This document shows, in pieces, positions 1 through 64,000 of a DNA stretch of 64,000 nucleotides. The DNA is taken from positions 1-64,000 of the forward strand of contig NZ_WWEQ01000008.1 in assembly GCF_009857845.1 (NCBI RefSeq). Direction: 5' to 3'. The notes beneath the pieces are model-generated. The model was not told the origin of the DNA. It was given only the letters and a program-made list of their open reading frames with translations, and ran no database searches. The DNA comes from Brevibacterium rongguiense. GTDB taxonomy: Bacteria; Actinomycetota; Actinomycetes; Actinomycetales; Brevibacteriaceae. Position numbers and translations under genes: made by a program. Position 1 is the first letter of the stretch, and each line of letters opens with the position of its first letter.

Positions 1-801
1 AGCGCTGGCGTCCCCGGCCGCGTGCGCCGCGCGCAGCGCGCCCACCGCGCCACCGGCCGGCGCATCGGCCTCCGGGGCCAACCGGTCCACGAGCCCGGGG
101 GCGAGGCGCAGTCCGGCCGTCACGGCGGCCCCGACGTCGATGCCGGGTTCCGCGGCGATGAAGGGCAGGGGGCCGGGCTCGGGGCACGCGAGCAGGGCCG
201 CGGAGACCTCGGCGAGGTCGAGTCGGCCCGCCGCATCGCTGCAGCCGCCCACGAGCAGCTCGTCGATGAGCGCGGCCAGCGCGGCGGGCAGGCCACCCGG
301 CAGGCCCGCGGCGGACACCCCGGCCTCCGCCCACGACATGCCCGCAGCGGCCCGGAAGGCCAGCTCGCCCACCGCCTGCGCCTCGGCACCGGCTTCCGCG
401 TCCGCGAGCAGCCCGGGGACCAGCCGAACCCGCGCGGCCGAGTCGAGGGCGAACGCGCCCAGCCGGCCCCGCTCCTTGCCGACCGGGGGTTCGGGCGCGG
501 CCTCGAGGGCGGCCGCGCAGCCGGCGACCACCGCGGCTGTCTGAGCGGCGCTGAGCGCCCCGAGGGCCGTGAGCGCGGCCTCGAGCAGGCCGCCCTCGCA
601 GCGGGGCACGACGAGGCCCTCGACCTGCACGCCTTCGGCGCCCACCGCGCGCGCCTCGCGCACGGCCCCGCCCACCCACGCACGAGCCTCGGCGGGCGGA
701 CCCGCGCAGACGAACCAGCGGGTCGACTCCCCCGCGAACACCCGCCAGAGCCCCGGGGCAAGCTCGGCCTCCATATTCCACACATCGACCGCCATGGCCA
801 T
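1..801 (-). CDS. hypothetical protein with pseudokinase-like fold, partial (3' end outside window)
   Basis: An uninterrupted reading frame of 267 codons runs from an ATG at 801 to the left edge of the window, so the C-terminus is missing. The pattern of hydrophobic blocks resembles the C-lobe of a Ser/Thr kinase: a helix like LSAAQTAAVVAGCAAAL, a strand pair around FALDSAARVRLVPG, and an acidic AEAQAVGEL segment where a kinase would have its 'DV-LG' helix. No HRD, DFG or VAIK motif is visible, so a catalytic kinase is unlikely. A second in-frame ATG lies at 795. The gene is divergent from lipB and separated from it by a tandem-repeat spacer. The frame being open and Ala/Gly/Leu-rich with coding-like third positions is seen directly; the pseudokinase idea is inference and could be wrong. 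Confidence 0.5.
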   Translation of the reverse strand, partial: MAMAVDVWNMEAELAPGLWRVFAGESTRWFVCAGPPAEARAWVGGAVREARAVGAEGVQVEGLVVPRCEGGLLEAALTALGALSAAQTAAVVAGCAAALEAAPEPPVGKERGRLGAFALDSAARVRLVPGLLADAEAGAEAQAVGELAFRAAAGMSWAEAGVSAAGLPGGLPAALAALIDELLVGGCSDAAGRLDLAEVSAALLACPEPGPLPFIAAEPGIDVGAAVTAGLRLAPGLVDRLAPEADAPAGGAVGALRAAHAAGDASA

Positions 802-810
802 CCCCCTCGT

Positions 811-937
811 CCGTTCCTGCCCGAGCCCGTTCCCGCCCGAGGCCGTTCCTGCCGGGCCCGTTCCTGCCCGAGCCCGTTCCTGCCCGAGCCCGTTCCTGTG
901 CCGGCCCGTCTCGGAGGGCCCGTTCGTCTCCGTACCC
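811..937. repeat. degenerate 16-bp tandem repeat between divergent genes
   Basis: About eight head-to-tail units of 14-16 bp, each beginning CCGTTC or CCGT; the commonest unit is CCGTTCCTGCCCGAGC. Units three to eight drift in sequence and length. It lies wholly between the pseudokinase-like gene and lipB. There are no unique spacers, so it is not a CRISPR array. Confidence 0.75.
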
Positions 938-1044
938 GTGACTACATGCGGTTTGCAGCAGTTTGGCACCTTCTGCGTCGCGGCGTCGGGGGTTATCCAC
1001 AGCGACACGGCGCACCCGCGGTGGCAGCGGGGTGACCGGGGTTC

Positions 1045-1050
1045 TAGGCT
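1045..1050 (+). promoter_or_regulatory. -10 hexamer for leaderless lipB
   Basis: TAGGCT ends 6 nt before the lipB ATG, which would put the transcription start at or within a base of the start codon. No Shine-Dalgarno sequence is present. Confidence 0.5.
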
Positions 1051-1056
1051 TGCGCC

Positions 1057-1695
1057 ATGACGTTTGCCGTTCGCACGCTGGGGCTCGCCCCGGACTTCGT
1101 CGACTACCGCGCCGCGTGGGACCTCCAACGACAGCTGCACGAGCAGGTGCGCTCCGGCAGCGCCCCGTCGACCCTGCTGCTGTTGGAGCACAGCCCCGTC
1201 TACACGGCCGGCAAGCGCACCGAAGACTTCGAACGGCCAGCGGACGGCACGGAGGTCATCGACATCGACCGCGGCGGGCGCATCACCTGGCACGGACCCG
1301 GGCAGCTCGTCGCCTACTTCATCTACCGCCTGCGCGATCCCAAGGACGTGCGGCTCTTCGTCGACCAGGTCGAGGAGGCCGTCCTCGGGCTGCTGCCCGA
1401 GTACGGAATCGAGGGGCAGCGGGTGGAGGGCCGCTCCGGCGTCTGGCTGCCGGCCGGCGCGGGCCGCCCCGAGCGCAAGATCGCCGCCGTGGGCATCCGC
1501 ATCCACGAGGGCGTCACCATGCACGGGCTGTCGCTGAACTGCTCGAACGACAGCGCGGGCTTCGATGCCATCGTGCCCTGCGGCATCCCGGACGCCGGGG
1601 TCACCACGATGTCCGAGGAGGCCGGCCGCACCATCGCCCCTGCCGACGTCGCCGACGAGCTCGCGAGCGCACTCAACCGCACCATCACCGCCTGA
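1057..1695 (+). CDS. lipB: octanoyltransferase LipB
   Basis: Transfers the octanoyl group from octanoyl-ACP to the lipoyl domains of the 2-oxoacid dehydrogenase complexes and the glycine cleavage H protein, the first step of endogenous lipoate synthesis in the cytoplasm. The 212-residue protein has the family signature [12 protein letters not shown] (residues 72-83), the active-site lysine in RKIAAVGI (Lys141) and the nucleophile in FDAIVPCGI (Cys175). Length is normal. The ATG at 1057 has no ribosome binding site but sits 6 nt after a TAGGCT hexamer, so the transcript is probably leaderless. lipA follows 16 nt downstream, so the two are co-transcribed. The same window carries aceE, a component of a lipoate-dependent complex. 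Confidence 0.97.
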
Positions 1696-1711
1696 GAGCG
1701 AGAGGATCCCC

Positions 1712-2752
1712 ATGACGATCGCCCCCGAGGGCCGCCGCCTGCTGCGCGTCGAGGCGCGCAACTCCGAGACCCCCATCGAGGCCAAGCCCGCCTGGCTCAA
1801 GGCCAAGGCCAACATCGGCCCCGAATACGCCGAGCTCAAGTCGCTCGTGCGGGGGGCCGGCCTGCACACCGTGTGCGAGGAGGCCGGCTGCCCGAACATC
1901 TTCGAGTGCTGGGAGGACCGCGAGGCCACCTTCCTCATCGGCGGCGAGCAGTGCACGCGCCGGTGCGACTTCTGCCAGATCGACACGGGCCGCCCGGCGG
2001 AGTTCGACCGCGACGAGCCGCGCCGCGTGGCCGAGTCGGTGGCGCAGATGGGCCTGCGCTACTCGACGGTGACCGGCGTGGCCCGCGACGACCTGCCCGA
2101 CGGGGGCGCGTGGCTCTATGCGGAGACCGTCCGCCAGATCCACGACCTGCCCCACGCCGATGGCCAGGGCACGGGCGTCGAGCTGCTCATCCCGGACTTC
2201 AACTCCGATGACGAGCAGCTGGCCGAGGTCTTCTCCTCCCGCCCGGAGGTGCTGGCGCACAACGTCGAGACGGTGCCGCGGATCTTCAAGCGGATCCGGC
2301 CGGGCTTCCGCTACGAGCGGTCGCTGTCGGTCATCACGAAGGCCCGCGCGGCCGGCCTCGTCACGAAGTCCAACCTGATCCTGGGCATGGGCGAGACGAA
2401 CGAGGAGGTCATCGCGGCGATGCGCGACCTGCACGCCGCCGGCACGGACCTGCTCACGATCACGCAGTACCTGCGCCCCTCCCCCCGCCACCATCCGATC
2501 GACCGCTGGGTCCGCCCGCAGGACTTCGTCGAGCTGCGCGATGCGGGCGAGGAGATCGGCTTCGCGGGCGTCATGTCCGGGCCCCTCGTCCGCTCGTCCT
2601 ACCGCGCTGGGCGCCTGTGGGCGCAGGCGATGCGCCACCGCGGCACCCCCATCCCCCCGCACCTGGCGCACCTCGACCGCGAGACCCCGGCCAAGCAGGA
2701 GGCGCAGTCCGTCGTGGACGCGTTCGGCGCCGGCGAAGAGGTAAGCTTCTGA
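1712..2752 (+). CDS. lipA: lipoyl synthase LipA
   Basis: Radical SAM enzyme that inserts two sulfur atoms into protein-bound octanoyl groups. The 346-residue product shows both cluster motifs: the auxiliary 4Fe-4S ligands Cys55, Cys60 and Cys66 ([12 protein letters not shown]) and the radical SAM motif CTRRCDFC at residues 81-88. The conserved RSSY that ligates the auxiliary cluster through serine is present near the C-terminus (LVRSSYRAG). The ATG at 1712 is chosen because it follows the lipB stop with GAGAGGAT just upstream and gives the usual family length; the frame is open further upstream inside lipB but without homology there. It forms an operon with lipB and the DUF4191 gene. Confidence 0.97.
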
Positions 2753-2754
2753 GA

Positions 2755-3489
2755 ATGGCTGATACCGACACTCCCAAGCGCGGATTCTTCCGCCGCAGGC
2801 CGAAGGACCCCTCGAAGCCGGGCCGCATCGCCCAGATGGTCCAGGTCTACAAGATGGCCCGCAAGCACTATCCTGCGGTGCCGTGGCTGCTGGCCGCCGC
2901 GATCCTTGGCGGAGCAGCGATCGGCGTCGTCGTGGGACTGCTGCTGCCGCCCATCTGGCTGTGGATCGTCTTCGGCGTCATGGTGGGCCTGCTGGGCGCG
3001 GTCTTCATGCTGGGGCGCTTCGCGGAGAGCGCCGCCTTCGAGGAGATGCGCGGCCAGCCCGGTGCGTTCGGCGCGGTGCTCAATACCGTGCGCCGCAGCT
3101 GGCTGGCCGAGGAGCAGCCGGTCGCGATCGATCCGCGCACGAAGGACCTCGTCTACCGGGCCACGGGCCTGGGCGGTGTCGTGCTGCTCAGCGAGGGCCC
3201 CAAGGGCCGCACCGCGAAGATGCTCGAGAAGGAGCGCAAGCGCCACGAGCGGGTCCTGCCCAACGTGCCGATCACCTGCATCCAGGGCGGCGAGGAGGAC
3301 GGCCAGGTGCCGATGAGCCGCGTCTCGTCCACCGTGCGCAAGATCCCCAAGAAGCTCAACAAGGCCGAGGTCCTCGTCATCCGCAAGCGCCTGGCGGCGC
3401 TCGGCACGATGTCGACGAGGCCGCCGGTGCCCAAGGGCATCGACCCCAACAAGGTGCGCCCCGACCGGCGCGCGATGCGCGGCCGCTGA
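2755..3489 (+). CDS. DUF4191 family membrane protein
   Basis: A 244-residue protein starting 2 nt after the lipA stop, so very probably translated from the same mRNA. After a basic N-terminus (KRGFFRRRPKDPSKPGR) it has two adjacent hydrophobic segments, about residues 43-64 and 67-86, then a soluble, charged C-terminal domain with many Lys/Arg. This arrangement and its position directly after lipA are typical of the actinobacterial DUF4191 family. The function is unknown; a link to lipoylation is suggested only by the conserved neighbourhood. The ATG at 2755 was preferred over longer in-frame readings that overlap lipA, because homology-like sequence begins here. Confidence 0.85.
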   Translation: MADTDTPKRGFFRRRPKDPSKPGRIAQMVQVYKMARKHYPAVPWLLAAAILGGAAIGVVVGLLLPPIWLWIVFGVMVGLLGAVFMLGRFAESAAFEEMRGQPGAFGAVLNTVRRSWLAEEQPVAIDPRTKDLVYRATGLGGVVLLSEGPKGRTAKMLEKERKRHERVLPNVPITCIQGGEEDGQVPMSRVSSTVRKIPKKLNKAEVLVIRKRLAALGTMSTRPPVPKGIDPNKVRPDRRAMRGR

Positions 3490-3510
3490 GCCGCCCGCCG
3501 GCCAGAAACC

Positions 3511-3555
3511 AGCACAGCTGAGCCCGACACAGCCGGGCCCAACACGGCACAGTCG
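3511..3555. repeat. three degenerate 15-bp units
   Basis: Three consecutive 15-bp units at 3511, 3526 and 3541 share an (A/G)(A/G)CAC(A/G)GC core and drift elsewhere. The stretch lies between the DUF4191 stop and the terminator hairpin. Confidence 0.4.
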
Positions 3556-3568
3556 AGACCAGCGCACT

Positions 3569-3597
3569 GCGGCCCCCATCCCACGGGAGGGGGCCGC
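3569..3597. terminator. hairpin terminator between lipBA-DUF4191 and the RDD gene
   Basis: Perfect 9-bp inverted repeat (3569-3577 with 3589-3597, GCGGCCCCC and its complement) around an 11-nt loop, placed just after the operon. No long T-run follows, as is usual in this GC range. A second imperfect hairpin (3617-3628 with 3646-3657) lies between it and the RDD gene. Confidence 0.6.
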
Positions 3598-3763
3598 TGT
3601 GCGCTGCCGCGCCGGGCCCGAGGTGCGCTCCGCGCCCGCGCCGCCGCGCGCCTCGGGAGCGGATCAGGCGCAGCGCGCCTCGGGCCGGGCTCGGCTCGAA
3701 ACCGCCTGGGCAGGGCCGAGCACGCCCAGCCCGCGGGCTCCCGGGCTGCCGGCGCTCCTCCTC

Positions 3764-4207
3764 CTACCGCGTGCGCACGACGGCCGTGTTGGCGGCGAGG
3801 TCGTGGAGTCCTCGGTGATCGCGGTTGAAGATGACGGCGGGGACCACGAGGCACAGGAGCACGGCGCGCACGAGCAGCGGCAGGACGCGCGCCCGCCCGC
3901 CCCGGGAGTCGATCGTGGTGATCCCCATGAGCCGCTGGCCCACCGTGGCGCCCAGACTGGCCTGGAGCAGCCAGTTCTCGAGCGCGAAGATCGCAATGGT
4001 CCACAGTCCGCTGTCGTGGAAGAAGGCGAGGCTGATGAGCCGGCACAGCGTGTAGTCGATGCACAGCGACACGAGCCGGCGCCAGATGGCCGCGGTGGAT
4101 CCGCGCCCCGTCTGCGGCAGGCCCAGCCGCTCCCCGGGCCACGAGCCCTCCGGCAGGGGCGAGCGGGGGCCTTCGAGCCAGGAGCCGATGTCTTCGCGAT
4201 TCACCAC
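3764..4207 (-). CDS. RDD family membrane protein
   Basis: A 147-residue protein with the RDD family pattern: an AIWRRLVSLCIDYTLCR segment (first Arg-Asp pair region), hydrophobic stretches around residues 47-67, 68-85 and 105-122, and the terminal RGLHDLAANTAVV that closes RDD domains. RDD proteins are small polytopic membrane proteins of varied or unknown function. The start is the first of two GTG codons at 4207; TAGCCT ends 6 nt before it, indicating a leaderless transcript. The gene is convergent with the lipBA operon and divergent from glnA. Confidence 0.85.
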   Translation of the reverse strand: MVNREDIGSWLEGPRSPLPEGSWPGERLGLPQTGRGSTAAIWRRLVSLCIDYTLCRLISLAFFHDSGLWTIAIFALENWLLQASLGATVGQRLMGITTIDSRGGRARVLPLLVRAVLLCLVVPAVIFNRDHRGLHDLAANTAVVRTR

Positions 4208-4213
4208 GTCCCC

Positions 4214-4219
4214 AGGCTA
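4214..4219 (-). promoter_or_regulatory. -10 hexamer for leaderless RDD gene
   Basis: On the minus strand TAGCCT ends 6 nt before the GTG start at 4207. Confidence 0.45.
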
Positions 4220-4269
4220 GCGCGCCAGCCTGAGCGGGCGCCGGAGTGCACACGGGGGCCATTGGACGG

Positions 4270-4307
4270 GAAACATGTCCGAAACACGGGCGTGACGCGC
4301 ACTTCAC
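4270..4307 (+). promoter_or_regulatory. GlnR-like operator upstream of glnA
   Basis: Four pentamers are spaced exactly 11 bp apart: GAAAC (4270), GAAAC (4281), GTGAC (4292) and TTCAC (4303). The known actinobacterial GlnR box alternates gTnAC and GaAAC half-sites with 6-nt spacers, that is, the same 11-bp period. A plausible -10 (TACACT, 4318-4323) follows. The spacing is seen in the sequence; binding by GlnR is inferred from family knowledge, and no glnR gene lies in this window. Confidence 0.5.
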
Positions 4308-4401
4308 AGCCCCTGGCTACACTGAGACCGACACTGGGATCGACCGAGCGGGCCGGCGCAAGCGGCCCGGGTCCCAGGCATCGAAGACACCAGGAGTGAG
4401 C

Positions 4402-5826
4402 TTGTTCTCGACACCCTCTGAACTCGTCGCCTATATCAAGGACAACGATGTCGACTTCGTCGACGTCCGGTTCTGCGATCTGCCCGGCGTGGTCCAGCAC
4501 TTCAACCTGCCCGCCGCATCCTACGGCGAGGAGGAGATCAGCGAGGGCCTGCTGTTCGACGGCTCGTCCATCCGCGGGTTCCAGGGCATCCACGAGTCCG
4601 ACATGAAGCTCCTGGCCGACGTGGAGACGGCGTTCATCGACCCGTTCCGCGAGGCGAAGACGCTCGTCGTCACCCACTCGATCGTCGACCCGTTCACCGA
4701 CGAGCCCTACGCCCGCGACCCCCGCCAGGTGGCGGAGAAGGCCGAGGCGTACCTCAAGTCCACCGGGATCGCCGACACCGCGCTGTTCGGCGCGGAGGCT
4801 GAGTTCTACCTGTTCGACAGCGTGCAGTTCCAGAACAGCCCCTCCAACAGCTTCTACAAGATCGACGCCGAAGAGGCCGAGTGGAACAGCGGCCGCGAGG
4901 AGGAGGGCGGCAACCTGGGCTACAAGACCCCCACGAAGGGCGGCTACTTCCCGGTTCCCCCGCAGGACCACTCCGCCGATGTGCGCGACGCGATCTCGCT
5001 CACCCTCGCGGAGATCGGCTTCGAGGTCGAGCGCGCCCACCACGAGGTGGGCAACGCCGGCCAGCAGGAGATCAACTACAAGTTCAACGAGCTCAAGCAC
5101 GCCGCGGACGAGCTGCTGAAGTTCAAGTACGTCGTGAAGAACGTCGCGCTCGACTACGGCAAGTCCGCGACGTTCATGCCCAAGCCCCTCTACGGCGACA
5201 ACGGCTCCGGCATGCACTGCCACCAGTCGCTGTGGAAGGACGGCAAGCCGCTGTTCTTCGACGAGAACGGCTATGCGGGCCTGTCCGACGTGGCGCGCTG
5301 GTACATCGGCGGGCTCATCGAGCACGCCGGCGCCGTGCTCGCGTTCACGAACCCGACGATCAACTCCTACCGCCGTCTGGTCAAGGGCTACGAGGCGCCG
5401 GTCAACCTCGTGTACTCGGCGCGCAACCGCTCGGCGGCCATCCGCATCCCGATCACGGGCTCCTCCCCCAAGGCCAAGCGCCTGGAGTTCCGCGTCCCGG
5501 ACCCGTCGTCGAACCCCTACCTGGCGTTCTCCGCCCAGCTCATGGCGGGCCTCGACGGCATCAAGAACCGCATCGAGCCGCCGGAGCCGGTGGACAAGGA
5601 CCTCTACGAGCTGCCGCCCGAGGAGCTCAAGGACATCAAGCTCGTCCCGCAGTCGCTCGAGGAGGCGCTCGCCGACCTCGAGGCCGATCACGACTTCCTC
5701 ACCGCGGGCGACGTGTTCACCGAGGACATGATCAGCACGTGGGTCGCCTACAAGCGCGAGGAGGAGATCGAGGTCGCGAAGCTGCGCCCGACCCCCACCG
5801 AGTTCGAGCTCTACTACAGCATCTGA
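4402..5826 (+). CDS. glnA: glutamine synthetase, type I (GlnA)
   Basis: Condenses glutamate and ammonia to glutamine with ATP, the main ammonium assimilation step. The 474-residue protein has the type I-beta signatures: [12 protein letters not shown], the ATP-site [25 protein letters not shown], and the adenylylation site [10 protein letters not shown] with Tyr402, the target of GlnE, which is encoded in this window. The start is taken as TTG at 4402: AGGAG (4392-4396) lies 5 nt upstream, and the resulting N-terminus [20 protein letters not shown] aligns with actinobacterial GlnA. The GTG at 4396 overlaps the ribosome binding site and is unlikely. A GlnR-like box precedes it and two strong hairpins follow it. 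Confidence 0.97.
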
Positions 5827-5847
5827 GCACAGCAGCTGAGCACGGCC

Positions 5848-5868
5848 AGGGCGGCTAAGCGCCGCCCT
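5848..5868 (+). terminator. first hairpin after glnA
   Basis: Perfect 8-bp stem AGGGCGGC / GCCGCCCT around a 5-nt loop, 22 nt after the glnA stop codon. It is followed directly by a larger hairpin. Confidence 0.5.
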
Positions 5869-5878
5869 GCCCGCCCGT

Positions 5879-5916
5879 CCGCGGCGCCGCATCCCTTCGG
5901 GGGTGCGGCGCCGCGG
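5879..5916 (+). terminator. second, strong hairpin after glnA
   Basis: A 17-bp stem (5879-5895 with 5900-5916) with a single G-T wobble and a TTCG tetraloop. It separates glnA from mtr; the -10 of mtr begins only 19 nt beyond it. Confidence 0.75.
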
Positions 5917-5934
5917 CCGTCCCGGGCGCCCTCG

Positions 5935-5940
5935 TAGGAT
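5935..5940 (+). promoter_or_regulatory. -10 hexamer for leaderless mtr
   Basis: TAGGAT ends 6 nt before the mtr ATG. The same bases could be read as a weak ribosome binding site. Confidence 0.45.
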
Positions 5941-5946
5941 GGGGCC

Positions 5947-7413
5947 ATGGCAGACTTCGACGTCCTCATCATCGGCACCGGCTCCGGCAACTCGATCGTC
6001 AACCACCGCTTCGACGGGCTGCGCGTCGCGATCGCCGAGGAGTGGCACTTCGGGGGCACGTGCCTCAACGTCGGGTGCATCCCCACGAAGATGTTCGTCC
6101 GGGCCGCCGACGTCGCCGAGGACGCGAAGACCGCGCAGGCCGTCGACGTGGAGGCCCGCTACGAGGGCGTCGAGTGGGATCGCCTGCGCGAGCGGATCTT
6201 CGGCCGCATCGATGCGATCGAGGCCGACGGCCGCGACTACCGCACCCACCGGCAGGACAACGTCACGGTATTCGCAGAGCACGTCGCCTTCACGGGCCCG
6301 GGCAGCTTCGCCACCGCCTCGGGCGAGCGGTTCACGGCCGAGCGGGTCGTCATCGCGGCGGGCTCCACGCCGCGGGATCCGCAGATCGCCGGCATCGACG
6401 GCGCACGGATCGACTCCGATGGCTACCCCGTGCACACCTCGGATTCGATCATGCGGCTGCCGAGCCCCCCGCGCTCCCTCATCATCCTGGGCTCCGGCTA
6501 CATCGCCATGGAGTTCGCCCACATCTTCGCCGGGCTCGGCACCGAGGTGACCGTCGTCGTCCGCGGTCCGCGCCTGCTGGGCGATCTCGACGAGGACGTC
6601 TCGGCCGCCTTCACGAAGATCTTCGCCGACTCCCACAGCGTGCGCTTCGGCCTCGAGGCCGAGCGGGTCGAGGTGGGCGGGCCGGGCGGCGTGAGCGTGG
6701 CGCTCTCCCCCACCGGCCGGGTCGCCGACGCCACGGCGCAGTCGCTGCAGGCCGACGCGCTCCTCATCGCCACCGGCCGCGTGCCCAACACCGCGGCCCT
6801 GGACGCGCAGGCGGCCGGGATCGATGTCCGGGAGGACGGGCGGATCGCGGTCGACGCCTACCAGCGGGTGCTCGCCGGGGGCGAGCCGCTGCCCGGCGCC
6901 TTCGCGCTCGGCGACGTGAGCTCGCCGTTCCAGCTCAAGCACGTGGCCAACCACGAGGCGCGGGTCGTCAAGCACAACCTGCTCGCCGATATCGCCGCCG
7001 GCGCCCCGGGCAGCGCGCCCGTGGGCGACCTCGAGGAGGTCAACCACCACGCCGTGCCCGCGGCGGTCTTCACCCGGCCCCAGGTGGCGTCCGTGGGCGA
7101 GACGGAGGCGGCGCTGCGCGAGCGCGGGGCGCGGTGCGTCGCCCACACCCAGCCGTACTCCTCCACCGCCTACGGCTGGGCGCTCAACGACGAGACGAGC
7201 TTCGTCAAGGTGCTGGCCGATCCCGCCACGCGCCTCATCCTGGGCGCGCAGATCGTGGGCCCGGAGGCCTCGATCATCATCCAGCCGCTCATCCAGGCGA
7301 TGGCGTTCGGCCAGCGCGCGGACGACGTGGCCCAGCACCAGTACTGGATCCACCCGGCGCTCACCGAGGTCATCGAGAACGCCCTGCTGGGCCTCGACTT
7401 CGACGCCGACTGA
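5947..7413 (+). CDS. mtr: mycothione reductase
   Basis: FAD- and NADPH-dependent disulfide reductase that returns mycothione to mycothiol, the low-molecular-weight thiol of actinobacteria. The 488-residue protein begins with the FAD-binding DVLIIGTGSGNSIVN, has the redox-active pair in GGTCLNVGCIPTKM (Cys39, Cys44), a NAD(P)H-binding IILGSGYIAMEFAHIF, an FAD-contacting FALGDVSSPFQLKHVANHEA and the C-terminal catalytic HPALTEVIENALL. The unusual GTGSGNS (rather than GGGPGGY) next to the N-terminus is characteristic of Mtr within the family. The ATG at 5947 gives the conserved N-terminus. Confidence 0.95.
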   Translation: MADFDVLIIGTGSGNSIVNHRFDGLRVAIAEEWHFGGTCLNVGCIPTKMFVRAADVAEDAKTAQAVDVEARYEGVEWDRLRERIFGRIDAIEADGRDYRTHRQDNVTVFAEHVAFTGPGSFATASGERFTAERVVIAAGSTPRDPQIAGIDGARIDSDGYPVHTSDSIMRLPSPPRSLIILGSGYIAMEFAHIFAGLGTEVTVVVRGPRLLGDLDEDVSAAFTKIFADSHSVRFGLEAERVEVGGPGGVSVALSPTGRVADATAQSLQADALLIATGRVPNTAALDAQAAGIDVREDGRIAVDAYQRVLAGGEPLPGAFALGDVSSPFQLKHVANHEARVVKHNLLADIAAGAPGSAPVGDLEEVNHHAVPAAVFTRPQVASVGETEAALRERGARCVAHTQPYSSTAYGWALNDETSFVKVLADPATRLILGAQIVGPEASIIIQPLIQAMAFGQRADDVAQHQYWIHPALTEVIENALLGLDFDAD

Positions 7414-7417
7414 GCCG

Positions 7418-7435
7418 AGCCGCGCGGCCGCGGCT
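7418..7435. terminator. short hairpin between mtr and glgM
   Basis: 7-bp stem AGCCGCG / CGCGGCT with a 4-nt loop, 5 nt after the mtr stop. It could serve both convergent genes; the stem is short, so this is tentative. Confidence 0.4.
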
Positions 7436-7477
7436 GAGCCGAGTCCGGAGCGAACCGCGCCGCGGCCGGGCTCGGGC

Positions 7478-8662
7478 TCAGGCGAGCAGGTCCTCGTACA
7501 CCGCCACGGTGTCGCGGCCGATGCGGTCCCAGGAGAACTCCTCGCGGGCCCGCCGGCGGCCGGCCTCGCCCATCGCGGCCGCCCGCTGGGGGTCGGAGAC
7601 CATCTCGGTGAGCGCGGCGGCCAGGTCGCGCACGAAGCCCTCGGGATCGAGTGGCGTGCCGGTGCCGTCCTCGGCCTGCGCGAGCGGCACGATGATCCCC
7701 GTCCGGCCGTCGGCGACGACCTCGGGGATGCCGCCCGTCCCGGTGCCGACGACGGGCGCCCCGCAGGCCATGGCCTCGAGGTTGACGATGCCCAGGGGCT
7801 CGTAGATGCTCGGGCACACGAACGTCGTGGCGTGGGTGAGGATCTGCGTGAGCTCGTTGCGCGGCAGGACGCGGTCGATGAGGACGACGCCGCTGCGCGT
7901 CTCCTGCAGCCCGGCGACCAGGCCCGCGACCTCGTCGGCGATCTCCTGGGTGTCCGGGGCGCCCGCGCACAGGATGAGCTGGACCTCCGGGGGCAGCAGC
8001 GCGGCGGCCCGCAGCAGGTACGGCAGTCCCTTCTGGCGGGTCACGCGCCCCACGAAGACGACCGAGGGGCGGTCGGGGTCGATGCCGTTGGCGTCGAGCG
8101 CGGCGGTGTCCTCGTTCGGCGCCCACTGCGCGGTGTCGATGCCGTTGTAGACCACGCGCACCTTCGCCGGATCGATCGTCGGGTAGGCGCGCAGGATGTC
8201 CCGGCGCATGCCCTCGGACACGGCGATGATGCCCGCGGCAGACTCGTAGGCGGTGCGCTCGGCCCAGGACGAGATCGCGTAGCCGCCGCCCAGCTGCTCG
8301 GCCTTCCACGGGCGCAGCGGCTCCAGCGAGTGGGCGGAGAGCACGTGCGGGATGTCGTACATGAGCGAGGCGAGGTGGCCGGCGGTGTTCGCGTACCAGG
8401 TGTGGGAGTGGACGAGGTCCGCGCCCTCGATGTCGGCGAGCATCGACAGGTCGACGCCCAGCGTGCGGATCGCGGCGTTCTGGCCGGTCAGCGCCTCGAG
8501 CTCGGGGTAGCCGCGCGCATAGGGGATGTCACGCGGGGCGCCGAACGCGCGCACGCGCACGTCGATGAGCTCGGAGAGGACGCGGCTGAGCTCGGCGACG
8601 TGGACGCCGGCCCCCCCGTAGACCTCGGGCGGGAATTCCTTCGTGATGATGTCGGTGCGCAC
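7478..8662 (-). CDS. glgM: ADP-glucose-dependent glycosyltransferase (GlgM/GlgA type)
   Basis: GT4-family transferase using ADP-glucose. In mycobacteria the orthologue next to glgC is alpha-maltose-1-phosphate synthase (GlgM), feeding GlgE-dependent alpha-glucan synthesis; older annotations call it glycogen synthase GlgA. The 394-residue protein starts with TDIITKEFPPEVYGGAGVHV (acceptor and ADP-sugar loop), has VHSHTWYAN, VVYNGID, VFVGRVTRQKGLPYLL and the nucleotide-binding SIYEPLGIVNLEAMACG. The GTG at 8662 matches the family N-terminus; the frame stays open upstream but without homology. It is divergent from glgC, as in mycobacteria. The choice between GlgM and GlgA activity rests on context, not on residues I can point to. 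Confidence 0.9.
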   Translation of the reverse strand: MRTDIITKEFPPEVYGGAGVHVAELSRVLSELIDVRVRAFGAPRDIPYARGYPELEALTGQNAAIRTLGVDLSMLADIEGADLVHSHTWYANTAGHLASLMYDIPHVLSAHSLEPLRPWKAEQLGGGYAISSWAERTAYESAAGIIAVSEGMRRDILRAYPTIDPAKVRVVYNGIDTAQWAPNEDTAALDANGIDPDRPSVVFVGRVTRQKGLPYLLRAAALLPPEVQLILCAGAPDTQEIADEVAGLVAGLQETRSGVVLIDRVLPRNELTQILTHATTFVCPSIYEPLGIVNLEAMACGAPVVGTGTGGIPEVVADGRTGIIVPLAQAEDGTGTPLDPEGFVRDLAAALTEMVSDPQRAAAMGEAGRRRAREEFSWDRIGRDTVAVYEDLLA

Positions 8663-8755
8663 GCCCCCATCCAACCACAGGAGCGCTGGGCACAGGGCGC
8701 CTTCCATGCAATAGGCTGAAGGCCCACAGCCGATCACAGCGTTAGGCGGTCTCCG

Positions 8756-10024
8756 ATGGCGGATCCCAAGGTCCTGGCAATCGTCCTTGCCGGCGGCGAG
8801 GGCAAGCGGCTGCAGCCGCTCACCGCCGACCGCGCCAAGCCCGCCGTGCCCTTCGGCGGGTCGTACCGCCTCATCGACTTCGTGCTGTCGAACCTCGTGA
8901 ATTCGGGTCAGCGCGAGATCGTCGTGCTCACCCAGTACAAGTCCCACTCGCTGGACCGCCACATCTCCGAGACGTGGCGGTTCTCCAATCTGCTCGGCAG
9001 CTACGTCGCCTCCGTGCCCGCCCAGCAGCGCGTGGGCAAGCGGTGGTTCCAGGGCAGCGCCGACGCGATCTACCAGAGCCTCAACCTCATCTTCGATGCG
9101 AAGCCCGACATCGTCGCGGTGCTCGGCGCCGACCACGTCTACCGGATGGACTTCCGGCAGATGATCGACGCCCACATCGAATCGGGCCTGCAGGCCACGG
9201 TGGCAGGCGTCCGGCAGCCGCTCGACCAGTCCGACCAGTTCGGCGTCATCGAGACCGATCCGGACAATCCCGCGAAGATCCGCGAGTTCGTCGAGAAGCC
9301 GGCGACGACTCCGGGCCTGGCCGACAGCCCCGGCGAGTTCCTCGCCTCGATGGGCAACTACGTCTTCGACGCCAAGGCGCTCGTCGAGGCCGTGGTGGCC
9401 GACTCGAAGGACGATGCGAGCCGCCATGACATGGGCGGGGACATCATCCCGGCCTTCACCTCGGCGGGCGAGGCGGGCGTGTACGACTTCGCGTACAACG
9501 TCATCCCCGGTGCCAATGACGAGGACCGCGCCTACTGGCGCGATGTGGGCACGCTCGACGCGTTCTACGACGCCCACCAGGACCTCATCGCCCCGGTCCC
9601 CGCGTTCGACCTCTACAACCAGCGCTGGCCCATCTACACGCGCCAGACGGTGCTGCCCCCGGCGAAGTTCGTCCACGACGTCGACCACCACCCGGGCCGG
9701 GCGGTCGACTCGATCGTCTCCCCCGGTGTCGTCGTCTCCGGCGGCTACGTGGAGGGCTCCGTCGTCTCGCACGGCACGCAGGTGGACTCGCTGGCCGCCG
9801 TGTCCTCCTCCGTGCTCATGGACGGGGTGCGCATCCAGCGCGGTGCGCGGGTCCACCGGGCGATCCTCGACAAGAACGTCGTCGTGCCCGCCGGTGAGAC
9901 CGTGGGCATCTTCCCCGAACTCGATGCGCGCCGCGGCTTCACCGTCACGGAATCCGGCCTGACCGTCGTGCCGAAGAACGTCGTCGTCAACGACGACCCG
10001 CGCGACGATCTTCCGCGCTGGTGA
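8756..10024 (+). CDS. glgC: glucose-1-phosphate adenylyltransferase
   Basis: Makes ADP-glucose from glucose-1-phosphate and ATP, the regulated first step of bacterial glycogen/alpha-glucan synthesis. The 422-residue protein has the nucleotidyltransferase motif [20 protein letters not shown] (residues 11-30), the substrate loop [18 protein letters not shown], and a C-terminal left-handed beta-helix with hexapeptide-like repeats ([19 protein letters not shown]). Length is normal. The partner glgM is divergent, with a 93-bp shared promoter region. The last 38 nt overlap the 3' end of glnE on the opposite strand. Confidence 0.96.
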
Positions 10025-13000
10025 ACCCCTCCTCCTCGTCGAAGTCGAAGAACAGCCGCTCGACCACGCGGCGCGCGCGCCGCGTGGCCGCCAGATAGGC
10101 CTCGGACAGCGCCTGCGCGCCGCCCGTGCCGTAGCCCATGAGGCGGGCGGTGGCCTCGAGCTCGGAGCGGTCGGCCGGCAGGCTGTCCGCGGTCCGGCCG
10201 CGGAAGAGCATGACGGCCGAGCGGACCTCCGCGGCCATCGTCCACGCCGCCTCGAGGACGCGCGCGTCGGCCGGGTCCACGAGCTCGGCCTCGACGGCGG
10301 CGTGCAGGGCGCCCAGCGTCGACGTCGTCCGCAGGGCGGGGTGGTCGTGGGCGTGGCGAAGCTGGAGCAGCTGCACCGTCCACTCGACGTCGCTGAGCCC
10401 GCCCACGCCCAGCTTGAGGTGCAGGCGGGGATCCGCTCCGCGCGGCAGCCGCTCGCCCTCCATGCGCGCCTTGAGCCGGCGCATCTGCATGAGCGAGGAC
10501 TCCGGTACCCGCTGGGGATAGCGCAGCCCGTCGATGAGGTCCACGTAGTCCTCGCACAGCGCGGCGTCGCCGCCCACGGGCCGGGCCCGCAGCAGCGCCT
10601 GGGCCTCCCACGGCTCGGACCACTTCGCGTAGTACGCGCGATAGGACTCGAGGCTGCGCACGAGCGGGCCCGAGCGGCCCTCCGGGCGCAGGTCCGCGTC
10701 GAGCTCGATGATGGGCGCCGACAGCGTCCTGCCCAGCCGGGAGGTCAGCGCGAGAGCCACCTTCTTCACGTGGGCGGCAAGGCCCTCCGGCGCGCCGTCG
10801 CCCGCCCGGTAGGCGAACATGACGTCGGCATCGGAGAAGTAGCCGATCTCCGCCCCGCCCAGGCGGCCCATGGCGATGACCGCGAACTCGTAGTCGCCGA
10901 TCCCCGCCTGCGGGTCGAGCTCCGCGCGCACGGCCTGGACCGCGGCGTGGATGCAGGCGTCCATCGCCGCGGACAGGCGGGCGGCGACCTCGGCGGGGCC
11001 ATCGGCATCGAGGATGTCGGCCAGCGCGGTGCGCAGCAGCTCGCGGCCCCACACCCCGCGGATGCCCGCGATCGCATCGCCCCGTCCCCGCCCGGCGAGC
11101 TCGGCGAGTTCGCCGGCCAGTTCCTCACCGGAGCGCGCGGCCAGCTGCGCGGGGTCGTCGAGCCAGGCCGCGGCGGCGGGATTGACGAGCAGCAGCTCGG
11201 TGGCGAAGCGCGAGAGCGAGAGCACATGGGCCAGGGACTTCGCGGCGCTGCCGGAGTCGCGCAGCAGGCGCAGGAACCAGGCGCTGCCGGCCAGGTCCTC
11301 GCTCAGCCGCCGGAAGGCCAGCAGCGCGGCGTCCGGGTCCACCCCGGAGGAGAACCAGTCGAGCAGGGCCGGCAGCGCCTGCCGGATGACGTTCGAGGGC
11401 CGGGAGACGCCCGAGGTCAGCGCACGGATGTGCTTCATCGCCGATTTCGTGTCCCGGTAGCCGAACGCCGAGAGGCGCTCGCGGGCCGCGGCGTCGCTGA
11501 GACCCGCGAGGTGGGGCTCGCCCGCGGCCGCTTCGAGGATGGGGCGGTAGAAGATCTGCTCGTGGAGGGCCCGCACCCGGTGCGCCAGGCGCTCGCGCTC
11601 GGCCAGCAGGCGCTCGGCCGAGCGGTCACCGGAGCCGTAGACGGTGCGCGCGAGGAGGCGCAGCTTCGCCTCGTCGGAGGGCAGCAGCGCGGTGCGCTGC
11701 ATGCGCGGCATCTGCAGCCGGTGCTCGACGACGCGCATGAACCGGTAGGCATCGCCCAGCAGCCCCGCGTCCTCGCGGGACATGTAGCCCCGCTCCCCCA
11801 GCACCGCGACGGCGGAGAGCGTGGCCGGCACGCGGATCTCCTCGTCATCGGCGCCGTGGACCAACTGGAGGAGCTGGGCGGAGAACTCGACATCGCGCAG
11901 GCCGCCGGCGCCCAGTTTGAGCTGCCGGTCGGCCTCCGCGGACGGCAGCAGGTCGACGACGCGCCGGCGCATCGCGCGGACGCCGTCGATGAACCCCTCG
12001 CGGCCGGAGGCGGTCCAGACCAGGGGCGAGAGCTCGGCCGCCCAGCGGCGCCCCAGCTCGGCCGCGCCGGCGATGGGGCGGGCCTTGAGCAGGGCCTGGA
12101 ACTCCCAGTTGTGGGCGACCTCCCGGTAGTAGTGGGAGAACTCGCCCAGGGTGCGCACGAGCGGGCCGGCCTTGCCCTCCGGGCGCAGAGCCGCGTCGAG
12201 CTCCCACAGGGCGGGCTCCGCGGCGTGGCCGGAGACGGCCTCGGCGGTGCGCACGGCCAGGCGCGCGGCGATCTGGGCACGGTCCTCGGAGCTCTCAGCC
12301 TCGTGCGACCCGCCGTCCCCCGCCACGTCGTCCGCGCCGTCGGCCTCGCCCGCCGCTGCGTCCTGCGCGCGGTCGCCTTCCTGGTCGCCTGAGTCACCCG
12401 GGGAGGACGCACCGTCCGCGCTGTCCGGCTCGGGCGCATCGGGGTCCTGAGCGTCGTCCGCGACGGGCTCCCAGCAGTAGACGACGTCGACGTCGCTCAC
12501 GTAGTTCAGCTCCCGCGCCCCGCACTTGCCCATCCCGATGATGGCGAGGTCGACGCCCGCGGCGCCGGGCACCTCGGCGCGCGCGACGGCGAGTCCCGCC
12601 TCCACGGCGGCGGCGGCCAGGTCGGAGAGGATGCGGGAGACCTCGGCGACGCAGGCCTGGGGGTCCGGCGCAGTGAGGTCGTCGGCGGCGAGCATGATGA
12701 GGCGATCGCGGTAGGCCGCGCGCAGGGCGGCCACGCCCTCCTCGCCCGCCAGCTGCGCCACCGGGCGGGGGGAATCGGGGTCGGCGCCCACAGCCTCGAG
12801 CAGCGCCGCCCGCAGCACCGGCGCCGCGGAGCGCTCATGGCCGAGCATGAGGTCGCCGGCCGGCTCCGCGAGCAGGCCGGCGGCGCGGGGGTGGCGCGCC
12901 AGGTGATCGGTGCACGCCTCCGAGGCGCCCGCGAGCGCCGCGAAGCGCGCCAGCGGGGCCGCGGAGGTGAAGGCGGGCGCGGCCTCGGCCACGGCGTCGG

Positions 13001-13211
13001 CGGCCTGGGCGGCCTCGGCCACGCGCAGCGCGCCCAGCGCCACGGCCCCGGGATCCGGTGCCGCGCTCACGAGGGCCCGGAAGTCATCGCCCTCGAGCGC
13101 GGGGGCGTCCAGCAGCTGCGCGGCCTCGCCCAGGAACCGGTCGATGCGCTCGCTCTGCCCGCCGGCGCGCTGGGAGCGGGCGGGGTCGCCGCCGCGCCGT
13201 GTCACCGCCAT
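9987..13211 (-). CDS. glnE: bifunctional glutamine synthetase adenylyltransferase/deadenylase
   Basis: Adds AMP to, or removes it from, the adenylylation tyrosine of GlnA to match its activity to nitrogen supply. The 1074-residue protein has two nucleotidyltransferase domains: the first with [20 protein letters not shown] (about residues 225-245), the second with [20 protein letters not shown] in the C-terminal half, each followed by an LRPEG(K/R)-GPLVR element. An acidic Asp/Glu/Ala/Gly-rich stretch of about 60 residues (250-312) is inserted after the first motif and looks like a surface loop expansion. It starts 9 nt after the glnA2 stop, so the two are an operon, as in mycobacteria. Its 3' end overlaps glgC by 38 nt. 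Confidence 0.95.
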
Positions 13212-13220
13212 CGCCGGCCC

Positions 13221-14567
13221 CTACAGCGAGTTGAAGTGGCGGGCGAGCTCGAAGGGAGTCACCTGCGAGCGGTACTCGGTCCACTCCTCGAGCTTGTTGC
13301 GCAGGAAGAAGTCAAAGACCTCCTCGCCCAGCGTCTCGGCGACGAGCTCGCTGGCCTCCATCGCGTCGATCGCCTCGGCGAGGCTGGCGGGCAGCGCCTT
13401 GATTCCCATGGCGCGCCGTTCGTGGTCGGACAGCTGCCAGACGTCGTCCTCGGCCTCGAGCGGCAGGTCGTACTCCTCCTCGATGCCCTTGAGCCCGGCG
13501 GCGAGGATGAGCGAGTAGGCGAGGTACGGGTTCGCACTCGAGTCCATGCCGCGGTACTCGATGCGCGCGGAGGATGACTTGCCGGACTTGTACTGCGGGA
13601 CGCGCACGAGCGCCGAGCGGTTGCGGTGGCCCCAGCAGATGTAGCTGGGTGCCTCGTGACCGGTCCACAGCCGCTTGTAGGAGTTCACGTACTGGTTGGT
13701 GACCGCGCAGATCTCCGGCGCGTGCTTGAGCAGGCCGGCGACGAAGCGGCGGCCCGTCGTGGAGAGCTGGTACTCCGCCCCGGGCTCGTAGAACGCGTTC
13801 TGATCGCCTTCGAACAGGGAGACGTGCGTGTGCATCCCGTTGCCCGGCTGGTCGGCCAGCGGCTTGGGCATGAAGGAGGCGTAGACGCCCTGGGCGTGGG
13901 CGACCTCCCGGACCACCGCGCGGAACGTCAGGACGTTGTCCGCCATGGACAGGGCGTCCGCGTAGCGCAGGTCGATCTCGTTCTGTCCGGGTCCGCCCTC
14001 GTGGTGGGAGAACTCGACGGAGATGCCCATCGCCTCGAGCGTCTGGACCGCCGTGCGGCGGAAGTCGTTGGCGGTGCCCCCGTTGACGTGGTCGAAGTAG
14101 CCGGCGGTGTCGACGGGGACCGGGAGCTCCCCGTTCAGCTGCCCGGACTTGAAGAGGTAGAACTCGATCTCCGGGTGCACGTAGTAGGTGAAGCCGGCCT
14201 TCGAGGCCTTCTCCATGGTGCGCTTGAGCACGTTGCGGGGGTCCGCGGCGGCGGGGCCGCCGTCGGGCGAGTCGATGTCGCAGATCATCCGGCCGGTGGG
14301 CTCCACCTCACCGCGCCAGGGCAGCAGGGAGAAGGTCGAGGGGTCCGGCTTGAGCACCATGTCCGCCTCGAAGATGCGCGAGAAGCCCTCGACGGCCGAG
14401 CCGTCGAACCCGATGCCCTCGCCGAACGCGCCCTCGAGCTCCGCGGGAACGATCGCCACCGACTTGAGTCGGCCGAGCACATCGGAGAACCACAGCCGGA
14501 TGAACCGGACATCGCGATCCTCGACGGTGCGCAGCACGAACTCCTGCTGCCGACTCATGGGCGCCAT
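13221..14567 (-). CDS. glnA2: glutamine synthetase-like protein GlnA2
   Basis: A 448-residue member of the glutamine synthetase superfamily with [51 protein letters not shown] and NRSALVRVP, but without the YELPP adenylylation site seen in GlnA. Mycobacterial GlnA2 is a non-essential glutamine synthetase, whereas the Streptomyces coelicolor protein of this name is a gamma-glutamylpolyamine synthetase; the sequence does not settle which applies. The ATG at 14567 shares its A with the TGA of the upstream SPOR-like gene (TGATG), indicating translational coupling; a second ATG at 14558 would give the commonest family N-terminus ([12 protein letters not shown]). glnE follows after 9 nt. Confidence 0.92.
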
Positions 14568-14767
14568 CAGCCGTTCCAGTCCTTGTCCTCGGCGTCCCAT
14601 GCCTGGTTGCGCTGCTTGGCCTCGGCCAGCGCGTTCTGGGCCTGCTCCCGGGTGTCGTACGGGCCCATGCGGTCCTCGAAGCTCGACTGGGCGCCCTGCT
14701 CCACCTCGTGGGTGCGGGCGTTGTACCAGTACTTCTCGTCGCCGGGGACGCTCTGATCGGTGCTCAC
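14567..14767 (-). CDS. SPOR-like mini-protein
   Basis: A 66-residue protein with [37 protein letters not shown] and a short acidic tail. Actinobacterial proteins of this size and pattern ('methionine aminopeptidase-like' or SPOR-domain mini-proteins) are common in front of glnA2, with no established function. The GTG at 14767 is supported by AAGGAG 7 nt upstream, and its TGA overlaps the ATG of glnA2. The reading frame stays open far upstream, but that part is antisense to ald and is not coding. It probably sets the translation of glnA2 through coupling. Confidence 0.85.
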
Positions 14768-15067
14768 GGTGGCTCTCCTTCGCAGGTGGCTGGGCTGGGC
14801 GCGGCGCCCGTGCCGCGCGCCTCCCAGCTTAGCGGGTGGCCCCGCCCGCCGTGCCCGCCGCCGAGGCGCGGGCCGCCTCGGGTGCGGGAGTGCGGCCCAG
14901 GCCGGTGCGGGTCGGAACCGGAGCCGATTGCCCCGCGGGGCGAAGTGGCGCAGAAGGTCTGCCTGGCATACCTTTGGGGTGGACACGCACAACCACTCCG
15001 CGCGCCGACGGCGGCGCGCCCGCACCGCGCAGCGCCGCGCGGCCCGCTTCGTCGAAGGGCTCATCCC
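14768..15067. other. 300-bp divergent promoter region between the glnA2 operon and ald
   Basis: No gene is visible here. On the minus strand TAAGCT (14826-14831) is a plausible -10 about 60 nt upstream of the SPOR-like gene. On the plus strand I see no convincing promoter or binding site for ald, and no GlnR-type half-site series. Confidence 0.4.
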
Positions 15068-16183
15068 ATGAAGGTCGCAGTTCCCACTGAGGTCAAGAAC
15101 AACGAGAACCGGGTGGCGATCACGCCGGCCGGCGTGCACGAGCTCACCGCCCACGGCCACGAGGTCCTCGTCCAGGCCGGCGCGGGGATCGGCTCCACCT
15201 TCACCGATGCCGAGTACGAGGCGGCCGGCGCGACCATCGTGCCGGACGCCGCGGCCGCCTGGGAGCCCGCGGACATGGTCCTCAAGGTCAAGGAGCCCGT
15301 GGAATCCGAGTACGGGTTCCTTCGCGAGGACCTCATCCTCTTCACCTACCTCCACCTCGCCGCCGACGAGCCGCTCACCCAGGCGCTGCGGGAGGCCAAG
15401 ACCACCGCGATCGCCTACGAGACCGTCCAGCTGCCCGACGGCTCGCTGCCGCTGCTCGCCCCGATGTCGGAGGTCGCCGGCCGCCTGTCCGCCCAGGTGG
15501 GGGCCAACAGCCTGCTCAAGGCCGAGGGCGGGCGCGGGGTGCTGCTGTCCGGTCTGACCGGTGTCCAGCGCTCGAAGGTCACCGTCATCGGCGCTGGGGT
15601 GGCCGGGACGAACGCCGCGCGCATCGCCATGGGCCTGGGCGCGATCGTCGAGCTCATCGACATCAACATCCCGCGCCTGCGCCACCTCGACGAGGTCTTC
15701 GGCAACAGCCTGCAGACCACGGTGTCGAACGCCTTCGAGATCGCGCGTGCACTGCGCGAGTCCGACCTCGTCATCGGCTCCGTGCTCATCCCGGGCCACC
15801 GCGCTCCCAAGCTCGTCACGGACGCCATGGTGGCGGACATGCCCAAGGGCTCCGTGCTCGTCGACATCGCGATCGACCAGGGCGGCTGCTTCGAGGGCTC
15901 CCGGCCCACCACCCACGACGACCCGACGTTCCGCGTGCACGACTCGCTGTACTACTGCGTGGCGAACATGCCCGGCGCGGTGCCGACCACCTCGACGAAG
16001 GCACTGACGAACGCCACCCTGCGCTACGCGGTGTCGATCGCGGACAAGGGGTGGCGCGAGGCGCTGCGCGCCGATCCCGCCCTCGCCAAGGGGCTCAACA
16101 CCTACGGCGGCGAGGTGACCAACGCCTCGGTGGCCGAGGCCTTCGACCTGCCGACGACCGCGGTGTCCGAGGCCCTCGCCTGA
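15068..16183 (+). CDS. ald: alanine dehydrogenase
   Basis: NAD-dependent oxidative deamination of L-alanine to pyruvate and ammonia, or the reverse. The 371-residue protein starts [20 protein letters not shown] as all Ald proteins do, with the substrate-binding Arg15 and Lys in VLKVKEP, the catalytic His in LFTYLHLA, the Rossmann motif [20 protein letters not shown] and [20 protein letters not shown]. The ATG at 15068 is fixed by this N-terminus; the frame is open for 360 nt upstream, but that stretch overlaps the SPOR-like gene's promoter. No strong ribosome binding site is seen. It is followed by a bidirectional terminator. Confidence 0.97.
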
Positions 16184-16212
16184 GCGAGTAGCCCCTCTCC
16201 CCTCACGGTGTG

Positions 16213-16244
16213 CGCTGCCGTCGGGCCCAGGCCCGGCGGCAGCG
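16213..16244. terminator. bidirectional hairpin between ald and the GntR gene
   Basis: Inverted repeat of 15 bp (16213-16227 with 16230-16244) with one G-T wobble and a very tight centre, between convergent ald and the GntR regulator. Confidence 0.7.
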
Positions 16245-16278
16245 GTCTGTCTGGTGCGACCCCGGCGGCAGCGCTGCG

Positions 16279-17004
16279 TCAGCCTGCGGCGCCGGAACCG
16301 CCCGGCGCGGTGAGCATCGTGGTCGTGCGGAAGTGCTCCTCGCACAGGCTGCCCGCGCGCTCGGCATCGCCGGCGGCGACCGCCTCCACGATGCCCGCGT
16401 GGTCGAGGGCCGCGCGGCGGGCCAGCTCCGCGGAGAACGGATCGTGCCGGAAGCCCGTGTTGATCCGCAGATCGAGGTCGCCGGCGATGGCCGCGAGCTC
16501 CTCGTTGTGCGCCGCGCGCGCCAGCGCCGCGTGGAAGCGCGCGTCGGCAGCCCTGGCCGGTCCGGCCTCGTGCTGGGCGGCGTAGTCGGCGGCCAGGCGG
16601 CGGACCAAGGCGAGCTCCTCGTCCGTGCGCCGCTGGGCCGCGAGACGGGCGATGCCGTTCTGCACGAGGGCGCGGGCCTCGAGCGCACCCCGCTGGCCGT
16701 GGCGGAAGCTCTCGAGGCGGTCGGCCACGCCGCGCAGCCCCGCCGGGGAGACCGGGGCGATGAACGTCCCTCCCCCGCGCCCGCGCCGGCGGTCGACGAA
16801 GCCGCCGCGCTGGAGGCGGTCGAGCGCCGCGCGCACACTCGAGCGCGAGACGCCCAGGGCCGCGGCCAGCTCCCGCTCGGGCGGCAGCGCGGTGCCCTCG
16901 GGCAGCGCGCCCACCGCGATGGCGGAGAGGATGTGGTCGGCGATCTGCTGGGGGGTCGACTGGGTCGCGACGATCTCGCCCAGCCCGTTCAGCCCGTCAT
17001 CCAC
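16279..17004 (-). CDS. GntR/FadR-family transcriptional regulator
   Basis: A 241-residue regulator with an N-terminal winged helix ([53 protein letters not shown]) and a C-terminal all-helical FCD domain ([50 protein letters not shown]). The FCD subfamily usually senses small carboxylic acids; the effector is not evident. The GTG at 17004 is chosen because GGGGGAGG lies 7 nt upstream; an ATG at 17028 is in frame but has no ribosome binding site and coincides with a TAGGAT hexamer likely to be the -10. It is divergent from map. It could act on ald or on itself; this is a guess from position. Confidence 0.88.
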
Positions 17005-17075
17005 GTCCTCACCTCCCCCAATGCCCATCCTACGGTGGGCGGGGGCACCACCCGCCGGCGCCGCGGTCCCATCAG

Positions 17076-17081
17076 TAGACT
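17076..17081 (+). promoter_or_regulatory. -10 hexamer for leaderless map
   Basis: TAGACT ends 8 nt before the map ATG. Confidence 0.45.
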
Positions 17082-17089
17082 TGCCCATC

Positions 17090-17989
17090 ATGACCGCACA
17101 CGCGCCGCTCGGCACCCTGCGCAAGGGCACCCTGTCCCCCGTCCGCCCCGTCCCCGCCAGCATCGCCCGCCCCGAATACGTGGGCCGGGCCGAGCCGAAC
17201 GAGGGCGGCGGCAACGACCTCTACACGCCCGAGGAGATCGAGCGGATCCGTGCGGCGGGAACCCTGGCGGCGAATGCGCTGGCAGTGGCCGGCGCGCTCA
17301 TCGCCCCGGGAGCAACGACCGATGCGCTCGATGCGGCTGCGCACGAATACCTGTGCGACATGGGCGCCTACCCGTCCTGCCTCGACTACCGCGGCTTCCC
17401 CAAGTCGATCTGCACCTCGGTCAACGAGGTCATCTGCCATGGGATCCCGGATTCCACCGTGCTGGCCGAGGGCGACATCGTCAATCTCGACATCACCGCC
17501 TACAAGGACGGGATGCACGGGGACACGAACTTCACGTTCGAGGTGGGCGAGGTCGACGGCGAATCGCACGACCTCATCGTGCGCACCTACGAGGCGATGA
17601 TGCGCGGCATCAAGGCTGTGCGCCCCGGCAGGGAGGTCAACGTCATCGGCCGCGTCATCGAGAAGTACGCCAAGCGCTTCGGCTACGGCGTCGTGCGCGA
17701 CTTCACGGGCCACGGGGTGGGCCGGGAGTTCCACTCCGGCCTCGTCATCCCCCACTACGACGCCGCACCCCAGCACGCCGAGGTCATCGAGCCGGGCATG
17801 GTGTTCACGATCGAGCCCATGCTCGACCTGGGCACCGAGGACTGGGAGCAGTGGGACGACGGCTGGACCGTGGTGACCGCGGACCGGAAGCGCTCCGCGC
17901 AGTTCGAGCACACGCTGGTCGCCACCGAGGACGGGGCGGAGATCCTCACCCTGCCCGATGCCGAGCACGCGGCGGCCCTCACCCTCTGA
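17090..17989 (+). CDS. map: methionine aminopeptidase, type Ic
   Basis: Removes the initiator methionine from nascent proteins. The 299-residue protein has a 45-residue N-terminal extension with Pro-rich [19 protein letters not shown], the mark of the actinobacterial MetAP1c subtype, thought to dock at the ribosome. Metal ligands are all present: Asp134, Asp145, His208, Glu242 and Glu273, with His117 of ICHGIPD in the active site. The ATG at 17090 gives the full extension, and a TAGACT hexamer 8 nt upstream suggests a leaderless message. The gene is divergent from the GntR regulator. Confidence 0.96.
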
Positions 17990-18156
17990 GCCGCATCTGA
18001 GCCGCGCACCGGGGAGCACCCGCCGGTGCGCGGTATCCCGTGCCGGTTCGCAGTATCTTTGGAGACAGACCGCCGCGGCACGGCATGCGTCGCGGCGCAC
18101 ACAGCCCCCGACGGCCTCTGCGCCTCCGTCCCGGAGCCAGACACGGAAAGGCAGCC

Positions 18157-18984
18157 ATGAGTTCGAAGACGCACACCAGCTGGGCAATCGGCATCGACAT
18201 CGGCGGCACCGGCATCAAGGTCGGCCTCGTCGACACCGCCACCGGAAGCCTGCCATTCAAGCGGGTGCGCGTGCTCACGCCCAAGCCCGCGACGCCGGAG
18301 GCCGTCATCTCCGAGGTGGCCGGCGCCGTCGACCAACTGCTGGAGAAGGCCGTGCGCAAGGCCGCCATCGGCCACGCGGACGAGGTCGCCGACGTGCCGC
18401 TGGGCGTCGCGTTCCCGGGCGTCATCAAGGACGACACTGTCTCGTTCTGCCCGAATCTCGACCAGAGCTGGCTGGGCGAGAGCCTGGGCGCCGCGATCCA
18501 GGAGCGCACCGGGCGGGTCTGCTACAGCCTCAACGATGCCGATGCCGCGGGCTTCGCGGAGATGGCGTTCGGCGCCGGCCGCGATTGGCGCCACGGCGTC
18601 GTCCTCGTCACGACGCTCGGCACGGGGATCGGCACCGCGCTGTTCACCAGCGGCCACCTCGTGCCCTATACCGAACTGGGCCACCTCGAGATCGACGGGC
18701 ACGATGCGGAGACGCGGGCCGCGGAGTCGGTGAAGGTGCGCGAGGGCCTGGACTACCCGACGTGGGCCGCGCGCCTGCAGCGCTACTACGAGGAGCTCGA
18801 GAAGCTCTTCACCCCGGACGTGTTCATCGTGGGCGGCGGCGTGTCGAAGAGCCATGAGGAGTTCCTGCCGCTGCTGCGCCTGCACACCCCCATCGTGCCC
18901 GCGCACCTGCTCAACGATGCGGGCGTCGTGGGCGCCGCGGCGCTCGCGGCCAACGCCGGCAAGGCGAAGGTGAAGAAGAAGTAG
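18157..18984 (+). CDS. ppgK: polyphosphate glucokinase
   Basis: ROK-family kinase that phosphorylates glucose with polyphosphate, and usually ATP. The 275-residue protein has the phosphate-binding DIGGTGIKVGLVD near its N-terminus, the SLNDADAAGFAEM segment with the catalytic aspartate, VVLVTTLGTGIGTALF and the C-terminal FIVGGGVSKSHEEF. It lacks the zinc-binding CxxxC of repressor-type ROK proteins, as PpgK does. The ATG at 18157 follows GGAAAGG by 5 nt. A possible -10 (TATCTT) lies about 100 nt upstream. Its stop codon abuts the 3' end of rnpB, which is transcribed toward it. Confidence 0.94.
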   Translation: MSSKTHTSWAIGIDIGGTGIKVGLVDTATGSLPFKRVRVLTPKPATPEAVISEVAGAVDQLLEKAVRKAAIGHADEVADVPLGVAFPGVIKDDTVSFCPNLDQSWLGESLGAAIQERTGRVCYSLNDADAAGFAEMAFGAGRDWRHGVVLVTTLGTGIGTALFTSGHLVPYTELGHLEIDGHDAETRAAESVKVREGLDYPTWAARLQRYYEELEKLFTPDVFIVGGGVSKSHEEFLPLLRLHTPIVPAHLLNDAGVVGAAALAANAGKAKVKKK

Positions 18985-19368
18985 GGGGACAGGCCGCCGA
19001 TACGCCGGGTTCTGTGGCGCCTGCGCCCTTGCGGGTGCGGACGCGACGGTCATCTATCTAGGAGCGCCGTTGCCGGCGCCCTCGAGCGATCCACCCGACG
19101 GCTTGGGCGAGCAGCCCTCAAGCACCGTCTGTCTGATCTTGCTCCCGGTGGGGTTTGCCGAGCGATTCCGGTCACCCGGAACCCTGGTGGTCTCTTACAC
19201 CGCCGTTTCACCCTTACCCGCCCGGTTGCCCGGGCGGGCGGTCTGTTCTCTGTGGCACTGTCCCGCGGGTTGCCCCGGGTGGGTGTTGCCCACCACCGTG
19301 CTCTGCGGAGCCCGGACGTTCCTCGGCGGCTCATGGAGCCGACGCGACCGTCTGGCGACCTGTCCCCC
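18985..19368 (-). ncRNA. rnpB: RNase P RNA (class A)
   Basis: Catalytic RNA that matures the 5' ends of tRNAs. Read on the minus strand it has the universally conserved elements: GAGGAACGTCCGGGCTCC near the 5' end (P4/CR-I), GGTGGGCAACACCCACC, GGTAAGGGTGAAACGGC and GTGTAAGAGACCACC in the specificity domain, AGATAGATGACCGTC, and the 3'-terminal ACAGAACCCGGCGTAT. The 5' and 3' ends (GGGGGACAGG and its complement) pair to form P1, which sets the ends at about 19368 and 18985. About 384 nt is normal for actinobacteria. The end positions are accurate to a few bases only. Confidence 0.96.
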
Positions 19369-19432
19369 TCCATCGTAGCCGCCCGCCGGGAGCGAACTCC
19401 CCCGCCCTCACTGCAGACTTCCCCGGCCTCAC

Positions 19433-19438
19433 TACAGT
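19433..19438 (+). promoter_or_regulatory. -10 hexamer for leaderless yaaA
   Basis: TACAGT ends 7 nt before the GTG start at 19446, in the short spacer shared with the divergent rnpB. Confidence 0.4.
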
Positions 19439-19445
19439 GGGTGCC

Positions 19446-20207
19446 GTGATCATCCTGCTCCCGCCCTCCGAGGGCAAGACACCCGCGCGCTCCGGGCGCC
19501 CCCTGGACCTCGAGGCGCTGAGCTTCGCGCAGCTGGCGCCCGAGCGCGCCCAGGTGCTCACCGCCCTCGCCGAGGCCTCGGCGGCCCCCGATGCGCTCCT
19601 CACCCTGGGCGTGGGCCCCAGTCTGGCCGCCGACGTCGAGCGCAACACCCACCTGCGCACCGAGCACGCCGCCCCCGCGATCCAGACCTATACGGGCGTG
19701 CTCTACGGCGCGCTGGGCGCCGCCGACCTCGATGCGCGGGCCCGGCGCCGGCTGAGCGGGGTCTACGTGTCCTCCGCGCTGTTCGGCATCGTGGGCGCCC
19801 GTGACCGGATCCCGGCCTACCGGCTGGCGATGAAGACCTCGCTGCCGCCGCTCGGCGGGCTCGCCGCCTGGTGGCGGCCGCGCCTGGCACCGGTCCTCGA
19901 CGACGCATTCGCCGGCCAGCTCATCCTCGACTGCCGCTCCGCGGAGTACCGCCGGGCCTGGCCGGGGCCACCGGAGGCCGTCGTCACGGTCGAGGCCGTC
20001 ACGGAGACCGGCGGCAAGCGCAAGGTGATCTCGCACAACGCGAAGCACGCCCGCGGCGCGCTCGCGGGCCACCTGCTGCGCCGGGCCGGCCGGATGCCGG
20101 CCACGCTCGAGGCCCTCGAGTCCGCCGCCGCTGAGGCGTTCCGCGTGGAGCTGCGCCCGCCCGTCGGCGCGCAGCCGGCGGTCCTCACGCTCGTCGTCGA
20201 GGGCTGA
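19446..20207 (+). CDS. yaaA: YaaA family protein (peroxide stress / DUF328)
   Basis: A 253-residue protein opening with IILLPPSEGKTPA, the YaaA signature, followed by YTGVLYGALGA, YVSSALFGIVGARDRIPAYRL, the ILDCRSAEYRRAW segment and the C-terminal KRKVISHNAKHARGALAGHLL. In Escherichia coli YaaA lowers intracellular free iron during hydrogen peroxide stress and has a DNA-binding HhH-like fold. The GTG at 19446 aligns with the family start and is probably leaderless. It is convergent with the zinc-ribbon gene, 12 nt apart. Confidence 0.92.
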   Translation: MIILLPPSEGKTPARSGRPLDLEALSFAQLAPERAQVLTALAEASAAPDALLTLGVGPSLAADVERNTHLRTEHAAPAIQTYTGVLYGALGAADLDARARRRLSGVYVSSALFGIVGARDRIPAYRLAMKTSLPPLGGLAAWWRPRLAPVLDDAFAGQLILDCRSAEYRRAWPGPPEAVVTVEAVTETGGKRKVISHNAKHARGALAGHLLRRAGRMPATLEALESAAAEAFRVELRPPVGAQPAVLTLVVEG

Positions 20208-20219
20208 GGGCCGCGCCGC

Positions 20220-20945
20220 TCACGGCTTGACGAGCGGGACCTCGCACTCCTCGCACACGAACGTCTGGCCGCCGGGCGCCTCGGCGACGGCCGCCGCGGT
20301 GCGCCCGCTGAACGCCGTGCCGCAGGCGCCGCACGCGCCGGCGGAGATGAGCGCCGCGCCCACCCCGCCCTGCGCGGCATTCCCCTCGATCTGGGCACGA
20401 AACTCCACCGGGATGAGCGACGCCTGCGCCTCGAGCTGGGCGCTGAGGTCCGCGCGCTCGGCGTCCAGTCGCTCGGCGGTCTCCTTGCGCTCGGCCTGCA
20501 GCCTGCCGCCCTGCGCGGCCAGCTCCTGGGCCCTGGCGCGCAGCGTGGCGAGGCGCTCCTGCGTCTTCTCCAGCGCCTCGATCGCAGCCAGCTCGCCCTC
20601 CTCGGACTCCCCGAGCAGCCCCTGGGAGGTCGCGATGTCGCCCTGGAGCGCCACGAGGTCCTTCGACGTCAGTCCCTCGCCGGCCTGCAGCTTCGCCTCC
20701 ATGGCCTCGATCTGGGCGCGCCGCTTGGCGACCTCGGCTTCGCGCTCGGCCAGCTCCTGCTGCCGTTCGGCTTCGCGGGCCTCCCCCGCGGCGATCGTCT
20801 GAGCGGTCTCCTTGTGCTCGGCCGCGACGGTGCGCAGGCGCTCGAGCAGGTCCGCCTGCTGTGCCTCGTGCCGGTTGCGCCGCAACCGGCCGGCGATGTC
20901 GATCCACGCAGCGACCGCTCCGGCGGCTTGAGAATCGAGCTTCAT
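20220..20945 (-). CDS. zinc-ribbon coiled-coil protein (DUF164 / CdsZ-like)
   Basis: A 241-residue protein consisting mostly of a long charged coiled coil (about residues 20-185, rich in Glu, Ala, Arg and Gln) and ending in a four-cysteine zinc ribbon, CGACGTAF...FVCEECEVPLVKP. This is the C4-type zinc-ribbon family found in most bacteria and usually placed next to the Nif3-like gene, as here. No enzymatic function is established. The ATG at 20945 gives the typical MKLDSQAAGA... N-terminus. The preceding 218-bp spacer to the Nif3-like gene contains tandem repeats, so co-transcription is likely but the spacing is unusually long. Confidence 0.9.
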   Translation of the reverse strand: MKLDSQAAGAVAAWIDIAGRLRRNRHEAQQADLLERLRTVAAEHKETAQTIAAGEAREAERQQELAEREAEVAKRRAQIEAMEAKLQAGEGLTSKDLVALQGDIATSQGLLGESEEGELAAIEALEKTQERLATLRARAQELAAQGGRLQAERKETAERLDAERADLSAQLEAQASLIPVEFRAQIEGNAAQGGVGAALISAGACGACGTAFSGRTAAAVAEAPGGQTFVCEECEVPLVKP

Positions 20946-20974
20946 GGGCGACCTCCGTCGATCGTGGGTACAGA

Positions 20975-21055
20975 GTGGGACGCGGGTCCGGTGTAGGACA
21001 CGGGCATTGGGCTCAACACGGGTCCGGGACTGAACGCGGGTGCGGGACTGGGCAA
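20975..21055. repeat. degenerate 18-bp tandem repeat between Nif3-like and zinc-ribbon genes
   Basis: Four consecutive units of about 18 bp starting at 20980 share the frame AC(G/A)CGGG(T/C)-CGG-; a partial unit precedes them. The array occupies the spacer between two genes that are normally adjacent. Confidence 0.65.
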
Positions 21056-21163
21056 GGGGCGGGTCTGCGGCGCAACCGGGCCGCGCGCAGGCGCCGGGGA
21101 AAACGCGGGCGCCCGGACGGGGGCGGTCCGGTGCCGCGGCGCGGCGGCAACGCGGGCGGCCAC

Positions 21164-22018
21164 CTAGGCGAACCCCGGCTGCCCGATGCACAGGTCCCAG
21201 GGATCCGAGCGCACGGCGGAGAGCTCGATGCGCACGGCGAAGCCGTCCCCGGCCAGCGCGTCGGCCAGCTGCGCGGCCGCCCGGGGCAGCCACAGCGCCT
21301 CGGCGGCCCAGTGGGAGATGTCGATGAGGTGCGGGGTGCCGGCGCCCCGGTGGGCGGTGTCGCGGGCCTCGGAGGCCGGGTGATGGCGCAGGTCGGAGGT
21401 GATGTAGACGTCGCTGCCGGCCGCGCGCACCTCGTCGAAGAGCGAATCGCCGGACCCGCCGAGCACGGCGGCCGTCTCGATGCGGGCCTCCGGATCGCCG
21501 GCGACGCGCACGCCGGTGGCCGTGGGCGCCAGTGCTTCGGCCAGCGCCTCGGCAAGCTGCCTGACGGTCAGGGGCTCCGGGAGCGCGCCTGCCCTTCCGA
21601 TGCCCACGCCGACCGGGGCGCCGGCGGTGGGCGCGAGGGGCCGCCGCTCGCGCAGCCCGATGGCATCTGCGAGGACATCGGAGACCCCGCCCACCGCGGA
21701 GTCCGCGTTCGTGTGGGCGTTGAAGGCGGCGATGCCCGCCTCGATGAGCTCGGTGACCTGGCCGCCCTTGAGCGTGTCCGCCGCCACCGAGGTCACGCCG
21801 CGCAGCAGCAGCGGATGGTGGGTGAAGAGGAAGTCCGCGCCGGCCTCCCGGGCCTCGGCGATGACGGCATCGACCGGATCGAGAGCGCACAGGATGGACT
21901 CCACCCGCACCTCGGGCTGCCCGACGGCAAGGCCGACGGAATCCCACGACTCCGCCCAGGCGGCCGGCCAGAGGCGCTGGCAGGCGGCGACGACATCGCG
22001 AACGCGGGGCGAATCCAT
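21164..22018 (-). CDS. Nif3-like dinuclear metal centre protein (GTP cyclohydrolase 1 type 2 homologue)
   Basis: A 284-residue protein of the Nif3/YbgI family. The metal-binding segments are present: DFLFTHHPLLLRGV (two histidines), FNAHTNADSAVGGVSD and DISHWAAEALWL near the C-terminus. The N-terminus AESWDSVGLAVGQPE is also typical. Proteins of this family form toroidal hexamers; the biochemical role is unsettled. It is shorter than the forms that carry an inserted PII-like domain. The ATG at 22018 follows a minus-strand TAGGTT by 6 nt and is therefore probably leaderless; it shares a 48-bp divergent promoter with the acyl-CoA synthetase gene. Confidence 0.9.
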   Translation of the reverse strand: MDSPRVRDVVAACQRLWPAAWAESWDSVGLAVGQPEVRVESILCALDPVDAVIAEAREAGADFLFTHHPLLLRGVTSVAADTLKGGQVTELIEAGIAAFNAHTNADSAVGGVSDVLADAIGLRERRPLAPTAGAPVGVGIGRAGALPEPLTVRQLAEALAEALAPTATGVRVAGDPEARIETAAVLGGSGDSLFDEVRAAGSDVYITSDLRHHPASEARDTAHRGAGTPHLIDISHWAAEALWLPRAAAQLADALAGDGFAVRIELSAVRSDPWDLCIGQPGFA

Positions 22019-22024
22019 ATGTCA

Positions 22025-22030
22025 AACCTA
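22025..22030 (-). promoter_or_regulatory. -10 hexamer for leaderless Nif3-like gene
   Basis: Minus-strand TAGGTT ends 6 nt before the ATG at 22018. Confidence 0.45.
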
Positions 22031-22054
22031 ATACACGCCCGGGTGCGCGGGGGC

Positions 22055-22060
22055 TAGATT
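22055..22060 (+). promoter_or_regulatory. -10 hexamer for leaderless acyl-CoA synthetase gene
   Basis: TAGATT ends 6 nt before the ATG at 22067; the following TGCGCC is identical to the spacer at lipB. Confidence 0.45.
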
Positions 22061-22066
22061 TGCGCC

Positions 22067-23578
22067 ATGACGATCACCCCCATGCGCTCCTCGACCATCT
22101 CCGACGTGATCCGCCGCTCCGCGCGCCGCTTCCGCACGGACACCGCCCTGCGCTTCGCCGACCGCACGTGGTCCTACGAGCAGCTCGATGCGGCCGTCAC
22201 CGCGCTCGCCCGCGAACTGCTGGCCCGCGGACTGGAACCGGGCGACCGGGTGGCCGCCTATGGCAAGAACTCGGACCTCTACGCGCTCGCGTTCCTGGCC
22301 ACGGTGCGCGCCGGGCTCATCCACGTGCCGGTGAACTACCAGCTCACGGGCGACGAGCTCGACTACATCCTCGACAACTCCGGAGCGCAGACCGTCATCG
22401 CGGATGCGGACTTCCTGGGCGCCGTGCGCGCCACGCAGCGCGGCCGCGAGGCGCAGCTGCTGAGCTTCGAGGACCTGCTGCCGATCGTCTCCGCCCAGGA
22501 CATCGAGCCCGCGGGCGACGACGAGTTCCCGGTGGCTGACACGGACGTTGCGCAGCTGCTCTACACCTCGGGCACCACCTCGGCCCCCAAGGGCGCGATC
22601 ATGACCCACCGCGCACTCGTCCACGAGTACCTCAGCGCGCTCGCGATCCTCGACTTCACCTCCGAGGACCGCCAGATCCACGCGCTGCCGCTCTACCACT
22701 CCGCCCAGATGCACGTCTTCCTGCTGCCCGGGCTCATGGTGGGCTCGGAGAACATCATCGTGCCCGCGCCCGTCCCCGGTGAGCTGCTGGCCGCGTTCGC
22801 CGCCGAGCGCATCAACACGTTCTTCGCCGCGCCCACCGTGTGGGTGGCACTGGCCAACCACCCGGACTTCGACTCGTTCGACCTCTCCAGCCTGCGCAAG
22901 GCCTACTACGGGGCCTCGATCATGCCGGGGCCGGTGCTCGCCAGGCTGCAGGAGAAGCTGCCGGGCCTGGGCTTCTACAACTGCTTCGGGCAGTCGGAGC
23001 TGGGCCCGCTGTGCACCGTGCTGCGACCCGAGGAGCACGCCGATCACCCCGGTTCTGCCGGCCGGGCGGCGCTGTTCGTGGAGACGAAGGTCGTCGACGC
23101 CGAGGGGCAGACGGTCGAGACCGGGGAGCAGGGCGAGATCCTCTACCGCTCCCCGCAGCTGTGCGAGGGGTACTGGAACAAGCCGGAGGCCACGGCCGAG
23201 GCATTCACCGGCGGCTGGTTCCACTCCGGCGACCTGGTCCGCCAGGATGCCGACGGCTTCGTCGAGGTCGTCGACCGCGTCAAGGACGTCATCAACACCG
23301 GCGGTGTGCTCGTGGCCGGGCGGCAGGTCGAGGACGCCATCTTCGAACTCGACGAGGTCGCAGAGGTCGCCGTCGTCGGCCGGCCCGATGAGAAGTGGAT
23401 CGAGGCCGTCACCGCCTACGTGGTGCGCAAGGGCGAGCTCACCGAGGAGCGCGTCATCGCGCACGTGAAGTCCCGGCTGGCCGGCTTCAAGGTGCCCAAG
23501 TCCGTGCGCTTCGTCGACGCGCTGCCCAAGAACTCCTCGGGCAAGATCCTCAAGCGCACGCTGCGCGACGAAGACTGA
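22067..23578 (+). CDS. AMP-dependent acyl-CoA synthetase (FadD-like)
   Basis: Activates a carboxylic acid to its CoA thioester through an acyl-adenylate. The 503-residue protein has the A3 motif LLYTSGTTSAPKGAIMTH, the A5 motif FYNCFGQSELGPL, the A7/A8 hinge HSGDLVRQDADGFVEVVDRVKDVI and the catalytic Lys in the C-terminal NSSGKILKRTLRD. It resembles long-chain or medium-chain acyl-CoA ligases, but the substrate cannot be read from sequence. The start is the ATG at 22067 without a ribosome binding site. It stands alone, followed by a hairpin. Confidence 0.9.
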   Translation: MTITPMRSSTISDVIRRSARRFRTDTALRFADRTWSYEQLDAAVTALARELLARGLEPGDRVAAYGKNSDLYALAFLATVRAGLIHVPVNYQLTGDELDYILDNSGAQTVIADADFLGAVRATQRGREAQLLSFEDLLPIVSAQDIEPAGDDEFPVADTDVAQLLYTSGTTSAPKGAIMTHRALVHEYLSALAILDFTSEDRQIHALPLYHSAQMHVFLLPGLMVGSENIIVPAPVPGELLAAFAAERINTFFAAPTVWVALANHPDFDSFDLSSLRKAYYGASIMPGPVLARLQEKLPGLGFYNCFGQSELGPLCTVLRPEEHADHPGSAGRAALFVETKVVDAEGQTVETGEQGEILYRSPQLCEGYWNKPEATAEAFTGGWFHSGDLVRQDADGFVEVVDRVKDVINTGGVLVAGRQVEDAIFELDEVAEVAVVGRPDEKWIEAVTAYVVRKGELTEERVIAHVKSRLAGFKVPKSVRFVDALPKNSSGKILKRTLRDED

Positions 23579-23640
23579 CCGACGCACAACGGCCGGGGCA
23601 CGTCGTCGGTCGGTGCACGTCGTCGGCCGGCCGCAGGCGG

Positions 23641-23671
23641 CCGGGAGCCGCCGCATGACGGCGACTCCCGG
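23641..23671 (+). terminator. hairpin after the acyl-CoA synthetase gene
   Basis: A 13-bp stem (23641-23653 with 23659-23671) with one internal mismatch and a 5-nt loop, 63 nt downstream of the stop. Just before it a 16-bp direct repeat (GCACGTCGTCGG(T/C)CGG) occurs twice. Confidence 0.55.
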
Positions 23672-23703
23672 CCCCGTGCTCACGCCGGCGCCGGGGTACA
23701 GCA

Positions 23704-23758
23704 CACCGCGCCCGAGGTGCGGGCCGGGCGGTGCTCGGCCCGCACCTCGGGCGCGGTG
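23704..23758. repeat. 22-bp perfect inverted repeat with GCCCGAGGTGCG core
   Basis: 23704-23725 is the exact reverse complement of 23737-23758, with an 11-nt loop. It lies between convergent genes and may be a second terminator. The core CGAGGTGCG recurs in other spacers of the window (see findings). Confidence 0.65.
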
Positions 23759-23810
23759 ACGGTGGTGGCAATGGCGAACGCGGCCGGGCGGAATGCGCCG
23801 CCCGTGGCGC

Positions 23811-24230
23811 TCAGATCGCCTGGCCGGCCGCCTCGACCACCGGTGTCCCCTGGCCGCGCAGCAGCTTGGAGACCGGGCAGCGGGCGTGGCCGGCCCGGGC
23901 CGCCTCGAGCGTTCGCTGCGCGTCCAGGCCCGGGATGTCCACCCGCGCGCGCGGCTCGAACGCGTACTCCCCGTCCCGGCTCAGCAGCGCGACCTCCACG
24001 CTGACCTGCGGCGGGTGCGCGGCCGCGTCGATGCCCAGGCGCCCCAGAGCCGCCTCGACGGAGGCGGACAGGCAGGTGGCCCAGGACATCGCGAGGAACT
24101 GCTCCGGGTTCGTCCCGGCCTCCGGGTGCTGGGGCGGGCCCGTCGTCACGCTGGGCCCGTCGCTCAGGCTCACGGTGCCGTGGGTGCCGCCCGTGTTGTG
24201 CGCCGTCGTCGCGTAGATCCGCTCGCCCAT
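23811..24230 (-). CDS. OsmC/Ohr family peroxidase
   Basis: A 139-residue OsmC-fold protein with the two redox cysteines in SWATCLSASV (Cys53) and HARCPVSKLL (Cys118), the arrangement of organic hydroperoxide resistance (Ohr) proteins, and the N-terminal GGTHGTVSLSDG. These enzymes reduce organic hydroperoxides using dihydrolipoyl or other dithiols. The ATG at 24230 is preceded by a strong GGGGGAGGGG. Assignment to Ohr rather than OsmC is moderately sure. Confidence 0.9.
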   Translation of the reverse strand: MGERIYATTAHNTGGTHGTVSLSDGPSVTTGPPQHPEAGTNPEQFLAMSWATCLSASVEAALGRLGIDAAAHPPQVSVEVALLSRDGEYAFEPRARVDIPGLDAQRTLEAARAGHARCPVSKLLRGQGTPVVEAAGQAI

Positions 24231-24249
24231 GGGCCGCCCCTCCCCCGGC

Positions 24250-25524
24250 TCAGCGCTTGGCGGCGGCGCGGTTGCGGGCGGCGTCGACCTCGTCGGCGAT
24301 GCGCGGGCGCAGGTCGTCGAGCTGCGTGACGTGCTTGGGCTCGAGCTCCTCGAGCGAGGAGACGCCCAGCAGCTTCATGACGCGCGTGACCTCGCTCGTG
24401 AGGATCGCGAGCATCCGGTTGACGCCCATCTCACCACCGGCCATGAGGCCGTAGAGGTAGGCGCGGCCCACCTGCGTATATCGGGCGCCGTGGGCGATCG
24501 CCGCGACGACGTCGGCTCCGGACATGATGCCCGTGTCGACGTGGACCTCGAGGTCCTTGCCGACTTCGCGTACGACCTCGGGCAGCAGGCGGAACGGGAC
24601 GGGGGCGCGGTCGAGCTGGCGGCCGCCGTGGTTGGACAGCTGGATGCCGTCCACCCCGAAGTCCGCGAGCTTCTTGGCGTCCTCGACGTTCTGCACGCCC
24701 TTGACGACGACGGTGCCGCCCCACAGGTCGCGGATCTCGGCGAGGTCGTCGTAGGTGATGGACGGGTCGAACATCGTGTCGAGCAGCTCGCCCACCGTGC
24801 CGTTCCAGTTGCGGATCGCGGCGAACTCGAGCGGCTCGGTGGTGAGGAAGTTGATCCACCACTCGGGGCGCGGGGCTGCGTCGATCATCGTCTTGAGCGT
24901 CAGCTGGGGCGGGAAGGACATCCCGTTGCGCTTGTCGCGGTGGCGGGCGCCGGCCACCGGCGTGTCGACCGTGACGAGGAGGGTGTCGAAGCCCTGGGCC
25001 TTGGCCCGCTCGACGAGCTCATAGGAGCGGTGGCGCTCCTTCATCATGTAGAGCTGGAACCACAGCCGCGCATCGGGGGCGGCCTTGCGCACCTCCTCGG
25101 GGCTCGTGGTGCCCAGGGTGGACAGCGCGAAGGGCACGCCGTAGTTCTGCGCGGCGCGGGCACCGGCGCGCTCGCCTGCGGCGTGCATGAGGCGGGTGAA
25201 GCCGGTGGGCGCGATGCCCACCGGGAACTCGACGCGCTTGCCCAGCACGTCCCAGCCCGTGTCCACGTTCGTGACGTCGTGGAGGATGCTCGGGTGGAAC
25301 TCGACGTCGCGGAAGGCGCTGATGGCCCGCTGCAGGCCCACCTCGTTCTCCGCCGCGCCGAACGTGTACTCGAAGGGGCCCTTGGGGGTGCGGCGCTTGG
25401 CGATCTTGCGCAGGTCCCAGACCGTCTGCGCCTTCTCCAGGCGGGCGATCTTGGGGTTCTTGAACGGGTTCTCGAACTTCATGACCGACTTGAGGTATTC
25501 GAGGTCCGGGATCTGGTGCTCCAT
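24250..25524 (-). CDS. lldD: L-lactate dehydrogenase (quinone) / alpha-hydroxy-acid oxidase, FMN-dependent
   Basis: Oxidises L-lactate or a similar 2-hydroxy acid to the keto acid, passing electrons to the respiratory chain. The 424-residue protein has the FMN TIM-barrel signatures: [36 protein letters not shown], the catalytic-histidine motif [12 protein letters not shown], and [18 protein letters not shown]. The long N-terminus ([20 protein letters not shown] type) matches the actinobacterial lactate dehydrogenase branch. The ATG at 25524 has AAGGAG 5 nt upstream. The upstream spacer contains a DtxR-like sequence. Confidence 0.92.
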
Positions 25525-25869
25525 GGCGGCTCCTTCTGTGCGGCGTCCTGCGGACTGGGTGGCGCTGCCGGCGGCGCGTCCCGCATGGGGCCGCAACCGC
25601 ACAGCCTCGCTCTTAGGCAAGCCTATCTGGTTGGACCGCGGGTGCGAGGTGCGGGGGCGGTCACTCTGGCGCAGGGCGGCGGGCCACCATGGACCATGGA
25701 TGGCGGGGGTGTGCGCGCTCATGCGCGGCGATGACCCGCGCGGCGGGGTGCGCCCGCGCGGCGCGGCCGCACCCCGCCGGGGCCCGTGCACCGGTTGACG
25801 GGCCCCCGGTCGCCCAGTAGTCTGCCAGCAGCGCGCCGCGATGGGCCGCGCCCAAGGGAAGGCGGCCGC
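25525..25869. other. 345-bp divergent spacer upstream of lldD
   Basis: No gene is recognised. It holds the DtxR-like box (25612-25630), a candidate -10 TAGTCT (25817-25822) for the plus-strand gene at 25870, and one copy of the CGAGGTGCG motif near 25647. The remainder is GC-rich with short palindromic stretches. Confidence 0.4.
25612..25630. promoter_or_regulatory. DtxR/IdeR-like iron box (weak)
   Basis: TTAGGCAAGCCTATCTGGT matches the known 19-bp DtxR/IdeR consensus at about 11 positions, with the TAGGCAAGCCTA core forming an inverted repeat. It lies about 90 bp upstream of lldD. Function is inferred only. Confidence 0.35.
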
Positions 25870-26223
25870 ATGAGTGCCTCACTGCTCCACCTCATCATCC
25901 TGGTGATCGTCGTTGTCGTGTTCCTCGTCATCGCCGGTGGGATCACCCTCATCATCGTGCTGGTCACTCGCAGCAACAAGAAGCAGACGGCGCAGCGGCC
26001 GCAGGGGCCACAGCCCGGCCAGCCCGGCCAATACGGGCAGCCCGGCATGAACCAGGGGCCGGCACATCCCGGCCAGCCGGCCTACGGCCCGCCCGGCCAG
26101 CAGAGCCAGGCGCCCCAGTACGGTCAGCCGCAGCAGGGCGGTGCCGTGCCGCCGCAGGGCTCGCAGGGGCAGCGGCCACCGCAGGGCGGGCAGCCGCCGC
26201 AGGGCGGGCAGCCGCCAAGCTGA
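25870..26223 (+). CDS. small single-pass membrane protein with Pro/Gln/Gly-rich tail
   Basis: A 117-residue protein with one strongly hydrophobic segment (about residues 4-32, [20 protein letters not shown]) followed by a basic RSNKKQ stop-transfer and a disordered tail with repeats such as [11 protein letters not shown] and [15 protein letters not shown]. No domain is recognised. The ATG at 25870 follows GGGAAGG by 7 nt. The predicted topology places the low-complexity tail in the cytoplasm. The function is unknown. Confidence 0.7.
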
Positions 26224-26359
26224 GGCCAGCTCGAATCAGAGCCGACCCACGGTCAGCGGTTCCCAGCGACCGCGCCGAACACGGCTCGCCTGGGCCGCTG
26301 CGCACCGCGCCTGTGGCATACTCGGAACTCGTCGCCGGCCTGGCCGGATGACGCAAGTG

Positions 26360-26433
26360 GGGCCTATAGCTCAGTTGGCTAGAGCATCTCGTTTACACCG
26401 AGAGGGTCGGGGGTTCGAGTCCCTCTGGGCCCA
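26360..26433 (+). tRNA. tRNA-Val (TAC)
   Basis: A full cloverleaf folds: acceptor GGGCCTA with TGGGCCC, D arm GCTC/GAGC, anticodon stem TCTCG/CGAGA around the loop TTTACAC (anticodon TAC), T arm GGGGG-TTCGAGT-CCCTC. The CCA end is not encoded. Confidence 0.95.
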
Positions 26434-26515
26434 CCCCACCTGCCCTTCGGCGATGTTTTCCCGATCGCCGCCGTAACGGCAGTGCGACCAAGGCCCGATG
26501 CCCTCCCCCACTGGG

Positions 26516-26521
26516 TAGCCT
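26516..26521 (+). promoter_or_regulatory. -10 hexamer for leaderless uvrA2-like gene
   Basis: TAGCCT ends 7 nt before the ATG at 26529. Confidence 0.45.
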
Positions 26522-26528
26522 GGGCCAC

Positions 26529-29279
26529 ATGTCAGCTGACTCCGGTCCCGCCTCCGCGTCCATCGCCCCGCCCGCCATCCAGCCCGACGTCCGCGTGCGC
26601 GGCGCCCGCGAGCACAACCTGCGCGATATCGACCTCACGATTCCCCGCGACGCCATGGTCGTCTTCACCGGCGTCTCCGGTTCCGGCAAGTCCTCGCTGG
26701 CCTTCGGGACGCTGTTCGCGGAGTCGCAAAGGCGCTACCTCGAGTCGGTGGCGCCCTATGCGCGACGCCTCATCGACCAGGCCGGTGTGCCGGACGTCGA
26801 CTCCCTCACCGGCATGCCGCCTGCGGTCGCGCTCCAACAGCAGCGCGGCGGCCGCAGTGCCCGCTCCTCGGTGGGCAGCATCACGACCCTGTCGAGCCTC
26901 GTGCGCATGCTCTACTCCCGCGCCGGGGACTACCCGCCGGAGCAGCCCATGCTCTACGCGGAGGACTTCTCCCCCAACACCGTCGAGGGGGCGTGCCCGG
27001 AGTGCCACGGCACCGGCCGGGTCTACGAGGTCACCGAGGAGCGCATGGTGCCCGACCCCTCCCTGACGATCCGCGAGCGCGCGATCGCCGCCTGGCCCAC
27101 GGCGTGGCACGGCCACCAGCTGCGCGACGTGCTCGTGGCCCTGGGCTACGACGTGGATGTGCCCTGGCGCGACCTGCCGCAGAAGCAGCGGGACTGGATC
27201 CTCTACACGGAGGAGACGCCGAACGTGGGCGTCTATTCGCGCCTGTCGCTGCCGGAGGCGCAGGCCGCCGCCGAGGCGGGGGACGAGTACAGCTATCACG
27301 GCACGTTCGTGGGTGCGCGCAAGTACGTGCTCGACACGTTCGCAAACTCCAAGAGCGCCGGCATGAAGCGCAGGGCCGCCGAGTTCCTCAGCTCCGCGCC
27401 GTGCCCGGCCTGCCACGGCAAGCGGCTCAAGCCCGAGGCCCTCTCCGTCACCGTCGACGGCCTCGACATCGCCGATTTCTCCGCCCTGCCGCTGTGGGAG
27501 CTCACCGAGCGCCTGACCGCACTCGCCCAGGCCCCCGAATCTGCGGACCTCGACGGCGCGGTGTCCGAAGACGCGGGCCAGGGGACGACGGCCAGTGGCG
27601 AATCGGCGAGCACTGGCGCGGACGCCGGGCTCGATGCCGAGGCGCGGCGGGCCGCCGTCGAGCGGCGCGTTGCCGCCGGTGGATCGGCTCACGCGGTCGC
27701 CCCAGACGTGCGCCGCACGGGCAACCAGTCGGCGGAGAAGCGGGCCGCGGCCGCGCGATTGGGCGCGGAGCTGGTCAACCGACTGCGCCCCATCATCGAC
27801 CTGGGGCTGGGCTACCTCTCGCTGGGCCGCACGACCCCCACGCTCTCCGGTGGCGAACTCCAGCGCCTGCGCCTGGCCACCCAGCTGACCTCCGACCTGT
27901 TCGGGGTGGCGTACGTCCTCGACGAGCCGTCCGCGGGGCTGCATCCCAAGGACGTCGCGGCGCTGCTGGGCATCCTCAGCGGCCTCAAGAGCGGGGGGAA
28001 CAGCCTCTTCGTCGTCGAGCACTCCGTGGAGGTCATGCGCGAGGCCGACTGGCTCGTCGACATCGGCCCCGGTGCCGGTGAGCACGGCGGACGGGTCGTC
28101 TACAGCGGTCCCACCGCGGGGCTCGCGAACGCAGCGGACTCGCAGACCCGCGGCTATCTGTTCGGCGGGAGCGGGCTGGCCCCGCACACGCCGCGCACGC
28201 CCTCCGACTGGCTGCGCCTGTCGCACGTCGCCCGCAACAACCTGCGCGACGTCTCCGTCGACTTCCCCCTGGGTGCGCTCACGGCGGTCACGGGCGTATC
28301 CGGCTCCGGCAAGTCGAGCCTCGTGAGCCAGGTGCTGCCCGCCGTCGTGGGCGAGCGGCTAGGCCGCCCGACCGGCGCCGAGGACGAACAGCCGGAAGGC
28401 GATGAGCTGCTGCTGTCGGAGGGGCCCGGACAGCTCGACGGCACGATCTCGGGTGCGCTCAGCGGCGTGCACCGGGTGGTGAGCATCGATCAGCGGCCCA
28501 TCGGCCGCACCCCGCGCTCGAACGTGGCGACGTACACGGGTCTGTTCGACCACGTGCGCCGGCGCTTCGCCCAGACACCCGAGGCGCGCTCCCGCGGCTA
28601 CAAGCCCGGTCGCTTCTCGTTCAATGTGTCCGGCGGCCGCTGCCCCACCTGCGAGGGCGAGGGCCAGGTCATGGTCGAGCTGCTGTTCCTGCCCTCCGTC
28701 TTCACCCCGTGCCCGGACTGCCACGGCACGCGCTACCGGGCCAGCACGCTGGAGATCACGTGGCGCGGCGCGACGATCGCGCAGGTGCTCGACATGAGCG
28801 TTGAGGCGGGCCTCGAGTTCTTCGAGGGCGAGTACGACATCATGCGCTCGCTCACCGCACTCCACGATGTGGGCCTGGGCTACCTGCGCCTGGGCCAGCC
28901 GGCCACGGAGCTCTCCGGCGGTGAGGCGCAGCGCGTGAAGCTCGCCAGCGAGCTCCAGCGCGCGCAGCGCGGCGACACGCTATACCTGCTCGACGAGCCC
29001 ACCTCCGGCCTGCACTGCGCGGACGCGGACCGGCTCGTCAACCACCTGCAGACGCTCGTCGATGCGGGCAACACCGTCATCATGGTGGAGCTCGACATGC
29101 GCGTCATTACCGCCGCCGACTACGTCATCGACCTGGGGCCCGGTGCCGGTGACGAAGGCGGCAGGATCGTGGCGGCGGGCACCCCCGCACAGGTCGCCGA
29201 GGCGCCGGACAGCACCTCGGCGCCCTACCTCGCCACCGCCCTGCGCGAGGCGGATGCCCACGGGGCCGAGCGCGAATAG
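26529..29279 (+). CDS. UvrA2-like (DrrC-type) ABC ATPase
   Basis: A 916-residue UvrA paralogue. It has two ABC modules with Walker A GVSGSGKSS (residues 48-56 and again in the second half) and signatures TLSGGELQRLRLA and ELSGGEAQRVKLA, and zinc-binding CPECHGTG, CPACHGKR, CPTCEGEG and CPDCHGTR. Only about 105 residues separate the first Walker A from the first CxxC, against about 220 in canonical UvrA, so the UvrB-binding domain is missing. Such UvrA2/DrrC proteins are linked to tolerance of DNA-binding drugs rather than to UvrBC repair. A low-complexity insertion of roughly 70 residues (about 335-405) precedes the first signature motif. Confidence 0.9.
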   Translation: MSADSGPASASIAPPAIQPDVRVRGAREHNLRDIDLTIPRDAMVVFTGVSGSGKSSLAFGTLFAESQRRYLESVAPYARRLIDQAGVPDVDSLTGMPPAVALQQQRGGRSARSSVGSITTLSSLVRMLYSRAGDYPPEQPMLYAEDFSPNTVEGACPECHGTGRVYEVTEERMVPDPSLTIRERAIAAWPTAWHGHQLRDVLVALGYDVDVPWRDLPQKQRDWILYTEETPNVGVYSRLSLPEAQAAAEAGDEYSYHGTFVGARKYVLDTFANSKSAGMKRRAAEFLSSAPCPACHGKRLKPEALSVTVDGLDIADFSALPLWELTERLTALAQAPESADLDGAVSEDAGQGTTASGESASTGADAGLDAEARRAAVERRVAAGGSAHAVAPDVRRTGNQSAEKRAAAARLGAELVNRLRPIIDLGLGYLSLGRTTPTLSGGELQRLRLATQLTSDLFGVAYVLDEPSAGLHPKDVAALLGILSGLKSGGNSLFVVEHSVEVMREADWLVDIGPGAGEHGGRVVYSGPTAGLANAADSQTRGYLFGGSGLAPHTPRTPSDWLRLSHVARNNLRDVSVDFPLGALTAVTGVSGSGKSSLVSQVLPAVVGERLGRPTGAEDEQPEGDELLLSEGPGQLDGTISGALSGVHRVVSIDQRPIGRTPRSNVATYTGLFDHVRRRFAQTPEARSRGYKPGRFSFNVSGGRCPTCEGEGQVMVELLFLPSVFTPCPDCHGTRYRASTLEITWRGATIAQVLDMSVEAGLEFFEGEYDIMRSLTALHDVGLGYLRLGQPATELSGGEAQRVKLASELQRAQRGDTLYLLDEPTSGLHCADADRLVNHLQTLVDAGNTVIMVELDMRVITAADYVIDLGPGAGDEGGRIVAAGTPAQVAEAPDSTSAPYLATALREADAHGAERE

Positions 29280-29351
29280 CCGCGCAGGCAGCGCGGGCGA
29301 GGCCGGCCGGCACCGGGGCGTGCGCACCCCTCCCGGCGCGGCGCCCCGGGC

Positions 29352-29756
29352 TCAGAACAGCGCCGACTGGTGATCCGCACCGGGAGCGCCCCCTGCGACC
29401 GCGGCCTGACGCTCGATCCAGCGGCAGAGCAGGTCGAGGATGTACGCCTGCTGGTCCTGCGTGAGCGGCTGGCCGCGCGCGAAACCGTGATTGCGCTCCA
29501 GGCACGTCCGGCAGCACGTCGCCGTGGCGTGCTGGCCGCGGAAGACGGGGTGACCGCCCCACGGGGTCTGCTGGCCGTCCTTCGCCGGCCGGGCCGGGGC
29601 CAGCCGGGAGCCGATGAAGTCCTGAGCGTGGCACCGGACCGTGGCCATGCCGCGCGAGCGCACGTACTCCTGCTCGCCGCCGCGCAGGTGGAAGCGCGCG
29701 CGAAACGAGCTGCGCGCCAGGCGCAGCAGAACAGCATCGAGTGCGAGGGTGTCCAT
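29352..29756 (-). CDS. DUF4186 family protein
   Basis: A 134-residue protein with SFRARFHLRGGEQEYVRSRG, a VRCHAQDFIGSRLAPARP segment, TPWGGHPVFRGQHATATCCR and CLERNHGFARGQPLT, the pattern of DUF4186. Three cysteines and several histidines (HPV, QHATATCCRTCLERNH) suggest metal binding, which is inference. The ATG at 29756 was preferred over a longer reading starting at 29858 because the conserved sequence begins at LALDAVLLRLARS. The function is unknown. Confidence 0.8.
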   Translation of the reverse strand: MDTLALDAVLLRLARSSFRARFHLRGGEQEYVRSRGMATVRCHAQDFIGSRLAPARPAKDGQQTPWGGHPVFRGQHATATCCRTCLERNHGFARGQPLTQDQQAYILDLLCRWIERQAAVAGGAPGADHQSALF

Positions 29757-29873
29757 GGTGCGGCCACCGTAACCCGGGCCACTGACATGGGCGGCTTCGT
29801 CGAACGGGGCCAGGGGCGCCGCGCCCCAGGAGACTCTGACTTGAGCGCTATCAGTCAAGGTCCCCGATCCCGC

Positions 29874-30311
29874 TCACCCAATCGACTCGGCCAGTCCCAG
29901 CAGGATGCCCTCGGGACCGCGGATGTAGCACAGGCGGTAGACGCCCCTGTAGTCGACGACCTCGGTGCTGACGAGCTCGGCGCCGAGCGCCCGCGCCCGG
30001 TCGAGTACCGTATCGAGGTCGTCGACGTTGAACATGACGCGCAGGTAGCCCAGCGCGTTGACCGGCGCGCGGCGGTGGTCGGCCGCGGGGGCGGGCTCGC
30101 GGAAGCGCGAGAGCTCGAGCCTGCCGTGCCCGTCGGGGGTGCGCATGGTGGCGATGTCGACGCGCTGCCCGGGCAGCCCCGTCACGCGGCCGGCCCAATC
30201 ACCATCAACGGATGCTCGGCCCTCGCACTCGAGACCCAGCACCACGAAGAACTCAATCGCCGCATCGAGGTCCTCGACCACGATGCCCACATTGTCCAGC
30301 CGCACGCCCAT
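29874..30311 (-). CDS. VOC (glyoxalase/dioxygenase) superfamily protein
   Basis: A 145-residue protein with two beta-alpha-beta-beta-beta units: LDNVGIVVEDLDAAIEFFVVLGLE at the N-terminus and YLRVMFNVDDLDTVLDRARALGAEL in the second half, ending in YIRGPEGILLGLAE. The metal-type residues (Glu in RLELSRF and GPEGI) are present. Substrates of this superfamily are diverse, so no reaction is assigned. TAGCCT on the minus strand ends 6 nt before the ATG. Confidence 0.85.
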   Translation of the reverse strand: MGVRLDNVGIVVEDLDAAIEFFVVLGLECEGRASVDGDWAGRVTGLPGQRVDIATMRTPDGHGRLELSRFREPAPAADHRRAPVNALGYLRVMFNVDDLDTVLDRARALGAELVSTEVVDYRGVYRLCYIRGPEGILLGLAESIG

Positions 30312-30317
30312 GCCGAC

Positions 30318-30323
30318 AGGCTA
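30318..30323 (-). promoter_or_regulatory. -10 hexamer for leaderless VOC gene
   Basis: Minus-strand TAGCCT ends 6 nt before the ATG at 30311. Confidence 0.45.
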
Positions 30324-30448
30324 ACGCCCGCCGGTGCCGTCGCCGCGGCCTCGCTCGGCCCTGTGCCGATCCGCCGGGGTGGCGCCCCGGCCAGGGGCGG
30401 CCGCACCGCGCGCGAGGTGTTCGCTGGGCCCGTCGGCGCGGTCGGTGC

Positions 30449-30946
30449 TCAGGGCAGCAGGGCCCGTGCGACGGAGGACAGCGCGGCGGCAAACCGTTCC
30501 CCCGCGCCCGCATCGGCGACGCCCAGCAGCTGCCGGTTCTGCTCGATCTGCACGTGGCCCAGTACGAACGACAGCAGGGCCTCCTGCGCGGCCGGGTCCG
30601 GCACCGCCTCCTCGAGGCGCTCCGGCACGGTCGATTCGGCGTCGAGGGAGTAGGCGAGGAGGAAGATCTCCGCCCCGTCGCGGTGGCGTAGCAGCACATC
30701 GCGCAGCGCGGTGGCGACCACGACCGCGCTCGCCGCGGTGCCGCGGGGCAGGCGCGCATCGACCTCGGCGGACAACCTCCGGCTGACGAGGACGAAGACC
30801 TCCTGTTTGTTCTTCACGTGCCAGTACAGCGCGGAGGGTTGGACATCGAGGTCGCGGGCGAGCCTGCGCATCGACAGATCCCCCATGCCGAAGTCCGCGA
30901 GGATCGCGAGCGCGGCGTCGGCGATCGAGTCGGTGGTCAGCGGCAT
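30449..30946 (-). CDS. TetR-family transcriptional regulator
   Basis: A 165-residue regulator, short for the family, with an N-terminal TetR helix-turn-helix (SIADAALAILADFGMGDLSM, RRLARDLDVQPSALYWHVKN) and a helical ligand-binding domain resembling the TetR_C tetracycline-repressor class. The start of the DNA-binding domain at residue 5 means the ATG at 30946 is right. A -10-like TAGGCT (minus strand, 30981-30986) precedes a short leader with AAAGG. The neighbouring APC permease and VOC gene are possible targets, without direct evidence. Confidence 0.88.
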   Translation of the reverse strand: MPLTTDSIADAALAILADFGMGDLSMRRLARDLDVQPSALYWHVKNKQEVFVLVSRRLSAEVDARLPRGTAASAVVVATALRDVLLRHRDGAEIFLLAYSLDAESTVPERLEEAVPDPAAQEALLSFVLGHVQIEQNRQLLGVADAGAGERFAAALSSVARALLP

Positions 30947-31010
30947 GGGCGGGGCCTTTGATCGTGGTGGACGGGCGAGAAGAGCCTACCGGGGCGCGGC
31001 CGCGACCGGG

Positions 31011-31130
31011 CGCACCGGCCCGCGCACATCCGCACCGGGCAACGCACATGCCCACCGCGCGGTGTGTATCCGCACCGGCCCGCGCGCGGCCACACCGGGC
31101 AACGCACCGCCGGGCCGGCACGCGGCGGGC
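31011..31130. repeat. six 20-bp tandem repeat units upstream of the TetR gene
   Basis: Six consecutive 20-bp units beginning at 31011. Units 1 and 4 share CGCACCGGCCCGCGC, units 2 and 5 share CACCGGGCAACGCAC, so the higher-order period is 60 bp (A-B-C-A-B-C'). The array fills the spacer between the TetR gene and the APC permease stop. Confidence 0.8.
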
Positions 31131-31139
31131 AGCACCGCC

Positions 31140-32657
31140 TCAGCCCTGCGTGCGGCGGCGCCGCTCCTCGACGCTGACCACCAGTTCCTCCTCCGCACCG
31201 GGCCCGGCCTTGATGCCGGTGGGCAGGCGGAGCATGAAGAACACGCCCACTGCCAGCCACAGGCCGAACATCGTCCACGAGGGCCACTCGAGCTGGGCGG
31301 AGAACGGCGTGATGGGCAGGTAGAGGATGAAGAGGATGAGCGTGAGCACGGCGGCGATCGCGCCGATGACCATGCCGCCGCCGCCCTTGCCGCCGATCCG
31401 CAGGGGCCGGCCCATGTCCGGCTCGCGGCGGCGCAGCACGAGGAATGCGACGCTGACGAGGAAGTACGCGATGACGATCGCGGGCGAGCCCGCATCGACG
31501 ATCCAGCCGAGCGCGGCGGTGCCGAGGAACGGGGCCAGCGCGGAGAGCGCACCGATGAAGAGGATCGCGTTCGACGGCGTGCGGTAGCGCGGGTGGAGCT
31601 TGCCGAACCAGCGCGGGATCATGCCGGCGGCGGCCATGGCCCACATGAGCCGCGAGGAGCCCATGAGGAAGGCGTTCCACGAGGTGATGATGCCCGCCAG
31701 GCCGCCGGCGATGACGATCTTGCCCCAGATGGGCGAGCCGAGCATGGCGGACAGCGCGTCGGCGGTGACGAGGTCGTGGGTGCCCAGCTGATCCGACGGG
31801 ATGCCCACGGAGGTCATCGCGATGATGACGATGTAGAACGCGATCGCCATGACGACGGAGACGACGACGAGCTTGCCGATCTTCTGCGGCGGGAGCTTGA
31901 CCTCCTCGGCCGCCTGCGGGATGACGTCGAAGCCGACGAACAGGAACGGCACGACCGCCATGACGCCGATGAAGCCGGTCGCCCCGCCTGCGAACAGCGG
32001 CTGCGCATCCGCGACGTCCCCGCCGACGAGTCCGCCGGTGAGCAGGAGGAGGGCCACGATGATGAGGAACCACACGACGAACGTCTGGACGAGTGAGGCG
32101 ACCTTGACGCCGCGGATGTTGATCCACGTGATGATGAGCGCCGTGACGGTGCCCACCAGCGCCCAGGTGAGGTGGACGTCGAAGCCTGCGATCGTCCACA
32201 GCTTGATGTGCTCGAGGCCCGGGAACAGGAAGACCGCCGTCTTGGGCACGGAAACGGCCTCGAACATGACGACGCTGATGTAGCCGCCGGTGATCGCCCA
32301 CGAGCCGAACAGGGAGGCGCGCGGGCCCATCGCGCGGATGAGGTAGTTGTGCTCACCGCCGGCGTGCGGCATGGCCGCGACGAGCTCCGAGTACACGGTG
32401 CCGACGAAGCACATGATGATGCCGCCCGCGGCGAAGGCGATGACCGCCCCGAGCGTGCCGGCCCCGTTGATCCAGTCGCCGGTGAGCACCACCCAGCCGA
32501 AGCCGATCATCGCGCCGAAGCCGATGAAGAGTGCGTCGATGCTGCCGAGCGCGCGGACGAACCCGTGACCGCGGTCGCGGTGCTCGAGCGGGTTGCCACC
32601 GGACGAACCGCCCGATGGCTGGTTCGCGGCAGAGTTGGGTGCGTATTCGCTGCTCAT
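31140..32657 (-). CDS. APC-family amino acid permease
   Basis: A 505-residue integral membrane transporter with about 12 hydrophobic segments. The amino acid-polyamine-organocation family pattern is clear: IDALFIGFGAMIGFGWVV in the first helix, EHNYLIRAMGPRASLFGSW, the VVPFLFVGFDVIPQAAEE segment after helix 6, and TSWNAFLMGSSRLMWAMAAA in helix 8. It resembles the putrescine/amino-acid branch with the FVGFD motif. The N-terminal 35 residues are polar and Ser/Gly/Asn-rich. The ATG at 32657 has AAGGA 8 nt upstream. Substrate unknown. Confidence 0.92.
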   Translation of the reverse strand: MSSEYAPNSAANQPSGGSSGGNPLEHRDRGHGFVRALGSIDALFIGFGAMIGFGWVVLTGDWINGAGTLGAVIAFAAGGIIMCFVGTVYSELVAAMPHAGGEHNYLIRAMGPRASLFGSWAITGGYISVVMFEAVSVPKTAVFLFPGLEHIKLWTIAGFDVHLTWALVGTVTALIITWINIRGVKVASLVQTFVVWFLIIVALLLLTGGLVGGDVADAQPLFAGGATGFIGVMAVVPFLFVGFDVIPQAAEEVKLPPQKIGKLVVVSVVMAIAFYIVIIAMTSVGIPSDQLGTHDLVTADALSAMLGSPIWGKIVIAGGLAGIITSWNAFLMGSSRLMWAMAAAGMIPRWFGKLHPRYRTPSNAILFIGALSALAPFLGTAALGWIVDAGSPAIVIAYFLVSVAFLVLRRREPDMGRPLRIGGKGGGGMVIGAIAAVLTLILFILYLPITPFSAQLEWPSWTMFGLWLAVGVFFMLRLPTGIKAGPGAEEELVVSVEERRRRTQG

Positions 32658-32891
32658 GTCCGTCGTCCTTCGTGTCCGTGCCTCATTGCTGCGGGCCAGT
32701 GGGCGGATGTTCAGAAGGCTAGCAGGCTTCGCTCAGGATCGGCGTCCCGTCGCGCCCGTCGCCGCGGCCGCCCCGAGGCGCTCCCCACCGCTCGAACGCA
32801 CGCCGCGCGGGCGCCCCCGATTATGCGAACGGCCCGCCGGCGGGTTAGAGTGTCTCCTGTTGTTCGGCCACCGCGGGTGGCGGCACAGCCT

Positions 32892-32968
32892 CGGGATATA
32901 GCGCAGCTTGGTAGCGCGCCTCGTTCGGGACGAGGAGGTCGTGGGTTCGAATCCCGCTATCCCGACCA
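32892..32968 (+). tRNA. tRNA-Pro (CGG)
   Basis: Cloverleaf: acceptor CGGGATA/TATCCCG, anticodon stem CCTCG/CGAGG with loop TTCGGGA (anticodon CGG), T arm GTGGG-TTCGAAT-CCCGC. The 3' CCA is encoded. A strong terminator starts 4 nt downstream. Confidence 0.96.
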
Positions 32969-32972
32969 GCTC

Positions 32973-33006
32973 AACGGGCCCGGAATCTCATGATTCCGGG
33001 CCCGTT
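32973..33006 (+). terminator. tRNA-Pro terminator
   Basis: Perfect 15-bp stem (32973-32987 with 32992-33006) and a TCAT loop, followed by a pyrimidine-rich tract. Confidence 0.85.
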
Positions 33007-33074
33007 CGCTCTTCGCCCTCGCCGCCGTCGCTCGGTCTTGGCCCTCGTCGTTCACAGGAGTGCACGGCTGCGCC

Positions 33075-34202
33075 TCAGCGCTGCTGGCAGACCGGGCACC
33101 AGAACAGCTTGCGGTTCTGCATGAGCTCCATGGCAATCGGCGTGCCGCACACGCGGCAGGGCTGACCGGCGCGCCCGTAGACCCAGTGGCGCTCCTCGCG
33201 GTGCTCGAGCGCGGCCTCCTTCGCGCGGCCGCGCAGACCGGTGCGGGTGACGATGACGCCGGTGTCCACCCCGATCGGCAGCAGCTTCGCCCAGTCATCC
33301 CACAGCGCGTCGACCTGCACCGCGCTCAGCGCGCTGCCCGGGGCGAACGGGCTGATGCCCGCGCGGAACAGCATCTCCGCGCGGTAGATGTTGCCGATGC
33401 CCGCGATGACCGCCTGGTCCATGAGCAGCGTCCCAATGGGAGTGCGCCGCTTGGCAACCGCCGCGGCGAACCGGCGGCGGCCCCGCGCGCGCCCGTCGAC
33501 GAGCGGATCGGGGCCGAGCTTCGCCAGCACGGCATCCACCTGTGCCGCGTCGAGCACCTCGCAGGCGGTGGGGCCGCGCAGGTCCGCGCACGCCCCGGCT
33601 CCCAGCAGGCGCACCCGCACCGCTCCGATCGGCTCGGGCGGCCACTCCTGTTCGAGCTCCCCCCGGCCCGCGCCCGAGGCGCCCGGCAGCTCGGTCTCGG
33701 ACTCGCCGGCGCGCAGGCGGCGCGGGGCGCCCATGGACGCCGGCCGCTCGACCCGCGCCCGCCGGGCATCGAGGGCGCGTGCGGGAAGCGAGTACTCGCC
33801 CGTTTGGCCGATGCGCTCGGTGCTCCCCCGCTCACCGGGGTCTGCGGCCCCTCCGTGCGGCGCGCCGACTGCGTCGCCACCACGAGCGTCTGCGCCAGCG
33901 GTGTCCGCAGCACGAGCTGCCGCGCCACGGGCATCCGCGCCGACCTCATCCGGCCCCGCGCCCGCCCGCAGCGCGAAGTCCCATGCGCCGTAGATGCCCA
34001 GGTGGACGCGCAGCCAGAGGTCGCCGTCGAACTCCATGAACATCTGCTTGCCCACCGCGATCGTGCGCAGCACCGTGCGGCCGTCGAGCCGCTGCGCCCC
34101 CGCGGCGAAGCGGCCCTGCGGAGAGGTCACGCGCACGGGCTTTCCGGCGAAGAGCTCGTCGAAGCGGCGGGCGATGCGGTGGACGGAGTGGCCCTCGGGC
34201 AC
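33075..34202 (-). CDS. nei: Fpg/Nei-family DNA glycosylase with large loop insertion
   Basis: Bifunctional glycosylase/AP lyase that removes oxidised bases. After the initiator the catalytic N-terminus PEGHSVHRIARRF is intact (Pro2, Glu3), the QAVIAGIGNIYRAEMLF helix-two-turn-helix is present, and the protein ends in a zinc finger with Cys349, Cys352, Cys369 and Cys372. PEGH-xx-HR is typical of the actinobacterial Nei2/Nei-like branch. At 375 residues it is about 100 longer than usual because of an Ala/Gly/Asp/Arg-rich insertion at about 80-193. The GTG at 34202 begins 3 nt after the HIT gene stop. Confidence 0.93.
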   Translation of the reverse strand: MPEGHSVHRIARRFDELFAGKPVRVTSPQGRFAAGAQRLDGRTVLRTIAVGKQMFMEFDGDLWLRVHLGIYGAWDFALRAGAGPDEVGADARGAAARAADTAGADARGGDAVGAPHGGAADPGERGSTERIGQTGEYSLPARALDARRARVERPASMGAPRRLRAGESETELPGASGAGRGELEQEWPPEPIGAVRVRLLGAGACADLRGPTACEVLDAAQVDAVLAKLGPDPLVDGRARGRRRFAAAVAKRRTPIGTLLMDQAVIAGIGNIYRAEMLFRAGISPFAPGSALSAVQVDALWDDWAKLLPIGVDTGVIVTRTGLRGRAKEAALEHREERHWVYGRAGQPCRVCGTPIAMELMQNRKLFWCPVCQQR

Positions 34203-34205
34203 CGC

Positions 34206-34649
34206 TCAGCCCTCGGCGCCGCCGACCGCGCCGGAGTCACCGGCCGCGCCGGAGTCGCCGAGCTCCGCGGTGAGTTTGGCCGCCGCCACCTGCAGCGCCT
34301 CGGGCTGGGCCTGCGGGCCCTTGTTGCGCGGGTCGAAGTCGGCCGTCGAGGTGGTGGGCCAGACGTGGATGTGGACGTGGGGCACCTCGTAGCCCTGGAT
34401 CATGAGGCCGATCCGCTGGGCGCCGAAGGCCGCGAGCTGCGCGCGGCCGATGCGCTGGGCGACCGCCATGAGGTGGTCGGTGAGCTCCTGGGGCATGTCG
34501 ACCCAGTGGTCGTACTCCGTGCGCGGGACGACGAGCACGTGGCCCTCCGTCAGCGGCTCCACATCGAGGAACGCCGCGCACTGCTCGTCCTCGTAGACGA
34601 ACGCGCCGGGAATCTCGCCGTCCATGATCTTCGTGAAGATCGTCGCCAT
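34206..34649 (-). CDS. HIT family hydrolase
   Basis: A 147-residue histidine-triad nucleotide hydrolase/transferase. It starts MATIFTKIMDGEIPGAFVYE, has the central EGHVLVVPRTEYDHWVDMP and the catalytic triad HVHIHVWP. The C-terminal tail GDSGAAGDSGAVGGAEG is a short low-complexity addition. The ATG at 34649 is preceded by GGAGGA. It forms an operon with the nei-like gene, with 3 nt between stop and start. Substrate unknown; typical HIT proteins act on adenosine phosphoramidates or dinucleotides. Confidence 0.93.
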   Translation of the reverse strand: MATIFTKIMDGEIPGAFVYEDEQCAAFLDVEPLTEGHVLVVPRTEYDHWVDMPQELTDHLMAVAQRIGRAQLAAFGAQRIGLMIQGYEVPHVHIHVWPTTSTADFDPRNKGPQAQPEALQVAAAKLTAELGDSGAAGDSGAVGGAEG

Positions 34650-34852
34650 CTCAGTCCTCCTCCTCGCGGGGCCGGGCCGCCAGGGCGCCGGCGCGGGCCC
34701 CGCCCGTTGCCGGCGGCGGCCCTGTGCCCAGCCTACCGAGCCCGATGCGGGGCGCACCACGGACCGCGAAGCGGGGATGATGGGCGGCCGGCCCGCCGAC
34801 AGGAGATGGGCGGCCGGACGCACCGCGCAGCGGTGCCCGGCCCGGTGCGCGG

Positions 34853-34890
34853 CGCGCTCGGAAGAGACCGGCGCGCTCGGAAGAGGTCCG
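34853..34890. repeat. tandem 19-bp direct repeat between HIT and AhpE-like genes
   Basis: GCGCGCTCGGAAGAG occurs twice in tandem with a 19-20 bp period within the 281-bp spacer 34650-34930. Nothing else is recognised in that spacer apart from short GC palindromes. Confidence 0.5.
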
Positions 34891-34930
34891 GGCCGGGGGG
34901 AACCCGGACGGGGTAGGGGCTGCCGGGGGA

Positions 34931-35476
34931 TCAGGGCCGAACGGCGCGGGCGCTCTCGAGCCACGGCGCGAAGTCGCGCCGAGCGCCGGCCGGCAGCACC
35001 TGGGAGGCCACGATGCGGCCGGCTGCCACGAGGAATGTGGCGCGCACGGCCATCCCGCGCGCATCGTCGAACGCGCCGTAGGAGCGCGCAACCGCACCGT
35101 GCGGCCAGAAGTCCGACAGCAGCGGGAAGGGAGCCCCGAGCTCCCGGGCCCACGCGGCCAGCGCGAACTTCGGATCGCAGGAGATGCCCGCCAGCCCACA
35201 GCCGGCGGCCGCGAAGTCGGCGTGGCGCGCGGTCAGCTCGCCGAGCTCCTCACCGCAGACCGGGGAGAACGCGAACGGGTAGAACACAATGAGCGCCGAG
35301 CGGGCCGGCCGCGCCCCGCCCCCCGCAGCATCCGAGCCCGCACTCCCCGGGCCAGTGCCAGCCGGTGCGTCGCCGACATCGTCCCCGGGTGCGGGGGCAG
35401 GCGCGGGCGCCGGTGCGGCATACCCAGGTGCCGACGCCGGAGCGTCGGCTCGGACGATTGGATCGGCTCCGGCCAC
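34931..35476 (-). CDS. AhpE-like peroxiredoxin with abnormal 5' end
   Basis: One-cysteine-type peroxiredoxin. The core FYPFAFSPVCGEELGEL carries the peroxidatic Cys in P-x3-S-x2-C, and FPLLSDFWPHGAVARSYGAF is nearly identical to mycobacterial AhpE. The given GTG start at 35476 is the first standard start codon in frame, but recognisable peroxiredoxin sequence (GDAAPDFALPAHWGEELG) is encoded further upstream in the same frame, to about 35590, where no ATG, GTG or TTG exists before a stop at 35639. About 55 Pro/Ala/Gly-rich residues are inserted between that N-terminal part and the core. It follows DUF3052, as ahpE does in mycobacteria. The real start is unresolved. Confidence 0.75.
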   Translation of the reverse strand: MAGADPIVRADAPASAPGYAAPAPAPAPAPGDDVGDAPAGTGPGSAGSDAAGGGARPARSALIVFYPFAFSPVCGEELGELTARHADFAAAGCGLAGISCDPKFALAAWARELGAPFPLLSDFWPHGAVARSYGAFDDARGMAVRATFLVAAGRIVASQVLPAGARRDFAPWLESARAVRP

Positions 35477-35582
35477 GAGATCGGCCGGGCCCAGCTCCTC
35501 GCCCCAGTGGGCGGGCAGGGCGAAGTCCGGGGCGGCGTCACCGGGCGCGGGCGCCTGGGGCGCCGGCTCGCCGGCGGCTGGG

Positions 35583-36023
35583 TCAGCCGTAGTTCTTCTT
35601 CCCCACGAGCCGCGTGGCCGACCAGTCGGACCCCACCGTCACGGTGTTCGTCACGTGCATGCCCGCGGTGGGGGCGGCATCGGCGATGTCGACCGGGGTG
35701 ATGTGGCCCGCGCGCCCGGCCTTGGGCGTGAGCAGCCACACGATGCCGCCATCGGCCAGGGTGGTCTGGGCGTCGACGATGCCATCGGTGAGGTCGTCGT
35801 CATCGGAGCGCCACCACATGACGATGACGTCGAACACGTCGTCGACGTCCTCGTCGGCCATCTCCTCGCCGGTCGCGGCCGCAATGCCGTCCCGCAGCGC
35901 GGCGTCGACGTCCTCGTCGTACCCGATCTCCTGCACGTACTGGCCCGAACGCAGTCCGAGGGGATTGCCCTCGCTCTGCTCGCCGTCCGCTGCGCTCGTC
36001 CTCTCCGAAGGGGAAACACTCAT
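35583..36023 (-). CDS. DUF3052 family protein
   Basis: A 146-residue acidic protein with GLRSGQYVQEIGYDEDVDAA, VIVMWWRSDDDDLTDG, TTLADGGIVWLLTPKAGRAG and the terminal SDWSATRLVGKKNYG, matching the actinobacterial DUF3052 family whose gene lies beside ahpE and aceE. No catalytic residues are recognisable. The ATG at 36023 starts the conserved region; the frame is open upstream but without similarity. Its TGA is followed by C and overlaps, one base off, the reading frame of the AhpE-like protein. Confidence 0.88.
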   Translation of the reverse strand: MSVSPSERTSAADGEQSEGNPLGLRSGQYVQEIGYDEDVDAALRDGIAAATGEEMADEDVDDVFDVIVMWWRSDDDDLTDGIVDAQTTLADGGIVWLLTPKAGRAGHITPVDIADAAPTAGMHVTNTVTVGSDWSATRLVGKKNYG

Positions 36024-36339
36024 GTGATCATCTTCCCGCCTCGGGCGGCCTGCCGCAAATGGCCGCACCGCGCGTCGCGGCGGCGCCCTCCCCCCGCCCG
36101 CACCCGAGGCGCCGGCCGCGGCCCGTCCGCCCGCACCTCGGGCGCGGCGCACCCCCGGGGCCCGAGCACGAGCGAGCGCGCGGTGCGAGGAGGGAGCGGT
36201 GTGAGCAAGGACCTGCCCGCGCGGCGCGCGAGCACGTGCGCGGTGTTCTAGGCTGGGGGCAACCCGGCTGCCGGACGGGGTGGTCCTTGGCACCTCCGCC
36301 GTCTTTCGATGCCGTCGTCTCGCAAGAAGAGGAAGCGCA
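36024..36339. other. 316-bp divergent spacer between DUF3052 and aceE
   Basis: No gene is seen. TAGGCT (36249-36254) is a plausible -10 for aceE, giving a leader of about 80 nt. A reverse-oriented copy of the GCCCGAGGTGCG motif lies at about 36130-36145. Confidence 0.45.
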
Positions 36340-39102
36340 GTGGACAAGAACTTCAGGGGACCCATCCTCAACGGCCTGCCCAGCCAGGTCCCGGACACGG
36401 ATCCGGAGGAGACGCAGGAGTGGATCGAGTCCCTCGACGCCCTCGTCGAGGACGGCGGCCGCACACGCGCCCGCTACGTCATGCTCAGCCTCATCCAGCG
36501 CGCCCGCGAGAACAACCTGGGCGTGCCCAGCCTCACGGCGACGGACTACATCAACACGATCGGCCCGGAGGCCGAGCCCTGGTTCCCGGGCGATGAGGAG
36601 ATCGAGCGCCGCTACCGCCGGTGGAACCGCTGGAACGCCGCCATCATGGTCCACCGTGCCCAGCGTCCCGGTGTGGAGGTGGGCGGGCACATCTCGACCT
36701 ATGCCTCCGCCGCCACGCTGTACGAGGTGGGCCTCAACCACTTCTTCCGCGGCAAGGACCACCCGGGCGGCGGCGACCACATCTTCTACCAGGGTCATGC
36801 CTCCCCCGGCATGTACGCCCGCGCCCTGCTCGAGGGCCGGATGACCGAGGACCAGCTCGACGGCTTCCGCCAGCAGGTCTCCCACCACATCGACGGCAAG
36901 CCCTCCGGCCTGCCGTCCTACCCCCACCCGCGCCAGCTGCCGGACTTCTGGGAGCACCCCACCGTCTCCATGGGCCTGGGGCCCATGAACGCGATTGCGC
37001 AGGCGCAGTTCGACAAGTACCTGCTCAACCGCGGGATCAAGGACACCTCCCAGCAGCACACCTGGGCGTTCCTGGGCGACGGCGAGATGGACGAGCCGGA
37101 GAGCCGGGGCATGCTCCAGACGGCGGCGTACGAGGAGCTGGACAACCTCACGTTCGTCATCAACGCGAACCTCCAGCGCCTCGACGGCCCGGTGCGCGGC
37201 AACGGCAAGATCATCCAGGAGCTCGAGGCGTACTTCCGCGGCGCCGGCTGGAACGTCATCAAGGTCGTCTGGGGCCGCGAGTGGGACGCCCTGCTCTCCC
37301 GCGACCGCGACGGCGCGCTCGTCAACCTCATGAACGTCACGAACGACGGCGACTACCAGACGTACAAGGGCGAGTCCGGCGGCTTCGTGCGCGACAACTT
37401 CTTCGGCCGCGACCCGCGCACCAAGGCGCTCGTCGAGGACTACAGCGACGACCAGATCTGGAACCTCAAGCGCGGCGGCCACGACTACCGCAAGGTCTAC
37501 GCGGCCTATAAGGCGGCCGTCGAGCACACGGGCCAGCCCACCGTCATCCTCGTGAAGACGGTCAAGGGCTACTCGCTGGGGCCCCACTTCGAGGCCCGCA
37601 ACGCCACCCACCAGATGAAGAAGATGACGGTGGACGACCTCAAGCTCGCCCGCGACCACTTCTCCATCCCCATCTCGGACAAGGCACTCGAGGAGAACCC
37701 CAAGCTGCCCCCGTACTACTTCCCCGGCGAGGACGCCCCGGAGATCCGCTACCTGCGCGAGCGCCGCGCGGAGCTGGGCGGCTTCACCCCCGAGCGCCGC
37801 TCGAAGTACGTCGACATCAAGCTGCCCGACGACAAGGACTTCCAGATCGGGCTCAAGGGCTCGGGCAACCAGAAGATCGCCACGACCATGGCGTTCGTGC
37901 GCATCCTCAAGGACCTCATGCGCGACAAGGAGTTCGGCAAGCGCATCGTGCCGATCATCCCGGACGAGGCGCGCACGTTCGGCATGGACTCGTTCTTCCC
38001 CACCGCGAAGATCTACAACCCGCACGGGCAGAACTACGTCTCCGTCGACCGCGACCTCTTCCTCGCCTACAAGGAGGCCTCCGACGGCCAGCTCCTGCAC
38101 ATGGGCATCAACGAGGAGGGCTCGACGGCCGCGCTGACCGCCGTGGGCACGAGCTATGCCACCCACGGCGAGCCGATGATCCCGTTCTACATCTTCTACT
38201 CGATGTTCGGCTTCCAGCGCTCCGGCGACGCGTTCTGGGCCGCCGGCGACCAGATGGCCCGCGGCTTCGTGCTGGGCGCCACCGCCGGGCGCACAACCCT
38301 GGTGGCCGAGGGCCTCCAGCACGGCGACGGCCACTCGCACGTGCTGTCGTCGACGTACCCCTCGATCGTGTCCTACGACCCGGCGTACGCCTACGAGATC
38401 GCCCACATCGTGCGCGACGGCATCCACCGGATGTACGACCCGGCCGATGAGCGCAAGGACCCGGACGTCCTGTACTACATCACGATGTACAACGAGCCGA
38501 TGGTCCAGCCGCCCCAGCCCGAGGGCATCGACCCGCAGCACATCATCAAGGGCCTGTACAGGCTGCGCTCCGGCGCCGAATCCGATGGCCCGAAGGCCCA
38601 GCTGCTGTCCTCCGGCGTGGGCGTGCAGTGGATCCTCGAGGCCCAGGAGCTGCTCGAGCGCGATTGGGGCGTGAGCGCCGATGTGTGGTCCGTGACTTCG
38701 TGGCAGGAACTGCGCCGCGACGGCCTGGCCTGCGACGACGAGCGCCTCGTCAATCCGGAGCGCGAGCCCCGGGTGCCGTTCGTCACGCAGCAGCTGGCAG
38801 ACGCGAAGGGCCCGGTCATCGCCACGAGCGACTACGAGCGCGGGCTGCCGGACATGATCCGCCAGTACGTGCCCGGCCACTTCACCTCGCTGGGCGCGGA
38901 CGGCTACGCGATCTCCGACACGCGACCGGCCGCACGCCGCCACTTCCTCATCGACGGCCCCTCCGTCGTCGTCCAGACGCTCATCAGCCTGGGTGACCTG
39001 GGCGAGGTCGACCCGTCCCTTGCCGCGCAGGCCGCGAAGAAGTATCAGCTCGACGACCCGCGCGCCGGCGCCACGGGCTCCACGGAGGGCGCGGGCGCCT
39101 GA
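36340..39102 (+). CDS. aceE: pyruvate dehydrogenase E1 component, homodimeric (AceE)
   Basis: Thiamine diphosphate-dependent decarboxylase that feeds acetyl groups to the lipoylated E2 of the pyruvate dehydrogenase complex. The 920-residue protein has [40 protein letters not shown], the ThDP/Mg motif [12 protein letters not shown]...[15 protein letters not shown], and in the C-terminal half [32 protein letters not shown] and [11 protein letters not shown]. The GTG at 36340 follows AGAGGAAG by 4 nt and gives the usual [16 protein letters not shown] start. It is monocistronic, with a promoter about 85 bp upstream and a 21-bp hairpin after it. Its cofactor arm depends on LipA/LipB, also in this window. 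Confidence 0.97.
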
Positions 39103-39119
39103 GCCCAGCCCTCCCCACG

Positions 39120-39162
39120 GCCGCCGAGGTGCGGCGCAGGTCCTGCGCCGCACCTCGGCGGC
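39120..39162 (+). terminator. aceE terminator
   Basis: Perfect 21-bp inverted repeat (39120-39140 with 39142-39162), followed by TTTGTG. The stem contains the GAGGTGCGG motif shared with other spacers. Confidence 0.8.
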
Positions 39163-39200
39163 TTTGTGCTTGCCTCACAACGTTTTTGTCTGCCAGGCGG

Positions 39201-39206
39201 TACAGT
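39201..39206 (+). promoter_or_regulatory. -10 hexamer for leaderless fasR-like gene
   Basis: TACAGT ends 7 nt before the ATG at 39214. Confidence 0.45.
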
Positions 39207-39213
39207 TCCCGTC

Positions 39214-40428
39214 ATGGCCCAGACGAAGGATGCAGCGCCCACCAGCACCGCCGGCCGCGCGGAGACGATCCGCCGGCTCAAGGCGGGCCAGGCGCTGCTG
39301 TCGAAGATCACCCTGCACCACATGGAGTCCCAGCTGCCGTGGTACCGCTCGATGAACACGGCGGACCGCGGCTGGGTCGTCGTGCTCGCGAACTCCGGCA
39401 TCTCCTCGTTCATCGAGTGGTACCGCAATCCCTCGGCGCCCCTGCGGGTGGTCAGCGAGATCTTCAAGTCCGCGCCGCGCGAGCTCGTCCGCTCGGTCAA
39501 CCTCCAGCAGACGCTGCAGCTGCTGCGCGTCGTCGTCGAGGTGGTCGAGGAGCGGGTGGGCGACCTCGCCCGGCCCGATGAGCAGCGCGAGCTGCGCGAC
39601 GCCGTCCTCGTCTACTCCCGCGAGATCGCCTTCGCCGCCGCCGACGTCTACGCCCGGGCCGCCGAGGCGCGCGGCAGCTGGGACGCCCGGCTCGAGGCGA
39701 TGGTCGTCGACGCCCTGGTCCGCGGCGATTCCGTCGACGAGCTGGCCAGCCGGACCGCCGCGTTCGGCTGGCGCTCCCAGGCCCCGGTCCGCGTGCTCAT
39801 GGGCCGCGCGCCCCAGCGCAAGGCCCACCGGGGGACGAACGAGATCCGGCGCGCCGCCCAGAAGTGGGCCGAGGACGCGCTCGTGGGCATCCACGACGAC
39901 CGGCTGCTCATCGTCCTGGGCGGGGTGGAGAGCGCGGACGAGGCGGCCGCCTCGCTCTCACAGTTCTTCGGCCCCTCCGACGTCGTCATCGGCCCGGAGG
40001 TCGCCTCGCTCGCCGAGGCCGGCACCTCGGCGGCCGCCGCGGTCTGGGGCCTGCGCACCGCCGCCGCCCGGCCCGCCACGCCCAGGCCCGTCTACGCCGA
40101 CGACCTGCTGCCCGAGCGCGCGGTCGCCGGCGATGAGCGCGCCGTGCGCGCGCTGACCTCCCGCTACTACGAGCCGCTGGCCGCCGGCAGCGGGCAGCTC
40201 CTCGACACGGTGGCCAGCTACCTGGAGTTCGGCGGCTCGCTCGAGACGACGGCCAAGGCCCTGCAGGTCCACCCGAACACCGTGCGCTACCGGCTGCGCA
40301 AGATCACCGACCTCGTCGGAGCCGATCCCACCGATGCCCGCACGGGCTTCGTCGTGCGCATCGCTTTGGTCTACGGCCGACTGTCCGAGGCAGGCCAGTT
40401 GTCCCGCACCGACAAAATCCGGGGCTGA
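39214..40428 (+). CDS. fasR: PucR/CdaR-type regulator of fatty acid synthesis (FasR-like)
   Basis: A 404-residue protein with a GGDEF-like/PucR middle region (residues about 150-290) and a C-terminal helix-turn-helix, DTVASYLEFGGSLETTAKAL and VHPNTVRYRLRKITDLVGAD, characteristic of PucR_HTH_30. In Streptomyces coelicolor the orthologue directly upstream of fabD, FasR, activates the fabDHPF operon; the same position here supports that role. The ATG at 39214 is chosen over an upstream in-frame start because TACAGT ends 7 nt before it. The name rests on position and family, not on direct evidence, and differs from the mycobacterial TetR-type FasR. Confidence 0.88.
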   Translation: MAQTKDAAPTSTAGRAETIRRLKAGQALLSKITLHHMESQLPWYRSMNTADRGWVVVLANSGISSFIEWYRNPSAPLRVVSEIFKSAPRELVRSVNLQQTLQLLRVVVEVVEERVGDLARPDEQRELRDAVLVYSREIAFAAADVYARAAEARGSWDARLEAMVVDALVRGDSVDELASRTAAFGWRSQAPVRVLMGRAPQRKAHRGTNEIRRAAQKWAEDALVGIHDDRLLIVLGGVESADEAAASLSQFFGPSDVVIGPEVASLAEAGTSAAAAVWGLRTAAARPATPRPVYADDLLPERAVAGDERAVRALTSRYYEPLAAGSGQLLDTVASYLEFGGSLETTAKALQVHPNTVRYRLRKITDLVGADPTDARTGFVVRIALVYGRLSEAGQLSRTDKIRG

Positions 40429-40491
40429 ACCGCCTCCGTGCACTAGGTTCGGATGGCGCGCCCGCACGCCTGAAGATTTGGGAGTTCCTCT

Positions 40492-41403
40492 TTGCTCGTC
40501 ATCGCCTGCCCCGGCCAAGGGGCCCAGAAGCCCGGTTTCCTCTCCTCGTTCCTCGAGCTCGAGGCCTTCGCCCAGGCGATCGGCGAGATGTCGGAGGCCT
40601 GCGGGCTCGACCTCGCCGCCCTGGGCACCACCGCCGATGCCGAGGAGATCAAGGACACCGCGGTGGCCCAGCCGCTGCTCGTGGCGGCGGCCATCGCCGC
40701 GGGCCAACAGCTGCTGCCCCAGGCGGCGCCCCAGCTGCTCGCCGGGCACTCCGTGGGCGAGATCGCCGCGGCCCAGCTCGCCGGCATCCTCTCGCCCGCC
40801 GATGCCATGCGCTTCGTGACCGTGCGCGCCCAGGGCATGGCCCGCGCCTCGGCGGCCGAGCCCACCGGCATGGCCGCCGTCGTGGGCGGCCAGGCCGACG
40901 ACGTCCTGGCGGCCATCGGCGCCGCCGGGCTCTCCCCGGCCAACGTCAACGGCGGGGGCCAGACGGTGGCCGCCGGCAGCCTCGCCGGCATCGAGCGACT
41001 GGCCGAGGCGCCGCCCGAGCGGGCCCGCGTCCTCCCGCTCAAGGTGGCCGGCGCGTTCCACACCGCCTACATGGAGCCCGCGCTGCCGGAGCTGCGCGAG
41101 ACCGCGGGCCAACTGCGCGCCGCGGACCCCACCACGCCGATCCTCACGAACGCCGACGGCTCGGCCGTCGCCTCCGGAGCGCGCTACGTCGAGCTCCTCG
41201 TCCACCAGGTGACGAACCCCGTCCGCTGGGACCTGTGCCAGTCGACCATGCTCGAGTCCGGTGCCACCGGCCTGCTCGAGCTGGTGCCCGGCGGCACGCT
41301 GACCGGCATCGCCAAGCGCGCTCTCAAGGGCGTGGAGACCTTTGCCATCAAGAGCGCAGACGACCTCGACGCCGCCCGCGAATTCGCCGCAGCCCACGCC
41401 TGA
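40492..41403 (+). CDS. fabD: malonyl-CoA:ACP transacylase FabD
   Basis: Loads malonate onto acyl carrier protein. The 303-residue protein has the oxyanion-forming CPGQGAQKPGF at the N-terminus, the nucleophile in LAGHSVGEIAAA (Ser87), the second catalytic residue in VAGAFHTAYM (His190) and NVNGGGQTVAAG. The start is TTG at 40492 (MLVIACPGQG), with GGGAG 7 nt upstream; a TAGGTT hexamer at 40443-40448 may be the operon promoter. It is the first gene of fabD-fabH-acpP-fabF. Confidence 0.96.
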   Translation: MLVIACPGQGAQKPGFLSSFLELEAFAQAIGEMSEACGLDLAALGTTADAEEIKDTAVAQPLLVAAAIAAGQQLLPQAAPQLLAGHSVGEIAAAQLAGILSPADAMRFVTVRAQGMARASAAEPTGMAAVVGGQADDVLAAIGAAGLSPANVNGGGQTVAAGSLAGIERLAEAPPERARVLPLKVAGAFHTAYMEPALPELRETAGQLRAADPTTPILTNADGSAVASGARYVELLVHQVTNPVRWDLCQSTMLESGATGLLELVPGGTLTGIAKRALKGVETFAIKSADDLDAAREFAAAHA

Positions 41404-41426
41404 GCTGCGAGAACAAGGAGGAACCC

Positions 41427-42431
41427 GTGCCCAAGCTGAGCACTCCCACGCCGCAGCGCTACTCCCGCATCTCCGGGATCGGCGGCTACCGATCCGAGCA
41501 CGCCGTCTCCAACGACGAGATCGTCGGGCCCATCAACTCCTCCGATGAGTGGATCCGCCAGCGCACCGGCATCATCACCCGCCACCGGGCGGGCCCGGAC
41601 GTCCAGCTCATCGACATGGCCGAGGAGGCCGGGAGCGAGGCCATCGCCAACGCCGGCCTCAAGCCCTCGGACATCGGCGGCATCCTCATCGCCACCGTCA
41701 CGTTCCCCTACCCCACCCCATCGGCGGCCTCGCTGCTGACCGAGCGCCTGGGCACGGGGCCCATCCCCGCCTGGGACATCTCCGCCGCCTGCGCTGGCTA
41801 CTGCTACGGCATCGCCCAGGCCGACGGGCTCGTGCGCGCCGGCACCATGGACAACGTGCTGGTTATCGGCGCGGAGAAGCTCTCGGACATCATCGACCCC
41901 ACCGATCGCTCCATCTCGTTCATCCTGGGCGACGGCGCGGGCGCCGTGGTCGTCAGCCACTCCGACGAGCCGGGCATCGCCCAGTCCGTCTGGGGCTCCA
42001 AGGGCGAGAACTGGGAGACCATCCGGATGACGAACTCGCTGCTCGACCTGCGCGACGACCGGGAGAACGCGCCCTGGCCCACGCTGCGCCAGGACGGGCC
42101 GAGCGTCTTCCGCTGGGCCGTGTGGGACATGGCCGAGGTGGCGCAGGAGGCGCTCGATGCCGCCGGGGTCCAGGCCTCGGACCTCGCGGCCTTCGTGCCC
42201 CACCAGGCGAACATGCGCATTATCGACGAGCTCGCCAAGCAGCTCAAGCTGCCGGATACCGTGAAGATCGGCCGCGACATCGCGGACAACGGCAACACGT
42301 CCTCGGCCTCCATCCCCCTGGCCACGGAGCGCCTCCTGCGGGAGAACCCCGAGCTCCACGGCGGACTGGCCCTGCAGATCGGGTTCGGCGCGGGCCTGGT
42401 GTACGGCGCGCAGGTTGTCGTCCTGCCCTGA
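41427..42431 (+). CDS. fabH: 3-oxoacyl-ACP synthase III FabH
   Basis: Condenses acyl-CoA primers with malonyl-ACP to start fatty acid chains. The 334-residue protein has the catalytic Cys122 in WDISAACAGYCYG, His259 in PHQANMRI and Asn290 in DNGNTSSAS, and the C-terminal GFGAGLVYGAQVVV. The GTG at 41427 is supported by AAGGAGGA just upstream and lies 23 nt after the fabD stop. Branched-chain primer preference is common in this group but cannot be read here. Confidence 0.96.
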   Translation: MPKLSTPTPQRYSRISGIGGYRSEHAVSNDEIVGPINSSDEWIRQRTGIITRHRAGPDVQLIDMAEEAGSEAIANAGLKPSDIGGILIATVTFPYPTPSAASLLTERLGTGPIPAWDISAACAGYCYGIAQADGLVRAGTMDNVLVIGAEKLSDIIDPTDRSISFILGDGAGAVVVSHSDEPGIAQSVWGSKGENWETIRMTNSLLDLRDDRENAPWPTLRQDGPSVFRWAVWDMAEVAQEALDAAGVQASDLAAFVPHQANMRIIDELAKQLKLPDTVKIGRDIADNGNTSSASIPLATERLLRENPELHGGLALQIGFGAGLVYGAQVVVLP

Positions 42432-42535
42432 GCGCCGCGGCCCGTGTCGTAGGATTCTTCCCGGGACACTCGTCGATTACACGTTCCACAATCTGGCGGC
42501 GAACCGGCCGCCCAATCAGTAGAAAGCAGGATCAC

Positions 42536-42787
42536 ATGGCACACAGCGAAGCCGAAGTCCTCTCCGGGCTGGCAGAGATCGTCAACGAGGAGACCGGCCT
42601 GGCGACCGAGGCCGTCGAGCCCAGCAAGTCGTTCACCGACGACCTCGACATCGACTCCATCTCGATGATGACGATCGTCGTCAACGCCGAGAAGAAGTTC
42701 GGCGTGAAGATCCCCGATGACGACGTCAAGGACCTCGTCACCGTCCAGGACGCCGTGGACTACATCGTCAAGGCCCAGGACGCCTGA
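42536..42787 (+). CDS. acpP: acyl carrier protein
   Basis: An 83-residue carrier that holds growing acyl chains on a phosphopantetheine attached to Ser41 in DDLDIDSISMM. The helix pattern and the second conserved block KKFGVKIPDDDVKDLVTVQD are typical. The ATG at 42536 follows GCAGGA. The gap of 104 nt from fabH contains a TAGGAT hexamer that could add an internal promoter, fitting the usual need for high acpP expression. Confidence 0.97.
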   Translation: MAHSEAEVLSGLAEIVNEETGLATEAVEPSKSFTDDLDIDSISMMTIVVNAEKKFGVKIPDDDVKDLVTVQDAVDYIVKAQDA

Positions 42788-42865
42788 GACCGACCCCGCC
42801 GCGGGGCGGGCGCGCGATCCGCGCCCGCCCCGCGGTCACCACCCCCTAATCGACGAGGTTTTTCA

Positions 42866-44107
42866 ATGACATCGACAGTTGTCGTCACCGGAGTCGGTGC
42901 CGTCACGCCCATCGGCGGAACGGCGGATGCCACCTGGCAGGCCGCATTCGCCGGGACGCCCGGCGCCCGCACCCTCGACAACGACTGGGCCGAGAAGTAC
43001 GGCATCCCCGTCACGTTCGCCGCCCAGGCCGACCGCTCCGCCGTCGACGAGACCCTCACCCGGGTCGAGACGAAGCGGCTCGATCCCTCCAGCCAACTCG
43101 CACTGGCCTCCGCCCGCGAGGCCTGGGCCGACGCGGGACTCGACGAGGTCGACAACGACCGCCTGGCCGTCTCGTGGGCCACCGGCATCGGCGGGGTCTG
43201 GACCCTGCTCGACGCGTGGGACACGCTGAAGGAGGACGGCTCGCGGCGCGTCATGCCGCTGACCGTCCCCATGCTCATGCCCAACGCGCCCGCCGCCGCC
43301 ATCGGCATGCACTTCAAGGCGCACGCCGCCGTGCAGACGCTCGTCTCCGCCTGTGCCTCGTCCACCGAGAGCATCGGCAACGCGCTCGAGGCCATCCGCG
43401 GAGGCCGCGCCGATGTCGTCATCGCCGGCGGTTCCGAGGCCGCCGTCCACCCGATCACGCTGTCCGCCTTCTCGTCGATGCGCGCGCTCTCGCGGCGCAA
43501 CGATTCGCCGGAGACGGCTTCGCGGCCCTACGACGTCGATCGCGACGGGTTCGTCATGGGCGAGGGCGCCGGCGCGCTCATCCTCGAGACGAAGGAGCAC
43601 GCCGAGGCGCGCGGAGCGACGATCTACGCGGAGATCGCGGGCTGGGGCATCTCGAACGACGCCCACCACATCACCGCCAACGAGCCCGATGGCACGTTCG
43701 CGCGCCAGGCGATGGAGCGGGCCATGGAGATGGCCGGTGTGAGCGCGTCGGATGTCAAGCACATCAACGCCCACGCCACCTCCACCCCCGTGGGCGACGT
43801 GCCGGAGTCGCTGGCCATCAACGCGGCCATGGGCGACCACGTCGACGACGTGCTCGTCTCCGCGACGAAGTCGCAGATGGGCCACCTGCTCGGCGGCGCC
43901 GGAGCGGCCGAGGCGATCCTCACGGCCCTGGCGCTGAAGAACCGCACCGCCCCTCCGACGATCAACATCGAGAATCTGGATCCCGCCATCCACCTCAACA
44001 TCGTGCGCGATGAGCCCGCGGCGCTGCCCTCCGGCGACATCGCCGCGCTGTCGAACTCGTTCGGCTTCGGCGGTCACAACGCCGTCGTCGTGTTCAAGAG
44101 CGTCTGA
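42866..44107 (+). CDS. fabF: 3-oxoacyl-ACP synthase II FabF
   Basis: Elongating condensing enzyme. The 413-residue protein has VVVTGVGAVTPIGG at the N-terminus, the nucleophile in VSACASSTESIG (Cys163), the two catalytic histidines in HINAHATSTPVGD and SQMGHLLGGAGAAE, and FGFGGHNAVVVF near the end. Last gene of the fab operon, followed by a strong hairpin. The orthologous position in mycobacteria is kasA; here the N-terminal and active-site sequence is of the ordinary FabF type. Confidence 0.96.
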   Translation: MTSTVVVTGVGAVTPIGGTADATWQAAFAGTPGARTLDNDWAEKYGIPVTFAAQADRSAVDETLTRVETKRLDPSSQLALASAREAWADAGLDEVDNDRLAVSWATGIGGVWTLLDAWDTLKEDGSRRVMPLTVPMLMPNAPAAAIGMHFKAHAAVQTLVSACASSTESIGNALEAIRGGRADVVIAGGSEAAVHPITLSAFSSMRALSRRNDSPETASRPYDVDRDGFVMGEGAGALILETKEHAEARGATIYAEIAGWGISNDAHHITANEPDGTFARQAMERAMEMAGVSASDVKHINAHATSTPVGDVPESLAINAAMGDHVDDVLVSATKSQMGHLLGGAGAAEAILTALALKNRTAPPTINIENLDPAIHLNIVRDEPAALPSGDIAALSNSFGFGGHNAVVVFKSV

Positions 44108-44124
44108 GCCCCAGCGCTCCCCTG

Positions 44125-44152
44125 GCGCCCCCGAGCCGCGGCTCGGGGGCGC
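44125..44152 (+). terminator. fab operon terminator
   Basis: A 13-bp perfect stem (44125-44137 with 44140-44152) with a minimal centre, 18 nt after the fabF stop. Confidence 0.7.
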
Positions 44153-44318
44153 TCGTGCGTCCGGATCGGGTCCGCGGCGGGCGCCGAGTCGCTGGCACGG
44201 GGTGCTCGGAGGGCCGATCCGCGCGCTTCCGGCCCGCGTGGTGTGGCCGGGCTGCCACAGCCAGTGCCGAATGGGATGCACCCGGCGGCTTTCGCACTAA
44301 CCGTCAGGGTGCGCTGAC

Positions 44319-44324
44319 TAGACT
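44319..44324 (+). promoter_or_regulatory. -10 hexamer for leaderless membrane-protein operon
   Basis: TAGACT ends 7 nt before the GTG at 44332. Confidence 0.45.
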
Positions 44325-44331
44325 CACCAGC

Positions 44332-46347
44332 GTGTCTGCTTCCGATGATGGCTTCGATGCCTTCCAGAAGGCCCAGAGCGCCTCGGAGCCCGAGCGCTCC
44401 TCCCGCCTGGTGAGCGCGCTTGCCGCGGCCGTGGCCCCGCAGCTGCGGCGCGGACGCCTGGCGATCCTGCCCTCCGTGGCCCCGGGGCTCGACCCCGGGT
44501 TCGCCGACCGGGGCCGCGCCGCCATCGCAGCCTCCGGCGCGCCGCTCATCGTCATCGTCGGCCCGCAGCTCGAGGTCCGCACGGGCGACAACATCCTCCA
44601 GACCTATATCGACCTCCTCCTGCGCGTGGGGCCCAAGGACGGCACCGGCATCCTCGCCTACTTCGAGGTCTCCTCCGGCGGCGGGGTGCTGCCGCACATC
44701 CTCGCCTCAGGGGCCCGGGGAACGAGCGACCGGTTGGACGCCACCCCGGAAAGCAACGACCTGCTCGAGGACCAGCTCGGCGGCGTCTTCCCCTTCGACC
44801 CGAGCCCGTATATCGCGTTCGCCGCCGCCGCCGGGCAGGCGTGGCTGCAGAACCGGCCGGCGCCCAACCCGAAGGACTTCGCCGGCTCCCATTCGAACGC
44901 ATCGATGTCGCGTTACCTCGAGCTCGCGAAGCCCGGCGGCACGAGCGCGCTTGCTGCTACCACCACCGCGGTGACGGTGGGTGCCGCCACGGTCTGGGTG
45001 CTCGAGCGGCGCCGGCGGGCCGCGACGGTGGCCACGGTCCTCCCCACCGAGGTCGTCGAGCGGGTCCGCTCCACAGCCGGAAAGGCCTACGAGTTGCCGC
45101 CGCTCAAGCCCAATCCGAAGCCCAAGCAGCTCGAGCGCCGCTCGGAGCGCTCCGAGATGCTCGGCGCCCTGGAGGACGTCCGGGCGCGCGTCGGCCTCGA
45201 GGGCCCGCGTCTGGGCGGGGCGGCCACGGACATCGCCGCGCTGTGGATCATGGACCAGCTCGCCGCCGAGCCCGTCACCCAGCCCATCACCGGCAGCGGC
45301 CGCACGACCTGGTGCTACTTCAATCCCTTCCACGGGAAGCGGACCCGGGAGATCGCCTGGCACAGCGGGCGCGGTCAGCTCTCCGTGCCCGCCTGTGAGA
45401 ACTGCCGCACCGCGGTCAAGGACGGGCACGAGCCGCGCGCGCTGCTGGTGCGGGCGGGCACGCGCGTGCGCCCCTACTACCAGCTCGACGACGGCTACGC
45501 CCGCACCGGGCTGGGAGCCTTCGCCCCCATTCACACGGATATCCCGAACCGCCCGGCGTCCGGACCCCCGCCCGATCCCCGTCGCCATCGGCGGCGCGCC
45601 GGCGGGCGCATCGCGCTGGGCGTGGGAGCGGTTCTCGTCGCGACGGTCGTGGGCGCGGGGATCGGCGCGATCGTCGCCGACCGCGTGGTCGACACGTCGA
45701 ATTCCTCGTTCGACCCGGAGCGCTACGCCGATACCGAGGACTACCCCACCGAGCGCATCGACGCGCTGGCCGGCCAGCTGAAGAAGTCGCACCTCGCCGT
45801 CGAACCGGGCGCCGAGGGGCTCTTCACGAAGGCTGAGCGCGCCCGCGCCGCGAAGGCGGCCGCCTCCGCCCACACGCCCATCTGGCTGGTGTTCGCCCCG
45901 TCCGCGGGGACGGACGAATCCGGTGGCGAGGAGGAGCTGCTCGCCAACCGCATTGCGGCACAGACCGGCAAGGGAATTGTGGTGCTCGCCTCCCCCACGC
46001 ATACGGCGTTCGGGGCCAACGGCTACGACCTCACACGCCCCGACAACGTGACGAGCGGCCTCAAGCTGGGCTGGAAGGACGGCTACAATCCGGACGGGGG
46101 CGCGGGCGCAGAGCGCCTCGTGCGCGCCATCGACGAGAGCCATCCCCAACCGGATCCGGACGTGAAGCCGAAGACGGCGCGCACACAGGGGCTGAGGACC
46201 GCCCCCGATGAGCGATCGGCCATCGTGCCGAACGCGCTGCGCGGGGCGGGTGCCGGCGCCGCCGTGGGCCTCGTCCTGGGCGTCATCGCCGAGGCGTTCC
46301 TCGCGTGGACGGCCGCGCGACTGCGAGCACGGAGGAGTCAGCGATGA
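44332..46347 (+). CDS. three-TM modular membrane protein, unknown function (gene A of a pair)
   Basis: A 671-residue protein I do not recognise. From N to C: a globular module (about 1-200), TM1 (207-225) followed by ERRRR, a charged linker, a putative metal site (Cys328-x5-His334 in CYFNPFH, then Cys355-x2-Cys358 in SVPACENC), TM2 (426-448), a second globular module (470-600), and TM3 (638-660). The second module resembles the N-terminal module of the next gene (LKKSHLAVEP against LRKDPLFIDP, then SGGEEELLANRIAAQTGKG), and the first resembles it more weakly. There is no signal peptide. By the positive-inside rule the metal-binding part is cytosolic and the modules are outside. The GTG at 44332 follows TAGACT by 7 nt. 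Confidence 0.8.
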   Translation: MSASDDGFDAFQKAQSASEPERSSRLVSALAAAVAPQLRRGRLAILPSVAPGLDPGFADRGRAAIAASGAPLIVIVGPQLEVRTGDNILQTYIDLLLRVGPKDGTGILAYFEVSSGGGVLPHILASGARGTSDRLDATPESNDLLEDQLGGVFPFDPSPYIAFAAAAGQAWLQNRPAPNPKDFAGSHSNASMSRYLELAKPGGTSALAATTTAVTVGAATVWVLERRRRAATVATVLPTEVVERVRSTAGKAYELPPLKPNPKPKQLERRSERSEMLGALEDVRARVGLEGPRLGGAATDIAALWIMDQLAAEPVTQPITGSGRTTWCYFNPFHGKRTREIAWHSGRGQLSVPACENCRTAVKDGHEPRALLVRAGTRVRPYYQLDDGYARTGLGAFAPIHTDIPNRPASGPPPDPRRHRRRAGGRIALGVGAVLVATVVGAGIGAIVADRVVDTSNSSFDPERYADTEDYPTERIDALAGQLKKSHLAVEPGAEGLFTKAERARAAKAAASAHTPIWLVFAPSAGTDESGGEEELLANRIAAQTGKGIVVLASPTHTAFGANGYDLTRPDNVTSGLKLGWKDGYNPDGGAGAERLVRAIDESHPQPDPDVKPKTARTQGLRTAPDERSAIVPNALRGAGAGAAVGLVLGVIAEAFLAWTAARLRARRSQR

Positions 46348-47522
46348 CGGACACCATCGAATACGCGAAGAATGCGGCGCAGCACCTGCGCAAGGACCCG
46401 CTCTTCATCGATCCGGCGGTGGCGGGCCGGGTGCCGCAGGCGACGAAGTCCTCGATCGAGCAGAAGCTCAAGGCGGACTTCCCCCGGCCGGTCAAGGTCC
46501 TCATCACGCCGAAGGACGTCGCCAGCGGAGACCTCGCGACGGTGGTGAACGCGGCGGAGGGCAAGCCCGACGCCGCCTACCTCATCCTCACCCCGGGCAC
46601 GGGGATGGTCTACGCGCGATCGGAGGGGCCGAATGCCTACCGCGGGGACACCAGCGCCCGCCTCTCGAGCGGGCAGGACAAGGCCGGGGCCCAACCCACC
46701 CTGACCGCGGTCCAGACCTACCTCGATGTGCTCGGCGACCCGAACTTCACCGCGCCGCGCCACGACGCGGACCAGGGCCAACGGCCCGCCGTCCAGCACC
46801 AGCCCCCGCCGGCAACGCACCGGTCGGCGGACGGAGGGCTGCTCCTGGGTGTGGCCACGCCGCTGCTCGGCATCGCCGCGGTGGCCGCCGTGCTCGTCTA
46901 CGTGTTCCGCCGGCGCGCCGACCGCCGGCGCTACGCCCTGCCCAAGCCGCTGTTCGACAGCGCGCGTCGTCTCCAGTCGCAGTCGATGCAGCGCCAGCTC
47001 AGCGAGCAGAGCCTCGACATCGCCGGCAGGCTCACCGAGCTGCGCACCGATGCGCTGCCGGCCGCGCAGGCGGACAGAGTGGAGCACGGCCTCGATGCCT
47101 ATGCGCTTGCCGGCCGCCTCATCGACGATTCCGCGGCCACCGAGGCGGACCTCGCCGGTGCGCTCGTGCTGCTCAATACCGCAGCGGCGGACCTCAACGC
47201 GGTCGACCAGGCACAGGCCAGCGGCGCGCGGGGGGCGCGCCGCGCCAAGCGCTCCGCCCGCGGGGCCGGACGGATTCCCCGGCTGTGCGCGATCAATCCC
47301 ACCCATGGCGAATCCGAGTCCACGATCGACGCGCCCACGGGCGGTGGCCGCATCCCGGCGTGCCGACAGTGCGCCGCAGACCTCAGCGCCGGGCGCGAGC
47401 CGGACTGGATGCTCGCCGGCGGCAAGCCGTACGTGGAAGGCGACAGCGTGTGGGCGAGCACGCTCTACGGCGCGGTGGGCGACGACCTCGTGGCCGAGCT
47501 GCACCGCACACACGGGGCATAG
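46344..47522 (+). CDS. single-TM modular membrane protein, unknown function (gene B of a pair)
   Basis: A 392-residue protein whose ATG overlaps the stop of the preceding gene (ATGA) with GGAGGAG upstream, so the two are translationally coupled. It has an N-terminal module (about 5-100) related to those of gene A, a Pro/Gln-rich linker, one TM (166-188) followed by FRRRADRRR, a helical stretch (205-295), a basic linker, and the same putative metal site as gene A: Cys315-x5-His321 in CAINPTH and Cys340-x2-Cys343 in RIPACRQC, then a Gly-x-Glu/Arg-Glu-Pro segment. No signal peptide is seen. The function is unknown; the shared modules suggest the two products form a complex. Confidence 0.8.
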   Translation: MTDTIEYAKNAAQHLRKDPLFIDPAVAGRVPQATKSSIEQKLKADFPRPVKVLITPKDVASGDLATVVNAAEGKPDAAYLILTPGTGMVYARSEGPNAYRGDTSARLSSGQDKAGAQPTLTAVQTYLDVLGDPNFTAPRHDADQGQRPAVQHQPPPATHRSADGGLLLGVATPLLGIAAVAAVLVYVFRRRADRRRYALPKPLFDSARRLQSQSMQRQLSEQSLDIAGRLTELRTDALPAAQADRVEHGLDAYALAGRLIDDSAATEADLAGALVLLNTAAADLNAVDQAQASGARGARRAKRSARGAGRIPRLCAINPTHGESESTIDAPTGGGRIPACRQCAADLSAGREPDWMLAGGKPYVEGDSVWASTLYGAVGDDLVAELHRTHGA

Positions 47523-47524
47523 GG

Positions 47525-47539
47525 CCGGCACCGTGCCGG
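47525..47539 (+). terminator. hairpin after the membrane-protein pair
   Basis: CCGGCAC and GTGCCGG arms close together, followed by TTATTCC, immediately after the gene B stop and touching the convergent thioesterase gene. Confidence 0.4.
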
Positions 47540-48346
47540 TTATTCCTGGGGCGCGGCCTTGTAGTAGCAGAGCTGCGTGGTCGTCGCGACGAGCGAGCCG
47601 TCTTCGCCCCACAGCTGGGCGTGCTGATCGGCCAGGCCGTCGGCGAACTGGAGTCCGCGCACGGTGCCCAGCAGGAACTCGCCCTGCGCGGCCAGGGCCT
47701 GGGCATCGGCGTGGAAGTAGGCGGTGAGCGTGACCGTGCCCGCCGGGACCGGTCCAAGGCGCTGGAAGATGCGCGGGCCGAACACATCGGCGGCCGCGGC
47801 AAGGCCGGGGTAGTCCCAGCCGCGCGCGGGCAGCTGCCGGAACCACTTCGTCGTCGTCGAGTCTGGCCCCGCCTCCTCGGCGCTGGCGACGAACGGCCCC
47901 TCCACGAAGCGCATCTCGTAGTTCTCGATCCACCGCAGCGGGAAGTGCCCCGAGACCACCGGGTATTCGTGCGGCCCCTTCACCTGCGGCATCTGCGCCT
48001 CGAGCGATGCCCATGAGGGGCGGTCGCGGACGAAGAGCGCGGTGCCTGTCATACGGTTCTCCCCGGCCTGGTCCACGCTGATCGTCCAGTGCTGGTTCGA
48101 GTTGTTCGTGCGGGCCGGCTGGACGTCGATTTCGTAGTCCCCGTCGGCCAGCGGGCCGGTGAAGTTGAGCGTGAGGGCGGCCGGGCGCCCGATCGAGCGC
48201 TCATCGGCCTGGATGGCGTGGACGATCGTCGCGGCGGTGATGCCGCCGAACGGGCCCACGAAGTTGCCGAACGCCGGGTGCGTGCGGGCGGAGAAGGTGT
48301 CGGGGCCGGCGGGGGAAACGGCGATGGCGTCATCGAATGCGGTCAC
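47540..48346 (-). CDS. acyl-CoA thioesterase, TesB-like double hotdog
   Basis: A 268-residue protein with two hotdog halves: the N-terminal NFVGPFGGITAATIVHAIQA and LTLNFTGPLADGDYEIDVQP, and the C-terminal GTVTLTAYFHADAQALAAQG with LQFADGLADQHAQLWGEDGSLVATTTQLC. This is the pattern of the TesB/acyl-CoA thioesterase II-like superfamily. The substrate is unknown, and the exact catalytic Asp/Gln/Thr set is only partly recognisable. The ATG at 48346 starts the homology; TAGACT on the minus strand lies about 80 nt upstream, next to a palindromic operator candidate. Confidence 0.85.
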   Translation of the reverse strand: MTAFDDAIAVSPAGPDTFSARTHPAFGNFVGPFGGITAATIVHAIQADERSIGRPAALTLNFTGPLADGDYEIDVQPARTNNSNQHWTISVDQAGENRMTGTALFVRDRPSWASLEAQMPQVKGPHEYPVVSGHFPLRWIENYEMRFVEGPFVASAEEAGPDSTTTKWFRQLPARGWDYPGLAAAADVFGPRIFQRLGPVPAGTVTLTAYFHADAQALAAQGEFLLGTVRGLQFADGLADQHAQLWGEDGSLVATTTQLCYYKAAPQE

Positions 48347-48434
48347 GGGGGCTCCTCGGTCAGGTCGGGCGCAGTGTCAGGACGGGGTACGGAGCGCCGC
48401 AATCACGATCGGACGCCGCGCCAGCAGTCTACCA

Positions 48435-48453
48435 AGCGTTTGAACAAGCGTTC
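48435..48453. promoter_or_regulatory. candidate TetR-type operator upstream of thioesterase gene
   Basis: GAACAAGCGTTC (48442-48453) is an inverted repeat GAAC-n4-GTTC, and AAGCGTT also occurs as a direct repeat 12 bp apart. It sits just upstream of a minus-strand TAGACT (48426-48431) and would overlap the -35 of the thioesterase promoter. Confidence 0.4.
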
Positions 48454-48550
48454 GATCGGAGGGGTGAAAGACCGACGGTGCGGCCAGCCTGGGTTCGGAA
48501 GCTGTCACCCGTTGCGCCAGCAGCGCGGTGTCGGGAACCGGGCGGGGCGA

Positions 48551-49306
48551 TCAGCCCATCGCCGATGCGCCCAGGAGGGTGCCGACCGCGTAGGTCACCG
48601 TGAGCGCGAGCGCGCCGCCGATCACCACCCGCAGCGCGGCCCTCCACTTCGAGGACCCGCCGATGTGCGCGGCGATCGCGCCGGTGAGGGCGAGGGCCGC
48701 GATCGTGACGACGAAGGTCACGGGGACCCGCGCCTCGGGCGGGGGCAGGAGGATGGCGATCATGGGCAGCAGCGCACCCACGAGGAACGAGAGGAACGAG
48801 GCGAAGGCGGCATGCCAGGGTGAGACGAGGTCCTCGCGGTCGATGCCGAGTTCGATCGCCAGGTGGGCGCCGAGCGCGTCGCGGGCCGTGAGCTCGCGGG
48901 CGACGCGGGCGGCCGTGTCGGGGCTGAGCCCCTTGGCCTCGTAGAGTTCGGCCAGCTCTTCGAGTTCGCCGTCCGGGTTGTCGCGCAGCTCTCGGGTCTC
49001 CTGGGCGATGAGCTCGCGCTCGGAGTCGCTCTGGGAGCTCACGGAAACGTACTCCCCCAGCGCCATGGACACCGCCCCGCCCACCACGGCCGCCGCGCCG
49101 GCGGTGAGGATGGGAGCCGTGCTCGTCGTGGCGCCCGCGACGCCCACCACCACCGCGGCGACGGAGACGATGCCGTCATTGGCCCCGAGCACGCCGGCCC
49201 GCAGCCAGTTGAGCCGCTGGGAGAGGTTGGACTGGCCGCCCGGCACTGGGTCATGGGCCGCATGGAGCGAGGCATTCCTGCGCGTTGAGCTCATTGCCCC
49301 ATACAA
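48551..49306 (-). CDS. VIT family Fe2+/Mn2+ transporter
   Basis: A 251-residue membrane protein of the vacuolar iron transporter/CCC1 family. The first helix NWLRAGVLGANDGIVSVAAVVVG, the SMALGEYVSVSSQSDSE motif and the metal-binding helical loop (RELIAQETRELRDNPDGELE) are typical, followed by three more TM segments (SFLSFLVGALLPMIAILLP, VTFVVTIAALALTGAIAAHI, VVIGGALALTVTYAVG). These proteins export divalent iron or manganese. Two starts are possible, ATG at 49306 or at 49294; the conserved region does not decide between them. Confidence 0.9.
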   Translation of the reverse strand: MYGAMSSTRRNASLHAAHDPVPGGQSNLSQRLNWLRAGVLGANDGIVSVAAVVVGVAGATTSTAPILTAGAAAVVGGAVSMALGEYVSVSSQSDSERELIAQETRELRDNPDGELEELAELYEAKGLSPDTAARVARELTARDALGAHLAIELGIDREDLVSPWHAAFASFLSFLVGALLPMIAILLPPPEARVPVTFVVTIAALALTGAIAAHIGGSSKWRAALRVVIGGALALTVTYAVGTLLGASAMG

Positions 49307-49409
49307 GTGATTCGGGTGGCCCGGGGCAAGTCAGGGCATCCCACGTCGACGGTGAGATGCTCGGCCGATGTGGCGCGAAGGGCCAGCGGCCGCATCGGCC
49401 GCGATCCGG

Positions 49410-49440
49410 TTGACGGCCCACCGGCACCCGGTCATAGCAT
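49410..49440 (+). promoter_or_regulatory. candidate promoter for the 52-aa protein/SDR genes
   Basis: TTGACG (49410-49415) followed 17-19 bp later by CATAGC/TAGCAT. It is the only sigma-70-like pair I see in the 218-bp spacer 49307-49524. Confidence 0.35.
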
Positions 49441-49524
49441 GGCAGTAGCGCGGCTGCGGGTCGCCGCACACCGTCGGGACCTCCCCGGCGTTCAGGCATG
49501 GGCCCGGCCCCGCCGGAGTGATCG

Positions 49525-49683
49525 ATGATCACACTCTCACATGAGCAGAAGCAGCTCATCTGCCTCGCTCTCGAGGACTATGCGAGCGGCCTTCCTCCAC
49601 GGCTGTCGCCGTCCGATGCGGCCGAGGCCCGGCACATCGCGCGACTCATCATGCAGGCGGACCGCGTCCTCGTCGAGCGCTGA
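49525..49683 (+). CDS. 52-residue hypothetical protein
   Basis: A short frame MITLSHEQKQLICLALEDYA... ending RLIMQADRVLVER, with GGAG 6 nt before the ATG. It is predicted to be two amphipathic helices joined by a Pro-rich turn (GLPPRLSPSD). It lies 75 nt upstream of the SDR-fusion gene in the same orientation, so it is probably co-transcribed. I do not recognise a family. Coding status rests on the ribosome binding site, strong third-position G/C preference and a plausible helical composition. Confidence 0.55.
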   Translation: MITLSHEQKQLICLALEDYASGLPPRLSPSDAAEARHIARLIMQADRVLVER

Positions 49684-49758
49684 CACCGCCCTTCGCAACA
49701 CAGGCACATCGCCCCCGCCGCCCCGCCTGTCGAAGGCGGCCCATTGAGAGGTTCTGCC

Positions 49759-51435
49759 ATGAGAATCGCAGTCGTCGGAGCGACCGGCAACGCCGGCACC
49801 GCTGTCCTTCGCGCGCTGCACCGACGCGCCGAAATCGATTCGATCGTCGGCATCGCGCGCCGATTGCCGCCGTCCGACCGCGCTCCCTATCGGGGCATCG
49901 AATGGGAGAGCATCGACATCGGCGCGGCGGCCGCACCAGCCGCATCCGAGGCGGCCCTGACGCAGGCATTCACCGGTGCCGACGCCGTCATCCACTTGGC
50001 CTGGCTGATCCAGCCCAACGACCGCCGGGCCCTGCTGCGCCGGGTGAACGTCGAGGGGACGCGCCGTGTTCTGGCAGCGGTCGCAGCGGCAGGCGTGCCC
50101 GCGGTCATCGCGGCATCATCGGTGGGCGCGTACAGCCCGGATTCCACCGCAACACCGCGCACCGAGACGTGGCCCACTCGGGGGATCTCCACCTCGCACT
50201 ACAGCGTGGACAAGGCGGCACAGGAAGACCTGCTCACTGAGTTCGTCGCCGAGCACCCGGAGATCGCCGTCACACGCCTGCGTCCGGCGCTGATCTTCTG
50301 CCGAGAGGCCGCATCGGAAATCCAGCGCTACTTCGTCGGCAGCGCGGGCGCCGCGGCTCTGCTGGGAGCACGGGGCGCGCCGGTTCTGCCCGTTCCGGCC
50401 GCACTGGCCGGAGTCCAAGCGGTGCACGCGGATGACCTCGGCGAGGCCTACGCCCTGGCGGCGGTGTCACCGGTTGCCGGGGCGTTCAATATCTGCGCCG
50501 ACGACGTCCTCGATGCGCGTCAGCTGGCGTCCGCGGTCGCTGGAGGCCGGCGCATACCCGTGCCCGCCGCGCTGATGCGCGCGGCGATCGCCATCGGCCA
50601 CTCCTCCGGACTCATCACGGCCGACCCTGGGTGGCTCGACATGGCAATCGGCACCCCCCTCATGGACAATTCCCGAGCCAAGCGGGAGCTCGGCTGGCAC
50701 CCGCACCGGAGTGCGCGCGAAGCGCTGGACGAGCTCCTGTGCGGGTTCGCCAACCGAGAGGGAGGGCAATCGATTCCGCTGCGCGCGGCCCGGGCAGCCC
50801 CGCCTCCACCGGCACCGGGCACCGCTGTCACCGGGCAGATCCGCAGAACGCTGAGTCGGTACCTTGCCGATCATCAGGCAGGCGCGACGGCCGGCGCCCA
50901 GCACGCGCAGCGGGCAGCGGAGCTGTTTGCCGAATCGGAAGCGTTTCCCCTGCTGTCGCAGATCGCTGCGGAGATCCAGGCAGAGCGCGACTTCGTAGCG
51001 CAGCTCCGCACTCGCTGGAACCTGACCGGGCCGCCGTTGCGCCGGCGCGCCGCGGACGCGGCCGCGGGCCTGTACCGCACCGTGGGCGGGCACCGGACGC
51101 GGGCAACCGGGCCTGAGCACCCCCTCCTCGCCCTGGAGCTCCTGGCGAGCGCGATCAGCGGTAAGGCTGGCTTGTGGAGGGCTTTGGCCGAGGCTGCCGG
51201 CACAGCAAGGGCGGAGCGGGCGCCCTTCGACGAGCGGATTCGCGCAGCCCAGCGCCAACTGGCGGACATCGCTCGCGTGCACGCGCGCGAGAGTCGCCGC
51301 CTTTTCGCCCGGCGGGGCGCACAGTCGGAGCGGGCCGGTGCCGATCGAGCGCGGACTGCGCGCGAGGAGGATGCCCTCGCCGATGAGTGGGGCCGGGAAT
51401 CGTTCCCCGCCAGCGATGCCCCGGCTTTTCCCTGA
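49759..51435 (+). CDS. NAD-dependent epimerase/SDR fused to a C-terminal helical domain
   Basis: A 558-residue two-domain protein. Residues 1 to about 320 are an extended SDR: the Rossmann MRIAVVGATGNAGTAVLRAL, the IHLAWLIQP segment, VPAVIAASSVGAYSP and the YSVDK active-site motif. The remaining 200 residues, after a Pro/Ala linker, are all-helical; the DHQAGATAGAQHAQRAAELF and ISGKAGLWRALAEAA segments resemble a separate family of small actinobacterial four-helix proteins. The C-terminal tail is charged and low in complexity. GAGAGG precedes the ATG at 49759. The reaction is unknown. The less uniform codon third positions compared with neighbours may indicate a later acquisition. Confidence 0.82.
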   Translation: MRIAVVGATGNAGTAVLRALHRRAEIDSIVGIARRLPPSDRAPYRGIEWESIDIGAAAAPAASEAALTQAFTGADAVIHLAWLIQPNDRRALLRRVNVEGTRRVLAAVAAAGVPAVIAASSVGAYSPDSTATPRTETWPTRGISTSHYSVDKAAQEDLLTEFVAEHPEIAVTRLRPALIFCREAASEIQRYFVGSAGAAALLGARGAPVLPVPAALAGVQAVHADDLGEAYALAAVSPVAGAFNICADDVLDARQLASAVAGGRRIPVPAALMRAAIAIGHSSGLITADPGWLDMAIGTPLMDNSRAKRELGWHPHRSAREALDELLCGFANREGGQSIPLRAARAAPPPPAPGTAVTGQIRRTLSRYLADHQAGATAGAQHAQRAAELFAESEAFPLLSQIAAEIQAERDFVAQLRTRWNLTGPPLRRRAADAAAGLYRTVGGHRTRATGPEHPLLALELLASAISGKAGLWRALAEAAGTARAERAPFDERIRAAQRQLADIARVHARESRRLFARRGAQSERAGADRARTAREEDALADEWGRESFPASDAPAFP

Positions 51436-51489
51436 CGACACGAGTGGGCGAACGGCTCCGGCGAACCGGCCCTGTTACTATCGTCGCGC

Positions 51490-51563
51490 GCCCCTGTAGC
51501 TCAGCTGGTTAGAGCAGAGGACTCATAATCCTTTGGCCGTCGGTTCAAGTCCGACCGGGGGCA
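51490..51563 (+). tRNA. tRNA-Met (CAT), elongator or Ile2-type
   Basis: Cloverleaf: acceptor GCCCCTG/CGGGGGC, D arm GCTC/GAGC, anticodon stem GAGGA/TCCTT with loop CTCATAA (anticodon CAT), T arm GTCGG-TTCAAGT-CCGAC. CCA is not encoded. It is not an initiator, as the acceptor starts with a paired G. Elongator Met and lysidine-modified Ile2 cannot be separated with certainty. A TACTAT -10 lies at 51477-51482. Confidence 0.93.
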
Positions 51564-51664
51564 CCCCCGACCCTCCGCCACGGCCCCAGCGGGCTGCGTC
51601 CGGTGCGAAGCCCCAGCCCCGTTGGCCGCTCGACCGAACCCGGTTTCGGCGTGGCGCACCTTCG

Positions 51665-51693
51665 TTGACGCCAGTGATGCGCGGTCCTACGGT
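51665..51693 (+). promoter_or_regulatory. sigma-70-type promoter for katE
   Basis: TTGACG (51665-51670), a 17-bp spacer and TACGGT (51688-51693), about 75 bp upstream of the catalase start. Confidence 0.55.
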
Positions 51694-51769
51694 GGGCGAC
51701 CACACAGGGCATCTTGCTTTGTGAGGGGCCGCGTGCGCAGTCCTTGCCATAGCCACCTTGGAGGTCACC

Positions 51770-53978
51770 ATGGCACATCCGACCATTCCCGGTCAGCCCA
51801 GCGCCGAACATCCCACCGTGAACGAGCCGACGCAGGCTCGTCCGCCGCTTTCGCCCAAACCCGATCAGGAGGCGCCCGCCGAGGTGGGGCCCACCGGTGT
51901 CCCCTGGACCGAGGCGTCCGACGCGGGCGGCGCTCGCAACGGCCGCGCCCAGGCCGGCGAGCGGCTCACCACCGCCCAGGGAGGCCGGCTGCGCGACACC
52001 GACCATTCCCTCAAGGCCGGTTCGCGCGGGCCCACGCTGCTGCAGGATCACCACCTGCGGGAGAAGATCACCCACTTCGACCACGAGCGCATTCCCGAGC
52101 GGGTCGTGCACGCGCGCGGCGCTGCCGCGCACGGGACCTTCGAGTCGTACGGGGCGGCCGCGGAGCTCACGTGCGCCTCGTTCCTGGCGGAACCGGGCAC
52201 CGTGGACGTCTTCACCCGGTTCTCGACCGTGCTGGGCTCGCGGGGTTCGGCCGACACGGTCCGCGACACGCGCGGCTTCGCCGTGAAGTTCTACACCTCC
52301 GAGGGCACATTCGACCTCGTCGGAAACAACATACCGGTGTTCTTTATTCAGGACGCGATCAAGTTCCCCGACGTCATCCACGCCGGAAAGCCGCACCCCG
52401 ATCGCGAGATCCCGCAGGCCCAGAGCGCACGACACCTTCTGGGACTTCGTCTCGCTGCACACCGAAGCGCAGCACCACACCATGTGGAACATGTCCGATC
52501 GTGGCATTCCGCGCTCGCTGCGGATGATGGAGGGATTCGGAATCCACACGTTCCGCCTGGTCAACGGCCGCGGTGAGACGTCGCTGGTCAAGTTCCACTG
52601 GAAGCCGCGGCTGGGTGTCCACTCCCTGACGTGGGACGAGGCGCAGCTGGTCGCCGGGGCGGACCCGGATATGCACCGGCGCGACCTCGCCGATGCGATC
52701 GAGGCGGGGGCCTACCCCGAGTGGGAGCTGGGCGCGCAGGTCTTCCCGGACACGGATGACCAGATGTTCGAGGGCATCGACCTGCTCGATCCCACCAAGC
52801 TCGTGCGCGAGGAGCTCGCCCCGGTGCGCCCGCTGGGCAGGCTCACGCTCAACGGCAATCCGACGAACTACTTCGCGGAGACGGAGCAGGTGGCCTTCCA
52901 CCCCGGCCATCTGGCTCCCGGCATCGAGGTGACGGACGATCCGCTCCTGCAGGGGCGCCTCTTCTCCTATCTGGACACCCAGATCAGCAGGCTGGGCGGC
53001 CCCAATTTCGGTCAGATCCCCATCAACCGTCCGCACGCACCCGTCAATGACATGCTGCGCGACGGAATGCACCAGAGCGCCGACTTCGATGGGGTTGCGC
53101 CCTACAGGCCCAACTCGCTCGACGGCGGCTGCCCGTTCACCTCCGGCGCGGGGGACAAAGCGCTCATCGACTTCCCCCAACCCGTGGGACCCGCGCGCCG
53201 CGTGCGCGAGAACCCGGCCAGCTTCGACGACCACTACTCGCAGGCGGCCCTGTTCTACCGCAGCCTCACCGAGGTGGAGCGCGAGCACCTGCACAGCGCG
53301 TACGCGTTCGAACTCGGGAAGTGCTACGAGACTGCGATCAAGGAGCGCCAGCTCGCCTGCCTCGCCCGCATCGACGGCCGGCTCGCGGCAGCGGTCGGAG
53401 CCGGCCTGGGACTCGAGGTCCCGACCGGCATCGCGGCCGTCGCAGATGACGGGGAGACCAGCCCAGCCCTGTCCCAGGTGGGCGGCGAATGGCCCCTGGA
53501 CGGGCGCCAGGTGGCGGTCGTCGTGGATGACCACGCCGATCCCGAGCAGGTCAGCGCGATCTGCGCGCGAATCGCCGAGCGCTCGATGGTGCCCCTGATC
53601 GTCGCCCCCACCGGAGCCCCGCTGCCGAATGGTCAGCCGGTGCAGCGGACGTATCTGACGGCCCGTTCCGTCGAGTTCGACGCCTTCGTGTTCCTCGCGG
53701 CCGCGCCCCCGCCCGGTGACTCCGCCGTGGCCGACGCCCGGGCCGGCGAGTCCTCCAAGGCGGCGGACGTCGATCCCCGCGTGTCGCTGCTGGCCGCCGA
53801 GGCCTACCGGCACTGCAAGGCCCTGCTGTTCGCGCCCGAGTCCGCCATTGCGACGGCGGCGGGCATCGTCCCCGACGCGCCGGGGGTCATCACCGCCGAC
53901 CCCGTGGAGGGCACGGAGGAACTGTTCTCCCTCATGGCGGCCCACCGGGCCTGGGAGCGCTTCCTCAGCGCCGGCTGA
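51770..53978 (+). pseudogene. katE: large-subunit catalase (clade 2, KatE/HPII type), frameshifted
   Basis: Haem catalase with a C-terminal flavodoxin/PfpI-like domain. The first part runs from ATG 51770 (GGAGG 5 nt upstream) with the catalytic His in [15 protein letters not shown] and the Asn in [16 protein letters not shown]. At about 52428-52433 the frame shifts: after IPQAQSA the expected [17 protein letters not shown] continues only if two bases are restored (CAC read where CACAC is expected). Downstream the frame is intact to 53978, with the haem-ligand Tyr in GRLFSYLDTQ and the PfpI-like domain (RQVAVVVDDHADPEQ...). All other parts look functional, so the defect is recent or a sequencing error. 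As written, the first frame ends after 268 residues. Confidence 0.88.
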
Positions 53979-54019
53979 TCGCGGGCGCCCGGCAATCCGC
54001 CGCGCGGGGGCTTCACGCG

Positions 54020-54056
54020 CAAGGGGCCGCGACGACGATGTCGTCGCGGCCCCTTG
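54020..54056. terminator. hairpin between katE and the acidic-protein gene
   Basis: Perfect 16-bp stem (54020-54035 with 54041-54056) and a 5-nt loop, followed by GCTG; it probably serves both convergent genes. Confidence 0.75.
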
Positions 54057-54076
54057 GCTGCGGTGGGCGCGGCGGC

Positions 54077-54511
54077 TCAGCGAGCCGGGTGGCTTCCCTC
54101 GCGGCCGGAGCCGTGGTCATCCTCATCGCGTCGGGTGCCGCGGCGCTCATTCGGGTCATCGGCGTTGACGGGGGCATCCTCACCCTCCGTGGCCTTCCGG
54201 CGCTCACCGATCCCGGAGCCGGCCAGCGTGTCCGTCTCCGCGTGCTCCGAGTGGCTCGCCCCCATTTCGTCGAGCTTGTCCGGCCGGGCGACCTCGACCT
54301 CCTCCTCCGAGACGACGAGATGCGAGCCGTCCGGTTGGCGGATGACGCGATCGCCATGGTGGGCCGCGAGTGCCTGCACGTCTTCCTCATCCGCGTTGAG
54401 GGAGTAGCCGGGGCGATCCCCGTCGTTGCGGTTGGCGGGGCCGCCCAGCTTGGACGCGGCCTCGTCGAGCGAGCCCGCCGCCTTGCGCGCCGCATTCCTG
54501 TCATCGGCCAT
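54077..54511 (-). CDS. small acidic, probably disordered protein
   Basis: A 144-residue hydrophilic protein, MADDRNAARKAAGSLDEAAS..., with a short structured-looking stretch ADEEDVQALAAHHGDRVIRQ and GSHLVVSEEEVEVA, followed by a charged C-terminus rich in Asp, Glu, Arg and Gly. No transmembrane segment, signal or known domain. GGAGGG lies 4 nt before the ATG at 54511. The next gene downstream of katE in opposite orientation, it may be a stress-related protein, but that is only a guess from neighbours and composition. Confidence 0.7.
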   Translation of the reverse strand: MADDRNAARKAAGSLDEAASKLGGPANRNDGDRPGYSLNADEEDVQALAAHHGDRVIRQPDGSHLVVSEEEVEVARPDKLDEMGASHSEHAETDTLAGSGIGERRKATEGEDAPVNADDPNERRGTRRDEDDHGSGREGSHPAR

Positions 54512-54579
54512 GATGCCCTCCTCTGTGTGGCCGCGGGGCGTCCCCGCGGAGCTTCGTCCCATCATAGGGCGCGGACCCC

Positions 54580-55443
54580 TCAGCCGATCGAGTCGAGTGC
54601 CGCGATCTCCTCGGGCGGGAGGATGAGGCCGGCGGCGGCGACGTTGGCGCGCAGATGGTCCACCGAGGACGTGCCCGGGATGAGGAGGATGTTGCCCGAG
54701 CGCTGTAGCAGCCAGGTCAGGGCAACGGCCTGCGGGCTCTGGCCCAGCCGCGCCGCAACCTCGTCCAGGGTGGCCGACTGGAGCGGAGTGAACCCGCCCA
54801 GCGGGAAGAACGGAACATACGCAATCCCCTGCGCCGCAAGCTCGGCGATGAACGCGTCGTCGCCGCGGTTCGCGAGGTTGTAGAGGTTCTGGACCTCGAC
54901 GACCGGGGCGATGCACTGCGCCGCGGCGAGGTGATCCGGCGTGGCGACGCTCAGGCCCAGCTCGCGCACGAGCCCTTCCTCGCGCAGCGCGGCCAGGGCT
55001 GCGAAGGACTCCTCGAAGGGGACCTCACCCGCCGGCTCGTGACCGGGATCGGCCAGCCGCAGGTTGACGACGTCGAGCGCCTCGACGTCCAGCACGCGCA
55101 GATTCGCCTCGACCTGCGTGCGGATTGCCTGCGGCGAGCGATCGAGCAGCCAATCTCCGGCAGCGTTGCGGGTTGCCCCCACCTTGGAAACCAGCGTGAG
55201 CCCGTCGAAGGGATGCAGCGCCTCGCGCAGCAGCTCGTTCGACACGTCCGGGCCGTAGTAGTCGGCCGTGTCGAAGTGGTCGATGCCGAGGTCCACCGCG
55301 GTGCGCAGCACGGCCAGCGCCTGGGCCCGATCGCGCGGCGGCCCCATGACTCCGGGCCCGGGCAGCTGCATGGTGCCGAACCCCATGCGCGCCACCTGGG
55401 ATCCGGCCAGCTCGAAGGGTCCGCCGGGGATGTCCTGTGCCAT
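54580..55443 (-). CDS. aldo/keto reductase family oxidoreductase
   Basis: A 287-residue (alpha/beta)8 NADPH-dependent oxidoreductase. The tetrad is largely visible: Asp58 and Tyr63 in HFDTADYYG and Lys87 in LVSKVG. The usual histidine position lies in DVVNLRLAD, where no His is present; related proteins of the YdbC type have the same change. The C-terminal IPGTSSVDHLRANVAAAGL is the NADPH-binding part. AGGAG precedes the ATG at 55443. Substrate unknown. Confidence 0.9.
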   Translation of the reverse strand: MAQDIPGGPFELAGSQVARMGFGTMQLPGPGVMGPPRDRAQALAVLRTAVDLGIDHFDTADYYGPDVSNELLREALHPFDGLTLVSKVGATRNAAGDWLLDRSPQAIRTQVEANLRVLDVEALDVVNLRLADPGHEPAGEVPFEESFAALAALREEGLVRELGLSVATPDHLAAAQCIAPVVEVQNLYNLANRGDDAFIAELAAQGIAYVPFFPLGGFTPLQSATLDEVAARLGQSPQAVALTWLLQRSGNILLIPGTSSVDHLRANVAAAGLILPPEEIAALDSIG

Positions 55444-55693
55444 GTGCGCTCCTGTCTCTCACCGCGCACTCCGCTGCGCGCCGGTTCATCCTAAGCCCGC
55501 GCTCACCGGTCCCCCGCGCACAGCTCCCCGGATTGCGCCTTCCGCGCTTCCCCGCCCCTGCCGTAGCCCCGTTGTCGCGCCTGCCGTCGTGTCCGGGGGC
55601 AACCGCCCGGGCTGGGCGCCCGCTTCGCAAACGCATCGGCGTGCCTTAGCCTGAACGCGTGCTCGCAGCGCCGCGCGCACACGAGAGGAGCCC

Positions 55694-56542
55694 ATGTCCA
55701 ACGCCCGCGACCTCGAAGACGGGATCGTCCGCGATTTCCGGCAGAGCATGTCCTACGCCTCGTACCTGGACCTGCCGACGCTGCTCAGCGCTCAGCACCC
55801 CGTCAGCCGGCCCGAGCACCACGACGAGATGCTCTTCATCGTCCAGCATCAGACGACCGAGCTGTGGCTCAAGCTGGTCCTCCACGAGCTGCTGGCCGCC
55901 CGCGCCGCCTTCGATGCCGATGAGCCGGGCCCCGCCCTGAAGGCCATTGCCCGCGTCAAGCACATCCAGCGCACGCTCACGGAGCAGTGGTCCGTGCTGG
56001 CGACGCTGACTCCCACGGAATACGCGCAGTTCAGAGACTTCCTAGGCGCGTCGTCCGGCTTCCAGTCCGCGCAGTACCGGGCCGTCGAGTTCATCCTGGG
56101 CAACACGAACGCGGGGATGCTCGCAGTCTTCGAGGACTCGGACCCGCAGGCGCACGAGCTGCTCAGCCGCCTGCTGCACGAGCCCAGCATCTACGACGCC
56201 TTCTGGGCGCACCTGGCGCGCAGCGGCTACGACGTGCCCGCCTCGGCCCTCGACCGGGACGTCTCGCAGCCCTATGCGGCCAACGACGAGCTGCTGCCGC
56301 TCATCCGCGGGATCTACGAGCGCGCCGAGGACAACTGGAGCGCCTACGAGACCTGCGAGGAGCTCGTGGACCTCGAGGAAAACTTCCAGCTCTGGCGCTT
56401 CCGCCACATGCGCACCGTCATGCGCACGATCGGCATGAAGACCGGCACCGGCGGCTCCTCCGGCGTGGGCTTCCTGCAGCGCGCGCTCGACCTCACGTTC
56501 TTCCCCGAGCTGTTCGCCGTCCGCACGCAGGTCGGTCGCTGA
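55694..56542 (+). CDS. kynA: tryptophan 2,3-dioxygenase
   Basis: Haem enzyme opening the indole ring of L-tryptophan to give N-formylkynurenine. The 282-residue protein has the family blocks SMSYASYLDLPTLLSAQHP, EMLFIVQHQTTELWLKLVLH, LGASSGFQSAQYRAVEFILG and, near the C-terminus, FRHMRTVMRTIGMKTGTGGS with the axial His and the substrate-binding GTGGSSG. AGAGGAG precedes the ATG. TAGCCT at 55647-55652 is a plausible -10 with a 35-nt leader. First gene of a kynurenine operon. Confidence 0.96.
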   Translation: MSNARDLEDGIVRDFRQSMSYASYLDLPTLLSAQHPVSRPEHHDEMLFIVQHQTTELWLKLVLHELLAARAAFDADEPGPALKAIARVKHIQRTLTEQWSVLATLTPTEYAQFRDFLGASSGFQSAQYRAVEFILGNTNAGMLAVFEDSDPQAHELLSRLLHEPSIYDAFWAHLARSGYDVPASALDRDVSQPYAANDELLPLIRGIYERAEDNWSAYETCEELVDLEENFQLWRFRHMRTVMRTIGMKTGTGGSSGVGFLQRALDLTFFPELFAVRTQVGR

Positions 56543-56606
56543 GACCCCCTGCCCGTACCGCCGCACCCGCGCCATCCCTGCCCGCACCGCACCGAAGGAC
56601 TCCCCC

Positions 56607-57866
56607 ATGGCATCCGCCTCCGCCCCCCGCCCCGATCGCACCGCAGATGCCGCGTTCGCGGCCCGCGCCGCGGACCTCGACGCGCGCGACCCGCTGGCCG
56701 CCTACCCCGCCCGGTTCATCGGCCATGACGATCCGGAGATCGTCGCCTACCTGGACGGCAACTCGCTGGGCCGCCCGCCCAAGGCCGCGGCCCGGCGCAT
56801 GGCCGACCTCGTCGAGCAGCAGTGGGGCAGGCGCCTCATCCGCGGCTGGGACGAGGGCTGGTTCGACCTGCCCCTCACGATCGGCGACCGGCTCGCGCGC
56901 ACCGTGCTGGGCGCCGCACCCGGTCAGGCGACCATCGGCGACTCCACCACCGTGCTGCTGTTCAAGCTCATCAGCGGCGGGCTCGACCTGCGCCCGGGCC
57001 GCACGGAGATCGTCCTCGACCGCGAGAACTTCCCCACCGACCGCTACCTGCTCGAGTCGATCGCCGCACAGCGCGGCCTCACCCTCCGCTGGCTCGAACC
57101 GGACCCCGCGCTGGGGGTCACGACCGCAGACCTGGACTCCGTGATCGGCGAGCAGACGGCGCTCGTGGTGCTCAGCCACGTCGCCTACCGCTCGGGCTTC
57201 CTCGTCGATGCCCCCGCCGCCGCACGCGCGGCGCACGAGTCGGGCGCGCTGCTGCTGCTCGACCTCTGCCACTCGGCGGGCTCCGTCGAGCTGGCGCTCG
57301 ACGACTGGGGTGTCGACCTCGCCGTCGGGTGCACGTACAAGTACCTCAACGGCGGGCCGGGCTCGCCGGCCTTCGCCTACGTCGCGGCCTCCCACCAGGA
57401 GCGGTTCGCCCAGCCCATCTGGGGCTGGATGGGGGCGGCGGACTCGTTCGCCATGGGCCAGGGCTACGAGCCCTCGCCCGGCATCCGGCGCGTCATCAGC
57501 GGCACGCCGGCCATCACGGGCATGGTGGCGATCGAGGACACGCTCGACATGCTCGATGAGGTCGGGATGGGAGCCGTGCGCGCCAAGTCCGTCGCCCTCA
57601 CCTCGTTCGCCCAGGAGGCCGCCGCCGAGGTGCTGGCCCCCTTCGGGGTCGTGCTCTCCTCCCCGTCGGATCCGGCCATGCGCGGCGGGCACATCACCCT
57701 CGATCACCCGGACTTCCGCGCGGTGGTCGCGCGGCTGTGGGAACGCGGTGTGATCCCCGACTTCCGCAACCCCACCGGGATCCGCGTGGGCCTCAGCCCG
57801 CTGAGCACCACGTTCGCCGAGGCCTGGGCCGGCATCGAGGCGATCGCGGAGGAGCTGTCCGCGTGA
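56607..57866 (+). CDS. kynU: kynureninase
   Basis: PLP-dependent hydrolase cleaving kynurenine to anthranilate and alanine. The 419-residue protein has YLDGNSLGRPPKAA near the start, FLVDAPAAARAAHESGALLL, LLDLCHSAGSVELALDDWGV with the PLP-binding Asp, and the Schiff-base lysine Lys245 in GCTYKYLNGGPGSPAF. AAGGA lies 7 nt before the ATG. It lies 64 nt after kynA and its TGA overlaps the GTG of the following esterase gene. Confidence 0.95.
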   Translation: MASASAPRPDRTADAAFAARAADLDARDPLAAYPARFIGHDDPEIVAYLDGNSLGRPPKAAARRMADLVEQQWGRRLIRGWDEGWFDLPLTIGDRLARTVLGAAPGQATIGDSTTVLLFKLISGGLDLRPGRTEIVLDRENFPTDRYLLESIAAQRGLTLRWLEPDPALGVTTADLDSVIGEQTALVVLSHVAYRSGFLVDAPAAARAAHESGALLLLDLCHSAGSVELALDDWGVDLAVGCTYKYLNGGPGSPAFAYVAASHQERFAQPIWGWMGAADSFAMGQGYEPSPGIRRVISGTPAITGMVAIEDTLDMLDEVGMGAVRAKSVALTSFAQEAAAEVLAPFGVVLSSPSDPAMRGGHITLDHPDFRAVVARLWERGVIPDFRNPTGIRVGLSPLSTTFAEAWAGIEAIAEELSA

Positions 57867-58765
57867 GCGAGGACGCGCCACGTCCGGGCGATCACACGCG
57901 TTCAACCGGGACAGCCGGTGCGGCCGGGGCAACCGGGGCAACCGTTTTGGCAGGAGCAGCCGGTGCGGCGGGCCTAACCACCGCCGGCCCGAACGTCGCC
58001 TTCTACGGGCCCGACCCCGAGCAGCGGGTGGAGGTGTGGCGCCCGGCCCGCGCCGATCCGGCCGCAGCCGCGCAGGATCGTGCCGAGCCGGCCGCGCCCG
58101 CCCCGGTCGCGATCCTCGTCCACGGCGGGTACTGGCGCTCGCGCTGGGCGCTCGACCTCATGGATCCCCTGGCCGCGGATCTGGCCGCGCGGGGCTGGGC
58201 TGTCGTCAACGTCGAGTACCGCCGGCCCGATCGGCACCCGTGGGCGGCCACGGTGGGAGATGTCCGCGCCGCACTCGCCGCCGTTCCCGCCGTGGCCGAG
58301 GGGATCGGCGCGGATACGGGGCGCACGGCGGTGCTCGGCCATTCCGCAGGCGGCCAACTGGCCGTCCAGGCCGCCGGGGACGCCGCGCGCCGGCCCATCG
58401 CCGGCCTGGGCATCCGAGCGGTCGCCGCGCTGGCCGGTGTCCTCGACCTCGAGGCGGCCTGGCGCCTGCGGCTCAGCGACGGCGCCGTCGCCATGGCCCT
58501 GGGCGCGCCCTTCGACCCGGCCAATCCGGTCCACACCGCCGCCTCGGCCATGCACCGACCGCCCGGCGGACCGCCGGCCGTCATCGCCTGCGGCACCGGC
58601 GATGATCCCCACCTGGTGCGGATGAGCCGCGCGTTCGCCCGGCGCTGCGCGGCACAGGGCCGGCCGTGCGAGCATATCGAGGCAGCGGGCGATCACTTCG
58701 ACATCATCGACCCTGCCCATCCGCTCTGCGCCCGGGCCGTGGACGCCGCGCAGGCGCTCGTCTGA
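57863..58765 (+). CDS. kynB: alpha/beta hydrolase, kynurenine formamidase-like (KynB)
   Basis: Probably hydrolyses N-formylkynurenine between the steps of KynA and KynU. The 300-residue protein has the oxyanion motif VHGGYWRSRW (HGGYW, residues 87-91), the nucleophile in LGHSAGGQLAVQ (Ser161) and a terminal GDHFDIID with the likely catalytic His. The N-terminal 45 residues are a Thr/Gly/Ala-rich low-complexity segment encoded by short GGGGCAACC-like repeats. The GTG at 57863 overlaps the kynU stop (GTGA). The arylformamidase function is inferred from fold and operon; the symbol is used on that basis. Confidence 0.85.
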   Translation: MSEDAPRPGDHTRSTGTAGAAGATGATVLAGAAGAAGLTTAGPNVAFYGPDPEQRVEVWRPARADPAAAAQDRAEPAAPAPVAILVHGGYWRSRWALDLMDPLAADLAARGWAVVNVEYRRPDRHPWAATVGDVRAALAAVPAVAEGIGADTGRTAVLGHSAGGQLAVQAAGDAARRPIAGLGIRAVAALAGVLDLEAAWRLRLSDGAVAMALGAPFDPANPVHTAASAMHRPPGGPPAVIACGTGDDPHLVRMSRAFARRCAAQGRPCEHIEAAGDHFDIIDPAHPLCARAVDAAQALV

Positions 58766-58948
58766 GCCCGCCCACGCGCGGCTGCCCCTCGTGAGCCCCG
58801 CCGCCTGCGAGCGCCGCACGAGCGTGCGTTCCGTCCGCGCAGGTCATCGCCGCGCCAGCCTTTGAAATCGGCTGTCCGTCGCATAGAATCGCACCAGGCT
58901 CCCTCCCGGATCGTAGGGGAAGACGTATCCGGACACTGGGAGGCACAG

Positions 58949-59446
58949 ATGGATATGACACAGGGCGTTCTCTTCGTCCACTCCGCACCTCGCGCGCTCT
59001 GCCCGCACATCGAATGGGCAGCCGGCGGGGCCATCGGCGCGCAGGCGAAGTTCGACTGGACGCCGCAGCCCGCCGCGCCCGGAATGGTGCGCGCGGAGGT
59101 CTGCTGGAAGGCACCCGCTGGCTCGGGCGCCCGCATCGCCACCGCGCTGCGCGGCTGGGACGGGGTGCGCTACGAGGTCACCGAGGAGCCCTCCGCCGGC
59201 ACCGACGGCGGCCGCTGGTCCCACACACCGGCCCTGGGCATCTACCACGCGGTCACCGATGCCCACGGCAACATCGTCGTCCCCGAGGACAACATCCGCA
59301 CTGTGCTCGAGCGCTCCGCGGGAGACCCGCACCGCATGCAGCGCGAGATGGAGTCCGCCCTGGGCCAGTCCTGGGACGACGAACTCGAGCCCTTCCGCCA
59401 CGCCGGAGACGGCGCCCCCGTGCGCTGGCTGTCCAAGGTGGGCTGA
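58949..59446 (+). CDS. DUF3145 family protein
   Basis: A 165-residue protein with GVLFVHSAPRALCPHIEWAA, TALRGWDGVRYEVTEEPSAG, GRWSHTPALGIYHAVTDAHG, NIVVPEDNIRTVLE and SWDDELEPFRHAGDGAPVRW, matching the actinobacterium-specific DUF3145 family throughout. No catalytic residues are known. GGGAGG lies 5 nt before the ATG at 58949. The function is unknown; conservation across actinobacteria suggests a housekeeping role. A strong terminator follows. Confidence 0.92.
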   Translation: MDMTQGVLFVHSAPRALCPHIEWAAGGAIGAQAKFDWTPQPAAPGMVRAEVCWKAPAGSGARIATALRGWDGVRYEVTEEPSAGTDGGRWSHTPALGIYHAVTDAHGNIVVPEDNIRTVLERSAGDPHRMQREMESALGQSWDDELEPFRHAGDGAPVRWLSKVG

Positions 59447-59549
59447 GGCTCCGGCCACCCGGACCGCACGCGCACGCCGAGCCCCGGCTGGCCGGCGCCG
59501 CCTCCCGGCCGGCCAGCGCTCCCCCGACCGACCGAGCCCAGAAGCAGCC

Positions 59550-59586
59550 GCTGGCGCCCGCTCCCGCCTCCGGAGCGGGCGCCAGC
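59550..59586. terminator. bidirectional hairpin between DUF3145 and EAL-like genes
   Basis: Perfect 15-bp stem (59550-59564 with 59572-59586) and a 7-nt loop between convergent genes. Confidence 0.75.
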
Positions 59587-59600
59587 GTCTGCGTTGCGGC

Positions 59601-60851
59601 TTAGCGCGCCGCGGAGATCCGCGAGAGCAGCGAGCGTGCCGCGTCGACGCACGCGTAGCGCTCAGAGGTGACGAAGACGTCGTATTCGAGGCGCCCATCG
59701 GAGCCCAGGTCCACGCGCTGGGAGGCCGTGACCATCCCGGACCAGTCCGGTCCGACGACGATGATCGCGTACTCCCGGCGCAGCGGGTCCGAGGAGTCGA
59801 CGCCGCCGGAGCGCACCCCGGCCACGGGAGCCTCGGAGAACCCGCCGGAGAGCATGCCCACGAACCCGCAGGCCTCCTCGAGCGCCGCGAAGCCGGAGAC
59901 CATCTCCTCGGACAGGTCCGCCTCCTCCGCGAATGCCCCGATGGCCACCGTGGACGCGCCGCTGCCCAGGGCGCGGCGCACGAGCGAGCGCAGCTGCGCG
60001 CCCAGCATCGCGTGCGGCAGCACGAGCGGGTCGCGCCGCAGCCCCTGGGCGATGGAGTACGGGGTGCCGGACACGGGCAGGTTGCGGGCGGTGTGCTCGC
60101 CGAGGGGATCCTCGCGGGGGACGTCGATGGTGGCCGGCTCGCTCGTCGCCTCGCCCACGAAGGGGCCGGTGATGAGCCGGGCGCCGATCGCGGCGACGAG
60201 GTCCAGATCGTCCTCCTCGCTCACCCCCTCGGCCACGATGACCGCGCCCGTGCGCTCGACGTGGGCGTGGAGCAGGCGGATGAGCTCGGCGAGGTAGTCC
60301 TCGTCCTCATAGCGCAGCACGTCCTCGTGCAGCGTGACGACGGACGGGTTGACCAGCGGCAGGAACGCGGTGCTCTCGATCGTCTGGCCCACGCCGGTCA
60401 CGCCGATCCCCCAGCCCAGCTGGCGGGCCGCGCGCACGGAGCGCAGCACGGCCGCGGGATGCCGGGCCACGCGCCCGGCGTCGAGCTGCAGGATCACGGA
60501 GCGGTCCGGCTCACCGGAACGGTCCTCGAGGGTGACGAGAGACTCCGGCTCGGCGGTCATGAACAGGCGGGTGTGCGATTCGAGTCCGGCGGCCTCGGCC
60601 GCGCGCAGACCGGTCTCGCGGAAGGAGGAGTCGATGTCGCCCACGAGCGGGGACTGGCGCAGCACTGCGCGCAGCGAGGTCGACTCCTCGTGGCCCAGCT
60701 GCGGGTCCTCGCTGTTGATGTGGCGCACGCGGTAGCCGGCGGGCGCGTCGGTGGTGACATCGCGGACGGGCTCGAAGACGCAGTCGATGAGGCCGGAGCG
60801 GATGAGGCGCTCGAGATCGGGGGCTGTGGCGTCGGAGCTTGCGGTGAGCAC
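59601..60851 (-). CDS. degenerate EAL-domain protein with C-terminal DICT sensor domain
   Basis: A 416-residue cytosolic protein. Residues 1-245 follow the EAL phosphodiesterase fold (FEPVRDV, LFMTAEPESL, LQLDAGRVA, GIGVTGVG, VVTLHEDVLR, VIVAEGVSEEDDLDLVAAIGARLITGPFVG), but the E-x-L-x-R motif is replaced (PAGYRVRHIN) and several metal ligands are missing, so c-di-GMP hydrolysis is improbable. The rest resembles a DICT domain: AIGAFAEEADLSEEM, YAIIVVGPDWSGMV and VFVTSERYACVDAARSLLSRI. DICT domains are thought to sense light or redox together with EAL/GGDEF partners. The start is GTG at 60851 with GGGAAGG upstream. It may bind rather than degrade a nucleotide signal. Confidence 0.85.
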   Translation of the reverse strand: MLTASSDATAPDLERLIRSGLIDCVFEPVRDVTTDAPAGYRVRHINSEDPQLGHEESTSLRAVLRQSPLVGDIDSSFRETGLRAAEAAGLESHTRLFMTAEPESLVTLEDRSGEPDRSVILQLDAGRVARHPAAVLRSVRAARQLGWGIGVTGVGQTIESTAFLPLVNPSVVTLHEDVLRYEDEDYLAELIRLLHAHVERTGAVIVAEGVSEEDDLDLVAAIGARLITGPFVGEATSEPATIDVPREDPLGEHTARNLPVSGTPYSIAQGLRRDPLVLPHAMLGAQLRSLVRRALGSGASTVAIGAFAEEADLSEEMVSGFAALEEACGFVGMLSGGFSEAPVAGVRSGGVDSSDPLRREYAIIVVGPDWSGMVTASQRVDLGSDGRLEYDVFVTSERYACVDAARSLLSRISAAR

Positions 60852-60981
60852 GAGTGTGACCTTCCCTTCGGCGGCACGGGGGCGCCGCCGTCGTCATCGT
60901 CTCACGCCCGGCAGACGCGATCCGGGCCGCGCGGCGACTGTGGCCGAATCGGCACACGCCTTCATCTGCCCGCAACAGTCG

Positions 60982-61098
60982 CCGCCCGCGGGACTCAGCC
61001 CGCCGTGCGCGCTGTCCTTACGGCCCGCGGGACTCAGCCCGCCGCGCGCGGCGTCCTTGCCGCCCGGGAGCTCAGTCCGCCGTGCGCGCAGCCTCGCG
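60982..61098. repeat. three 39-bp repeats covering the 3' end of the DHA2 exporter gene
   Basis: Three consecutive units of about 39 bp start at 60982, 61021 and 61060. The third unit contains the last codons and the TGA of the exporter gene; the two others are extra, decayed copies downstream, each still with the TGAG of the stop region on the minus strand. This looks like a tandem duplication of a gene end. Confidence 0.7.
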
Positions 61099-62664
61099 GC
61101 GCCCGAGCACCCAGTCGTAGGCGCCCACGGCCCCGGCGGCCGCGACGACGACGGCGATCGCGGCGAATGCCGCCATGAAGCCGCGGTCCCAGCCGCCGTG
61201 GCCCACCGCGAAGAAGAACAGCGCGGTGATGAGCGCGATCCCGATCGCGGTGCCGATCCGCTGCCCCGTCTGGAGCACCCCGCCGGCGGACCCGGCGTAG
61301 GCGACGGGCACCTCGGCGAGGGAGAGCGTCTGGTTGGGGCTGATGACGGAGCCCTGCGCGATGCCGACGAAGCACAGCGTGAGCAGCAGCCACCAGACGC
61401 TCACCCCGTGTGCCGCGTTGAGCCAGACGACGAACGCGCTCGAGGCCAGTCCCAGCAGGCACACCGCGGTGCCGAACACGACGAGCGGGCGGCCCACCTT
61501 CGTCACGAGGCGGCCGGAGACGTTGGCGGCGACGATCGAGCACAGCGCCGCGGGCAGGCCGATCATGCCAGCGGCCAGCGCGCTGTAGCCCTTGCCGTCC
61601 TGCAGGAACATGGCGATGACCACCCAGATGCTCGTGACGCCCATGAAGTACAGCGACACCAGCAGGGTGCCCGCGCTGAAGCTGCGGGTGCGGAAGAGGG
61701 CGAGGTCCACCATGGGCGTGCGCCCGCGCGCCACCGTCCGGCGCTCCCAGCGCACCCAGGCGAACACGAGCGCAATGCCCACCGGCAGCAGCGCGTAGAC
61801 CCACAGGCCGGCGGCGTGCTCGAGGAAGGGCACCATGACGGCGAGGATCGCGAGGCCCAGGAGCAGGTTGCCCACCGGATCCAGGTCGACGCGGGGGCGC
61901 GCTGGGGCTTGGCCAACCGCCGAGGCGCGGGCCAGCTCACCGTTCGCGCGTGTCTCGTCACCTGCTTCGGCACGCGGCTCGGCACCTGCACGCGGCCTTT
62001 CACCTGCGGGCGACTCGCCTTCTGCGCGCGGCTGTTCGCCGTCTGCGCGGGGTTCGTCCGGGACGGAGCCGCGCCAGGCCGAGGGCGGGAACCACGCCTT
62101 GGCCAGCACCACCGCGGCCACGCCGATGGGCACGTTGACGAGGAACGCGAGGCGCCAGCCCCATTCCGCGCCCGCAAGCGCGATGAAGAGCCCGCCGAGC
62201 ACCGGGCCGATCGCCACGGAGACGCCCACCACGGAGCCGAAGACGCCGAACGCCCTGCCCCGTGCGGCGCCGTGGAAGTACTGCTGGATGAGCCCCACGG
62301 TCTGGGGGTTGAGCAGGCCCGAGCCGAAGCCCATGAACACGCGCGCGATGTTGAGCACGAGCGCGTTGGGCGCGAACCCCGCGGCCAGCGAGGCGAGCGC
62401 GAAGACGACGACGCCGAGGACGAAGAGCCGGCCGCGGCCCAGCACGTCGCCGGCGCGGCCGCCGGGGACCAGGAGGACGCCGAACGCCAGCGTGTAGCCG
62501 GAGAGCACCCACTGGAGGGCCGAGGTGGACGCGCCGATCGTCTCGCCGATCGAGGGCAGCACGACGTTGACGATCGAGACGCTCAGCAGCGACATGAAGA
62601 GGGGCACGAGGACCACGGCGAGGATGTGGCGGGATACGTCGGGGGCTTCGTCGTCGGGTCTCAC
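61072..62664 (-). CDS. MFS drug exporter, DHA2 (EmrB/QacA-like) family
   Basis: A 530-residue transporter with about 14 TM segments. Motifs of the DHA2 family are clear: LPSIGETIGASTSALQWVLS after helix 1, motif A-like GRAGDVLGRGRLFVLG, and motif C GVSVAIGPVLGGLF in helix 5. An insertion of about 58 residues (200-258) between helices 6 and 7 is made of 6-8-residue repeats such as PRADGEQ and PRAEGES. The start is GTG at 62664. Substrate unknown; relatives export quaternary ammonium compounds, dyes and antibiotics. Confidence 0.92.
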   Translation of the reverse strand: MRPDDEAPDVSRHILAVVLVPLFMSLLSVSIVNVVLPSIGETIGASTSALQWVLSGYTLAFGVLLVPGGRAGDVLGRGRLFVLGVVVFALASLAAGFAPNALVLNIARVFMGFGSGLLNPQTVGLIQQYFHGAARGRAFGVFGSVVGVSVAIGPVLGGLFIALAGAEWGWRLAFLVNVPIGVAAVVLAKAWFPPSAWRGSVPDEPRADGEQPRAEGESPAGERPRAGAEPRAEAGDETRANGELARASAVGQAPARPRVDLDPVGNLLLGLAILAVMVPFLEHAAGLWVYALLPVGIALVFAWVRWERRTVARGRTPMVDLALFRTRSFSAGTLLVSLYFMGVTSIWVVIAMFLQDGKGYSALAAGMIGLPAALCSIVAANVSGRLVTKVGRPLVVFGTAVCLLGLASSAFVVWLNAAHGVSVWWLLLTLCFVGIAQGSVISPNQTLSLAEVPVAYAGSAGGVLQTGQRIGTAIGIALITALFFFAVGHGGWDRGFMAAFAAIAVVVAAAGAVGAYDWVLGRREAARTAD

Positions 62665-62781
62665 CCGTCTTTGTTACACCCTGGACCGGGACGGGGCAAC
62701 ACGGTCCGCGCACTGGCACGCGCCGCGGTGCGCCCCGCCGGCCCCGCGCCCGTGCGCCGCATGCCCTGTGGGCTTCGAACC

Positions 62782-62826
62782 CCTGCGCGCGGGGTTCCTG
62801 CGCACGGGGTTCCGGCGCACCCCCGG
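62782..62826. repeat. three 15-bp repeat units upstream of the exporter gene
   Basis: Units such as CCTGCGCGCGGGGTT and CCTGCGCACGGGGTT follow each other, then a decayed third unit, in the 219-bp spacer shared with gluQ. Confidence 0.5.
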
Positions 62827-62870
62827 CTCCCCTGAGCCGAGCTCCCGCGCGCCGGCTCCCGGCCCTGGCC

Positions 62871-62876
62871 TAGGCT
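62871..62876 (+). promoter_or_regulatory. -10 hexamer for leaderless gluQ
   Basis: TAGGCT ends 7 nt before the ATG at 62884. Confidence 0.45.
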
Positions 62877-62883
62877 GGCTGCG

Positions 62884-63825
62884 ATGGACACCACGACTGT
62901 TTTCGGCCCCATCGAGGGGCCGCCGCCCGCCGCGCACGGCGCCGGCCGGTTCGCGCCCAGCCCCAGCGGTGATCTCCACCTGGGCAACCTGCGCACGCTC
63001 GTGCTGGCCGCCCTGTTCGCCCGCGCCTCGGGCCGGGCGTTCCGCTGGCGCATCGAGGACCTCGACCGCGTGCGCGCGGGCAGCGCGGAGTCCCAGCTGG
63101 CCGATGCCGCGGAGCTCGGCATCGACTGGGACGCGCCGCTCGTCGTGCAATCGGAGCGCACCGCCGCCTATGAGGCCGCGCTGGCCCAGCTGACGGAGCG
63201 CGGGGAGGTCTTCGAGTGCTACTGCTCGCGCAAGGACATCCAGGCCGCGCCCACCGCCCCGCACGCTCCCCCGGGTGCCTATCCGGGTACGTGCCGTGAC
63301 CTGGACGAGGACGAGCGGCGCACCGCGCGGGCGGCACTGGCCGAGGCGGGACGGCAGCCCGCACTGCGGCTGCGCAGCTCACTGCGCGAGGCGCGGGCAC
63401 ACGATGCGCTGTTGGGCACGCTCACCGCCCCGCTCGACGACTTCGTGCTGCGCCGCGGGGACGGCGTGTTCGCCTACAACCTCACCTCCGTCGTCGACGA
63501 CGGGGCCGCGGGGATCGACCAGGTGGTGCGCGGGGACGACCTTGCGTCCTCGGCGCCGCGGCAGGCCGACCTCGCCGCCTGCCTGGGCATCGAGCCGCCC
63601 GCCTACGCGCACGTCCCGCTCGTGCTCTCCGCCTCCGGCGCGCGCCTGGCCAAGCGCGATGGCGCGGTGACGCTCCAGGAGCTGCGCGCGCTCGGCTTCG
63701 ACGTCTGGGGCTGGATCGGCCGGTCGTCCGGGTTCGGGGCGTGGGGCTCGTTCGCCGAGGCGCTGGGCGAATTCGACCCGGCCCGCCTGGTCCGCGAGCC
63801 CGCGGTGTTCATACCGCCGGAGTGA
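62884..63825 (+). CDS. gluQ: glutamyl-queuosine tRNA(Asp) synthetase
   Basis: A truncated glutamyl-tRNA synthetase paralogue that lacks the anticodon-binding domain and attaches glutamate to queuosine in tRNA-Asp. The 313-residue protein has the class I motif RFAPSPSGDLHLGNLRT, RIEDLDRVR, a zinc-binding ECYCSRKDI...YPGTCRDL and the KMSKS-like ARLAKRDGAVTL. Length is normal for GluQ. Whether this organism makes queuosine cannot be judged here. The ATG is probably leaderless. Confidence 0.93.
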   Translation: MDTTTVFGPIEGPPPAAHGAGRFAPSPSGDLHLGNLRTLVLAALFARASGRAFRWRIEDLDRVRAGSAESQLADAAELGIDWDAPLVVQSERTAAYEAALAQLTERGEVFECYCSRKDIQAAPTAPHAPPGAYPGTCRDLDEDERRTARAALAEAGRQPALRLRSSLREARAHDALLGTLTAPLDDFVLRRGDGVFAYNLTSVVDDGAAGIDQVVRGDDLASSAPRQADLAACLGIEPPAYAHVPLVLSASGARLAKRDGAVTLQELRALGFDVWGWIGRSSGFGAWGSFAEALGEFDPARLVREPAVFIPPE

Positions 63826-63923
63826 GCATCCGCTCCCCGCTCGAGTGGGGCTTCTCCCCGGGTGGGGTGGTTATCCCCGGTCGCCAAGCAGGCCTCCTCC
63901 CCCCGGTCCGCTGGGACCGAGCA

Positions 63924-63952
63924 CCGCACGCCGGGGGCGGAGCCCCGTGCGG
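63924..63952. terminator. hairpin between gluQ and the gene at the right edge
   Basis: CCGCAC/GTGCGG arms with an inner GGGGC/GCCCC pair and a 3-nt bulge, directly before the minus-strand stop codon. Confidence 0.5.
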
Positions 63953-63953
63953 C

Positions 63954-64000
63954 TCAGGCCGCCCGCGCGGCGCGCTCGGCGATGACGCGGCGGTAGATGC
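63954..64000 (-). CDS. 3' end of a gene running off the right edge
   Basis: On the minus strand a frame reading IYRRVIAERAARAA ends at a TGA (63954-63956), right behind a terminator hairpin. Only 14 codons are inside the window. The ending is similar in style to acyl-CoA dehydrogenases and other helical C-termini, but that is far too little to name the product. Confidence 0.45.
   Translation of the reverse strand, partial: IYRRVIAERAARAA

Follow-up and report, generated by a model that had tools for sequence, protein, structure and literature searches.

A translationally coupled gene pair of Brevibacterium encoding membrane proteins with predicted TPM-fold modules and putative zinc domains

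The gene pair and its setting

The window analysed here, a stretch of 64,000 nucleotides from Brevibacterium rongguiense, contains two overlapping genes, named A and B in this work (Table 1), that a previous reading of the sequence alone had described as ATGA-coupled and as encoding membrane proteins it could not assign. Both descriptions are correct. The reading frames and the overlap at 46344-46347 were checked, and a gene caller based on codon usage also reports the two genes. Neither product matches a Pfam or NCBIfam family: scans of A and B against Pfam, NCBIfam and PADLOC gave no significant match, and profile searches of PDB sequences returned chance-level matches only. A role in anti-phage defence was dropped, as PADLOC gave no match for A or B. 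Literature searches found nothing on the A/B family by name, nor on PSP in Brevibacterium. The genes fabD, fabH, acp and fabF lie 5' of gene A, while an acyl-CoA thioesterase-like gene lies 3' of gene B on the opposite strand (all named from their translations).

Table 1. Coordinates of the A/B features in the window (aa, amino acids; TM, transmembrane segment) and, where an L handle is given, of related loci
Feature	Position	Strand	Remarks
Gene A	44332..46347	+	671 aa, GTG start, TGA stop; equivalent to A1 plus A2, which most relatives carry as separate genes
A module 1 (residues 20-190)	44389..44901	+	homologue of A module 2 and of the B module; probably of TPM type and extracytoplasmic
A TM1 (206-224)	44947..45003	+	positive charges on C side
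A metal domain (residues 315-402)	45274..45537	+	C328, H334, C355, C358; hhalign match to B domain and PspA-linked family
A TM2 (431-449)	45622..45678	+	positive charges on N side
A module 2 (471-606)	45742..46149	+	predicted TPM fold; VIA-align Z 9.8
A TM3 (639-657)	46246..46302	+	positive charges on C side
ggagg, likely ribosome binding site of gene B	46331..46335	+	read from sequence
Gene B	46344..47522	+	392 aa, ATG start, TAG stop; 4-nt (ATGA) overlap with gene A
B module (residues 2-138)	46347..46757	+	predicted TPM fold, extracytoplasmic; AF2 block pLDDT 77-97
B TM (167-185)	46842..46898	+	K/R: 1 on N side, 6 on C side
B helical bundle (201-300)	46944..47243	+	cytoplasmic; from AF2 model
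B metal domain (310-392)	47271..47519	+	C315, H321, C340, C343
Own-genome psp locus parts	L185 6694-7512 and 7948-10672
Fused A proteins with lost ligands	L074 6110-8233; L075 8452-10683; L067; L068; L180; L181; L182; L184

Distribution and gene architecture

B is present in 50 of the 60 Brevibacteriaceae genomes. Of the loci in which the gene 5' of B was readable, all have A or A2 there apart from one disrupted copy (L017), and in most of them the two genes share the 4-nt overlap. Conserved pairing across Micrococcales had been named as what would support the system; it holds within Brevibacteriaceae but was not seen in the rest of the order as sampled, where a search of 10 genomes from other families found no B relative. 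The named relatives found by a contig scan with B of one family member were all Brevibacterium, and a scan of genome contigs with the window B as query gave no match. An A-B pair is also carried by the Streptomyces-like genome G230 (L111).

In most Brevibacterium genomes two genes stand in place of A: A1, of about 411 aa, comprises a module, a TM and a metal domain, and A2, of about 265 aa, has a module between two TM segments. They are followed by B and located between rplL and rpoB (names from translations). A1 and A2 form one gene in the window, G023, G033 and others, and a tree of B proteins groups the window with other fused-A genomes (support 99/97). This correspondence to two genes accounts for the order of A, module-TM-metal domain-TM-module-TM, with three TM segments; B is ordered module-TM-helices-metal domain, with one. 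Disrupted loci were also seen: in G018 (L076 5244-8253) B is broken, with transposase-like genes between its pieces, and in G021 (L183) only remnants of the pair are left.

The pair is absent from some 10 of the 60 Brevibacteriaceae genomes and is thus dispensable. These absences, together with the existence of frame-broken or transposase-interrupted copies, are what would be expected of fast-diverging, decaying genes of little function. We give this explanation hardly any credence, because the pair is intact in most genomes, its coupled overlap is kept, and many residues are conserved at 30-40% identity.

Membrane topology

The sequence-only reading had placed the modules and the metal site on opposite sides of the membrane by the positive-inside rule, and the charges flanking the TM segments (Table 1) agree with it, giving modules out and metal domains in. 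Signal peptides precede the module in several relatives (judged by eye and from hydropathy), which also places the module outside. Charge pattern and signal peptides together support a predicted topology with the modules outside and the metal domains inside. A and B of the window themselves have no signal peptide, as had been noted.

The modules and the TPM fold

Profile-profile comparison with hhalign relates the two modules of A to each other (E 5e-9) and both to the module of B (6e-9 for the first, 1e-13 for the second); the wider family described below has a module that each of the three matches as well. Judged by these comparisons, all three modules are one family.

The AlphaFold2 model of B is good (mean pLDDT 85) and that of A fair (80). 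When residues 2-138 of B were aligned with known structures, TPM domains came out on top: the best was 5anp (Z 12.5, 127 aligned residues, rmsd 3.1), with further matches to 3pvh (Z 11.6), 2kpt (11.5), 7tbr (10.6), 2kw7 (10.5) and 8c7i (9.9). The TPM structures matched in this range (Z 9.9-12.5) are BA41, TLP18.3, cg2496, R. marinus TPM, PG_0361 and Psb32. Plain Foldseek ranked the same families first, although weakly (best E 0.014). Residues 471-606 of A align with TPM structures up to Z 9.8, to 3ptj and 5anp (VIA-align). According to these models, the B module and the second module of A have a TPM fold, and what had been a loose impression turned out to be right. The first module of A is modelled as alpha/beta, and its own TPM matches are weak or mixed; it is probably TPM-type through its homology to the other two modules only. 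The PF04536 profile does not match A or B at E 10, and hhalign of the A/B modules against 22 actinobacterial PF04536 domains gave probabilities under 2%. As PF04536 is not reached by sequence profiles, we speak of a TPM fold and not of PF04536 membership.

Phosphatase or ATPase/ADPase activity has been reported for TPM domains (cited in PMC11237479), and the pair could accordingly be an enzyme that works as a TPM phosphatase or ATPase on the outer side of the membrane. We consider this very unlikely: the module alignments contain no common invariant acidic set, as read from column conservation, and the PF04536 profile is not matched.

The Cys/His domain

The putative metal site of A reads C328-YFNPF-H334 ... 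C355-x2-C358, followed by HEP, and that of B C315-AINPT-H321 ... C340-x2-C343, followed by REP. The shared Cys-x5-His...Cys-x2-Cys pattern that had been reported is present in both, and the likeness is not due to chance, because profile comparison of the two domains gives E 5e-18; the A domain also matches that of the PspA-linked family (4e-18, hhalign). Scored as presence or absence over distinct domains, the ligand set Cx5H...Cx2(C/D) is found in 40 of 42 B-type and 44 of 53 A-type domains and in all 23 of the PspA-linked type, which often have Asp as fourth ligand. The Cys and His residues are thus conserved in homologues, apart from one clade in which the A site is lost: the nine A-type failures are eight signal-peptide-type fused A proteins of this clade (Table 1) and one fragment. 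Other residues are conserved among B relatives too, namely W355, PY362-363, W370, T373, G376 and DL381-382 in the metal domain, and DLAGALVLL before it. We consider this Cys/His domain to be probably zinc-stabilised.

The fused A proteins of that clade are without the His and the Cys pair; the surrounding metal-domain sequence is kept, and their B partners retain these ligands. In G059 (L065 7670-8920 and 11122-11856) one operon carries two B copies, and in one of them all three Cys ligands are gone.

A Cys/His set conserved on the cytoplasmic face, with TPM domains outside, would also suit a transmembrane metal or stress sensor, in which an inner zinc switch signals to a cytoplasmic regulator upon damage detected by the outer TPM domains. 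However, the loci read show no recurrent neighbour of the pair that is a regulator, sigma factor or kinase. Moreover, a structural zinc fits better than a regulatory switch, since the A ligands are lost in one clade. We therefore regard such a sensor as improbable.

The wider family and pspA

Members of the wider family are single genes encoding a signal peptide, a module, a TM, helices, a metal domain and a Gly/Phe-rich tail. A profile built from these single-gene relatives was searched against 396 genomes of the phylum, and PspA was searched in the same genomes. Considering strong matches (E 1e-15 or better), pspA lies within 5 kb of the family gene in at least 17 of the 31 genomes that are not Streptomyces-like, in most cases at a distance of 46-523 nt, and in 0/11 Streptomyces-like genomes among the matches listed. 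The identities of PspA and PspAA at the checked loci were confirmed by Pfam. As pspA is a membrane-repair gene, its vicinity to the relatives suggests a role in membrane integrity. In other actinobacteria (G402, G166, G121) the slot beside pspA is occupied by a canonical PF04536 protein.

Two further observations concern these neighbourhoods. In other actinobacteria, genes of large canonical TPM-domain proteins immediately precede pspA (L187 4281-7808, L188 5219-7324, L191 5274-7385). At the Streptomyces-like loci L112, L113, L114, L118, L121 and L122, the family gene is near a 534-aa citramalate/isopropylmalate synthase-like gene.

In the psp locus of the window's own genome (L185, G000:C147:1000-13502), one strand carries pspA, PspAA, an M48 peptidase and PspAB. 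The opposing strand encodes a 272-aa relative made of TM, helices, metal domain and Gly-rich tail, without a TPM module. No PF04536 gene was found in this genome. A and B are not beside pspA; their neighbours are fab genes in the window and ribosomal protein genes near rpoB, or others, in relatives. Consequently, the tie of A/B to PspA rests on the wider family.

Two further families were compared with A/B. The Rv1476 family (PF20381) matches the N-terminal module of the distant relatives L126 and L128 above the gathering score, but not A or B of the window, and its model, 156 positions long, has no room for their metal domain. DUF5129 (PF17173) resembles A/B by eye, with an exported TPM-like domain, a TM, a helical part and a Gly/Ser-rich tail, but no Cys/His domain was seen in it. 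It was rejected as parent family for lack of a metal domain and of a profile match to A or B. The one DUF5129 gene of the window's own genome (G000:C149:5098-6072) is separate from A/B.

Discussion

TLP18.3/Psb32 act in the assembly or stabilising of photosystem II, and the B module aligns with the mycobacterial supercomplex chains 6adq_J (Z 8.9), 8hcr_J (Z 8.7) and 8ovc_a (Z 8.4), which we take to be PRSAF1. Like A/B, PRSAF1 and Psb32/TLP18.3 have a TPM fold facing outward or towards the lumen, but they have no sequence match to A/B, and we know of no cytoplasmic metal domain in either. PRSAF1 is located at the bc1/aa3 interface of the III2-IV2 supercomplex (PMC7719681). The pair could thus be an assembly or stabilising factor of another membrane complex (respiratory supercomplex, secretion or envelope biosynthesis) without any PspA link; its position away from pspA is in line with this, and the duplicated modules would fit a multivalent clamp. 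Yet respiratory genes are absent beside the pair, and pspA is the strongest neighbour of the wider family. We judge this explanation rather unlikely.

The nearest model for A/B is the YdjH/YdjG pair of B. subtilis, where a TPM-type membrane protein is likewise paired with a second membrane protein, YdjG, which bears zinc ribbons, and where YdjH anchors PspA and YdjI, an SPFH protein. The wider family of A/B adjoins pspA, which adds to the likeness. In contrast, A and B both carry TPM-type and metal domains, have neither an SPFH partner nor pspA next to them and are not matched by PF04536. Besides interacting with itself, YdjH interacts with PspA and YdjI and forms a pair with YdjG; PspA and YdjI foci depend on it (PMC8581546). 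TPM has also been listed among the partners of PspA, and a chaperone-like role has been proposed for it (PMC11237479).

Given the data on YdjH with PspA and YdjI, and TPM as a PspA partner, we tentatively favour, at a little under even confidence, a reading of A/B as an envelope-integrity scaffold: subunits of a membrane complex with outer TPM domains and inner docking domains, aiding the recognition or stabilisation of stressed envelope. A and B would join in one membrane complex, probably heteromeric, whose outer face would carry two TPM-type domains from A and one from B. These are probably non-enzymatic and would bind or clamp partners in the envelope or in membrane complexes. On the inner face, one small Cys/His domain per protein, linked via a helical segment, would dock a cytoplasmic partner, which may be PspA or another effector. 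In this way the pair may help to recognise or stabilise stressed envelope regions, as modelled on YdjH/YdjG. Like the "sensing or assembly pair" of the sequence-only reading, contact of A and B themselves with PspA is something that we infer.

It is tempting to go further and to see in diverged outer TPM domains, permanently joined to cytoplasmic zinc docking domains, an undescribed actinobacterial system. Its Brevibacterium expansion, with three modules and two metal sites and independent of the pspA locus, would sense or clamp damaged envelope and recruit the ESCRT-III-like PspA on the cytoplasmic side. This more specific proposal is, in our estimate, unlikely.

In summary, our analysis points to a domain family that is not covered by Pfam or NCBIfam and that occurs across Actinomycetota, repeatedly beside pspA; inside one genus, its TPM/zinc module set has been duplicated and fused or split. 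To our knowledge, little has been learnt about the membrane partners of PspA in bacteria other than Proteobacteria and Bacillus. The family could provide concrete candidates for the anchoring of PspA or for the stabilising of membrane complexes in actinobacteria.
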